In this document: positions 1 through 64,000 of the stretch, piece after piece
How positions within the stretch are numbered: the stretch's first letter is position 1
Layout of the letters: the number at the start of each line of letters is the position of its first letter
NCBI GenBank assembly: GCA_022496205.1
Contig: WTXD01000039.1
Location: forward strand, 124,001 to 188,000
DNA from: Gloeopeniophorella convolvens
Taxonomy: Eukaryota > Basidiomycota > Agaricomycetes > Russulales
DNA: 64,000 nt
Reading direction: 5' to 3'
Notes under the pieces: generated by a model
The model's database searches: none
What the model was told of the DNA's origin: nothing
Seen by the model: only the letters and a program-made list of their open reading frames with translations
Program-made: the position numbers and the translations under genes

Positions 1-439
1 AGCAGAGGTTTCTAATTTTGTCGTACAGTACGACACGACTGACACGAAACATGTTATACATTTCGCCGCTAGAATAAACACGTTATGATAGGGCTTATAA
101 CCACCATGCGCGGTGGAGCAGGAATCGCAGCTCTCATCGGAGAGTCGAGTCTCACGTCGAATGCGTAGTAGGTGCCGGTGACCGGTAAGGGCGGTTGTCA
201 GTGAAAATGATTGACAACGATCTAATGTGTATTTTGATCCTGTGATCATGGTGGCGCCCAAATACTGCTGTTCGATATAAGAGGCATATGTGGACGACGT
301 GGCATGAGCTCGGGGCTTGGATCAGGTTCGTCGTTGCAACTGCAAACGCGCGAGCGTCTGACGTCCCATTTCACCATTGCAGCAGACTCTCCATCTCCCC
401 AACTCATTCTCACACTTTCTTGATCGTGGTTCTGTTTCA

Positions 440-1048
440 ATGTCCGGCGTTACGACGCAGGTTGTGTGACTATCTGACTGCCTACCACGGCCACCATTAC
501 TCATTGAATTACTAGTCTGCGGATCCCTCGCCCACTACTGATGGCAAGCTCACTGAGGGCAGCACCCCCGAACGCGATCGGAAGGCGTCGCTTCTAAGCT
601 CATTGTTCCACCACTCCCAAGAATTCATCAAACCATACCTCGAAGACCCCAAGCTCATCGTCCTCGTTCCATTCAGCTGGTCAACAACCGTGCTACTTTT
701 CGCACTTGCCATCACGTGGTTCTTCATTGTACGTACCACATGGATCTATGTATTCCCGGGTGCTCGCTCGAACTTTTCTCTACCCATCCGCAGACTCTGC
801 CCACTAAGATTGCTGTAGATCTCTACGATCGCAGAATCAGGGCCCTGCTACCTTGGTTGCCTTCCGTGCGCCAGATGCTGCTCACAGTATTTCCACATGG
901 GATTCTACCTCACTCTATATCCGGCTTCAAGTTTTTGAATGGTCCGCCCCAGAAGCATGAGTCCCTGCCTACGCTACCCGTCGACTGGGACGTTGTTACT
1001 GGAGGGGATGCAGAGACTGCGTCGAATCCTCAAGGCCCAAAGGATTGA
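440..1048 (+). CDS. Hypothetical small membrane protein (162 aa, three exons)
   Basis: I do not recognise this protein. The proposed model is ATG at 440 (exon 440-460), intron 461-515, exon 516-728, intron 729-793 (GTACGT donor, CCGCAG acceptor), exon 794-1048. All three exons join in frame. Exon 2 encodes a charged, Ser/Thr-rich segment, then a strong hydrophobic stretch (around LIVLVPFSWSTTVLLFALA), so a single membrane anchor is likely. The third exon is less hydrophobic and proline-containing. No catalytic motif is visible. Supporting evidence is the consistent splicing and the absence of stops; it could also be the 5' remnant of a longer, decayed gene, because nothing convincing follows. 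Confidence 0.4.
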
Positions 1049-2875
1049 GTCGATTAGTCGTTGGTCGCGCGCGGATAATGCTGCTCAGGAAGCTGACGTG
1101 CCAATGGGGTGCTGATTGCTGTGTTGTGACAATCTCTAGTGTATTTGATCTGTGTCGTCTACGATGTCTATCTTTTTGTTTCAATCCCGATTGTTGGAAA
1201 ACATGGTCCGACTAAGGGTGCTCGGGTCTGCAGGGTAAACATCGTCCAATGATGAAGGACTGATGTATTTTCGTGTTGAGATTCTCTAAGGAAATCAACG
1301 CACGAAACAGGTAGTATGCCAGGGCCGTATCTATACCGTCGATCACTGTCGAAAAAGCGCATCCCAAATAACGCAAGGCGCATCATAGCGGAAATGACGG
1401 ATTCAGCATCGAGGATGCTGCCCAATTTACTGCGGACGACGCGTTCGGCTTCTTAGCAATGTTTCAAAACGCAATTCAGGAAACTTTGCGCGAGAGCTGG
1501 AGTTTCGCAGCTGTGGCGGTAATATTGCTGAAGGTGGCGAAAAGGATAGGCACTACGGGGCTGTCGTCACATCGTCGGGGAGCAGCAGAACGCGAGCAGA
1601 CTTACGCCCTGGAAAGAGCCATGCACTAGCTCTTGATCTCACTCAACATGAATGCGTCGCTTCAGGACTTTGTAGGGCTGTGGGCATGCAGCTCATGAGC
1701 TACACTTCGAGAGGACCCGACGTGGAGCTATGTAACCCTGGGCGCACCATTGGAAGCCAACGTCTCGCCCAACAGCTCCGACAATTTGCGGGCCAATCAG
1801 GTAAGGGTACAGCACCCGCAAGCTTGTGTAGAGTGCGAGTGGTCTAAGCTCCCGGAGACGAAAGCGGAGATGTTTCGAGGAGCATTCAAGACTGACTATG
1901 ACTGTGCTGTTGTCTTGTATAGTCCCAAGTAAGATAGGCACCTATGCGATTTGATCAGTACGAGCTCGCTGCAGTGGGTCGTCTAAGGCTATCACACCGT
2001 GCATCATGAGACGCCGTCCGAGTTGTATGTTATGGAGCGCGGTACGTACTTGTCGACCGATGGGGCGAATCCGCCACTGTCAGTGCCGCGAGCTCGCGCA
2101 GCTTCTCAAAGCTAGCTGGAAGCAGTGCGAGGAGCCGATGGAGAAAGCATCTCCGCATGATCAGGGACAAATCCCTCTCGAGAACCGCGCGGGGGATATT
2201 GAGTGGTGCACGGGGTGAAAATCATGGAACGGTCGGAGTCCGAGAAGAGTCAACCATCGGCGGCCCGTGCACGGCTTGCGCGCACCGCGAATTCGAAGCC
2301 GCGCGAGTTACCGGATTTCTCAGGCACTGGGCTCAATTGTTCACCGGCACTCTCTGTCCATCAGAGCAGAACTCTCTGGCATATCAGCTTTCTCGAACGT
2401 CTTTTATGTAACAATGGGACCGTCTGCTGCACACTGTCGAGCTTGCTGCAAGTGGGCTCACATCGGAGCGCGTCGCACTGGCACTCCGGTTGCGCCTTGA
2501 AACTTGGACTCGGGACCAGAGAACGACTCACAGGGTTCTTGTGCTCCTGGCAGACCAGCGCGCATTCGAGACCGATGAATTCGTACTCGAACCATGCCCC
2601 TTACACGGCGTTGACATCTTCAAGCCCATTCGGACGCATCAGAACCCGCAAATCCTTCTCTTCATCTCTTAGGAAGTCTATTTGACCACTGTTCTCTATA
2701 TTGCGTACGTGAATCAGCCATTATTCTGTTTACCCGACGCAACAACATACCGCATATATTGATGATTCTATGCTCCCAGTGGCGTTTGTAGATCCTATGG
2801 CGCAATAAAATCACGTCTGCTATCTTCCGATCATTGCGAGCTTTCCTCTCCTTCGCCCGCCAACTCCCTACAAAG
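1049..2875. other. Intergenic, no supported gene
   Basis: About 1.8 kb between the small membrane protein and the MFS transporter. Several open stretches of 60-160 codons occur (for example 1750-1932 and 2203-2685 on the plus strand), but none shows recognisable motifs or joins across introns. The last few hundred bases are the promoter and leader of the transporter; an AT-rich segment (catatatt) lies near 2750. Confidence 0.5.
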
Positions 2876-5258
2876 ATGAACCTCCCCAGCGAGAAGGGCG
2901 ACGAGAAGAATGACCACGTCGTGTCTGTTGGATCCGCTCAAGTCGATACTGCTGCACAGCTCGTAGCCGGAGTTTCCTCGCCACTGGACCCCGAGGTGGC
3001 CTTGAGAATCAGGTCTGTACGGATATGCATGGCATTGCTTTGGCCTCACCTGGATCGCGCAGGAGGAAGATCGACAAGCATATACTCCCACTCATGTGCG
3101 GTATGTACCAAGTCAACTCTGCGCGCGTAATTGATCTGAGCCTGCAATCAGGGATGTACACGTGAGAGCATTCGATGCGCGTCACCCGTGTCGGTTGATT
3201 CGTGTGTTCACAGACTGCAATTCATGGACAAGGCGACGCTGGGCAACTCGGTAGCCTTAGGGATCCAGTACGTTCTATTCCAATGTTCTGAGGTATAGAG
3301 TGCTCAGGTCTCGCCCAGGAAGTCGACCGACCTCAAACAGAATCAGTGAGTTACATATCGACAATTTGGTCGACTTAGGTTGACCCGCTCACAGATATAA
3401 CTGGTCGCGTTCTGTTTCCTGCGTGACTATTCTCCTTTTCACAATTAGTCATTCAGGCTAGGAACGATATTCTTTCTCAGCTATCTCATCTTCCAGTTTC
3501 CGCAAGGTTTGGCATTGCAGAGGTTTCCTGTTGGAAAGTGGCTTAGGTATTCTACTCTTCAGTTCGTCTTGAATATCCGCCGTCTAACATAAATTCCCCT
3601 AGTATCAACATCTTCGTGTGGGGCGTGGTTCTGTGCTGCCACGCTGCTTGCAAGAACTTCGCCGGCCTCTTTGTCGTTCGCTTTATCCTCGGCGCATGTG
3701 AAGGATCTGTCACAGCGGGATTCATGATAATCAGTTCGATGTTCTACACAAGAAGAGAGTACACAGCGCGCGTTGGATATTGGTGCAAGTCATTCCCTGA
3801 CCTTTACGTTGACTTTGTCTCACTTCTCGACAGTCTGTATGAATGGAGTTGGTATGCAACGTACATCCTCACATCACTCCCGTCATGCCGACTCCTATGG
3901 TAGGTCTCATTGTCAGCGGGTTCATAAGCTACGGCTGTCTGCATATCCGTACCCCTGGCTTCGAGCCATGGCAATGGTATGGTTCACGCCAACAGCAGCT
4001 ATGTAAAGTTCCCTTCCTAATTTCGTCACAGGTTGATGGTCATCACGGGCGGGATCACCGTCATTGTCTCCGTGCTCTTCTAGTAAGGAAGCTAAGCCTC
4101 AATTATATCGGCGCACCTGATGAGTCCCATAGCTTCTTCTTCCCGGATTCTCCTACCAATGCTTGGTTCTTGTCCACGGACGAGAGGGTGAAGGCGCTTC
4201 AACGAGTCAAGGTACTTTTTCGTCATCACTTCTTGGACTAATCATGCTGACGACGTGTTTCGCAGGAAAACCAGACTGGGGTTGAGAATAAGCACTTCAA
4301 GAAGGAGCAGTACGTGGGAACCCATCCTCATTTATCTCGCATCTGAGGAGCGCCTGAACAGAATGATTGAAGCATTGACGGAGCCCAAGACATGGCTCTT
4401 TGCGCTCCTCTCTGCCCTCTCCAATGTCCCAAGCTCGTTCACCAACCAGCGCCAGATCATCGTATCGGCCTTCGGCTTCAACCCCTTCCAAGTCACACTC
4501 CTCACCTGCGTTGACGGTGTGGTAGAGGGCCTGGTAGTCCTGGTCACCACTCTCCTCGTATCACACATTCCGAACAGCAGAGCTTGGGTGGGAATGGCTT
4601 CTTACATCCCTAGCCTTCTTGGGCTGTTCTTGGTCAACCTCTTACCCTTCAGCGACAAGGTTGGACTGCTATTTTCGATCTGGCTTTCAGGTGGGTTCGC
4701 TTTTTTTCGAAATGTGGAGATTCGCTCAACGAGGATAACAAGAATTTGCGATTGCCGGGATTACGTTGGGTATTGCATGGGCGTCGCAGACTACTTCGGG
4801 TCACACGAAGCGGATCACTACTAACGCCATCGTACTCTCCGCGTACTGCATTGGCAACGCCGCTGGACCATTCATGTGGCGGACGAAGTACAAACCTCGG
4901 TAGGTGAATCGACGCTTACAGTTCCTCGTGATCGGTGTTCATGATCACCTGTTCAGGTTTCATATCCCATGGATCATCATTGCCGTCTGCTTTGCGACCT
5001 GCATTGGGCTCTTGTTCATCATCCGACTGCTGTTGGCGCGCGAGAATAAGCGCCGGGATGGGGAGACCCCGGATGACACGTACGACGACGTGTACATCGT
5101 GAAGATCATGGATGATGGTCAGCACGTAGAGGCGAAGGTGCCGAAGGTGTGTCCACGCTCACCGCTCAGTGAAACCGAATTTGTTGACATCGTTCCGCAA
5201 ATAGGGATTCCTGGATTTGACGGACAGGCAGAACAGAGACTTCCGATATGTACTTTAG
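2876..5258 (+). CDS. MFS transporter, Dal5/allantoate permease-type (anion:cation symporter family)
   Basis: A plasma-membrane major facilitator that by family should import an organic anion (allantoate, ureidosuccinate, nicotinate or similar) with protons; the substrate cannot be read from the sequence. The start at 2876 gives a charged cytosolic N-terminus. Family landmarks follow in order: RRKIDKHILPLMC before helix 1, LQFMDKATLGNSVALGIQ, the TM block LGTIFFLSYLIFQFPQGLAL, FVVRFILGACEGSVTAGF (the conserved R-G-xx-E loop), MNGVGMQ, FLSTDERVKALQRVK, a C-terminal helix bundle, and the tail FLDLTDRQNRDFRYVL, which is characteristic of fungal Dal5-like proteins. About a dozen short introns are needed. 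One (3785-3833) appears to use a GC donor (T|GCAAGT) and restores the expected YWFCMNGVG junction. No frameshift was found, so it is likely functional. Confidence 0.9.
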
Positions 5259-5754
5259 ATCCTTTTGACCCTCTCTGTCGATCGCGTCAATGTAGGATTC
5301 ATGATGTGTACGTTGATTACTGCAACAATAAGCTACTCGTACACCTGAGCGCAACACTTTCCATGACTCTCAATGTTCCGAGCGCGTCATAAATTCCTTC
5401 CTCCTGACACCACGTTCACTTCTCCGGTTTGACAGACTGAACTGTGCGACTAAAAGCGAATGGCGTCTCGTCCAGCGATCGTCGAGTTTGAACGCGGCCG
5501 AAGATACCGCGACAGCCATGAGCGTGCCAGCCGGACGCGAATAGCGGACCGCGTCCGAAACCACGGCCACTGGTGACCCCAGCGACAGTGAACGCCACTG
5601 CCCAAACCCAACACCCCACGGGTAGCACAATGCACACCAATCTATCGCGCCGCGAACGTACATAATTTCTTTCTAACTGCTGACCGCCCCACATGGCCAA
5701 GGGAGAGCAAGGAAACACCAAGCAAGTATGGCCCAAACACCCCGATGAAGGCTC
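5259..5754. other. Convergent intergenic spacer
   Basis: About 500 bp between the converging MFS gene and the first sedolisin gene. It should hold both 3' untranslated regions and terminators. No open frame with recognisable motifs was seen. Confidence 0.5.
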
Positions 5755-7943
5755 TCACAGTCCAACCGCAGTTCTAAGCGCGGCAAAGTTAGGCGTGCCC
5801 AGCCCGGTGACCTACCAAGCGCCAGGTCAGTATTCGGACACGGCCACCACGGAAAAGAGCACAGGAAAACTGACCGGGTCCCATCCCGCCGTCGCCGGGA
5901 AGCCATTCGTATTGCAGCCGGGGTTGTCCCCGGTCGTGACGTCCGTGAGCGCGGACGCGCCGGTCGAGTACAGGAACGGGTTGAGGAACCCGAGCACAGG
6001 TTTGCCCGCGGCAACGAGCTCGTCGTTCAGCAGCGCGATGACGCTCGCGAAGATCGGGCTCGAGCAGCTCGTGCCCGCGACGAGCCCGGTGTCGCCCGCG
6101 TTCACGATCTCGACGTTCTCGCCCTGCGCCGCGACGTCCGGGAACCCGCGCCCCGTGCGGTTGAACTTGCCGCTGTTCGTGTTGCCCAGCTTCGTGAAGT
6201 ACGACGACACGGCGGCCGACTGGTACGACGGGATGCCAAAGTAGTTCGAGAAGCCGCCGGACGAGAAGGACGCGGCGGTCTCGGGGCCGATGCCCGTCGT
6301 CGCGCCGACGGACGTCATGCTGCGGTGGCGGGGAAAAGAAGGAAGTTTTCGTGTGAGTGGACGGGCGGGCGGTGCGCGGCGGATATGACGCGCTTACAAC
6401 GGACAGCCCGACGGGAAGCTGGGCACAAAAGTCCTGCAGCTCCCGGACTGGGTGCCTGAGACGCCGCCGTCCCCGGAAGAGAACAGGATAGAGGTTCCCC
6501 GGGCGCCAAGCTGCGCATAAGCATTGCACAGGTTGCTAGAGCAAGCTCAGCACTGGGTGGAGTCATCGCAAGGCGAGCGAAGTGTGCTCACTTGGCAAGC
6601 GAGCGCGAGACCTCGTTCTCGTTGGAACCGTAGCTGGTCGTGAGCACGCTCGGGGGGCTGCTCTCTCCCAGGAGGAAGTTGATGATATCGAGGAAGCCAA
6701 AGACGCCGTCGCGCGTGTTATCGCCGACCGAGACGAACGTCACGGGCACGCCCGACGCGACGCCGACGGTGTACTGCGTGTCAAGATCCTGTGCGCCGTG
6801 GCACGCCGTCAGCACCGCAACCAAAAAAGGCAGAGTGCGGAATGGCAAATCGCGCCGCGTACCGCTTCAACGCCTGCCTGGCTCAGCGTCTGCGAGTTGG
6901 ACCCGCCGTCGAGCGTCTGCAGTGAAAATGTAGTGGTTGACGGCAAGTCGGGCCGGAGCGCGGTGAGGAACGACTGCCAACGCAACAAATGGCATCAGCC
7001 CTGCACTGCGTGCGAAAAACAAAGATCGAGAGAGAAAAAAATCCACGCACCTTGAGATCGGCTTGGTTGGCGAACTGATCGATGAAGCCGGACACACCAA
7101 GGACGTTGGACGATTGTGATGCGCGAGCGGCCGGGATCCCGTAGAGCGCCTGCAGGCACGCGGGCGTGACTGTCGACGCGCACGACGCGGGCACGGCCTC
7201 GGGCGTGAGGCTCTCACCCGGCTGCGTCACCGCCGGCGTGACACCGCGCGGAACTGGGATGGATACGAGCGGCTGGCGATTCAATTGCTGGGGGAACCTG
7301 CATGCAATAGCCGTTAAGAACTCTTGAATACGAGTACTAAAAGCGTGAGAAAGGAACATACATGATGGTTGGATGCACAAAGTCCAGATGGCCCTTGAGA
7401 GCTGCGGGGATCGAGTACGCGAGCGTGCGTACGGCAGTCGTGCCCGTCGCGCTATGCTCGAATGTCGTGAACTGTCCGTCGAAAGCGCGTCTGCTTGCGA
7501 CACGGTGACATCGATGCTCAGCCAGTCGCCAGCGGGCGACGCCTTGGTTGCGGTGATGCCGTGTGCAGACAGGAAGCCATTCACGGCCTCCACGCTGTCC
7601 TGCGACGGCGCAACGAACGCCTCGGCCTGTCGCAGCACGTTAGACCCGACCGTTGACACGAACAAACGGACAGAGCTGCATACCTCTTCCTTGGTGAGGA
7701 ATTGGCCGCGGAGCGGACTGCCTGGCGTGCTGACCGCCATGAGCGCGTCTTCAAGTCCCTTTGGGTCGCTCTGCACGAGCGCGAGACGCAGGTTGAGCAC
7801 CTGGCTCGCGGGTGCAGGGCCCTTGGAGACAAAGCCATCCGGAATCGAGTCGCGGCGCTCGTGCTCGATCATGTTTCGCCGAGCATGCGGGTTCGCAAGC
7901 GCGAGAGGGACGCGAGGAGCGCAAAGACACGCAAGCTGAACAT
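5755..7943 (-). CDS. Sedolisin (S53) serine-carboxyl peptidase, tripeptidyl-peptidase type, with two apparent frameshifts (possible pseudogene)
   Basis: A secreted acid peptidase of the sedolisin/TPP1-like family: pro-kumamolisin prodomain, then the catalytic domain. The catalytic Glu and Asp lie in EADLD, split by an intron near 6810-6880. The oxyanion Asp is in SSGDGGVSG and the nucleophile Ser in GTSCSSP; the protein ends [18 protein letters not shown]. At least six short introns are needed. Two breaks are not explained by introns. The signal peptide starting at 7943 runs out of frame after CTCTC; an extra TC dinucleotide would account for it, and the frame that continues reads [10 protein letters not shown]. 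In the prodomain near 7480, CTTTCGAC reads out of frame where the paralogue at 20505-22596 has LFDADFTTF. The remaining exons look well conserved. It may be a young pseudogene, an assembly artefact, or translated from the internal ATG at 7872 without a signal peptide. Confidence 0.8.
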
Positions 7944-8010
7944 GTCGCGATGTCCGAGGAGGATATAAGAGCGCGATTGCTCTTGCTATCGCCAGGGAGC
8001 AAAGATGGCC

Positions 8011-8018
8011 ATTTTATA
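8011..8018 (-). promoter_or_regulatory. TATA box for the first sedolisin gene
   Basis: On the minus strand this reads TATAAAAT, about 70 nt upstream of the ATG at 7943. The paralogous sedolisin has the same motif at nearly the same distance. Confidence 0.5.
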
Positions 8019-10136
8019 CATCCCAGGGCTTACTGAACTCTGGCGGTGTCTCAAAGACGCTCCCTGCGCAACAGTATCGGCACGACGCACGTTTGGTCCC
8101 GAAAACATTTCAAGAGAGAAAAGACAGAGAGATAAGGACGAACTGCCGTTGAATGGAAAACATGGGACCGAGCGACCGCGTGAAGCGCGCCCTTCATGAC
8201 CTCGTCAAGGTACGATTGTCGACCTCACTTTGCCAAATCGAGGGCTGCAAGCTCACCAAATGACGCACCAGTGTCGACGCTGAGGGCGATAACGCATGTG
8301 GATCCCGGGGGCGGAAGACGTGTTTGCGGCAGGACGTGAGTGCTTGGGCGACGAGTCGTATGCTGGGAATAGCCCTGGTGGGAAGGGCACGCGAGCAGAA
8401 TCGTCATGGGTCCCCCGAGCGCGGGAGCCGGGAGGCCGTGTTCCATGCTCGCGTGTGAAGCCGGGAGAGCGAGGACCAAGGCGAGACTACTGAGTGGTTC
8501 GCATGAACTCGCTGACCAGATGGTTGAATAGTTCTGTGGTTCGTAGCGGGAAGAACTCCGGAGCGCAATTATACAGAGAGTGACCTCGTCTATCTCTAAT
8601 GGCTCGCGAAGCGCGGGGCCGAAGCGCTGGGCAAGTAACGTGATTGTGGTTATGTTTGATTCACGTGAAACGAAAGTACACGCATAGCCCACGACTGGAC
8701 AAACAGGTATTGTATATGGTAGGGTAGCATCTGCACCGGAGAGATCGGTGCACGGAGCTGAATCTGGAGGTGGACGATGTCAAATGACATAAATACAGGT
8801 ATCAGAAGCTCACATCAGTTGCTGTTATCAGAAGCGCACAATAGACTTCGAGGGTCACAGCACTGCCGTTAGAACAGTACATTCCTCGGGGTTCGCGAAG
8901 GCACGTCAGAGGAGAGAGCCACAGAGATACGCCGCGCAGCCTCCTCCGAGAGAGCGGGAGGAATGCAAAACGCACGGACAGCAAGGTGGGAGACGATCCG
9001 GCGCGGGACGCCGGACGTGCCAATCCTTCTTGGAGAATGCCAGTGAGGTAAGCAAAGTCGAGAGACGAAAACAAAGAATACAAAGCGGAGGCGTTACTTA
9101 CACGCCACTTACGGCTGGCAGCAGTCGGCGGAGAGTGATAGGGCAGCCAATAAGGGAAGAGGATGCCGGCAGAGAATAAAAAGCCTGGGGAAAGAAGCAG
9201 CTGCACAGCACAGATTGTTCCAGTGCCAAGGAAGATGGCCACGTGTCGACCTGGTGGTCGAGGAAGAGTGGAGAAGAGTCGAGGCACTCTGGAAAAAAAG
9301 GGAAGGGCCGAGGCTGGAACGGAGCCAGAGGGCGAGGGAGAAATGCAATAGGGCCTAAATGGGAGTCTCAAACGCGAACTCTAAACAGGGAAGGCGCGGC
9401 CGATAGGGGCGAAGAAAGTCTGATACAAGTACGAGTACGGTCACCAGAGGCGGTGAGGGAGCCTTCGTCGCCTGAGAAGGCTAGGCGGCAGCTCCACAGA
9501 TGCCAGTGCTCAAGCAGGGCAGAGAAGTCGTGCCAGCAATGCGCCTCGGGCCCTCTCGGGCCCCAAAGTCGGGCTCCGAGTCGGCTGGGGCACAAAACAG
9601 AGAATAAGGCGCAGGAAAGCAGAGAGATGGGGCGAAGCTGCCAGAGCAAAGCTGTTGTAGAGTGACGACGGGGATGTTGTGTGCGATTGATACAAGCGAG
9701 CAAGAACAACGAGAAGAGAGGAATGCAGCCAAGTGGGCGGCACAGACGTCTGCGACGGACGAGGCTCTGCTATAATCTATTGTGGCGAAAGGGGAAGGCG
9801 GTGTGCGCCTGTCCTGAAAAGGGTAAAGGATGGCACACTGATGGCACGTGGGGAAGCGGAAGCACCGCCATGCCGCGATCGGAATCTTGCTGGATCTGTG
9901 AGTGATCCGGCCCCTTTTCCCGGGCCCGTGCACGACGCATATTTGAATGGGCAAGGGTCCGCCTCTCCGCCTCCTCTGCCTCGCCTCGACATCGCTCAAC
10001 GTCCTCCTCAACTTTCCGCACAATACCGTCGCTTTATCCTCCCTAATCGTCCCCACTACCATCTTGCCCCACTGCATCAACTAACTTATCATTCAATCCA
10101 CCCAACTCCACTCCACGCTCCATATATCATCTTGCC
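8019..10136. other. Intergenic, purine-rich plus strand, no supported gene
   Basis: About 2.1 kb. From roughly 8900 to 9800 the plus strand is markedly rich in A and G. From 9950 it switches to C/T-rich sequence leading into the ATG at 10137, typical of a fungal promoter and 5' leader. Open frames here (such as 8802-9371 minus and 9243-9665 plus) are compositional shadows with no motifs. Confidence 0.45.
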
Positions 10137-10745
10137 ATGCTGACCACCCAAGCCCCCGTTGCTCTCCCCCGCATCCACTCCCTCTACTCGGAGCTCCCCC
10201 CGAACTCTCGTAGAGCAGCAAATCTCCCCTTCTTCGCAACCCGCACTACCCCCGCACACTCATCCCCATCGCAAGCGCCCCTTGCCGGCAGCTCGTCCAG
10301 TGCCCCACCGTTCGTCCCGCGACGCAACTCGATCTCCCGTCGGAACGCCATCTCGTATCACCCCTCACAACCCGCATCGGAGAACCCGTTTGCTGACCCC
10401 AAGCCGCTCTCTGCGCCCCCTGCGTCCCCGCGCCCGCGATCAGCCGTCCTCGTGTCATCAGGCTACACCACTGAGCCGAGGCAGATGTCTTACACGCCCC
10501 CGCTTGTCGTCTCGCTTGCCCCGGCCCGTGTCCCGCGCACGCAGCGCGACTACCAGGCCAAGATGGTCGCAAACCTGCTACTCAACCGTGCCGGTCGTGC
10601 GCGGCCTATGCGCTGCGCGCGTCGAGGCGTGTTCCTCCGTAGCGGCTACCAGCGCAGCAGCCTTTCCGCCTGCGTCGTCGCGGACGAATACGATGACAGC
10701 GACACCGACGAGGACGCCATCTCGGAGGATGACTGCTACGCGTGA
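10137..10745 (+). CDS. Hypothetical serine/proline-rich protein with acidic C-terminus (202 aa)
   Basis: An uninterrupted reading frame that I do not recognise as a named family. The N-terminal half is rich in Ser, Pro and Ala and looks disordered. A central segment, RDYQAKMVANLLLNRAGRAR, could form an amphipathic helix with basic residues. It is followed by a short hydrophobic/Cys-containing patch and a strongly acidic tail (DEYDDSDTDEDAISEDD). There is no signal peptide or membrane span. The start is supported by a pyrimidine-rich leader and the context CTTGCCATG. GC-rich third positions contrast with the flanks, favouring a real gene. Its role is unknown. Confidence 0.65.
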   Translation: MLTTQAPVALPRIHSLYSELPPNSRRAANLPFFATRTTPAHSSPSQAPLAGSSSSAPPFVPRRNSISRRNAISYHPSQPASENPFADPKPLSAPPASPRPRSAVLVSSGYTTEPRQMSYTPPLVVSLAPARVPRTQRDYQAKMVANLLLNRAGRARPMRCARRGVFLRSGYQRSSLSACVVADEYDDSDTDEDAISEDDCYA

Positions 10746-13700
10746 GAGTGCTCTACCAGGACAGGTGCCTGTTGTACCATCACGACCGTTAAGCTCCATC
10801 ACGCCCCCATCATCCAATGTCACCATCTCTTGTATTCCACCTAGTTACTCTACTACGCACATCTCCTGCATCCTAGATCACAACTTGCACCGCTTCTTGC
10901 TGCCAATCATCCCAACCTATCGGTGTGCCTCGGTGCTTCTCCTTGGGTCGCTGTTGTATACAAAAATTGAGGTCAATCATTCACGCATTGCTTATCACGT
11001 CTGCTGTTGGGCGCTATTATGTTTCACTTTGTACTAGGGGTTATTTCCTCTGGCTTGCTCGAACTAATAATGATCCTTGTAATATCATCATATCACACTC
11101 GCGTCGTACCATACTCTGCAGGTGGTTGACCGGTGAACCGGCGATACGAGACATCTCGACCTGCGACAGCTCACCGGCACCCGGATGCAAAGCACTCTAG
11201 CCCCGAATGACGTCATCGTATGGTCATGATGTGCGTGCACGCCTCATTCGAGTTTGAAGACGTGGTCGACGATCTCCAATGACCCTCGCAATCAACTCGG
11301 GCCATGTTTCGTCAGTTCGCCGCGTTTCGCCTGCAGCCTGATGGGGCCATTCAATATTTCATATTCAAGAGGACTGCGCTATTAGACTACATGGCGCATA
11401 ACAACGGATAACGGACAGCTGCGTGAGCCGGACGGGTGTACGAGCGTGCCCACGGTCAATGACGAGATGGCACCTGAAGGCCTGATGGCACGCGCTGCGG
11501 GGCCCGCCGCGTCGGAGCGTCGTTCGTCACCGGTCACCGCGTGGCAACGCTCCGTACGGCGAATGTATCTGCCGTTCAAGGGGAGGCGAGAGTGAATCTG
11601 AGTGGACGCGCCGACCAGTGCGAGCATCTACCAGTCCTCAAGCTCAAGCCCGAGTCCGACATTTAGGTTTTGCAAAACTTCAATTATGTCAAGGCTTTAG
11701 AGTGGTCCGTGAAAGAATGGGACCTCTTACGCGGGGATTGGGATCACAACCCACCCTCTGGTACGTCGACAGGCTACGTGACACTCACTAATCGCTCGTC
11801 GAGATACCAGCGACGTGGAAAATTGCGTTGTTGCCCGTACTCGTCGTGCCACCCGGACCAACTCGCGCCGTGGCGGGTGACGCGACAGAAGTTATTGCGG
11901 GTTGGCGCGCAGATCTATTTGTAGTCGACGGAGGATTTGGTGAGCTGCCTAGGCTCGCCTGTGCCTGTTGCGACTGCTGGGAGGCGAGCGAGCGATCCTG
12001 TGCTTTCTTCTGACCTGAAAAGAGAGGTTTCATCAGCATCAATGAGGGCGAATTGGAAGTGTCCAGCTACTCACTGCCGGCTGAGCCTTGGGCAGGTAAG
12101 GAGCCGCGCGCCATGTGGTGATTGTAGAGTTTCAGAGGAAAGGTCGATTGGGGCTCGGGTGTCGAGGATAGAGCAATGAACGACCAGAAATGTTAGGCTG
12201 AGAGCACGGAGGTGGATCTGGCCGTTCATTCTCAGCGTTATAAAGGCCTGTGTGGGGAATGTGGCGGCCACAGTGACGACGTTCGACTTATTACAAGGTG
12301 CCACAGTGGCATAAAAGCACCCACAAACCGTACGATGTGCCAGTGCCATTGCGTGGGCCTTACAGAGTGCTTCCAAAGTGGGGCAGTCGGGCGACGGGCC
12401 ATTCTCTCTTGGCAATGTCAGCGGGTTGGCGCGGATGTCTCTGCCAGGACGATGTCGGTAAATGAAAGAGATTGGGCCAAGTAGACAGTGATGGCCTTCT
12501 GGGAGACGCAGAGGCGAGGTATAGGAAGGTCACGCACCTTTGAAAGGTAGCCATCCCGCACTCTCCGGTCAACGGGTAGCTTGCTCGAAGTCTGTCGGCA
12601 AAACTGTGTAGGAGCAAGAGGAAGACCCAGCTGCATACCCCGCGCGAAGGGAACGATGGTCAGAGAAGGAAAGAGGCCACTAGAATGACTCTGCGCTAAG
12701 GCGCAGGCGTCATGTATTCGGCGCCGGTGCCACCCGACTACTTTGTGCCGATTTGCAGCCCGTGACTCCTGAGGCCTGAAGCTTGAAGGGCAGGACATAG
12801 TCCGGACTCGATATCGGCAGCTCAGCGTGAGTAGAGGGATTACGTCGTTGTCTTGGCAGAGTCGTCACTGAGGCCGCACAGCCGGGAGGGAGAGGAGGAT
12901 GGTCGAGAGAGGCCATAAGTATGCGTACGGAAAGGTACTGGCATCGCCGCCCGAGGTCAGAATGTCTTGATAATCTGGCACCGGGGGGGGGGGGGGTGCA
13001 TGAGGGTGACCATAGCGTTGTCAAGTGCCATTGAGTGAGTGCCGTCGATGGGGTGCCAACCGTGGCGCAGTTTGGTGGGCCAAGCGGGCAGTGCACGCAC
13101 TCTGTCACGGTCCTGCTCTGTTGGACTCGGCGCCAGGAGGCAATTGGCGGTTTCCGGAGATTGAAAGTAGTCGCAGCTTGCCGTGATACGAAGCGCTCCG
13201 CTCAGTATGGTAAACTTTTGCACGCAAGAGCCCGAGTGCAAATACCTAGTACCGTTGGCATCAAGAAGACTTGCTCCCATCCAAGCAATCTGAACGTCGC
13301 ATACAAGACGCGCCATACCATTTTGCCTGAATTGCGGTACCTTTCTCTCGCGTTTGGACGAATGAATAGCCTGGGTGGCACATATGGATGCACGGGCTAG
13401 CTCACTGTATCTGTGCTGACACCCACGCGCCTATAGGGGTGCGCGCGGGGATCACATACGCGCCAAGGGGATTGCGATGAGGGACAGAGTTGGCTATGGA
13501 TTCCGCCGTTGACAGTGAGTTCGACTTGGAGTAGAATGGTGTATTCACAACCACCGTGCAAAGGACAAATGCATGGAGGCGATACACTGGCACATTCACG
13601 GCACATCCAAGGACACCGTTCCATAGCCCGGTATCCTCATTTCCGCTTCGCGGTGCCGTATCACCCATCGCACCAGTGTACATCACACTACCTCCCGCCA

Positions 13701-16700
13701 GCACTGCACAGCCCACTCAACGTTATGAACTCCCTACCACGCATGGTGTGCGAGGTGTCTGGAAGCTATCACGTTGGCAAGGTTGTTCGGCTCCCGCCCT
13801 CAGCGCGACCCTGCATGCACGATCCTGAGCAGTATATTCCCTCCCGGCGCGGATGGGAAGCCCTGCCCATGCGTGACTGCCCGCGGTCTCGTAGAGACGA
13901 TTGCAGGTCGGCGTCGAAAACTGCCAACTTCAAGTTGTTGTTCATGCGCGAGCTCGTCCTCGCTAACCTGCCTGACGATATTGTCCTTGCCTACCGATGG
14001 ATCAGGAAGAGCAACGAGCGCGAGCATGCGCGCGAACTTACCTTTGGTCGAACCGAGGACTGGTAGAGATCCGGTACCCATGGCCAATGATATTGAGGGT
14101 GGCTGCTTAGGCACGTATAGACAGAGTCGTCGACGAGTCGTTGCAGCCTAGGCCAGAGGCTTGAGAGGGCGGTGGTATTCGTCCCAGGCTCAATATGGTT
14201 GAATGCCACGAGGTCGTGAACAGCCCGAGGGCGCTACAGCATCGGCAGTCCAATGGCTGTGTCACCTGGGATGCCGGGTGAACGCATCTCATCCGGCCCC
14301 AGGCGCTGGGTATCTCGGTGTTGGATCGAGGTAGAGGCGTCCTTAGGTCAGAGAAAGAGACACGGTGACCGGCGGCTGTCCGGTCGTTGATCATGATGAT
14401 GCACGACGCGTGACGCATTGCCACCGTTAGGTTGACCCTCGGTGGCAACGGTGATTGCTGCCAGGCCTCTTCCTGCAAGCCCTTGCAGACGCACGACTTG
14501 TAAGTACCCGCCCATGCATCGTGATATAATTATGCCGAAGAGTTGAGTGTGAGTTGAAGGGTGCCGTCCCGAGAGGAAGATGTAGCCGGGGAAGGGTAGA
14601 CAGGGAGTATTAGTAGTGCAGTAAAGCGAGAATGAGAGAGATGGATCGACGCGAGAAGCCGGAACAGTGCGAGCGCGGGAACGCGAAAACGATATCGGCG
14701 CGGGTGCGATTTACGAGTCGACGATTAGCGGCAGGCGGTTTTCGAGAGTTACACGAGGAAGATAAGATTACAATTGCAGCGGAAACATGCAGTTTTTTTA
14801 TACATGGCGAGGAGTTGACAGAAAAGAGGCGGAGTCGCGAGTGGCATCGAACAAGTACAAACGCGGGAATCAACAAGAGAACCGAGACGGCCGTTCGCAG
14901 GCGAGAGTCGTGAGTGGCCGTGGATAGAGACAAAGGAAGTAAATAAAGTCATTCTAAATGGAAAAAGCCATGCAGTCGGGAGAACATAGCAAGTGAGAGA
15001 GATAGGTATCGAAGAGCTCTGGAGCGCTTGTATTGAGTTTCTAAAGACTTGGCGCTATTGGTGGAGAGGTGCAAGGCGGCGGCTTTGGTTGGGATTGCCA
15101 GAAGGGTGACGAGGTTGTGGCAATGGTGGCCCCAGAGGCGACGGAGGCGATGTGGATAGACAATGGAAGTGGCGAGCCTAGGGAGGAGGAACGAGGAGGC
15201 GGTGGCGACGAATAGATCAGTAACGTGAAAACGTGACTTTGCGGCGGCGTTGCACGCGCAGCGCACGCATACTCAAGGTGCAGAAAATAAACATCACCGA
15301 AAACAGGCGGGCCATGGAATGAGGTGGGTTTGGCACATTTGGCACATATACACGTGCTGGACGGGGCATCGTCATTCGATGGCACAGCGGTCGCGAGGCA
15401 AGAAGCCAACTCACAGAAGCATGGCGCGGCACTCAGTCCGGCGTCGTCCCTGCGCAGCCCACCCGACGTTATAAAACCTGGCCGTCCCGCACATGGGGAG
15501 CGATCTCAGGGGCTAGCACGTCGACGGGGCGTCGAAGGGTTCACCAGGTGTCATGGCCACGGCCACCGGCGTGGATCATTCTCAAAACCACGTTGCTTCC
15601 GCTTCGCGGGGCTGTGGAGGTGTGGCCTCGCGCCGTATAATTGGGGCATGTAAAGTGACGGCCGGTGGGCGCATCGCCCGGGTGCTGTTCTGATTCTCAT
15701 GTTGTGAACTTCCGGATAGGAGGTTCCCCGGGCTCGACTTCCCTGGACGTAATATCGGGTGATGAGCCACACGATCTCTAGTAGAAGCATGCAAGCAGGA
15801 AGACTCCCACATTTACTGCAGTTTACTGAGAACGCTAAATCCGGACAACCCATGGAACTATAGCCTGTGTGTAATAATGAGCAACATGTTGATTTTTCGT
15901 TGAACGGACCTTTGGGGAGGGGTCGGCGAGTGTCGAATGTCGGGGTGACACCTCATGCCGGGGGATTTAAGCACATTCAGTGTTCCGTTCATTGGCACGA
16001 AGTCTCCGCTGGCCACACGGTACTGAAATCTGTGCGCTGTGCCTTTGCTTGGCACGCCGCGGCACTCAGGTCTTGGGATATGGCACTGAACCAGGCACTC
16101 GACCTAGTAGGCCACTCAGTTCTACGATATCGTGGTTGTTCTCTTGCACGAAATGACTTTATACTTTAGCAATCACTAGGAGGGTGGGAACTGACGAGGG
16201 CAAAGTTAGCGATTTTTGCGCTGGTCTAACGATGCATACCGCAACGGCGGGAGGTACTGCTCGGAACTGGCCGAACGTGGTAAGTTCGATCGGTCTCGAA
16301 CCTCACAGAGGAGTTGATCCATTGATCCCAAACTACTGCCAAAGGTCCGTACGTCGTAGCCATATACATTCTTCCTCCACCAGTGGCCCACCATAGCCCT
16401 AATGGTTCCGTGGAGTTAGTGTTTACATACCGCATGCATTGCTCAGCAGTGAGTGCCAGTGACGCAACACGTGCTGTCAGGCTGTTGCTAGCACTTGTGT
16501 TATCAGACTAGCAAGATGCGCGGATTCGGCCCGGTCGAGGGATGCACAACTGGATCCCGGGGTAACTCTTGTTACTTACTTCCCTGGGGTCTTTGAGAAC
16601 GACAATCCGTTAGCCTCGCTTGGATCGGAGTGTTGTACAGGGCCTGAATCACCTACAATGAACCCGAAGTACCCTGATCAGCGCCATTCGTACGCTTTAT

Positions 16701-17949
16701 CGCTTCGCCCGGGAGCCGTGACACTGCTGCCTCTGGAGATGACGAGCCTTGATATCTCTTGAAAGTGAATGTCGTCAGGACCGTTGTGAGACGGTGGCCA
16801 TGGGACTTGCAGGGGTGCTTACTGTTTCGCATCACGCCTGCGCAAGGGAAAGTCGCAACGCCCATGATTGGTAGGTGTTGGGGGGCCCGATGATCCTGAG
16901 ATGAGGTGCGGGAAGGGTTCTGGCGACAAGGCATTTATCTCAGAAATTTGCGCCTTGAGGCTGGAACGTGATGCATCCTACCAGGAGTTATCGCGGCGCT
17001 GGTGCCAGCTTCATCGCATGGGTGCCATATCGTGGCGGCGTCAGTCCGACTCAGAACTGTGACCACACATACGGTCATAAGTCACAAGGTACTTCCAAAG
17101 TGATGACTATGAATAGAGGCGGACTTACATGGTTGGGCGGGGTCCGACGTTCAGGAGTGCAGAAGGATCACGAATATGGGTTCTGGAGGAGCGCACTTGG
17201 TCATGGACAGGTCAGGTCACTCAAGCTGCCAGAGGCTGTTACTTAGGAGAGAAGCCGAGATCGGAGCTTGAATTTCGACTAAGTGTGCCAGCGGCCAGCC
17301 TTGGTGTCAGCACGGACAGGCACGGACCAGATTTCTCCCCTTTTTGGCGCTGCCAGGTTCGTTCCAACGATTGATCCTGCAGTCCGGCGGCTTCGCCTAC
17401 CCCCTTTCCGCAGCTCGATCCTTCAGCTTATCTTGTGACCCGCACGGTCCAGAAACCAAGGGCGGTGCGGACGGCCATTATCTAGCCTCGGAGGTGGTAT
17501 GCGGCGTGCGCAAACAGCACGGGACTGCGGGACTCATCACCGCACCAACCTTGCACCCGAAGGCCTTCAGTTCTGTCTCGCCATACTTACCGTGCGTAGA
17601 CAGTCCTTGTTCGTCACCCACCCCCTTTTGGACCGTCCGCACGGTTGCTACTCAGTGGGTCATGTATACTTTGTTCATAATGATTCGGACTTTTCAGAGG
17701 GGATGCACGAGGCCTTCTTCTGAGATGTATGCTGTTGACTACTACATCAACGTCAAGTGATATATCTTTCGAGGTGTGCCAGTCCAGCGCCAGTGCCGTG
17801 ACGTGCCCACTTCCGGGCATAAGTAGAAGGTGAGGCTTACAGTGCGTGGACCACGCGTCGCGCCTGTACGAGACCTCCCGCTGTAAGCCAGATCCCCGGG
17901 AAGGTCGAAGTATCATGCCAATGGTGTTGGCTGTCGAGGGTGCATTGGT
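10746..17949. other. Long gene-poor stretch
   Basis: About 7.2 kb in which no protein family, intron-joined frame or RNA gene could be supported. Base composition is less GC-rich than the coding regions. Open frames are short and randomly distributed on both strands. It contains a G14 homopolymer and a purine-rich block around 14560-15260. It may be decayed repeat sequence, but no internal terminal repeats were detected by eye. Confidence 0.5.
12983..12996. repeat. Poly-G homopolymer tract (G14)
   Basis: Fourteen consecutive G residues in a non-coding stretch. Such tracts are length-unstable and error-prone in sequencing, so the exact length may not be real. Confidence 0.8.
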
Positions 17950-18357
17950 TTATATGAGCATTAAGTGAGTGAAACTCATGCCATCTGAGGACGCAAGGCT
18001 TTTTTTGATGCCAGGGCTATCAGCAGCAGGACAGAAGTCGATTGCAGCAGCAGGCTCCAGCAAGCCAATGTATATCGCGAATGAACACGCAGAGCGACGC
18101 CATAATCTACCGAACCACTTACGAGGCAACAGGATGGCCGCCGCGGAGAGGCTGACGTAACAGAGCTTTGACCTCTTTTCCAAGCCGATGCTGGTTGGAA
18201 CACCTATATTTCTTTCAGAATGGTTCAGGCGTCTCAAACGCTTCAAGTCTTTCAGCGGCATGAGCTTCCTCGTTACACCGAGCCACGGCCCACTACCATA
18301 ATAAAGCCCCAGTGTTCCAGGTGGGTAACCACGCGACCTCCTTGCAGTGTTTGTCAT
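17950..18357 (-). CDS. Possible small hypothetical protein (135 codons)
   Basis: A minus-strand open frame from the ATG at 18357. It begins with a basic segment (MTNTARRSRGYPPGTLGLYYG) followed by a Lys/Arg-rich stretch. The second half could instead be an intron: a GTAAGTGG donor follows ILLPR and a CTGATAG acceptor follows downstream. No domain is recognised. It would be divergent from the hydrolase at 18747. It may equally be a chance open frame. Confidence 0.2.
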   Translation of the reverse strand: MTNTARRSRGYPPGTLGLYYGSGPWLGVTRKLMPLKDLKRLRRLNHSERNIGVPTSIGLEKRSKLCYVSLSAAAILLPRKWFGRLWRRSACSFAIYIGLLEPAAAIDFCPAADSPGIKKSLASSDGMSFTHLMLI

Positions 18358-18703
18358 GTATTCTGGCGCTGACTTTGGCGGCTCTTCCACTGGTATATAG
18401 GTATTAACCCCTGTGGATTGCCTCCGACGCGCCAAGCTTCTTGTAACGAGGCGCGCCGAGGCTTGATCCCGATACTGCTGTCAGCGCCCAGTCCGCAAAC
18501 CCCAAACTCCATCATTTCGTAATCGGCGCAAAGCAGTCAGACTGGCTGGCGCGAGGCACTGCCCACTTTTAAGTTGAACTAAGTACGATCGTATCATCGC
18601 GCTTCTTCCGAATCGATACCTCTTCGACTTCATCCTACCTCATTCTATCCCCTGTCGGATCTGAAACAGCCCCTTGCCGAGTATGGGCGCTTGCCATGGA
18701 TCC

Positions 18704-18710
18704 TATAAAT
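18704..18710 (+). promoter_or_regulatory. TATA-like element of the alpha/beta hydrolase gene
   Basis: TATAAAT lies about 40 nt upstream of the preferred ATG at 18747. It lies downstream of the alternative in-frame ATG at 18696, which argues for the later start. Confidence 0.4.
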
Positions 18711-18746
18711 TGCCTCGCAGGAGAGCGACCACGCTGCCGACACCAA

Positions 18747-19793
18747 ATGTCCTCTCAAAATAACATCTTGCGCTCTGTAGACGGGACTCGCATCTTTGCC
18801 GAAGCAACGGGAAATCCTGCCAACGCGCATCTCGTCCTGGTCCATGGAATAGGTCTTAGTGGTGCCGTGTTTGACAGATTCTGTGCGGACGACCGCCTTA
18901 AGGGCCTATACATTGTAAAGTCGTCCTGCGCGCACAATTTATTGTCTAATGATGGACCGCAGGTTCGATATGACTTGCGTGGCCAAGGGCGGAGCGATAG
19001 GCCATTGGACGAAGCGGCTTACTCTTCCGAGCGATTTGCTGAGGACTTTCAAGCTGTCGTTGATGCATTCAAGCTCCAGAAGCCCGTTGTTGCTGGATGG
19101 TGAGTTCCGATAACATAGTTATTCGCCAGAGGTGCTTACCGTAGGACATAGGAGCTACGGGGGTGCGTGGATCCTGTAGGCCGTGCTCTCTAACTGACAT
19201 CGATTAGGCACCCTTTCTGCGGACATCATCGCGCACCTCCCGCCCAACACTATCTCTGGATTCCTCTTCATCAGCGCTATTCCCTACGCGGGTCCAATAC
19301 TTGAGGTCTTTGGGAGTAAGACGGTGATGTCCGCGATAGAGGGAATGTCTTCCCTAGAGACTATCACCTGCCGTGCCGCCACGAATCGCTTTGTGGAAAC
19401 GTTGTTTAACCGCCCTGCGGATGCGCCTTATTCGGTGAACCGCATGTACGCTGGGCATTCCACCGCCGCAGAGATATGGGGCTTCCTCTGTACCCGCAAG
19501 CAGGACGAATCCAGCATCTGGGAGGCGGGGAAAGCTGGCTTCCCGGTGTTCCTGCTGTTCGGGACGGCAGATCAACAGGTCATCGGAGAGAACGTGTACA
19601 ACTTCATGCGGCCCCGGTGCACGAACTTGTCAGTGTGCAAGATTGAGGGTGGTAGCCATGCATTGCACGAAGAGTACCCGGATCAAACGATCAAAGCCAT
19701 TCTTGAGTTCGTCGATAAGGTCGCAGGGAAGGTGAGCAGGACTTCGATAACGCCTCGTGGTGGCTGACATACTTCTCTCAGAGCTATGCGTAG
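18747..19793 (+). CDS. Alpha/beta hydrolase-fold enzyme
   Basis: A cytosolic-type serine hydrolase (no signal peptide). The start MSSQNN at 18747 has the context CACCAAATG. Fold landmarks: strand 3 and oxyanion region VLVHGIGLSG; YDLRGQGRSDRP; the nucleophile elbow GWSYGG; the acid in LLFGTADQQV; the histidine in GGSHALHEEYP. Splicing: intron 18915-18962, intron 19100-19151, an 11-nt exon 19152-19162, intron 19163-19207, and probably a last intron 19732-19781 giving the tail GKSYA. Without the last splice the frame stops at 19767. The nucleophile serine codon lies within the 11-nt exon. The family includes epoxide hydrolase-, haloperoxidase- and esterase-like members; the substrate cannot be told. 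Confidence 0.85.
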
Positions 19794-20504
19794 CTAGTAA
19801 TAGGGATGGGCGTTAGCTGGGGACATATTTCCACCTTCACGTTGGATGTATCCGGCCATATGCGTACTGTGGTGGTGCCCTCCGCGCCATATGCCGATTT
19901 TCTACGGTCTATTACATCAGTAGTCATTACGTTAATGAGAATGCATCTTCGATACGGCCGAACCGCGAGGTCCAAGGGGTTGCATACGTATCCGATACCA
20001 CGTTGAAGGGATCCGTTCCACGAGTGGCTGGCTCTTCTCAGAACTCATTCAGAAGGTTAGCTCGCCATTTGAGAGCTGGATCCACTACTACCGTGGTACG
20101 TAGTTTGGTCCTGGATAGATTTACGCAGATCATCCCCACCTTTGGATGTCCCCGAGAGCCTCAGGACACCCGACAGACCGACAACGATCTTTGTGAAGGC
20201 GGAAGGTACAAAAAGAACCATCGAGGTTGAATCTGATTAGACTTGGGTTACATCGGGAGGCGTTCAGGGTGCTCGCGCGAAGGCACTTGAAGGACTCCGC
20301 GAGGGGTCCGTTCAAGGACCGCAGATGCAGTGCTGACTCAAACCCGGAACCGTCGCGCATGTTGTGCACAATGAAAACGAACCCTAATATTGCAACACAA
20401 TTTCTTCCTGAGACCAATTGTACACAAGAGATGTACAGACAAGATGTACACGACAAAATGAGAATCAATGGCGTCGGTAGTAACCTGACCCTTTTGGCTA
20501 TGAA
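19794..20504. other. Convergent intergenic spacer
   Basis: About 700 bp between the 3' ends of the hydrolase and the second sedolisin. No gene is supported. Confidence 0.5.
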
Positions 20505-22596
20505 TTACAATCCGACCGCGGCGAGTAGCTTTGTCCAGTTGGGGGAACCAAGGCCGGTGACCTATCGAGCGCCGCCTGGGTCAGCAGGACGAAGACTAGA
20601 TCGAAAGAAGACACGTACCGGGTCCCAGCCAGCAGTCGCGGGGAAACCATTCGTATTACATCCGGGGTTGCTGCCTGAGGTGATGTCGTTCAGCGCACTG
20701 GCGCCGGTGGAGTACAGGAATGGGTTCAGGAAGCCGAGCACGGGTTTGCCGGCAGCGATGAGGCGGTCGTTCAGCAGTGAAATGACGCTGGCAAAGATGG
20801 GGCTCGCGCAGCTGGTCCCCTGGACTGGCTCCTCCGATCCCTCAAGGATGATCTCGACGGCGTTGCCGGCGGCGGCGATATCAGGGAACCCACGGCCGGT
20901 CGTGTTGAATTTGCCCGAGTTGGTGCGGCCAAGTTTGGAAAGGTAAGCAGACTTGGCGGAGACCTGGTACGACGGGGTGGCGAAATAGTTCGAGAAGCCA
21001 CCGGAAGAAAAGTCTGCGGCAGTCTCCGGGTTCACGTTTTGGGTAGCGCCAACGGAGGTCAGGCTACCCAACCGAGGAGCGTCAAGATGTATGGCTACGG
21101 TGGCTAGAAAGCGAAACGACGCACAAGGGGCAACCGGAGGGGAAGGTGGGAACGAAGGTCGTGCAACTTTGGTCCTGAGAGCCAGAGACACCACCATCAC
21201 CAGAGGCGAAGAGAATGCTAACGCCACGGGCACCAAGGGACATGTAGGCATTGCACAAGGTGCTATATGGCACATTCAGCAAGGCATTGCAGGAAGGAAG
21301 TAAGGCACGTACTTAGCCAAGGAACGCGAAATTGTGCTCTCATCTTGGCCGTAGCTAGTTGTGAGGACTTGCGGGGGCGCGTTTTCGCCGCTCAGGAAGT
21401 TGACGATGTCAAGGAATCCTTCGAGGTCGCCATCCTGGAAGTCCTCGCCAACAGAGATGAAGAAGGTGGGTACATTCGACGCGATTCCGATGGTATATTG
21501 AACATCGAGGTTCTTGGAAACCAGTCAGATCACACTTACAAAGTAGCGTAGCAACAACGTACCGCTTCAAGAGAGGCCTGTCTCGGGTTCTGGGGGTTAG
21601 ACCCACCATCAATGGTTTGGAGGGTGAAGGTATTGGTAGAGGGAAGGTCGGTGCGGAAGGTTTCGAGGAAATCCTGCAATAGATGATGGCTCAGCCTCGA
21701 GGCAAATCTCCTGACGACTGTTATCGTACGTACCTTGAGGTCAGCCTGGTTAGCGAAATTCTCGATGAAACCAGAGACGGCGAGCTTGTTGGAGGACTGG
21801 GTGGCCTTGGTGGTCGGGATGCCGTAGAGCTGCTGCAGGCAGCTGGGCGTCACCCTGTTGTTGCAAGATGAGGGCGCAGCATTCGCAGATAAGTTCCCAT
21901 TAATGACAGGAACCGCTTTCGCGGGAGAGCTTATAATTGGCTTCGGGCCGCGTCCAGACTTCGGGAACCTGTGGACATGTCAACCCATCGTGGCATTCTA
22001 AGGAGATTTGTGGCATACGTGGTGGTGGGGTGCACGAGCTCAAGGTGGCCCTGAAGCGCAACCGGGATGGAGTAGGCCAGAGTGCGGACCGTGGTTTCGC
22101 CCGTAGCGTCATGGACGAAGGTCGTGAAGTCCGCGTCGAACAGATCGTTGGCGTGGGAGACGTTCGTCTTGACTCCGAGCCAGTCACCGAAGGGCGAAAG
22201 GACGGTGGCCTCGAGGCCATTGTCGGAAAGCCACTGCTTGACCGCCGAAGCGGACTCCGGTTTGGGAGCAACGTAGGAGCCAACCTGACAACGACCAGTT
22301 AGTGAGAGTATGGCAACTCAGTGGCTATTATAGCATACATCGTCCTTGGACAGCCATTGACCATACTCGGCGCTGCTGGGGCTGCTGATTTCCAAGACCC
22401 TGTCCTGCAGACCCTCGATGTCGATCTGAGCGAGGGCGATGCGCAGGCTCAGCGTGGTGTCAGCCGGCGCGGGGCCCTTGCTGGTGAAACCTTTCGGCAC
22501 ATTGTCACGACGCTCATGCAAGCGCATGTCGCGCTTGACCTGCGCTGCGAGAGCGAGGGTGATGAGCGAAGAGAGAACGGCGAGTGTCTTGACCAT
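20505..22596 (-). CDS. Sedolisin (S53) serine-carboxyl peptidase, tripeptidyl-peptidase type
   Basis: A secreted peptidase that at acid pH should release tripeptides or cut internally. The start at 22596 gives a clear signal peptide (hydrophobic run LAVLSSLITLALAA), then a pro-kumamolisin prodomain beginning KRDMRLHERRD. The catalytic Glu and Asp are in EANLD across an intron, the oxyanion Asp in ASGDGGVSG, and the nucleophile in GTSCASP. The C-terminus is VTGLGSPNWTKLLAAVGL. About eight short introns are needed; the one after FPSGCP preserves the same CPF-TSVGAT junction as the other copy. All exons join in frame, unlike its paralogue at 5755-7943. Family members serve in extracellular protein degradation by wood- and litter-decay fungi. 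Confidence 0.92.
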
Positions 22597-22653
22597 GTCT
22601 GGTGTAGGAAGAGCTAGGGGGGCACTTGCTGCGGTCTTGGAACCTCGAGCCGC

Positions 22654-22662
22654 ATTTTATAC
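22654..22662 (-). promoter_or_regulatory. TATA box for the second sedolisin gene
   Basis: Minus-strand GTATAAAAT, about 60 nt upstream of the ATG at 22596. It matches in motif and spacing the element before the first sedolisin. Confidence 0.55.
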
Positions 22663-24052
22663 GCGCGTAGCAGCAGCCTCACTGTGTATTTGCATCGAGC
22701 CCCAGATAAAGACCGCATGCTGCGACTGCGGTACCCGAGGTAGCATAGGGAGACCGGAACAGCCCGCAGGCGGTCGGCAGTCGAACTGACGTCTTGCGAA
22801 GGGTTTGGACAAGAGAGACCACGCGACAAAAGCTGATCTTGGGTGGATAGCACGCGGCCAGGATATGCTGGGGCTATGGCGAGCACAATGGCGTGAGGGA
22901 AAGATAGTCAGAATGGAGGTGTAAACCTGGAGTTGTGCATGACCCACTCGGCCACATGGCGCGACTCGGGCTGAGCGCTCTGAGCGCTGGCACTCGGAGA
23001 GCCAGAGGCTCGTCGAAGTTCTGCACGCAGGGAGACCCTGCTAGATCGGCTGTGCTTCCCCACAAGACCCCCGATGCTTCCTGCGCGCTTGTCCCCACCA
23101 TCGTTATCTAGAGACGCAGACCGCATGGCTTCTTTCCGTTAGCATATTCGAGACCGGGCGTCGTGAAAAAGGCTAATTCACTTGCAAAAATGTTGCCGAT
23201 CTTCTCTCACGGAAGTGTGCGTGGCCACGGCAAGCAGCAGCGGGTTCGAGTGCCTGCTGGAGATGGACCAGCTCCCTGGAGAGAGGACAAGTGTGCGGTA
23301 TGGAGATCTCAACTCATGAAGAGAATGAAGGGTGTATGCACCAATGATAAGGATGGAACCCGGGTTCCGCTGTCGCGAAGCCATTATGCAGAATAACTCC
23401 TGGAGCGTCAGCATTTTTGACCGGTCTAATCCGGAGTACATAATTGACCATCGCAAATCCTCCACAGACGCATGCTACAGTGATGGCTGGTCGGGAACGT
23501 ACCGGTGATCAAAATGCTCTAATGGCACGAAGTAGTTGGCGACCATGGTGGCACTACGCCGCAGGTCAATGACTCGCGCACGCGATTCGACCGGTCAGAC
23601 CGGTCGCCGGCCGCCGGTCACCAGAAACTTGGCGCACTACGGCACGTGTCCACTTTGGTAGTCCCGAAGAAGAGGCCAATTGAGTCGTCCATACGCTGGA
23701 TAATCAGACGCATTTAACATTGTTTTGAAGTTGCATTGGCAAGAGCATGAGGACGCTCCGCAGCGTGTCCAATATACAGCCCGAAATTATTCTATTTGAA
23801 ACCCATTGGGCGGAGGTTCGAGCCTCCAGCCTGAGTTGCCGTACCGAAGCCCCGACAAAGCCTTCGCGATGACATTCATGTGCTACAGACATTTAAACGC
23901 AGACTCTTAATATATTACATCCCATATTGAGAAAGGCATGATTAAACCATAGCTGGGCGTATTCTGATGGCGAGGGTCAGAGCCGCCCAAAAGGGTGCTC
24001 CCGGTTGAACACTCCGGAAGGGCACTTGTAGCTGAAGGGCATCTCAGGCTTG
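22663..24052. other. Intergenic, no supported gene
   Basis: About 1.4 kb upstream of the second sedolisin and downstream of the kinase. It contains a short stretch of repeated CCGGTC/GACCGG motifs near 23590-23625. No coding or RNA gene could be supported. Confidence 0.45.
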
Positions 24053-25544
24053 TCAAACATAAGTGCGTCCTCCCAATAAAGGGATCCAAGAGGAGCCTTC
24101 GGGAGGTGCATCAGCGCTGGGAAAAGAGAGCAAAAGTCAGCCAAGCCTCCAGCAGGCCAACATCAAATGCTCACGTCGGTTCAATCGCTCCGCGACGAAT
24201 GTCCAATTATTCCTGGAGGAGGTTTTAACCCTGCGCTGGCAGGTGATAGACACGCGGACTCACCTCAAGTGCGCGAAGTATTGGTGCTGAGTCAGGCCGT
24301 TGAGGGTCAGACGGTCCTTATCTTCCACCCGGAGTAGCTAGAAGCGGAGGCTTAGCTCCACTCGGTAGCAGATCCCTCGAAGCAAGGTGCACATACTTGC
24401 GTGATCACGTCCCGCATGCCCTCGTCGTCTATGTCCTGCCGGACAATCGCGGGGATGTCCCAGCCCCACACTTGATTCTTCACACATAGCGGGTCAGCAG
24501 AGAAGAGGCGCTAGCAGCCCACGGCATCAGTACACCAACCTCCCCAAGCGTATAGCACACAGCAGGACGCACCTTCCCAGCAAACATCTCGTAGAGGACG
24601 ACCCCCAGCGACCACATGTCCGCCGCGCAAGTGAAACTGCCCCCCGAGTGCGCGATGAGGATCTCGGGCGCCTGGTACGCGTACGTTCCGCCTGAGCCGT
24701 AAAACGTGAACTCCTCGAGCTTCTTGCCCGCGTCTTCGCGCGGGTGAGGCATCACGGCGCCGCCAAAGTCCGCGATGGCGAGATGGCCGTCGGGCGTGAC
24801 GAGGATGTTGCTAGGCTTGAGGTCGCAATGGACAATGCGCCGGCTATACAGTTCGGACATGGCCAAGACCTGAGAGACGTCAGCAAACGCGCTTGGGCAG
24901 TGAAGGGCTGTGCGCACAAGTTCCTCAGCCCACTGGCGTAGAAGAGTCGTTGGGAGCGGAGTGCGGCCGTAGATGGCGTGACCCAGCGTGTTGGGATAGT
25001 ATTCCTACGTCACGATGTGAGCGCCAAAGCAACGCTCGGTGCAACTAGCACTCACCATAACCAGGTACAGGTTATATTCGTCCTCGAAAATACCTCTAGA
25101 CTGTGCGAGCATGATGCTATCCTTCCGCGTATTCTCGATCATAATCTGGCTCTCCATATCGCATGACTTGCGCAGCGCGGGGTTGGCGAGCAGATGCCTC
25201 TTGCTGTACACTTTGAGCGCTACGGATTTGGTGACAGACTTGCTGGCGGCGGTGGCGAGCGCAACTCGGCCGAATCCGCCCGCACCGAGGAGCCCATGAA
25301 CGTAGTACTTGCAATCCCCATCGCGGAGGATGGGACCCGCGGGTCCGAGGGGTCTTTCAATCCTATTTGGAGAGACAAGGGGCAGAGAAGGGATAGCGTG
25401 GGAGGGTGGGTAGGTGGAAGGGGTGCTGGAGATGCTATCAGGGATCGAGCCTACAGACCTGAGGTCAACGAGGGCGGGAACCGGGGAAGGAGCGGCCGGG
25501 GAAGGTTGCATATGCTGGTGACTGCAGGCCATCAAGAGCGACAT
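24053..25544 (-). CDS. Serine/threonine protein kinase, non-RD type
   Basis: A eukaryotic protein kinase. The start at 25544 (MSLLMAC) is the first true ATG in the frame. A Ser/Pro-rich N-terminal region precedes the kinase domain. Motifs: glycine loop GAGGFGRV, the ATP-anchoring Lys in VALKVYSK, the catalytic loop HCDLKPSNIL (Cys where most kinases have Arg), DFG in IADFGGAV, APE-like QAPEI, and ADMWSLGVVLYEMFAGK of subdomain IX. Later exons give NQVWGWDIPAIV and DKDRLTLNGLTQHQYFAHL of the C-lobe. Several short introns. The last exon is uncertain: simple GT-AG splicing gives a stop at 24053, while a different frame (LYWEDALMFDKPEMPFSYK, 23990-24110) looks more protein-like but cannot be joined in phase. 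It probably signals in the cytoplasm; no specific pathway is inferred. Confidence 0.8.
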
Positions 25545-26736
25545 CGGAATGATGAAGAAAACCAGGGCTTGCAGCGCGAAGATGACGATACACGCGATTA
25601 CTTGCGGGCAACTTGCACAGATTATCACAGAGAGATACTGCTGCAATGTCAGAAAGAGAGCTCCGGCCACAGAGAAGGGAGACGCACAGCAGGGACGACC
25701 CGGGATGGTTTGAGAGACAACTGACCAGACGCAAACTCCATAGCAGCGATGCAGTGGCAGATATATTGTGGACTTGGGTGATTTGTGCGCGGCTTGTGGC
25801 GGGTGGCTGAACTATGTGGAGAGATGGGTAGTGTCAGGTATCTCTTGCCCGCTCTTAAGCCCCAGCTTCATTCTTCAAAGCGCACCGCCGCTTGAACAGT
25901 GTGGCTGGTGCACGCTCAAGCGCATCGAATTTGTGGTTCGGGCAGCGACAACGTGGGCGGCGGCCAGGTTGCGACGCCACCCCGATGCAAAGAGACAAAG
26001 CGAGGTAGAGTCGGGGAACATACAGGGATCATGGCGTGGGCCACCGAGCAAGTCCACCATGCCGCGCGTGGAGGCCAGCAGTGCGCTGCGGCGTCGCGCA
26101 GAGGCAAAGCGGAAGCTGCGTGCAACCTGGAGCGACGTGAATTGGGTAGGACACCTCTGATAGTCCCATATAGCATACCGTAAAAGCAAGAAGGTCCAAG
26201 CAAGAGTCGGGAAGCGTTCAAGCGCAAGCAAGCCATGATGGCGGTGATTAAACAAGTCGCGTGCCACCGGCCACAACTGCGACGCGACCGCCAAAGTCAC
26301 GTGATGGCCACAAACCCCCGCCCTTCGCCTCTGCACGCTGGGCCGACATCATGCATCACCGTTGACGCGACTGAACTCGAGAAGAAGGACTGCCGCCGAT
26401 GATGCGACGTCGACACGCACACACCAAGGCGGACGCTGGGCCGTCGCGCGAATCACGCCGGCGTACAGATTACAATTATGATTTATAGACTGCTCCGCGA
26501 GGCTCTCTACAACATCAACAACCAATGCAAGAAGAAACAAAGTGCGGGAGAAAAAAAAAAAAGGTAAGACAGATTAGAGGGTAGAAAGCACAGACAACTG
26601 CCGCAGCAGTGATCAACACGGTACACGCGCTCTCGCAGCTGAAGCACCAGCGACGTCGAAATGAATGAAGCACGCAATGTTAAATGTAAGCATCGAAGAG
26701 GCGCCGCGGGGCGCGCGCGCGCATGGAGGCTGTCGC
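25545..26736. other. Intergenic between two minus-strand kinases
   Basis: About 1.2 kb. It holds the promoter and leader of the upstream kinase and the 3' region of the SRPK gene, including an A-rich run near 26551. No gene is supported; the frame at 25875-26336 minus has no motifs. Confidence 0.5.
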
Positions 26737-30325
<3,589 letters not shown>

Positions 30326-33044
30326 ATGGACGATGTTGGCTACGCTCCCTCGTCCACATCGTCCTCGGACAACTCGGACAGGGGCACGCAGTCAAAGTAC
30401 AGGTGTGTCTGCCTCGTGCAATCTCGTTCTCGATCGTCTTCCAACCCTTCTCCGACTAGTTCCAGCAGCCGCGTGCTCGCACACGTCCTTGCCCGCAAAG
30501 AGCGCGACTCGAAACAGATGCAGCAGCTCCTGAAACTCACGTTTACCAAGCTCGACGAAGAGTCTCAGCGTGCGACTGACGCCGAGCGCCGGGCCGCCGA
30601 GTGCCTGGTTCGCGCCCGCACCGCGATGGATGCCCGCGCACAAGCCGATGCGGACGCCGCAGCAGCCCGCGCAGAACTCGCCATGTACAAAATGCAGCTC
30701 GAGCAGGCGCAGCGTGAGATCTTCCGTGCCCAGGAGCTGCTCGATGGGCTCGAAGCACGACGCCACGACGCAGAGGAGGAGGCCGCACGCTCCCGTAGCG
30801 TGGCTCGCAAGCTCCAAGAGGAGCGTGCGGTCGAGGCCGCACGAGAACAAGGCAAGCAGCTGGGGTATCAGGAGGGCGTGCGACGGGGCGTGTTGCTCGG
30901 CCGGCAAGAGGCGGAGAATGAGCTCAGAACCCGCCGCCGCGAGGACGAATTACGCTCAAGGTCGAGACCCCGCGGGCTCCAGGACGCGCTCTTCAGCGAA
31001 GCGTCGCCCAACCCACGGCAGCAGAGTTCGTCCGACAGGTCGTCGCCAGTCGACGTGCCTCGTGGCGCTCCAGAGTTTGTTCTCCACCTTACCTTCACCC
31101 GTTCATTTACTCATCGCGTCGCGCTTAGGGCGGGGAATGGAAGGCGTCGCACCCCCGACGTGGCGCCGATGGCGCCGGCGCCTTCAGTGCCAACGCTGAC
31201 CACGCCTTTCCGCTCACCCTCGCCAGACCAGCCAACGTACGCGAACCCCACGATCCGGCGACGAATGCACACACCCGAGCCATTCCGACACGAACAGCCT
31301 GAGCCACGATACGAATCGCCCCCGCAGTCGCATTCACGCCATCGTTCGCACTCACGGTCACGCCCTTACATGCCCGCGCCTGCGCCCGAACTGGCCCATT
31401 CACGCCCGTACACGCCCAATGAAGACTCGACGCCTTCGATCATCCAGCCGATCCCTATACCAGCCTCTCCTGCAGATACATTCCCTTTGCGTGCACCCCC
31501 CAACCCACCTCACGTACGACACACGCCCGTCCAGATCCCGCCGGATAACTGGATTCCGCACGCGCAGGACGCAGCGGGTGACGGACAGCTGTCGATCTAC
31601 CTCCCGCCCCCGCACGAGCTGGCAGAGCCCCCACGCGTGCCAGACGATATGTTCGAGGTCGCAGCCAGTCCAGAGGACGCCAGCCCCGTGGGCATCCCCC
31701 CACCGCCAGACCTCTCGCCCTCTCCGGAGCCTCACGCCATCCATAGCCGTGACTACGCCTTTGAGACGCCGCCTCCGCAGGAGAACGCACCGATGCTGCA
31801 GACACCCGGACCCTCACGAACTCGCAACTACGCCTTTACGCCACCACCACCCGACCTCGGACCAGTTTTGCCAGTTCCGGGGCCGTCACGGACGCGCGAC
31901 TATGCCAATGCACCACTTCCACCCCCTCCTTCCCTCGGCGCCACTGGCGACGAACGCTCCTACGCGCCCCAAAGGATCGCGAAGAGCATGTCAAACCACT
32001 CGCGTGCTTCAACGCACCTCTCTGAGTTCGATCTTCTCGCACCTGTCGAGCAACCGCGCGCGCCGAGCAATATCGGGCCAGCGCCCGCGGAGGAAGACGA
32101 GTTGGAGTACGTCGACGTCGCGACGGAGCCAATTCCGCGCCAGCCTATCGCTCCAGAACCCAACCTGCAGCGCAGGCGCGCATACGAAGTAAGCGCGCGC
32201 TCTTGAGATCCGAGAGAGTTTTACTCATGACTGTCACAAGAAGCGGCCGATGCGAGGCCCGCCCCGCCCTCGCAACATCATTATGCCCGCACCGCTCAGC
32301 CAGGTCGCCGAGCAACTCGCGGGCCCATCCTCCTCCCAAGCCCCGCCCGCACCCCCACCACACGTCTACACCCCGGCTCCGCAGGCCCAGGACGAGGACG
32401 GGTATGCTCTGCAGGCAGAGCGCAGCCGGCCGCAACGCTCACGCACCCAGTCGAGCGGCGTCATCGGGATCTCTGTCGAGCCTCCTGTGAGCGGCTCGCT
32501 TTCTCCCCGTAGAACTCGCTGACGCGCCCCGTAGTCCCCCGAGGGCTCGCCGCCCTCGTCTGGCAACAACACCGGTCTCGTGCAGCGCGCGGACCTGCTC
32601 AGCCCGAAGCACGCCGAGCTCCCGTTGCCGATGCGCACGGTTGACGCATTCGTCGCGCGCATGCAGACCCACAACACGCACCCTATCGCACACCTGCAGC
32701 AGCCGTCGCCGCCGCAGACCCTCACTCCGCTGCCCGAGCTTGCGGACATCCCATCGAACTTTATCCCGCCCGTCGCGTCCAGCAGCTCGGACTCGCGCCG
32801 ACATCCCCACGGGCACGGGCACGGGCACCGCCGCGGCGCGCGCTACGAGGCGGCACCTGTGCCCTCAGACGTCGAGTACCCCGCATCGCCGCTCGGTGCG
32901 CTGCCGCGCAAGATGCGCGTGCACGACCCAGCGCCGGCGCCGGCGCCAGCAGGCGACACGCCGCTGTCGCCGCTCAGCACGTCGTCGGGCTTCCTCAGCT
33001 TCAAGCCACGGCTGCCGTGGCGGCGCAACACGGCCAAGCACTGA
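30326..33044 (+). CDS. Coiled-coil and proline-rich hypothetical protein
   Basis: I do not recognise a named family. The model starts at 30326 and uses GT-AG introns near 30403-30459, 31073-31128, 32190-32251 and 32487-32533, all of which restore frame. Roughly residues 50-190 form a long charged coiled coil rich in Ala, Glu, Arg and Gln (QQLLKLTFTKLDEESQRATD onward). The remainder is a disordered Pro/Ser/Arg-rich region with repeats of the pattern SRxRxYAF/YA next to PPPPDLG (31740-31960). A basic, Trp-containing C-terminus ends FKPRLPWRRNTAKH. The layout suggests a scaffold or cytoskeleton/septum-associated protein, but that is only inference. No transmembrane span. Confidence 0.75.
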
Positions 33045-33869
33045 CCGCACCTTTCGCCCCCAGTTTCTCTCTTCGCATCTCTCGCTTTGACATTCGCAGG
33101 ACGATTCTCTCCCGCCTCTCTTTCCGTCTCTTCTGCGCGTGCTGGACCTCATGCTCTTGATCGAGCCGGACTCACGCCGGACACATTCGCTTCTTCTTGA
33201 CGTGGCACGCTGAAGGCGAGGACGTCGTCGTCCCATGCTGCGCATGCACACCGTCGCGCCCCGCGCTGCCCCTTGCCTCCCACCCCGCGCATACAGGCTG
33301 TCGCGCGGATCTGGTCGAGACCACGGACCCTGTAACATTCTTGTACATGTACCACCACCACGCCATTGTTTGCATCATCCTGCCCACCCTCCTTTCTGTA
33401 GCATTCTTGGACACTATTTCGCTTTCGCCGCTTGTCGCACCCATCCGTGTTCTATAGACGTTATCTCATGTAAGCACACCATGTACCAGTACTCTAGCCA
33501 CATCATCCAGCAATCTATGTCCTTCCTGCGTGCGCACAGGCGCACAAAACTCGGATCCAACACTGCATCGCCGAAGCTGATCGAACACGCCGTTGCGGAC
33601 CCCGTCGGCGTTTGACGCACCCAGGCCCGTCTGTGCACGAGAACGGGCACCCGTCCTGGGCCATCCAGCACGGATGACGGCTGTGGCTGCGCACCAGGAT
33701 CGACCTGGGATCAACGGGGGGCGTCATGATGACGCATCCCTGCGCAAAGGAGATACGGGCGTGCGCCCGTCGTGGCCAGACCCCGCACGCACGGGCTTCC
33801 GACGTGCGATAGCAGCGATCTCCTGCGCCTTCGGGACTCCGTGTCAACGAGCACGTAGAGCAAACGCAA
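33045..33869. other. Intergenic, left flank of the transposon
   Basis: About 820 bp following the coiled-coil gene, containing its 3' untranslated region. No gene is supported. It ends at the 9-bp duplicated target site. Confidence 0.5.
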
Positions 33870-33878
33870 CCTGAATCT
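33870..33878. repeat. Left target-site duplication (CCTGAATCT)
   Basis: A direct copy of CCTGAATCT at 40885-40893. If the adjoining A is counted as target rather than terminal sequence, the duplication is 10 bp (ACCTGAATCT). It directly abuts the first base of the left terminal repeat. Confidence 0.9.
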
Positions 33879-33961
33879 TAGTCTCGGTTCCAGACGTTGC
33901 AGAGCCGATCGATCTGCTCTGCAACGTCTGGGGTATTTCGTATAGGCGACCCCCCCTCGGT
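33879..33961 (+). repeat. Left composite terminal inverted repeat with internal palindrome
   Basis: The outer block TAGTCTCGGTT (33879-33889) is followed by a perfect 16-bp inverted repeat: arms 33890-33905 and 33916-33931, 10-nt loop. The arm reads CCAGACGTTGCAGAGC. An inner block with C7 matches the right end in inverted orientation. The palindrome could extrude as a hairpin or cruciform, or present two copies of a protein-binding site. Confidence 0.9.
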
Positions 33962-34153
33962 CAATCAGTCACACCTTGTCACACACCACGTGCCATCCCA
34001 TCAACTATCACATCAGCTGTATTGTACGACTGATTGTAAGCAGAATTGAGTAATTGATTTGGCCGACTTGGTGCGATCATTGTCGTCATCACTGCAACTA
34101 CTCTCTCGCGCGCGACTCACTTCTCGCAACTCGTTCCCCGTCCCAATCACACT

Positions 34154-36864
34154 ATGACTATCCCTACCAATGAACTTTCTGAATTCTTTCGAGATTTTTT
34201 TGGGAACGAGGACGAATATGACCCAGACGAGTCAGTGGACGAAGGCTTTGAGTCCTCCGGAGACAACACAGATGGTCCGGACCTTGACAAGCAGCCGCGC
34301 AACCCCCCTCTCCAACACGCGCAGCGTCCCAATCGCACCTTGGGTCCGGAAGCATGTGACAAGGTCAAAAAGGTGCTCAACTGCATCCACTCAGTGGGAT
34401 GGGATGTTGCCAAGTTCATGAACGCGCTCTGCTGGGGGGATGCGGAGTGCACTCGTGACAGTCAAGTACGCTTTGCACGCGCTGGATTCTTCAATAGCAC
34501 AGAGTTCCCTCGGCTACTAAAGCGTTGGTGGAAGCCTCCTAGTGGAAAAAAGAACAAAAGCAAGGTCCGCATGGAGGAGTTTGCCAGGATATGCGTGAAG
34601 CAGAAGATCCGTGCGGAGATGCGGAAAGTGGCTTCAATCCTCGCAAGGCCAGATGATCCGTTGTCTTTAGAGACACTCACATCACTCAATTTTGTGGAGC
34701 TCTCGAAAGACCTTGCCAAAGCTGCTCCTGTGCTGTGGAACGTCCTTCACGAGGCAGCTTGGAGCACGTCACAGGCAAAACGGAACACCGATAAGTCACC
34801 GGACAACGTGAGTGCTTCGTTACTATTCGGATTGTGTTGCGTTGATGCTGATATAACGATTTGTGCTCTAGGTCATCATGAATGTCATTAGTATGTTGTC
34901 ATACACGCGATCCCACCACTCTTGCCGCCTTGCGGCTCTTTGGGCGATTTACCTCAAGTCATGTGGCCTTTCGTCGAGGGCATTTGATGCCGTGCATGCA
35001 ACCGGGCTCGCGATGAGCATTCGATGGACCAACGATGCATTCAAAACGATCTCGGATAGGCAGATGGAGAGTGCGGTTGTGGCAGTCAAACAGCGCACAT
35101 GGACCCTGTCGTATGACAACGTGAACATCCCGAAACGCGTATTTTCGATGAGAACAACAAACCAAAACCAGTTCTATAGCGCGTGCGCAGCTACGCTGTG
35201 GGTTCTCCCAGAATATGTCCATTTGCCTGAAGATCTGGGTCATGAGTTTCGGGTGGCGCGGAGGGAGGGAGCGACAGAGCCATTCAACATCGAGGACCTC
35301 CTAGATGGTGATGCACAAGACGCTGCGGACGCTCGTATTGCAGCAAGCGCAAAGCATCGAATTTTGCGGTTCCTACTTGACGCGCCGGCATTCGAGTCCT
35401 ATTCCCACAAAGATCACCCATCCTGTCGCCACCACCCCCACTGATCAGCTCCCGGCTGGTCCGGAACACACTACCAAGCAGTTCATGTTGTATACCGCAG
35501 ATATCGAGGAAGCAAGCTATGACGGTAATCGGCAGGCGGTGGAGGAATGGCTTCGTCAGCTGGGTCTCAGCGGAGAGAAGCTTCGCCTGGCAACCGACTT
35601 CGTCATCGCGTTTATTGGAGACCAACTCACAGTGGAGCGTCTTCGGGGTCTCATGCGGTACCGGCATAAGGACATCAATGGGTACGAACGTCTTGACTGG
35701 GTCCTTCCTGTTTTCGGTTGGCTGCACCTCCTCTTTGCGTTCGCGGCATCAATCTTGGGGCAATATGAAGGGACGTCAGCAGGATACGGCTTGCGGCGTG
35801 CATTTGACTTGCTGAAGCGCAAGGGCTTGCAGAAGACGCTCACGAAGGGCCCTTTCTGGCATCACCTCGATGAGGCACTCTGGCACATTGGTGAGGCTCA
35901 CATTCTCGCCTGTTGGACGAGAACAGCAGGCCCAAACGCTACGGATGTGTCACCACTCCTCGTAAAGTCCCCAGAGGAGCTGCTAGCAATAGCAAGCGAC
36001 ATCTACGAGCAATGCGCGTCACGTCGAGCCCTCTATCGGATGAAGAACGCACCCGCACATACCATGGATGAAGTCCGATTCCGTTCAACTATGTTTCTTA
36101 CCGACGTGCTTCCTTACTTCGACCTTCGAGAAGCCATCAAAACGGGCGATGTTGGACGCATGGAGGATCTCTTACCGATCCTCCTTTTCCGATTTGCGGG
36201 GACAAGCCACCCCAAGTACTCAATCGAAATTCTGGAGTTGATTCAAGGTCTCAAACGAGAGTGGCCACAAGAGATCAAGTGAGCAAACATCTCGCCATGC
36301 TACAAGATCAGATCTTGCTTACTAACTTCGACCCAGGGACCTTGTGCGGCGGCACTGCTGGTTGATAAACCGCTCCGGAAAGCGTGATGGGTTCTTGCCA
36401 ACAGACCAGGCCCAGGAGCAGAACATAAAAGACATCAAAGTAAGCCAATGGTTCATGCGCAGAGTGGAAACGCTGAACGACGGATTCGGCAGGTTACATA
36501 CCGGTCAATCGGGCCGGCGGCAACGCTCGAACAACTCTCAAAAATCTCACCTGGAATCCCCGTTTTCCGCGCAGTTGCTGCTCACATGAAGTCCCAGCAC
36601 ACTCTGATCCTCTCTCGTGGTACGGCACATACTGTGCCGGGAAAAGATGCAGATGTGAAGAAGATGATGGAGGTGATTCTGGACGAAGGGTGGTTCTCAC
36701 ATGAAGATGGACGCACCATTGCGCACGCGAAAGATCACGCTGACGATGCAATCAATACTGGGGTTAATTCACTTACCCAGGGCCTGATGAAAAGATGGTG
36801 GAACGGTCGGAACTTCCCGCGCGAGAGCTCTGAGCGATGGGCGGCAACACGAAATGAAGCATAG
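34154..36864 (+). CDS. DUF6589-family protein, candidate transposase of the element, with one apparent frameshift
   Basis: About 845 aa if the break is ignored. DUF6589 is a large uncharacterised family abundant in Agaricomycetes; I assign it from the pattern of family-like segments: HSVGWDVAKFMNALCW near the N-terminus, QLPAGPEHTTKQFMLYTADI, RHKDINGYERLDWVLPVFGWLHL, FWHHLDEALWHIGEA, DQAQEQNIKDIK and ISPGIPVFRAV. GT-AG introns lie at about 34808-34871, 36282-36336, 36439-36492. Between 35397 and 35400 the frame must shift by one base from DAPAFES to PTKITHPVATTP; no intron in phase could be found. This could be a mutation, a base-calling error, or a recoding site. The acidic N-terminus lies about 270 bp inside the left end. 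As the only non-helicase gene in the element it is the best transposase candidate; a DDE triad could not be assigned by eye. Confidence 0.85.
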
Positions 36865-36924
36865 TCCACAGACGAGCGCATGCTGGTTATGTTATAGATA
36901 ACTTACTGTACGGACATTAGCTAT

Positions 36925-39900
36925 CTAGAAGTGTGGCCGCTTGGGTATTCCAGCGTTGCGTGCGAGTACCGGTATCGTAGCGCGAGGAGGTGGAGCCCAC
37001 GCGGGCGGAGGCGGAAGAGCGTACATTGTCGGAGTCCTCGCGGGGGACTGTGGTGGCTGCGATGCGAAAATCATAGGCCTGGAAGAGGGCCGGGCCGGCG
37101 GAGTTTGAGTCGGCGCAAACTGCGCAGGCCAATACAGTGGCGCGGAGGGTGGCCCGGCACTTGCGGTGGGTGCAAGTAGGTGTTGGGGAGTCGGTGGTGG
37201 AGCGCGTGAGGGCGGAAATGGAGGCAGATCACCCCCGGGCGTATACTGGAGCTCATGCCCAGGAGGCTGCGAGACCGGGGTGTGGTAGTGTGATGCGCTC
37301 AGAGACTGGTGCTGCGCTGGTGTGGACAGATAATTGATGGGGGCTGCTTAACGGTTGGGCACGCATGAGGTTCGAGAATGAACTATGCAAATCGGACTGG
37401 AAACGCTCACCTTCATACATGCCTGAAGTCTGGTTAAACCCGGCGGCTTGACTCGCATTGACAGTGAGCCATGCTGGCACATCACAAAAGGCATCCTGAG
37501 AGATGTCCGTCGGCACGTCAGAGATCGCGGGTGGGGGTCCGAATTGGCTCACGCCAGCGCTGGGCCACGGCATGTCATGGAACGCATTCTGAGACATGTC
37601 CATTGGCACATCGGAGAACGCGAGCGAGGGACCGGCCTCACCCGTGCCGGGCCACTGGGACGCGTTATTGAACATGTCCTGGGCGACGTCCATCGACATG
37701 TCACGAAACGAGAGTGGGGAAGTGATGCGGGCAGGGGGCGTAAACGTAGAAGGAAGTACAGCCGGCACTGGCCCTGCGGCGTTAGCCCCTGCCTCGAGAG
37801 ACTGAGGGGTCGCGTGGGTGCCGCGGTAGGCTGGACGGGGCCGGGGGAGTTGGCGTCTTGACTGGATGGGGGTTGGCGGATCGTATTGGTGTTGGGAAAG
37901 CCCGCCGTGCGCAGGTAGCAGTGACGATGAAGCAACCTGAGAGCCGGCACTGACAGCCCCGCGGTACATAGGCCGAGGTGCAGGCCGAGGAGCGAGGGGT
38001 CTGAGCGCAGCCTGAGACCTCTGCCGCAGCCGCAGGAAACGAAGCAACAACATCAGCAAGCAAAACGCCTCGCGAGTACTAAGAATAAACATACCAGTTC
38101 CTGCAAAAAGTCAGCTTCCTTGATCAAGCGTTTCCTCTCGGCTTCCTGTTGTGCGGCCTTGCGCTTGTGTTCCGCCTTTTCTGCCTTTTCAGCGTCCTTT
38201 TGATTCTTCTTCTCCTCGCGCTCCTTTGCTTTCCTTTCATCCGATTCGCGTTTCTCTTGTTCACGGGCCTCCGCCTTGTCCTGTTTTTTTGCTTCTCGTT
38301 GCAAGCGATTGGCCTCATTTTTCTCTTCAAGACGTTGACGCTTAGCTGCCTCGTGCTTATCGGTTTCTACGGTGTGAACCTCGAGCACCTTTTTGAGGAC
38401 TTCCGCACCGTGCTTATTCAAGGCCCACCAATTGGCGGCCACGGGGCACTGTTCGGATTGCCTGACATCGTCAGGCTTCCTCCAGCGTGCGTATGTCGCA
38501 AATCCGTCCAATATGTCGTCGGACATCAAGCCTTCAGCGCCCCATGGCCGCGTTGAGTAACTTTTCAACCACGTACTTTGGCGCCATTCATTGAGGGCGT
38601 CTTTCACTGCCTCCAGCACCTCTCCTTGCCGCTTTGCGGGCCCAAGCGCCGTAACTTCGGGATCCTGGGGCTCACGCATTGCGCGTTTACCGGCAGCATT
38701 ACGAGTTTTGCTGGGAGTAGGGTGAGTGATGATGGAAAGGTTTCGGTCATGATGTGGGGTCGAAGGTCGGCTTGGAGGTGTGGGAGAATAAGAGGCGTCG
38801 AGGATAGATGCCATAGCGGCGCAGTTGTCGCAACACAGCCCAACAGGCGCTATGGTGTAAGCGGATGTCAGCACCGACTTCTGAGCACGGGAATATGCGA
38901 ACCCACGCTTCCGGGGCCCGGGATTGTTGAAGTGACTGTCTGCAACGTCGCGACGGCACCCAGTTGTCTCTATCCACTCGCGGAGACCATCTTCAATCTC
39001 CTTGCTGTAAATGACTTCACCCCCTTTGGGTGCGTTTTTCTTATTTTTCTCCTGAAAGACAGTTGGTTGAACCAGGAGGTATGCCCTCGCACGGCTGCCT
39101 CTGCCTCGTCCGGCTCGACCAGCGCGTTGCATCCACACAGAGAGTGACTTGGGCACCAAGAACTGCACAACAAACTCTACATTCGACAAGTCACATCCCT
39201 GTATATGAATCATAGGTGAGCCTACACAAGTACGCGGGTTACTGTCCCCACACACCATTCCAGCAGCCTCACTCGCAAGCAAGATGTCCAGAGCCCCACT
39301 ATTGAAGTCTTCAATCACAGTGGCTTTGCTCTCGTCCCCGCGCATTGCGTTATAGCATGCAACCCGACCCCGAAGGTGCTCCGGAAGGTGATCGCCAAAC
39401 CACCGCAACGCCTCCATCGACAAGGTGATGTCATCGAAGAATATGACACCATGCTCGAGCGTCTGTAAGGCTTCGGGGGTACTGTGATCTGGTAGGAGAA
39501 ACTTGAGCGCATCGAGGTCTGATTTTGCAGCTTTCATATGATGCACATGCCATTCAATGTTCGGGCGGTCGTTGCCTAGATTCAGGTGAAACGACGTATG
39601 TCGCTGCATATGCACTGATTTTCGGATTTCGACCAGGTCCGCTGGCGTTAGTGTTGCGGAGGTCACGAGGAATGGTATCCGATTCGAAACGATGGCACGC
39701 AACGTTCCAAGTTCACTGTATGCGCGCCGAAAGCTTTCGCCCCACTGTGTTATACAATGGGCCTCGTCTATCAAGAATGCCTTGATCCTTTGCCGTTTTG
39801 AAGGTGCCTCTAGTGCCGAGCGGAATTCAGGGTGCTTGAGGCACATCTCAGGAGAGGTGAGTATCACTTGGTACTTTCCATGCTTGAGGTCCTGGTGCGA

Positions 39901-40501
39901 ATCGCTCAGTCCTCACGTTCGCAGCCAATGGTTTGAAACTCACTTCTCGGACCTCGGCATTATATGACTCTTTGTTTACAGCCTTTGCTCGAAGACCGAC
40001 TTCCCGAAAACGCCGTTCCTACACACCGCACACCACGCCGCACCACCACCATATCGCATGGTAAGCCATTTGCCAGACGCGAGCCTCTGCGCTTACCTGA
40101 TCATTCTCAAGAGCAGTCAGAGGAGATATGATAATCATCTCCTTGTTCGGCTGATAGAATAGGGGCAAGAAGAAAGGTATGGTCTTCCCAGCCCCAGTAG
40201 CAGCAATGACTTCACAGTCGATGCCCAGGATCAAACACTCAGCAATATCCAATTGCCAGCTCTCTGGCTTGATCCTGCCATCGGTTCGTCTCAAACACTC
40301 CTCTTCCATCTTCTTCCGAGCTGCAGCTGAGTCATACTTGTCGCCAGCGTTCCGCTGCGCGTCGTTGAGCAATTTCGACGACCGGGTTCGCTCGGTTCGA
40401 TGATTCACCAAGGGTTGCGCGTCTCGTGGTGCCGTGTGGGCTTGCACTTGGCCTTTTTTTGATTGAGCCCTACCTTTTGTAGAAGGGCCGGGCTTAGGCA
40501 T
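36925..40501 (-). CDS. RecQ-like superfamily 2 DNA helicase of the transposon
   Basis: About 1,080 aa. The first true ATG is at 40501. N-terminal basic region, then RecQ motif 0 (KPESWQLDIAECLILG), Walker A ATGAGKT, DEAHC in FLIDEAHCITQWG, SAT in LVTSATLTP, motif IV GVIFFDD, motif V ASEAAGMGCDLSNVEFVVQF, and motif VI QRAGRAGRG. Then a zinc-type Cys cluster (GCRRDV...GLCCDNCA), a Lys/Glu-rich coiled coil (38110-38350), and a long Pro/Ser-rich tail with three repeats of the type SFRDMSMDVAQDMFNNA. An intron around 37325-37413 (donor after MYEG) links to a final proline-rich exon ending at 36925. All helicase motifs are intact, so ATP-driven 3'-5' unwinding is expected. It could process transposon ends or replication intermediates. 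The neighbouring gene is tail-to-tail and only about 60 bp away. Confidence 0.9.
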
Positions 40502-40686
40502 TGAGGATCTGCAGCGGCGCGGGACAGTCTCAGGTTGCGGAGGCAGAGTCCATACATGTTGATCCCGCAAATTTGCTTAGTCCCAAACAGAGATTTACGC
40601 AACAATGCGTGCGTAACCACCGCGTTCTGAGACGCGTCTGGTCATGTGCACGGCACAGAGAACTGATGTAAGCGTCACGCATTGTC

Positions 40687-40884
40687 ACCGATGGGGGGGT
40701 CCTATACGAAGTGCACCAGACCTTCACAGAGCGGAATTACCATGGCTTTTCTCAGGAACGAGCTCAGATTCAAAAGCAGATCATCCAATCACTGTCCCCG
40801 TCCATCGATCCCATCAAACAGATACCCCCGTAGGGGGTCAAAGCCATGGTGATTCCGCTCTGTGAAGGTCTGGGAACGAGACTA
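40687..40884 (-). repeat. Right composite terminal inverted repeat with long internal palindrome
   Basis: Mirror image of the left end but larger. From the outside: TAGTCTCGTTC (40884-40874), then an inverted repeat with 34-nt arms, 40716-40749 and 40840-40873, with one mismatch, separated by a 90-nt loop. The inner block (40687-40710) has G7. The arm begins CCAGACCTTCACAGAGC, close to the left arm. The loop holds a small secondary hairpin, ACCCCCGTAGGGGGT (40824-40838). Confidence 0.9.
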
Positions 40885-40893
40885 CCTGAATCT
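40885..40893. repeat. Right target-site duplication (CCTGAATCT)
   Basis: Identical to 33870-33878. It directly follows the terminal CGAGACTA. Confidence 0.9.
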
Positions 40894-40954
40894 ATAAACG
40901 AGCGGCCGGGGAAAACGAGAGACCCGATATGTAATGTGCAAAGGGGCATTACAG

Positions 40955-40979
40955 CATGGTATATATGATATATATATAT
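40955..40979. repeat. AT dinucleotide microsatellite
   Basis: A TATATATGATATATATATAT-type tract just outside the transposon's right end, in the 3' region of the downstream minus-strand gene. Confidence 0.6.
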
Positions 40980-41062
40980 CGCGGAGGAACAGCAGCGCGG
41001 CGCCGCCGATCGCGGGCGGGGCGGGGTGCGCACGGGGCCAGTTGCAAGCATGTGCCATCGTA

Positions 41063-42203
41063 TCAGACCTTGAGAAAGTCGGTGCGCAGCGAGTCGTCGT
41101 CGCGCCGCTCCGACGTGCGCGTCGCCGCGAACATGAATGGCGACAACAGGGGCCCCGTGCGCCGCGGTCGCGGTGGCGGCGGCAGCGGCGGATGGCGCGG
41201 CTCTGCCACCTCGGACAGTCGCGTCGCTGACGATGGCGAATTGATGGACCACCCCCGGACGGTCGATGCGGACTGCGGTGCCAGCGCGGGGTCGCGAACG
41301 CGCGCGAATCCACGGCCTCGGCGCCATGCGAGGAGGAAGACCACGAGCAGTGCGAGAAGCACGATGCCAAGCACTGCGCCCAATGTTATCGCGGCGATCG
41401 TCGTGGGTCGCGCGGACGACCTTTGGTGCGGGGCGGGCGCAAAGTGAGGTTTGGTGCAAAGGCAACTTAAGCGGGCGCTAGACGCACCTGGTCGATTTAC
41501 TGGACGCTGTTACGGGAACAGCCAGGCTTGACGTCCTTTGCAACGAGTTCAAGGAGTGCGCAACAGTTGGCTCATGTTTAGACGTACTGCGCAGACCATG
41601 GTGGGAGAATTGTTGGGGAAGCGGGGGTTGGAGTTGACGACACGGTGCTGCAAGCGACGTCAGGCAAGGCACGGGCGCAGTTGCATCAATACCCACCGAT
41701 TGGTGTCCTGAGTGAACGTAATAAAATCCAGATCAAACCAAGGACTTTCAATGGTCGGGTGCGCGACGATGGAGACAATGTGCGGTGCGGAGTTGTTCTC
41801 AAAAGTATGTGAGAACAGCAGTTGGCGAAACTCCGTCTCATTGGTCTCTGCGGTCAAGTCCTGCACAAACTCGTCGAAGAACACCGAAAATTGAGCCTGC
41901 AAGGGCGCGATCGTGAGCGGGTCCCGACGCCACATCCCTCGTGGCCTCACGTACATGTTGAGGCCCTGTCGATCCGTAGACAAAAACTGCCGAACCTGAC
42001 AGAACGAGTTGTCCGCATTGTCCGATACGAGCCCCAATAAGTCACTCACCCGAAAAACTGAAATTTACGCTTGCACCGTCGGATAACGCGGCATGGTATG
42101 TGGACTGAAAGAAAGACGATAGGTAGGGGTCGTTGTTAGGCTGACTCTCCCAGGCAGACGAGTACGTCAACAATCCGGATGCGTCGTCGAGCGTGAAATT
42201 CAT
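41063..42203 (-). CDS. Single-pass membrane protein with jelly-roll ectodomain
   Basis: Of a kind common in Agaricomycetes. The start at 42203 gives MNFTLDDASGLLTYSSAWES, and an extracellular beta-rich segment follows (SVNFSFSG / SAVFVYGSTGPQH / AQFSVFFDEF / SAPHIVSIVAHP / WFDLDFITF). Next come a Ser/Thr-rich stalk, one strong transmembrane helix (ITLGAVLGIVLLALLVVFLLAW), a basic stop-transfer sequence and a Pro/Ser-rich cytosolic tail. Introns of 50-70 nt restore frame at about 42051-41997, 41960-41904 and two more before the membrane exon. No cleavable signal peptide is visible at this start; an upstream exon may be missing. The function of the family is not established; sugar binding or surface sensing is often suggested. 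The transposon is inserted 170 bp beyond its stop codon, probably in or near the 3' untranslated region. Confidence 0.7.
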
Positions 42204-42868
42204 TTTCTTGAGATATAGATTTTGCTGGTCATTCGGGTAAGGACAGGGTAGGCCGAACACTACGAAATACACCCGCTGAGGGGAGAGGATGGAGGATGGA
42301 AGGAAAAAAGGCTGGTCGTCTAGAGAGACCACGCATTCTGGCAACCACACAAGCTCTACACGTTCGAATCCCGCTATTGGAGAACACTTGCTTGACGGAC
42401 AAGCCCAGATCGGTTGGGCAGGCCCCCAGGGCAGGCCGTAATGTTTATGAGGCCGTTGCCATTGAAGCTGAGAAGTCACCGGTGTATACGTGCTGAGAAC
42501 ACCAGAGTCGGCTCCGAGCCAGTGGTGGCAAAGTTCCCATGTCCCATGTCACAAAGGACGACTAGAATCAGCCAGTCTACAGACGATTGCTCACTGGTCG
42601 ATATGTGACAATATCATCATAAGTAGTATCGTGAATGAATGGACAGAAGCAAGGCCCATCGAGATGATGAGGGGGCGAGTTCGAAGCGTTCGGAAATGAG
42701 GGTCGCCCGGTGTTTGTCTGTGCTTGTGATTCCCACTGTATGGCGAAGTCGCGACCCGACAGGCACACATATTGCCAAAGCGCTAACTGCCAATACATCC
42801 AGCAGATAGGCTAATCCACGCTTGACTGGCACGGTACTACCGCGGTTTGGAGCAACTTGAACGGAAAA
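42204..42868. other. Divergent promoter region
   Basis: About 660 bp between the divergent membrane protein and DBR1 genes. It likely contains both promoters. No further gene was seen. Confidence 0.5.
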
Positions 42869-44499
42869 ATGAAGGTTCTCACAAAGTCTTGCACGCCAGG
42901 CACGCTGCTCACAGGCCGCGTCTCAGGTCGCTGTCGAAGGATGCTGCCACGGCGAGCTCGACGCGATCTACGGCCACATCCAGAAGCTCGAGGCCCAGAA
43001 CAACTACAAGGTCGACCTTCTCCTCATCTGCGGCGACTTTGAGGCTATTCGCGACAATCGCGACTTGCAAACAATGGCCGTGCCGCAAAAGTACAAGCAG
43101 ATGGGCGACTTTCACAAGTGAGCCGCTCTCTGCGCGTGTCGAGTGGGTGCAGCGCGGGCGCCGTCGCTCGACTGAGCCGTCGTTTCCCAGGTACCACAAG
43201 GGCGAGGCTACGGCCCCGGTCCTGACCATCGTCATTGGTGGGAACCACGAGGCGTCCAACCACCTGTGGGAGCTGTGAGATCCGGCGGATTGCTCCCGCG
43301 CGCAGTGGTATTGAGCTCCTCGCAGATACCACGGTGGTTGGCTCGCGCCCAACATCTACTTTCTCGGCCACGCGGGGTGCGTTCAGGTGAACGGCCTGCG
43401 TATCGCAGGCGCGTCGGGGATCTTCAAGCAGCATGATTACCACCGCGGTGAGCCGCTTGCCCGCGCGTCTCGAACTCTAATCTCAACGACGCATTGCACC
43501 GCTACTACAGGCCATTTTGAGAAGGAGCCGTACGACAACTCGGCGATGCGTAGCATCTACCATATACGCGAGTTTAACGTCCGCCGTCTGTCGCTGGTGA
43601 GCACCCGCCGCTGCCAGCACCGCACAGGCTCACCTCAGTCCAGCTCTCCCCGCCCGACGTCTTCCTGTCGCACGACTGGCCGAGCGGCATCGAACAGCAC
43701 GGCGACGTGCGCGACCTCCTGCGGCGCAAGCCGTTCTTTCGGAACGACATCCAGTCGGGCCAGCTGGGATCGCCGCCTCTGGCAGGTCTCCTGCAGACGC
43801 TCCAGCCGGCATGGTGGTTCGCCGCGCACCTGCACACGCGATTTGAGGCGCGGGTGCGGCATGGGCCTCCACCAGAACCAGAAGCGGCCGCTGCCGTAGC
43901 CGCCGTGCACAACCCCGACGAGATTGTGATCGGCGACGAGGACGAGGACGAGGGGACTGACGCAGCGGCGGACGCGGGCGCGGACAAAGGTGCTGCGGCA
44001 CCCGCGCCGCAGAACCCAGATGAGATCGCACTCGACGATGAATTTGACGACGTCGCGCCGCCACCGCCACCTGCGCGTGAGACGCGTTTCCTGGCGTTGG
44101 ACAAGTGCCTCCCACGACGACAGTTCCTCGAGGTGTGCCTCTCCTCCCCCTCCCTCGCTTTCCCGCTGACATCCTTCCCCACAGATCGTCGATATACCCG
44201 CGCCCAACGAGCCGCCAGACGGCGGCGCCCCCGCGCTGGCCTACGACACCGAGTGGCTCGCGATCACACGCGCGTTCCAGCCATACCTCTCGCGGCGGCG
44301 CGAGCAAGCCGCCTACCCTGACGAGCCTGCGGCGCGAAGCGCCGTCGCGAGCGCACACGAGTGGGTGACGGCGCACGCGCTCCCTGCGCTGGGCCCAGAC
44401 GCGCGCGTCGACGCGTGCCAGCGCTTCGCGGACGGCGCGCGCGGGCAGACTGCAGCGTTCGCCGCGCTGCTGGGGATCGAGAACGTAGTCGCGCGGTAG
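42869..44499 (+). CDS. DBR1: RNA lariat debranching enzyme
   Basis: A metallophosphoesterase that hydrolyses the 2'-5' bond of excised intron lariats in the nucleus. The first coding exon is only ATGAAG (42869-42874); splicing to 42927 gives [17 protein letters not shown], the canonical Dbr1 N-terminus. Metal-binding and active-site motifs follow: [60 protein letters not shown] and [14 protein letters not shown] low-complexity acidic insert (IGDEDEDEG region) precedes a conserved [15 protein letters not shown] and the C-terminal DBR1 domain ([16 protein letters not shown]...). About six short introns, all in frame. No missing key residue. Confidence 0.95.
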
Positions 44500-47400
44500 C
44501 GAGGCGGGCCAGGCCGGGCAAGACAAAACGCAGCACGAGCAACAGCGGGGTGATGTCGCGGCGCTGGCATCTGTGTCAGTGCCATCAGACGCCCCGCGCG
44601 AGCGCTATGCGCTGGGCCCGTCGGGGCCCCTCGCGAAGTTGCTTCGCCGCTGGCATCAGCATCACCCGCACCATCATTCGTTTTAAATTTCCTTTCTGCC
44701 CTGTCTGGCTGTCTGTTTGCCTGTCTGGATATCGCATGGTGATGCACGAGCGAGCGAGCGAGCGACTGTGCGAGTACAAGGTAGCGGCGTCCCGTCGGGG
44801 CAGGAGAAGCGAAGCGCGCGCGGGCGCGCCGCGTATCAGAGGCATCGGTCAGCAGCGGGCAGCATGGGCCTGCGTGATCGCGGTCTGAGCTCGCCTGTCT
44901 ATCACCTGCGCGCTCATGTTTGGGGTGCTGTTGGGTACCCACAGCGCGCAGCTGCAGGCGCCTGCTGCTGGCTCTAATTCCTGGGGGCCCCGCGCAGGAA
45001 GAAGCGCAGCACCGCTGCGAGCGGGTGGACATACGGGTAACGTACGCCGCCGCCGCACAGTCGCCGCGCGGCCCCGCGCGAAAGCCGGAACGCTGTCACG
45101 ATCAACGTTCGGCGTGCTAACGTCAAGCCGGTGCATGGAATCAGTTGCAGAACACGACAGACACGCTCTCGCAAACTCAAACCCAAAACGCGCACGAAGC
45201 CCAAGAATTTGGGTGCGTGTGTAGCAGCCTTACTGCAGGCGCGCGCCATGGCCACTGCCACCCGTGCACGTCGTGGGCAAATTGCGACTCAGCCGCAACT
45301 CGTGTCGACGTCTGACTGCAGCAGCAGGTAGTGGTAGTAGTGGTGGTGGTGGCACGTCTTCTATTAGCACGCGGACAGTGGCGCAGGACGATCAGCGCAC
45401 GCCGTAAGACAGCAATAATTACAGCGTGCTTCTGGGCTCTGCTGAACGCGAACCGCGGCGGGGCTTATCGCGGCGCCTCCCTTTGGCTTGACGTGTACCC
45501 TGCAAACTTTGCCTCCCTTGGTGCGGTGTGGCATGGCTAAAGGGTCCGCCCGCCCGTGCGGGCGCAACAACTTGCCTGCGGCGACGAACGTGCGGCGCAG
45601 AGGCGCACGTAGCAGCGAGCGCGTGACGCAGCGGGCCAGGCCCCCCGAATCGCACGCGACTCTGCGCGCGAAGCGCGCCCCGAAAGCGGCACCGGCACTC
45701 CATTGCGCACGGACGACGTGAGCAGGATGCTGTCACCAGTCCACCGAACGTCGACGCCCGCGGACGGGGGGACTCGCCGTATATGAGCGAACACGACAAT
45801 ATGATGGTCCAGATGCGGCGCGAAACGCGGACGTTGCTGGAGTGGACATGTATGAAATCGTGCATTTGATGCGGAAGATGTATCCTGTCATGCTGTCGTC
45901 GCCACGTACGCTCGATCGATCGCGTCGCGAGCAATGGGGGGAAGCTACATACATAGGGCGTGCAGTGCGCTCCGGACCCGCGCGCACGGTGTGCGGCGCT
46001 CGTGCGTGCGATGGCGCGGCCGGCCCAGGTACCGCGGGCGCCCGCGAGGACAAGCGCGGCGAGGCCCAGTACTGCAGCTAGGCACGGAGCAGTGCAAGCT
46101 GTGCCCGCCGCCGGGCCCTGTGCAGCGATCCGCGCCCTCGAGCCGCGGGCGACGTCGAGCGAGCTTCGCGGTCCCGCCCCGCCACCGCATGTGGGAGTCA
46201 GTGTACATGTACAGCCCTTCAATTATGCCGCAATGCTATCCCTCCCCGTTCGCGCGCGCGCACGCCGCGTGCGGTTGCCCCACTCCAGTCTCCAGGCACG
46301 CACCGGCACCACCGTCCGCAAGTCCCAGCCGCTCGCGTGCGCGCACGCGAGCGCGTCCCTGGGCCTGACAATCCCGCGACGTAACGGTGACGCGATGCTT
46401 TCGCCCGTCCTGCGTGTCGGGCGCCCCGCAGCTTCCAGTCATGCCGTGGAACGCAGAACCGCGCAGGGCACGATCAGGAGAGCTTAAGTCGACCCCTGTG
46501 TGCCCTGCGTGCTTCGCGCCCGAGCACGGCGCGCGCGTGCGTCGGCGAGAGCGTGCGAGTTTCCGTGCGCCTTCCGACGTGTCGGTGGGCACCCGCCCGC
46601 ACAGGCGTACAAACAAAAGAGCGAGCGCGCGCGCGCGGGGCGCGACGATTGGCGCGCCGGCGAGACGGGCCCAGGCTCGGGGGCAATTGTGGGCAGGCGC
46701 GCGTGTGCGTGCAGTGGTCGACTCGGGGCCGCCTGTTCTGGCCTGTGCTTCCCACTCGCTCGCTCGCTCGCACGAGCTTCCTGTGTCGGGGAGCTGGGGG
46801 CGTGTTTGCGGGCCGGGAGAGTTTGTGCAGGTGATGCGCGTGCAGGCTGAGGCTGATGTCGATGATGGCAGATGATGGGTGAGTGCGCATTAGGTAAGCC
46901 AACTCCGCACAGCTGTTTCCGATCGCCTGGCGCAGACGCGATATTGCTGAATGGGCCGCGGTTCGATGGCGGCAGCTCAGTTTGTGATGCACCTGACGAG
47001 AGCGGGGGCCCAATGGCATCGCCCAGCCAAACAAGCAGCGCAAGCGGACCCGCCAAGAGGCCGACCGAGTGCAAATGAATTGTTGAAATCAGAGGGAAAC
47101 ATAACGTGCCCTGAGGGGAAATGACGCGCGCGCCCTCCAGCTTCCCATGCACGTCTCGCTTCGCGCACCGGGTAATAGGAATATACGCACGCGTGCACGT
47201 ACACAACCAACTTTCTTTTTTTTTTTTCTCTCTCTTCGCGTGCATATGCGCGGGCAGATAACGGCGCCACCTGACCCCGGCGTGATGTCGGCGTGCGGCG
47301 CGCGAGCGCCCGGCATCGCGTGCTCGGTGAGTGCGCTGGGGGTCGGGGCAAGACATTGGGCAGCAGCAATGGATGCGGGGAGTACCCCTGACGGGCACGG

Positions 47401-48292
47401 TTCCGCAGAGTGGTATAATGAAGAAGCTACATATATACTTAGGGGAAGGCAAGGGGGGTTAAGTGACTCCCCTTGCCCTGGGAGGGATGAGCACGCCATG
47501 ACCGAGTACGTAGGCGCTGAGACGGCGTGAGCTCCACAGAGATCGCCGGAGGGGGGCAGTGGATCGGGCGAGGGAAGTGACCTGACGCGTGGAGTGGCTG
47601 AAGTGAGCGTGGGTGGTGTGTGAGAGGGGACGACCGTGGCGAGGGCGCCAGGGACGGCGAGGCAAAAGGGAGAACAAAGGTGGGAAGGGCGGGGGAGCGA
47701 TCGGGATCTTCAGGAGAGCTCGAATGGCATGTTCGAGGCAATCGCGCAAGCGTGCGGCGAGTGAGAAACGGGGGCGAAAGGGTGGGCCGGAGAAAAGAAG
47801 CAGGTTCTGAATGATAGAGTAAAGTTGGAATAGTCGGGGGTTACGTATGGAGCACTGTGACAGATGGCGGGTGATGGCGGGTGCAGTTGCGCTTGCAGGC
47901 GAGATGACTGTGAGTCGGTTTGTGGGGATCATGGTACACTATCGGGCGGTTGGTGAGCGTGTCATAGCGTGTCGTCGAGCGTGTCGCAGCACGGCGAGCG
48001 TCGACTCTGAGCGGGGCGGGGGATGGACTGGGTGGGAGTGGCGGGGGTTATCGCATTAGGCCAAATGCGGGGATGGGCGGCTTTGGATGGACGGAAAAAT
48101 CGGATCAAGCGGGAACCGGGAGGACGGCGGGATGCGAGGACTTCGGGGTGGCCGGCCGGGCGAGGGTGCCTTAATGTTGGGTATGATATGATAAAGGATA
48201 ATTTGTGCGGATAATTTTTCGCTCAGGCACGAGATTGCCTTATAGCCCATCGACCCGCCACGACTCGTCGTCTTCCCTTCTTCTCTCTCCGT
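44500..48292. other. Gene-poor, very GC-rich upstream region of the zinc-finger gene
   Basis: About 3.8 kb with long spurious frames on both strands caused by high GC (for example 46484-47452 minus), but no family motifs. A T12 tract lies at 47216-47227, a purine-rich block at about 47590-47790, and a TATAATG-like element near 47414. It may be an extended promoter and leader of the transcription factor that follows. Confidence 0.45.
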
Positions 48293-50467
48293 ATGGACCG
48301 CCACGAACAGGACGTCCTTCCCCTCGTCGCCCCCAACGGCGCCCAGCAGCCCCCGAATCCTGCCGCGACCGCCGCAGCGGCCGCGGCAGCGCAGGGCGTC
48401 AACAGGCGCTACCGCCCCGCGCCCGCAAAAACATTCCAGTGTCGCGGCTATGGAGACTGTCGCATGGTCTTCAGCAGGAGCGAACACCTCGCCAGGCACA
48501 TCAGGTCCCTTACCCCTTGTTCTCCTCCTCCGCTTCTTGCTAACCCCCGCTACCCCAGGAAACACACAGGAGAGCGGCCCTTTACCTGCCACTGCGGAAA
48601 GCAGTTTTCGCGTCTCGACAATCTCCGCCAGCATGCCCAGACCGTCCACGCCGATAAGCAGGATGCAAACGAACGCATGATGCGCGATCTCTCCTCTCTT
48701 CATGCGACCATGGCTGCCGCGAACAAGGCTACCCAGCACCGCGGCAAGCGCGGCGCACAGCTCCCCCCTCCCGTCGCCGTCTCGCTCTCTGCGGACTCTA
48801 TATCCGACAGCTCCGCCGGCGGAGGTCCTCCCGCTAACCAGCACCACCATCATCAACAAAATGGCTCTCAGGGCGGCGGCGTCAAGCAAGAGGACATCCA
48901 GTCTGGCCTCCCTCTCGTCTCCCAGCGTCCCGGCACCAGCACCGGCTACGAGGGTGACACCGATATCCTCTATCACCATCAACAGCACCAGCAGCACTCC
49001 TCCCGCTCCTGGTACGTCCCGCCCGGCCAAGAGGTAGACAGGCCCCATTCTCGCCAGGTCAGCAGTCATTCCTTTCGTGACCCCGGCCAGTCCTTTCGTG
49101 CCCCCTCCTCCGCCTCCCCCACCTCACCTGCATCCGCCACCGCTCCATCCGCCGCCGCTTCCATCTCATCATCCTCACCCTCATCAGCACACCACAACTA
49201 CCCCGGCCAGTCCTTTCTCGCCTCGCGAGAGTCACTCGTCGACTTCGGTGTCTCCGATCTCCCATCCCCCTGGTCCACCACCGCACGCGCCACCTCAGCA
49301 GCAGATCGCCGACCCGGCTCTAGCAGCCGTCCGTCCACTGCATCTCGCGAACCTCCCGACGCATATCCTCGAACCCTCCCACCCCTCTCAGCTGTCGTCT
49401 CCTCATCCCTCCCCCCATCCCAATGGGGTACAGTCCCCCCACAATCCTTTTTTTCCCTTCCCTCCGGCCCAGGCATTATCCCGCCAAGACCGACCACCGC
49501 TACACGTCCAGGCACAGCTCCCGCAGCGTACTACCCCTCCCACCCTTCATTCGGCGGCAACGGAGGATCAGCTGGAATGGTATTATCAACAACATCAGCA
49601 GCAGCAACGAGCGGGAACGGCGGCTACGGGGGAGAACTGGGCGGCAACCGCTCATCAGGATACTATGGCAGTTCCGCCGATGCATCCACCGACTCCTCAA
49701 TCGGCGGTGGATACGACTCGCCATTTTCTTTCCACCCACCGGCACTCACCGAACAACCTGCCTACTCGCGGAAGCGACCCTACTCTGGAATCGACGATGA
49801 TGACCGGGACCGGCTCGGCTCCTCCGCAGGCGGCTCAGAATCTCGACCGCAATCTCGCAGACTCTCCGTCATGGAGCTCTGCAATGACACCGATGCCGAT
49901 CCCACAGCTCGACCATTTTTACCACTTTCAGCAAACCAGGGCGGCTCCTCCATCGCCAATGGGGGCTCATCGCGGCCAGGCACCGCCTCCACCAGCTTCG
50001 CAGCCCTCGCACTCGCCGATGCCCCCACCCCGCGCGAGCAGCAGCAACAATCTTCACTACGCTCAGGAGCTCCGCCATCAGCAGGAAGCTCAGCTGCGCA
50101 GTTTACAAGCCCAGGCTCAAGCCCAAGCCCACGCACAAGCCCACGCGGAGGCAGCTCAAGCGCAGGCACAAGCCCGCGCGCAGGCCCAAGCGGCGGCGGA
50201 CGAGTACAACACGCCCACCAGCAGCAGCGCACCCCAGTATTCGGGTCCATCGTACCCTCCACCGTACTTCGACATGGAGCAGCATCACCTCCCTTACGCG
50301 CCGGCCCCGGCGGGCCCGGCGGCGCGTACACCTCCCCAGGCTCCTCACCCGGTGCAGGCGCTCCACGCGGTTACGGCCCGCCAGAGCCTCGCCGCGACCG
50401 CGCAGACCAGGTTCGACTCGCGGTCTCTTCTCCCCACGCCGCCTCTGCACTTGGGATGAGGGTCTGA
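48293..50467 (+). CDS. C2H2 zinc-finger transcription factor
   Basis: A nuclear DNA-binding regulator of about 704 aa. The start at 48293 follows a pyrimidine-rich leader. After a short Ala-rich N-terminus come two adjacent C2H2 fingers: [24 protein letters not shown] and [30 protein letters not shown], joined across a 60-nt intron at about 48505-48564. The linker HTGERPF is canonical. The rest is low-complexity (His/Gln, Ser/Pro, Gly stretches) with a short conserved-looking island ([16 protein letters not shown] and [12 protein letters not shown]) typical of basidiomycete two-finger factors. The C-terminus is [13 protein letters not shown]. Targets cannot be inferred. The large upstream and downstream gene-poor regions fit a heavily regulated gene. 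Confidence 0.9.
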
Positions 50468-53400
50468 GTGTGCCTACCTGTAACAATTCTCCACGCTTCA
50501 AGAGACAATTCCCGACACCGTTTGTGGTATACCATACTCTCTGTTGTCGTTTCTTCTTTGGGTTCCTGCGGTGGACTGATATACGTGGTTCGCGTTTTCA
50601 CACGTTCGTTGTTTCTTTTCCGCCTTCCTCTTTTTTTTTTTTCTTTTGGGTTGTCTCTATGCGTGCTCGTCTGCTTTTCGACCGCTCCACTTCCATTTCG
50701 TGGTACATATATATATCTTTACCCCGCCGCCTATTCGCGCCAACGTATCCCCCGCTATATCTATATATCCCTTACCTGTGCAACAACAACACCTCCTTCC
50801 CCAACCCTTCTCCCCTTTCCTCTTCCCGATTTTTGACCCCCTTGTTGAGCAGCCAAACTGACCATTGGATCGATCCCCCTCCGCGCGCGCCTGTGCAGTA
50901 CGAGTCCAGATTGAAGCTTAGTTATATTCTTATTGCTGCTGGCCATGTAGTACCGGTACCTCCCGCACAACCATGTTCCATCACCCCATCGTTTGTCTAA
51001 ACACGACTCAGGAACGCACGCGAGAAGCAAGCTCCCCGCGATCGGACATAATGCGCACAAACGGGCACGTACCGCACGCTGCTATTGCCCCCGGGGGCAT
51101 CTTAGCGCCTGTGGAATGGCTGGCGGGCGCTTGCCGCGACAGCGAAGTCGAAGACCGATGGGCAGGGGCACACCCGCGTGCCGCTCTCCCGGCGCCGCTG
51201 TGATGGCGCGCCCCGCGGGCAGGGCAAGGCGGGGTGGTCTGCTGCCCGCACAGGCTGCGCTCTCAACGATGTCGACGACACTGGTGCTAGTGTGTGGCCG
51301 AGACTAGAGTCAGAAGCGTTTCCCTTCTCGCAGGGCAAGAGTCGTGCATTTGAGCTGGGGCCGGCGTAGACGTTCTGCGGCGACGGCGGCGACGTGCTGG
51401 CGATAGTATCTTGCCCGCCCGCCGTCGCCGTCCGATCAACAGTGGGAGGTGGCCAGGGAGGGTATACTGAGGCAGCGCTGACAGCCTTGCCATCTCTGTT
51501 ACCGGGAAGTGGGACCCGCTTTCTCTTCAGTCCTTTCCATCGCTCCCCACAGCGGCTGCACATGTACATACGATATCGACTCTTTGGCACGCCGCAACTA
51601 GTGCCCAGAGCCGCACCCCAACTCAGCATAGTGACGAGCGGGCTCACGCAGCCTGAGACTCTCCACGCCTCAGGTAAATTGATATTGATGGCATGCAGTA
51701 GTGCATGCCTAACGTCCCTCTCCCCCAGGACGAGACGCGGGGCACGGTGGAAAGACCAATCGCAGTAGGGTGATCTCGTCGCCGCTGGCGAGCGAGCCCC
51801 GTCGCCCGAAGAGGCCCGGGGCGCCCTCAATTCCTCTGCCCGACCGATGGCATTAATTGCGGCAGACATGATAATCATGACAAGAAACGAGGCTCCAATT
51901 CGCCCCCCGCCACTGGCTCTCTCTTGACCCAATTGCGCCCCGCCGCTCGGGGCCTGGTTCCCCGGACACTCGACCATCTGGTCCTTTCTTTCTCACTGGT
52001 CGCTGGCAGCTGATTTGTCCCGCCTTCTCGCGCGACGTCCTCTAATTCTGGGGTATCCAGTCTGGGCTGCTCGGGAGTCGGCAGGACCGGGTACAGTATA
52101 CTTAGGTTCAGCGCAGCGCATGGCGTGACGTGCCACTTATCGTCGATGTGGACGCGGGGTCCTTGGCGCGCCAGGTATCTCCGCAGAGAACAAACAATCG
52201 GTGGGGTCGTTGCCCGCCGCGCTGCCGCTTCGTGCGCGTTGCTGCGCGACCGCTGACAGTGCCGACCGCGACGGCGTTGCCCAGGGACGCGAGCTCGAAG
52301 CACGCACTGGTCCCCTCCTCTCGTCATCGGTCTCTATGTAGCGCAGGCCAATGGGTCTTTCCTAGCGGCCTGGCACTGCACTATCAATTGGCCTGGTCAT
52401 CCGCCCCGCCGGCGTAATTAAGACAATGAAGAACAACCTTTCCAGGCACCGGCGCGTTTCCTCCGCGCTGCGCGCCCGCACCCCAGCGGCAGCGCGGGGA
52501 CCCCTGTCGTGCTACATACGGCCGTTGCACCGCGGCTAGCATGCGCAGCGACGAGTGCATCGCGCCAACTGGGCAACACGTTGCATGAACAACTGGCCGT
52601 TGTCGGACGACGCAAGCGCAACAAGGCACGCAGGCGACGGCCGGCGCCGCTGCCTCAACGTCGCGCGACGCTCCCACACCGTCCCGTCGAGTCCGCTGCC
52701 CACGCCCACCCCGCTGCGCCAATCGTCCATTGTGTGCCCGAACGGGCGCCCTGGCGGGCGGAAGGCGGCACAGGCAGGGGTCGAGACCCCGCGTCTCTGC
52801 AGCAGTTCGCGCGGGGTTCCCAGAGCCGGGACGCGGGACGCGTGACTGGTGCCAGGCCCGCGATAAGCAGGGCGCCGTGTGCGTGTATGGGGACTGCTTT
52901 GTATTGCGCTTGCGTGCTGGCCTTGTGCGCTGGCGAATCCGCAGGCTGGGGAGAGGCGCGCACTGGGACTTCCGGCGGGACGCTCGTTCGTCTGGCCCCC
53001 AGCTCTAGCCACGTCTTTACGCAAGTAGGACAAGGTTGGGGAGGCGTGCGGTTGGCTCCCGCGGATCCTCACCGCACTGAGCAAGTTGATCTCGAGCTCC
53101 CAGCGACGGAGCCCCATCTCCGCGTGGGCATCAAGACGGCGTGAAGTTGTGTCGATGATCTATCGCGCGTGCCTCTCCCGACAGCAGGAGATCGTCGAGG
53201 CCGCGGGGAGCACATTGCTACCTTCCTGAAGAGACACTGCAGACACCTTGATCAGCGGTGGAGCGGAATGCTGGAAGTTGTGTGGCAGTTGTACTCGGTC
53301 ATAGACTTACTTGGTGGCGCAGTATACCCCGTCGCGCAAACCAAGTTGCTTCCAGACGGACGTTGTGGGTGTCCGCGAGGGTGCGTGTCTTCGACGCTGT

Positions 53401-55055
53401 CCGCGCAGGTCGCTTGCTGACGAAGTTGAGCCTTCTGGAAGATAGGATCTCAGCTAGACAGGCGGAAGAGCAATTCCTGCTTTCGACACACGCACGAGCT
53501 CGAGAACTCGCGCGCCGTCTAAGAGGACTGCCAATTGCAATCCTTGCAGCATGTACTAGCCAATGCCCAGCGTCCATGCGCTCGCTCTGGGCTTGCGGGG
53601 AAGAGTGGACGCGGTGCGGCTGCATGACATGGGCATGGCTGCGCGCACGGCATGTGTCCGCCGTACGAGCGAGCGACAGAGTTTGCGGCAGCGTCTGAAG
53701 GGGTGCCAGATCACCGTTTCACAGACCGTTCGAGGACACCGCTGAGACCCATCGAAAACTTTTTTCAGACCGCAAAGCACGCGCCGCGTTGCGCCCGATC
53801 CAGACGCGTCTGGATGCCCCGCCAGGAGGATCCGCAAGCAATCGCCAGAGAGGCCTGCCCGGCGCGCCAGCAGAGCCAATCCGCTGCGGCGTCGAGATGA
53901 CGCAGACAGTGAAACGCAGCTGAGCAGTGCCTAGACGCTAGCCATTGCGGGGGGGCCCGAGCACTGCGCGAGCGTGCCACGAGCCGCGCTGGCACCACAG
54001 CCCGCCGAAAGAAGGAAGAGACGCCCGCCCGGGATCCAGGCCTGGCGAGCTGCCCACTCGTGCTTCGATTTCGCACAACGATCAAGCGTAAGTTCCGGGC
54101 GTGCGTGCGGCCAGATGACAGCATGACACGCCCCACGAAGCACCGCGCAGGCGGCTGCCACCCGTACGTGCGTGCACGCACCCGCGATCGGAAGTTGTGC
54201 GCGATCGATGGGTGTGATGGGGGTGTATACTTACTAGTGTGCAATTGACTTTTGGGGGAGTGCCACCGCGAATGCAGGCGGGCGCCTGCGCTGGTTAAGC
54301 TCAGACTTGGACGGACGCATCGATGGCGCTGTGCGATATATCGAATGTTGCCTTTTGCATCTGCCTTCCCGAGCAAGGCTGCTCACGCTGCCAGTGGGTT
54401 CAGACGGCGCTCCGACTCGATTCCCTCGGGCGGGCCAGCCACCGCTCGCTTGATGCAATCAACGTTCGACGGCCAGCCGTCTGCTTGGCTCTGCGTCCGA
54501 CACCACCGTTCTGGGTGCAGATGTATGCGCAATTGGCAACATGCGCGGTACTTCTCGCAAGGGTGCGGAGGCGAAGAAGGCGCACCGGTGTGGAGTGCGA
54601 ACATTACACCAGGCGACGCCGAAGTCGAAGCGGACACAGCTGAGTGTGCACGGGGCCGGACTTGTCTCTGCAATGCGCCCGCCCACACCTGCGCGTCTCT
54701 TCCGTCCGGCGTGCCACTTGCAGCGGCAACTCGGCGTGCCAGACGCTGGTCCACACACATGATGCTTCGTCCTCCATTATTGTACTCAGACCCTGGCGCC
54801 ACATCTAAACGCTATCATGCGCGCAGCATGGAACCCCACACACGCCAATGTGCCATCAAGCGAGCGGCGGTCTAGGCCCGTGATATAATATACAACGACA
54901 GCCCGGGCCCGTGGCGAGCCCGAGCAGAATACATAACAAGCAGGAATGCATGCAGAGGTGTAGACATAAGTACAATGAGCGGCAGATACAGCAGCAGACC
55001 CCGAAATAGCTCGGGGTAGAATGGTGGACGTAGTGTGCGTGAAGGAAAGTGGGGT
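50468..55055. other. Gene-poor GC-rich region
   Basis: About 4.6 kb. The first 500 bp (T-rich, with T12 near 50631-50642 and TATATA tracts) look like a 3' untranslated region of the zinc-finger gene. The remainder has many long but motif-free frames (such as 51102-51977 minus and 52509-53144 plus). The last portion is the 3' end of the epsin gene. No RNA or protein gene could be supported. Confidence 0.45.
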
Positions 55056-56677
55056 TCAGAATGCCGCAGACGCGGCGCCGGTGCGCTGCGCAGAGAGGCC
55101 ATACGCCGATGAGCCGTATCTGTCGTGCAATCGTCAGCAACCCCGACTCGCCAGCATCGATCGCAGCCACGTGCCTAAGCGCTCCGACGTTCCCAAATGT
55201 GTCGATGCCGGCGGGGCCGCCAGTAGCGAGTGCGGCCGCGAGTACCTCGGCGCGCGCGGAGATGGGTGTACGCGGTGGGAGAGACGATGCGTGTGAGGAG
55301 ACAGAGGCACTCGATGGTGGACGACCCTGCATGAGCGCCGGCGTTGAGGCTGCGCTCGGCGCGGGAGAGAACGCTTGCAACTGCGGGGTCGGCACAGGTG
55401 ACGGTGCCGCGGTAGGCTGCCCGAAGGGATTGTTCGATGCGAATGGGTTGTTGGAGCTATTGTGACGCTCAAGCGTGAGTGAACGGTGTTACGAAGAGGC
55501 AGATAGATAGTAGCACAACGCACCCGAATGCGGTCTTTTGCGGCGCTAGTGGCATCTGAACAGGTTGATACTGTGCAGCGTGGAACTGGGCAGCCTGCAG
55601 TTGCAGAGAGTATTGCTGCTCTGCCTCGGCTTGCTGACGCGCGTATTCGGCCTGGAGCATCGCCTCGTACTGGGCTTGTTGTGCGTACGGGTCGAACGCG
55701 GTGTACTGGGCCTGCATTGCCGCGGCATCATACACTGATGGTGCGCCGTACGACGCCATTGTCATCTGCGGCTGCACTGACGTGTACTGTGGCTGCAGTT
55801 GCCAAGGTTGCGACTCCTCGACAGTCAGGTCGATGAGATTGCTGCAGGGGTAGCGGGACTAGGTCAGGCACGCACGGAAGCCGAGGGATCATCAGGCACA
55901 CGTACCTCGGGGCGGGCTTCGGATCGTCGAAGAGGCCCTGCTTGCCCTGCTCCTCGAGCTGGCGACGACGTTCCGCTTCCTCCTGTTGACTGAGCTTAAG
56001 CGCACGCTGAACGTCCTGATCCTCTTGGTTTGGCTTCTTTGCCGGCGTGCGGCGCGGTGCAGCAGGTGGCTCATCGCTGCTGATACTGCGACGGCCGGCC
56101 ATGCGGTCGCGCATTTGCTTGCGGCGCTGCCGCGTTTCGGCGAGGCTCTTGTCATCTGCGAGGAGGCGCGAGAGCTCGCGTGCCTTGGCACGGACATCGG
56201 CTCCGACATCGCGATCGGTGTCGTCGACGTGCTGAAACTCCTTAAGGGTCTTGATGAGGTAGATGTTGTCGCGGAAGTACTGAGCGACCTTAGGGGAGCC
56301 GCTATGAAGGAGGTACTCGACCACAGCAAGTGACTGAGATTGGTCAGCGTCGGGAGAGGCAGTGGATAGGGGGGAAGAATCGTACGATACCTTGTATACG
56401 TGTCGCCAGTACTTGCCTTTATCATTCAGGCGTTTGTCCAACATGGTCACGATGTCAACAAAGTCCTCACTGAGTGAGTGGCGTGATTTTAGTGGATAAA
56501 GCGGACGATAAGAGAAAGCAGAACGCACTGTTTGTAGGAGAGCTGCGCAAGCTCGTGAAGCTGGGCGCCGCTGGGGATGGTGCTGTCATTGCTGGTGGCC
56601 GTGCGGACCTTGGCTTCTGCGTCTGAGTACCCGTTGGTGACGTTCTTCACCGTGCGGAGGGTACCCTTAAAGACCAT
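55056..56677 (-). CDS. Epsin (ENTH-domain endocytic adaptor)
   Basis: Binds phosphoinositides, clathrin and ubiquitinated cargo at endocytic sites. The start at 56677 gives MVFKGTLRTVKNVTNGYSDAEAKVRTATSND, the ENTH N-terminus. ENTH exons continue LAQLSYK / EDFVDIVTMLDKRLNDKGKYWRHVYK / SLAVVEYLLHSGSPKVAQYF and LIKTLKEFQHVD. A Lys/Arg-rich linker follows, then a ubiquitin-interacting motif (QDVQRALKLSQQEEAERR), a Gln/Tyr/Ala-rich region, and two NPF motifs (NNPFASNNPFG) for EH-domain partners. The C-terminus contains DTFGNVGALR. The last junction appears to use a GC donor (AG|GCACGT), giving YGSSAYGLSAQRTG and a stop at 55056. With GT splicing the frame would instead run on past this point. Closest to Ent1/Ent2-type epsins. 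Confidence 0.92.
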
Positions 56678-58051
56678 GCTGTCCTAGGCTGCTGCGGATG
56701 AAACTGGCGAGACTTTTAAACTGCGGGGTGCGATGTCGGGTCCGAGAAGCGGAGCTAGTCGCGAGAGTGGTGTGGATGCGATGAGGGGAGAGAGGGCAGT
56801 GAAACGGAAGGAGAATCAGGTGAGAGGGAAAGGGATAAAACGTATTTGTAGGCTGGAGGGGCTGTGCTTGTGCTCGGCTCGCTGCATAATGGCTGCGGCG
56901 GGGTCATCGCGCGCTCTTTGTTACTGTTCCAGAGCTGCTCACCTCATCCCGACTCCGAGCGCGGACAATCGTTCCACTTCTCCCTTGGGCACACCCGAGC
57001 CCCAGAAATAGGGTTAGGGCCTCCTCTCCCTCCCGCTCCTCCCATGTCCCCTCTCACAATAATACGCACACTGCAGGGTAGAAACGCAGCCAGTCCATCC
57101 ACAGGCGCACGCCATCACGGTGGTGGACCAGCGTCCGTTGCAGCGGCTGAAACCCGCTCTCCAAATCACGTGCGCTGACTGCCAGTGGGTCCACCGCCGC
57201 AGTAAGCCAGATTACTCCGCTCCCTTCATCTTACGAACAACGTTTCTAGGTTCGGTCATCCGACTACACTCAGCAGATCCACGCTTCTTGTGCATGCTCT
57301 TTGGCGACGCGCCACCCTTGTGCACCGCGTTTCCAGGCGCAACGTGCCCAACGCAGCTAGAACGACGCAGACTCGCTATTTACCAGACCTGCGCTGCTCC
57401 ACATCAACTTTGGTGACCACAAAGCTGCAGCTCGGCATTGGCTCGACAGCTCGGGCGTGCCGTGGACACACCACTGTTTCATGACGTTGGCTCCGAGGCG
57501 GTGCTACGAGGTGCTACGCGTCCTGGCCGTCCGCCCTTCCGAGTCTGGCCGCGATCAGCGTCCCCGATGTCGGAAGCGAATTTTGCCACGGCCCGAGCCG
57601 GTGATCCTTCTCACGCAGCCGGGCGGAAGCTGGCCCACGACGGTGACGCCTGGCGAGCTCTGGCGACGCCCGCGCTACTTACCACCCGAGCAGAAATGCT
57701 TCGTCTCCGAACGTCGCGTATCCTCACCATCAAGGCCTGTGCTGGCCTGTGTCACCTCCGCTTATAATCCACACAAATGCGGAAGTAAGTAACCCCAGGC
57801 GCGGCGGTCTTACGCTACTGGCTCTATGAATGGGGGTGGCGTAGCGGTGATACATAGCGCGCAAGGATGAATAATATCAACGTTGGAGTATTCCTCGCAT
57901 GTAAACCGCGTGTGTACAACTTTGCTACTTAGCATATCCCATTCCCGCTGTGAACCATGTCGTGGACGTGTCCCAGAAAGTGGCAGCACCAAGAGCGCGC
58001 GGTACGGAACTAGAGCTGCTCGAGTTGATATTAGTCATGTCAAGCTCCTGG
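56678..58051. other. Intergenic, no confident gene
   Basis: About 1.4 kb upstream of epsin. One plus-strand frame (57481-57792, about 100 codons, Arg/Pro-rich) is open but has no motif or leader. The first few hundred bases are the epsin promoter. Confidence 0.4.
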
Positions 58052-58928
58052 TCAACGTTCCCACCGTTTCCCCTCTCGGGCGTCCCAAGGCAACCAGAGA
58101 GTCGGCGGTGAAGATGGTGCTGCATTGAAGTGAATATCAGTGCTGTGCACTTACAGTATATGCGCAGAGGGTTCGGCACCAGGTACACAGAGCACGCATT
58201 CGCATGGAGAAGGCGACGGCTTTCGCGCCGCGTCGGGTGTAGCCTCGTAGCCATCGCACGCCAAGCATGTAAGCGACGCTTTGGGGAACGGAACATTCGG
58301 TCCCCAGTCAGGCACTCCAAATTGTCCAAGTGTCCAACCCGCGTGGCACGCAGAAGCCTCGCCATCTGTAGCTCAGGTGTGACAACCAAGGTGACCTTAG
58401 AATCGAGGTCCGGGCAGGAGATGGTCGTGTCGTCTGAGCCTAGTCGATCCTCAGTCTTGTCATTCACAGGGACAGCAGTCTGAACGGTGGCGGCTTTTGT
58501 GCTGCCATCAAACTCGAAGGGCACGGCAGAGGATGGCGAGTCAGGGCCGAGGTCGTACGAGTCCGCCGGCGCAGCCCCTGGCCATACATTTTGTCGTAGC
58601 GCGCGCGACGGCGAAAGAACCAGCTGCCAACAGTGCCAGGTGAGATACCCCGCTGCAAAGCCCACTGACGGCGGGACTCGGAGCTAGGAATGCGCTTGTC
58701 CCTCTCCCAGATGACACGCAGAGCATTGAGGTCTTCAAGAGTGAGGCGAGATCGTAGCAGGACTGGCTTGAGCTGGGCAGATTTCAATTTGCGTTTTGTT
58801 CTCCCGATCTTCGGGGCTCCGGGATGACGACTTTGAGTTTGAGAAGCTCCGAGGGCGGTGTGCAAGGTGCGGGCTGAGCCGCCCTTTGGAGAACGCGATC
58901 TAGAGTTGAGCCGGGCGAGTTGTACCAT
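58052..58928 (-). CDS. Homeodomain transcription factor
   Basis: The first true ATG is at 58928. A basic Ser/Arg-rich N-terminus leads to a homeodomain: LTLEDLNALRVIWERDKRIP (helix 1 with loop), SSESRRQWALQRGISPGTVG (helix 2) and SWFFRRRARYDK (recognition helix, WF-x-x-RRAR). Beyond this the frame changes. Splicing an intron from GTATGG after the recognition helix to GATGGCAG (about 58598-58513) continues with KAATVQTAVPVNDKTEDRL, an acidic Ser/Asp-rich tail. A further GTAAGT...TGCAG intron (about 58174-58140) would end at 58052; without it the frame stops at 57925. The intron-like segment is itself open and protein-like, so a one-base loss in the AAAA run is an alternative. It is a lone homeodomain gene, not a divergent HD1/HD2 mating-type pair. 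Confidence 0.75.
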
Positions 58929-60113
58929 CACAGCTGAGAGGTTTGGGCGCTATATGTATGCGTATGTATGCGCTTTCTGTGAACTTCCGTCAGGGCGTAT
59001 GTTATAAGAGCATTGTAGACAACAGGAAGAGATACCAGACTAAACTGTTTGGAATGCGAAAGGATGACCAGTTCCCATTCAACTACGAGGTAGCTGAGAA
59101 CCGACCCAACTGCGGGGATGAACGATGAACGATTAGCATGACGGTTCACAATATATACCTACAGATGTCGGGTTATTGTAGAGCAGGCGTACTTGGTGAG
59201 GCTGATGGAGGTAGCTCGATGAGCTGAGGTGGGCGACTCCTGGGTGGCTCCATGAAGTGTGTGGCCCTGTGTGGCCGGGCCGGCTGCCGGTGCCCATCCT
59301 CAGTCGCCTTCTGTCGGCGCCTCGACCTTGGGTCCCTTGAGCGTTCCGCGTCTCCTCTGCGTACTCTCGACGACGCCGACGACCCGCGACGACCTTGTTT
59401 CGTAGTCACGCCCCGCCACATGCCTAAGCAAGCCGGGCGCACGCGTGCCCGGGCACTGTTGCTCAATGTTCATGCAACTCACGATGCCCCTGCTCCTTGG
59501 TATGATGGAAACCTTCGTTGGCAGACATTCGAAGCTTGCTTTTCAACCAGGCCCATCAAGCCAATAGCATCAGGTGGCTGTTGTCAGTCCAAAGCTGTGA
59601 GCACTCGTTGTCATACCGTACTTAAGATTCTTCACAGGACCGAGTCTTGAACGTGCTACTGCGTCTATTCAGTCTCACTCGGCCCGCCTTACAATTTTCG
59701 AAGGTCACAAGGACTCTAGAGAATATTCGGGGTCGAAACTTACAATTCACATGCCGATGCCGTAGCGTCCCGTCGGGAACCCTGACGCATCTTGTTGTCA
59801 TGCCAATTCCTCGAACAACGCATGGGTATTCTCAACTATGACATACCACAGTGCGCTATAATCTGCAGCGATCAGCTCTTGTGCACTATCTATGACTATG
59901 CATAGGGGGCCTTTGATACCGGTTCATCCCCCATTGCAGCTTTCGGCCTTTCGAGCGCAGCATCGCGCGTTCGACCCCTGTACGTCCATCAGACTTCCAG
60001 AAGGTGTCCATCTCTTTCCAGGGTCGTGGGACATGACCAGCTGGGTGCTATAAGTGAGCAGTTCGCCGAGTAGATCCTTGCATTAGTAGAGTGAGTTCCC
60101 GGCAACTCAGACC
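58929..60113. other. Intergenic, no supported gene
   Basis: About 1.2 kb separating the divergent homeodomain and dehydrogenase genes. Plus-strand TATAAG at about 60049-60054 lies some 60 nt before the dehydrogenase ATG. No other signals were recognised. Confidence 0.45.
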
Positions 60114-61363
60114 ATGTCGTCCGTAACAAGAGTAGCCCTTGTCACTGGCGCTGCGCGTGGCATTGGGCGTGCCATCGCTCTCCAGCTTGCTGATGACGGC
60201 CTCGACGTCGCGGTCAACGATCTCCGTAGCACACCCGAGCTCGATGAGGTGGTGACACTGATAGAGAAGAAAGGGCGCCGATCTGTTGCCCTTCCCGGAG
60301 ATGTATCGAGCGAGGCGGAAGTCGAGAAGATGATTCAGAATGTTGTAGGGATGCTGGGAAGTGTTGATGTGGTATGTGTGCTCACTCGCTTTTGCTCTCT
60401 GGTTTGTATCATCTGTATGCACAGATGGTGGCGAATGCCGGCATCGCCGTTTGGGGCTCGCTTCTTCAAAGTGAGCTGCATCAGTTTGCGCGGCACTCAC
60501 TCACTCAGTGGTGAAAAGCCACCCTCGATGATTTCGACCGCATGATGGCGGTGAACGCGCGCGGAACAATGCTCTGCTACAAGCATGCTGCCAAGCAGAT
60601 GATCTCACAGGGCCGTGGCGGGAGAATCATCGGTAATTCACTCGTCATCACGTGCTAAGTTGGCTCTCGTCGCTGATGACGGCGTCAGGCGCTGCTTCGG
60701 TGTTGAGCAAGCAAGGTTATTCTGTTTCCTGACGCTTGGGGGCCGACTGATTCCAGTCTAGGATCTAACCTTGCTTCTATGTATTCCGCGAGTAAGTTCG
60801 CTATCCGTGGTCTCACACAAGCTTCCGGTGAGCCCGTCCCTTCCTTTCTCGATGTGTTCAGCCCAACACTGACCCTGCGTAGCACTCGAGCTTGGCAAGT
60901 ATGGTATAACCGTGAATGCGTACGCTCCCGGCGGAATCGACACCACTATGCGTCAGTCGCGTCACGTTCATCTCTGTCACCTCTAATTGCATTCATCCCG
61001 GCCCTTCGGACAGTCCAAGGCTTGAATGACTTGACCGGTGATCAGAATACGACTCATTCGGTGAGTACCTTATTCTACTGTGCACCAGTATGATTTGAAA
61101 AATTGTTAGCTAGCGGCACGGTATCCTGTCTCGCGCCTCGGGACACCAGAAGATATCGCTGGTCTTGTGTCATATCTCGCATCAGAGAGGTCGAGTTTCG
61201 TTACAGGTATAGGAATGACCATTCTTGTGCCCTTCTCAGTTCTGATCAGGATGGCGCACCCTGGCCACTTATAGGACAGAGCGTATGTACGGTCCCTCGA
61301 TTGCTGGAAGCGCAGTTGACCACGTCACAGATATCTATCAACGGAGGCTCATATTTCGATTGA
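60114..61363 (+). CDS. Short-chain dehydrogenase/reductase (classical SDR, acetoin/diacetyl reductase-like)
   Basis: An NAD(P)-dependent oxidoreductase with a Rossmann fold. Landmarks: VTGAARGIGRAIA (TGxxxGIG), an Asp-Leu pair after strand 2 (AVNDLRS), MVANAGIAVWGSLLQ (NAG), MAVNARGTMLCYKHA, the active-site YSASK, then AYAPGGIDTTM. It ends QISINGGSYFD, typical of SDR families using small ketones or sugars. Introns: 60372-60424, then one splitting LLQT/TLDDFDR, one after RIIG, and several short ones toward the C-terminus; the last few exons are small. Exact substrate is unknown; diacetyl/acetoin reductase and glucose 1-dehydrogenase-like names are common for similar proteins. A decayed duplicate of the first exon follows at 61822. 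Confidence 0.88.
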
Positions 61364-61821
61364 CGGAACCAAAGATTCACAATGAGCGAATTTGCCGTAC
61401 AAGTCCACTAAGCTTTTTATGTCAGCCACGGAAAGTTCTATCAGAGTTCTCCTTTGTATCGGGGTGTGCCCGTACACGTACACATGTCGAACCTGGTCAA
61501 GGTTACGTAGGATGACCAAATATCTTGCATGGCTCCATCCTCTCCCGGCTCGACCTGGCATCCTGTCGATCACACTTTCAACTTCGCTGGACGTGTCCTC
61601 GTTGCTAATAGGCGCTCAGAGTCTAGATCTTACGACAAGCTACATCCACAAACCCCGTATCGACGCGAACTGGCATCGCTCCCGCAGTTTCGGGATGCCC
61701 GCCGAGCTTGCCAGCGTTTGCTTCGTTCGTTCCTCGAAGTCTCAACTCAGGTGATGTGGCATGTAAGACTATTGGGCAGCTGTCAGTTTCGCACCATTCA
61801 ACTCCTATATGGTAACTCAAG

Positions 61822-62107
61822 ATGCCTTCGTCGACGAAAGTACTTAACTCTCGCGGCTGGCGCCGCACGGGGCTTCAGATGGGTAATCGCTTTTCGGCCT
61901 GCTGGTGATAACATCAATGTCGCAGTCAGCCAACTATCCAGCTCTCCAGAGTTACTAGATGGGGTTGCGCCCGAGATGCAGAAAAAAGGACGACGTCCAA
62001 CACACCCCGTCCCCGTAGATGTGTCGCTTGAGCTGCAAGTGATGAAACGGATGCGCTCCTCTCTGCCAACGGTGAATATGTTGGCCCAGGCTAGTGTTCG
62101 ACTTGCG
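61822..62107 (+). pseudogene. Degenerate copy of the SDR first exon
   Basis: The sequence from ATGCCTTCG at 61822 parallels the start of the neighbouring dehydrogenase gene. It matches GAARG, NVAVSQL-SSPEL (compare DVAVNDLRSTPEL), KKGRRP, PVDVS-E-QVMKRM and NMLAQ (compare GMLGSVDV). The TGxxxGIG nucleotide-binding motif is destroyed (GAARGFRWVIA), the reading frame shifts near the start, and the copy ends at a GTACGT matching the intron-1 donor at 60372. No later exons were found, so this is a truncated tandem duplicate. Confidence 0.7.
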
Positions 62108-62501
62108 GTACGTACACCGCTGGCCGCCGCACCGTACGTATACACACGGTCCCGTGAATCCTGGTATACGTGTCATGTGACATACCGTATACCGTGGGTC
62201 TCCGTCGCGTTATACGGAGATCCGTCCAACGCTCGTTTCCAGTGGAACCGCGTTGATCGTACTCTATGTATACGCACATATTCCTGTCGTACCACAATTC
62301 ACATCGAGATATGCCGTCTGTTCCATATGGCCTGGTTACATGCAAACGTGAGAGTTTCGACTTGTCGAATTTGCGCTCCATCAGACCTGGCACTGGACGC
62401 TCTCGTGCGTCTTGGGCGTGCATTGGCTTGTGTACCACCTCTGCCCCTCCCGCGTCCGCCCCCTAGAACTCCCCAGACTTCTCCTTTGCTTCTGTGTTGC
62501 G
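62108..62501. other. Junction between SDR remnant and the gene at the right edge
   Basis: About 390 bp rich in TATAC and GTATAC words (for example 62162-62275). It separates the pseudo-exon from the next gene. It could contain the terminus of a mobile element whose other end lies beyond the window; no matching repeat is visible here. Confidence 0.35.
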
Positions 62502-64000
62502 ATGTCCGACCTCCAGACCCATACAGTAACGAAACCCCACCGTGCGTCCCACACCGCGTCTCCCTCGCAAGCGCAGACTCACGCATTTATATCCTCATTA
62601 TAGTTTTCGATTATTCGGACGTGCGCAACCCTCGATACCGCTGTAGAGTCTGTCTGAACGCGAAGTGGGTCTCTGCGCTCAAGGCACAAAAGCATGAACG
62701 CACCGACGCTCATATCACCCGCGCTCGACAACTGGATCTGGATCGTCCTTCGTCCCCATCCCGGATGCCCAGCGACCCTCTGGGTCCTACTTTCGATAGT
62801 CCATCATCGTCGGCCCGCCATGTTGACCAACATAATATTTTTGTGACCCCCTCGTCTCCCCGTCTTCCCAGCACTCCCGTACGCTATTCGAGTCCCAACG
62901 AGAGTTCCGGACATTGGAATCCGCGTACTCCGTCATCCGAAGCTCTTGGGTCTGGTGCGGGATCTTCTCGCGGACGCATTTCGTCTCCGCATTGGCTAAT
63001 GCCCATTGAAGTGGGCGGTAGCGACCGCCCTGGATATCAACCCTCCAGCCCTGTTGAGGTCCTTGAGTCTGGTGATGAGTCTTACAACAATAGCATTACT
63101 CCCCTTCTCTGGCAGGATGCATGGCCTCTTAGTGGTGGGCACGGTGTCTCTGATGACGCCCCGTCGGACCCCGAGGATGTGGCTGTCCTGAGCACTCATT
63201 CCGACAGCGACAATTCCGACGAGCCAGCGCGGTGGGATGAGCCCACATCCGGATCATCGACTGAAGACGAAAGGGAACAAGATGAGAATTGCCAAGGCGA
63301 TTCTGACCATTGTGAGGCAGATCTCCCAGACGATGATAACTGGTGGCCTTGGAAGTCACGCGAGGTCCGTATCCAGTCCAATCTGGTGTTTTTCTTGTTC
63401 TTACAGCGTGCAGCATTGTCTATTAGATGTAGTGGGTGCCTTCCCACGCGCCGTTTTATCTGAGAAGCAGCTGGATGTGGCTCGGTGGCTGGCCATCGAG
63501 CTTGGCGCGCCGGAGAATTTGCCAGCCGTCAACACAGTGAAGAATCACCGAGATTCGATCCTATCCGTGGCTGGATCCGGGGTCGATGCATCGACCAGCG
63601 CGTTTGGCCGGAAATATTTTGTATCGTCTCTTGCATCCATTCTTGCTCATGTGAGTCTGTTTCCCGTTGTGACCCCAGTTGCCATTCTTATGGTAGTATT
63701 CCAGGAGGTGGCAAATCCTTATGTCCGGCCACATCTGCGCTTCTATCCGGAAGATGCGCCGCGTGAGTTTTCAGAGGGACGGCACGGAGACCGCTGGTTG
63801 CACGAGGTGGACGCCAACTTGTGCGCTCCTATGGCCCGTGCTCCCGACGGACAAGATTATTTTGTCAACGAACCTGCTCTTGCGAATCTTGGACTGGATG
63901 GCGACCCGGTGGCCCCAGTATGGATCACTCGCTGGTTTGAGCGAGAAGACAAGCTTTACGCGAAGGCGCATCCTCTCACGGTGGACCATGCGAACAACAG
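62502..64000 (+). CDS. 5' part of a repetitive-family, probably transposon-associated protein (runs off the window)
   Basis: The N-terminal portion, truncated by the window edge. Proposed ATG at 62502. An intron with donor GTGCGT and acceptor ATTATAG restores frame into a zinc-finger-like segment YRCRVCLNAKWVSALKAQKHE (C-x2-C...H...H). A long Ser/Pro/Asp-rich acidic region follows (about 62740-63360), then after a second intron HCLLDVVGAFPRAVLSEKQLDVARW and TVKNHRDSILSVAGSG. After a third intron come EVANPYVRPHLRFYPEDAP and WLHEVDANLCAPMARAPDGQD. Such proteins occur in many diverged copies in Agaricomycete genomes; I link them to transposons from memory and cannot name the superfamily. No frameshift was seen in this part. 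Confidence 0.65.

Follow-up and report, generated by a model that had tools for sequence, protein, structure and literature searches.

A recently active DUF6589-RecQ DNA transposon, probably of the helicase-encoding AcademH type, in the crust fungus Gloeopeniophorella convolvens

We describe a 7,006-bp DNA transposon of Gloeopeniophorella convolvens, a crust fungus of the Russulales, at positions 33879 to 40884 of a 64,000-nucleotide stretch of contig WTXD01000039.1; the whole stretch is referred to below as the window. Our data make it very likely that this is a recently active cut-and-paste element of the helicase-encoding (AcademH) type. The analysis suggests that DUF6589, a large mushroom family of hitherto unassigned role, provides the enzyme that cuts these elements and travels with a DNA-unwinding enzyme. 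Many "hypothetical proteins" encoded by mushroom genomes contain DUF6589; were the family recognised as a DDE transposase, they would become transposon annotations, and some of the RecQ-like genes of these genomes would be accounted for. The element, which was recently active and whose empty allele is on record, would then also serve for studying the role of a helicase in DNA transposition. In the one literature collection searched, DUF6589 was absent by name, and the sole match to PF20231/IPR046496 was an unrelated optics paper; likewise, the literature searched, including the accessible portions of PMC10799480, PMC10045372, PMC8290104, PMC12210899, PMC12730594, PMC10294476 and PMC10817607, yielded nothing that ties DUF6589 to a transposase.

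The element, its empty site and its second copy

The element has the termini TAGTCTCG...CGAGACTA (at greater length, TAGTCTCGGTTCCAGAC from position 33879 and GTCTGGGAACGAGACTA up to position 40884). More specifically, the left terminal inverted repeat lies at 33879 to 33886 on the plus strand, and the right one, which reads CGAGACTA on the plus strand, at 40877 to 40884 on the minus strand. Inverted ends had been claimed in the original prediction, and counts across the 36.7-Mb assembly rule out their chance origin: the right-end 17-mer (at most one mismatch) occurs 63 times, 45 of them exact, versus 0 for the reversed pattern, and the left-end 15-mer occurs 54 times, 32 of them exact, versus 1 for the reversed control. 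Also as predicted, the 9-mer CCTGAATCT on both flanks (33870 to 33878 and 40885 to 40893) forms a perfect target site duplication, the chance agreement of two given 9-mers being ~5e-6. A length of 10 bp, obtained by counting the flanking A, had been offered as well and can be dismissed, because this A already belongs to the terminal repeat, as its final base, and other copies show exactly 9 bp.

To look for an uninterrupted site, we joined the two flanks at one copy of the 9-mer, and found that contig C49 matches the whole 232-base query at 100% identity as rounded, with at least one mismatch. C49 is 98.8% identical to the left flank of the window over 1,624 bp and 99.1% identical to the right flank over 1,608 bp, and it contains only chance-length matches to element sequence. 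Because the two flanks in C49 meet exactly at a single CCTGAATCT and the element is absent there, the assembly seems to contain the other allele without the insertion, which rules out a fixed host locus. A second copy of 7,006 bp, at C290:141032-148037, differs from the window copy by 19 substitutions and 6 single-base gaps (25 differences, 99.6% identity) and has its own 9-bp duplication, TGGAGGAGG. Other copies and an empty site, for which a search had been proposed, were thereby recovered. The 99.6% identity of the second copy and the polymorphic insertion point to recent movement of the element, despite the broken reading frames described below.

The second copy is nested in the right-end palindrome of a different DUF6589-RecQ element (C290:135010-148.3 kb), and the uninterrupted form of that site is kept at 99 to 100% in C163, C161 and C251, which are sister copies of the C290 host element. 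We also observed that the contig pairs C49/C323, C72/C68 and C292/C224 are 98.8 to 99.7% identical, insertion flanks included, on which basis the 36.7-Mb assembly appears to include both haplotypes over part of the genome.

DUF6589 and RecQ-like genes

As predicted, two convergent genes lie between the ends. The DUF6589 gene, which would encode a DDE-type transposase, runs from 34154 to 36864 on the plus strand, with proposed exons at 34154-34807, 34872-36278, 36337-36439 and 36493-36864, all limits being placed by eye from splice signals. Its main open reading frame (ORF) matches Pfam DUF6589 (PF20231; IPR046496 is, we take it, the accession of the same family) with an E value of 2.8e-85 and 286.9 bits, against a gathering cut-off of 27. 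The frame is broken near 35.4 kb in the window copy as assembled, possibly by an assembly error, and at other places in the second copy, an open full frame being present in neither. The transposon is thus complete in structure, as claimed, but with the DUF6589 frame interrupted as assembled, this copy may not make the whole protein.

A D-D-E triad is conserved among DUF6589 proteins of three deep lineages, the Pfam model starting downstream of the first triad Asp. AlphaFold models of two DUF6589 proteins have the RNase-H-like catalytic fold of DDE/D transposases, as predicted structures, and match best to Hermes, the P element and RAG1; the PDB entries that rank highest against them (1-18 and 1-26, respectively) all represent DDE transposases or recombinases, with moderate Z scores. 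The top Foldseek match was the Drosophila P element transposase (E 0.0024), a DDE strand transferase, and the best VIA-align match was Hermes. Judged from the triad and the modelled fold, DUF6589 is very probably the transposase of the element, as the original prediction had it in proposing a mobile-element gene and best candidate transposase, and the likeness to DDE transposases for which it had asked is seen in the models. A sequence search of solved structures gave one weak match for one ORF and five for profile A2, all to unrelated proteins (best E 0.06 and 0.11), and a fold search of BFVD gave nothing at E ≤ 0.001, the best match being a hAT-like Pandoravirus protein (E 0.0018). From viral contigs, 161 pattern matches were obtained, 0 of which were confirmed as relatives. 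Among the matches listed (best 120 of 173, best 120 of 251 and 109 of 109), we counted 349 DUF6589 relatives and no animal AcademH protein, scoring for the first and third of these lists being limited to the 7,996 candidates that shared most words; the nearest relative, among the best 120 of 173, stood at 97%. The named source organisms of these relatives are presumably all Agaricomycetes.

The second gene, at 38053 to 40501 on the minus strand (start codon and exons placed by eye), encodes a RecQ-like superfamily II (SF2) helicase with a long C-terminal extension in at least two exons, and a possible extra exon extends down to ~37253. The product is a DEAD/Helicase_C protein whose main ORF matches NCBIfam recQ_fam with an E value of 1.2e-26 (93.5 bits, under the cut-off of 219.8) and whose PDB matches are BLM, RECQ5 and WRN. 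It is like these RecQ helicases in its family and PDB matches, and it differs from them in falling below the NCBIfam cut-off, in its long C-terminal extension and in its location inside a transposon.

We asked if RecQ-like genes also neighbour other DUF6589 genes of this genome, in line with a check that had been proposed. A genome profile search returned 34 DUF6589 segments, representing 21 loci, and in 16 of these the DUF6589 gene and a RecQ-like helicase gene stand tail to tail (i.e., a match to the window helicase at E 2.1e-6 or better, convergent and within ~5 kb): C323, C290 (twice), C163, C161, C251, C342 (twice), C374, C168, C235, C57, C2, C334, C356 and C332. Two loci, C68 and C88, are cut by contig ends, the missing half of C88 probably being C55, which carries a helicase gene; no helicase match was found at C4, C10 and C105 (3 of 21). 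Over the 3.6 kb compared, the paired loci C334 and C356 share 99.9% identity and no boundary was seen, for which reason they may be alleles or recent copies. The pairing itself looks old, as the helicases at five paired loci (C2, C332, C342:142 kb, C334 and C356) are only ~28 to 33% identical to that of the window.

End palindromes, placement and proposed mechanism

Subterminal palindromes begin 11 bases from the tip at both ends. The left palindrome (33890 to 33931) has 21-nt arms, 95% complementary, with no loop, and the right one has 34-nt arms (inner, 40716 to 40749; outer, 40840 to 40873) around 90 bases. When four stretches were folded as single-strand DNA, the two whole palindromes gave z scores of -7.8 each, with 0 of 200 shuffles folding as well, and the stretches missing part of the right inner arm or the outer arm gave -0.6 and +0.9, respectively. 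Palindromes are present in the compared lineages and differ in sequence between them. For arms hand-picked from predicted folds, pairing of the right arms in four lineages was 0.87 to 1.00 within a lineage versus 0.41 to 0.88 for outer with inner arms across lineages; for the left arms in five lineages it was 0.82 to 0.95 versus 0.50 to 0.90, a weaker contrast. The arms thus seem to change together, pairing persisting while sequence diverges. This pattern would fit selection for a hairpin or cruciform, selection for a pair of inverted binding sites, or gene conversion between the arms, three options that are inseparable with so few lineages.

AcademH is said to have been described by Kojima in 2020 as the helicase-encoding lineage of the Academ superfamily. 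According to the accessible portions of the respective papers, target duplications are 9 or 10 bp in AcademH and 3 or 4 bp in AcademX, a difference tied to helicase versus nuclease (PMC10045372); AcademH is present in few copies in Basidiomycota, Ascomycota and Mucoromycota (PMC10799480); and putative non-autonomous Academ elements exist in another mushroom (PMC8290104). Consistently with these partial descriptions of AcademH, the duplications here are exactly 9 bp at 20 of the 23 independent insertions with both ends placed, and the RecQ-like protein is a superfamily II helicase. AcademX, as described there, does not fit duplications of 9 bp, and no nuclease family was found among the seven ORFs scanned. 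Judged from the 9-bp duplications and the SF2 helicase, the element probably belongs to AcademH, in support of the Academ-like placement made earlier; the likeness consists in the helicase gene, the 9- to 10-bp duplications and the low copy number in Basidiomycota, whereas end palindromes and a link to DUF6589 do not figure in the accessible text on AcademH.

Alternatively, DUF6589-RecQ elements could be a superfamily separate from Academ that acquired its helicase and 9-bp duplications independently. Pfam detects DUF6589 and no named transposase domain, and end palindromes with conserved pairing do not appear in the portions of the AcademH descriptions compared, both of which would agree with such a separation; we nevertheless regard it as unlikely, given that 9-bp duplications and a helicase in a basidiomycete match AcademH as partly described in PMC10045372 and PMC10799480. 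Were DUF6589 and RecQ captured host cargo, with the true transposase encoded elsewhere and moving anything that has these ends, it would be understandable that many short copies share the ends and that those with both ends placed mostly show the same duplication length. However, in families at most ~70% identical in DNA the same two genes are again enclosed by ends of this kind, and DUF6589 itself has the triad and, in the models, a transposase-like fold, which leaves this explanation with very little probability.

The structural matches to Hermes (hAT) and the P element, together with the hAT-like protein as the top viral match (E 0.0018), might instead indicate a relative of hAT or P elements that has gained a helicase. 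Target duplications of hAT and P elements are 8 bp long, and neither Hermes nor the P element is known to have a helicase gene. In contrast, the duplications here are 9 bp in 20 of 23 insertions; furthermore, the matches to Hermes and P show only 7 to 10% sequence identity (~10% for the P element), and no hAT or P domain was found in Pfam at E ≤ 1, so that we consider a hAT or P affiliation very unlikely. Helitrons are not known to have terminal inverted repeats or target duplications, both of which are present here.

For the AcademH-type element, the following course of events can be proposed. DUF6589 would bind and pair the ends, cut them and join them to the target across a 9-bp stagger; it could also act in trans to mobilise the short copies. 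For its part, the RecQ helicase might act on strand-open or palindromic ends, either during cleavage or during gap repair at the donor or target. A bolder version, which we consider decidedly improbable, is that DUF6589-RecQ elements are a mushroom superfamily of their own, whose palindromic ends are selected for pairing and not for sequence, with RecQ opening or extruding them and DUF6589 cutting hairpin or cruciform ends in a helicase-dependent form of cut-and-paste.

Copies of the family in the genome

A DNA search of the genome revealed six places at ~99 to 100% identity, of which C55 and C88 apparently represent the two halves of a single insertion; it also gave long copies at ~68 to 76% and many short ones, including copies of ~0.2 kb with the same ends. 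The exact 9-bp duplications comprise ten at gene-bearing insertions (the window, C290 with two families, C55+C88, C57, C168, C235, C161, C163 and C251) and ten at shorter ones of ~0.2 to 2.8 kb (C360, C157, C345, C367, C72/C68, C22/C223, C349, C235:32.7 kb, C321/C379 and C350). No 9-bp duplication was found at C354, C1:1689252 and C342:102773-108129, and no common motif was obvious in the 12 target duplications compared.

In this count, duplicates with the same target site were merged (C68 into C72, C223 into C22 and C379 into C321), and C55+C88 was taken as one insertion across an assembly gap from the common 9-mer TCGTCATCC. Of eight facing pairs of right-type ends, chosen for closeness, seven were flanked by duplications, which represent five independent sites, and one (C342) was not; at least one further facing pair, C223:91243-91431, lies outside these eight. 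Outside the count are copies with only one end recognised (C372/C237, C292/C224, C1:1259, C404, C112, C90/C73, C375, C2:620907 and C195) and long copies of which a single end was usable (C46, C68:539878, C374 and C342:81006). The insertion at C235:285 kb was counted as a duplication despite a repeat of 16 bp of the right end: near 285.1 kb, a tandem repeat of the right terminal 16 bp, GGCGGGAACGAGACTA, precedes the 9-bp duplication, as though two ends had become joined or the end had slipped.

Several copies depart from the common structure. At C342:102773-108129, facing right-type ends surround a RecQ-like gene with neither a DUF6589 match nor a target duplication, possibly a helicase-only derivative or a nested pair. 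C22:26489-28060 and C223:168859-171633 have two right-type ends each, apparently at the same target site (GTACCCCCT and AGGGGGTAC), and, at 1.6 and 2.8 kb, are probably alleles that differ by an internal change. Finally, DUF6589-RecQ copies at C46 (near 565.4 kb) and C374 (near 118 kb) run, as seen by eye, into similar DNA at the breakpoint, where perhaps another mobile element has inserted in both.
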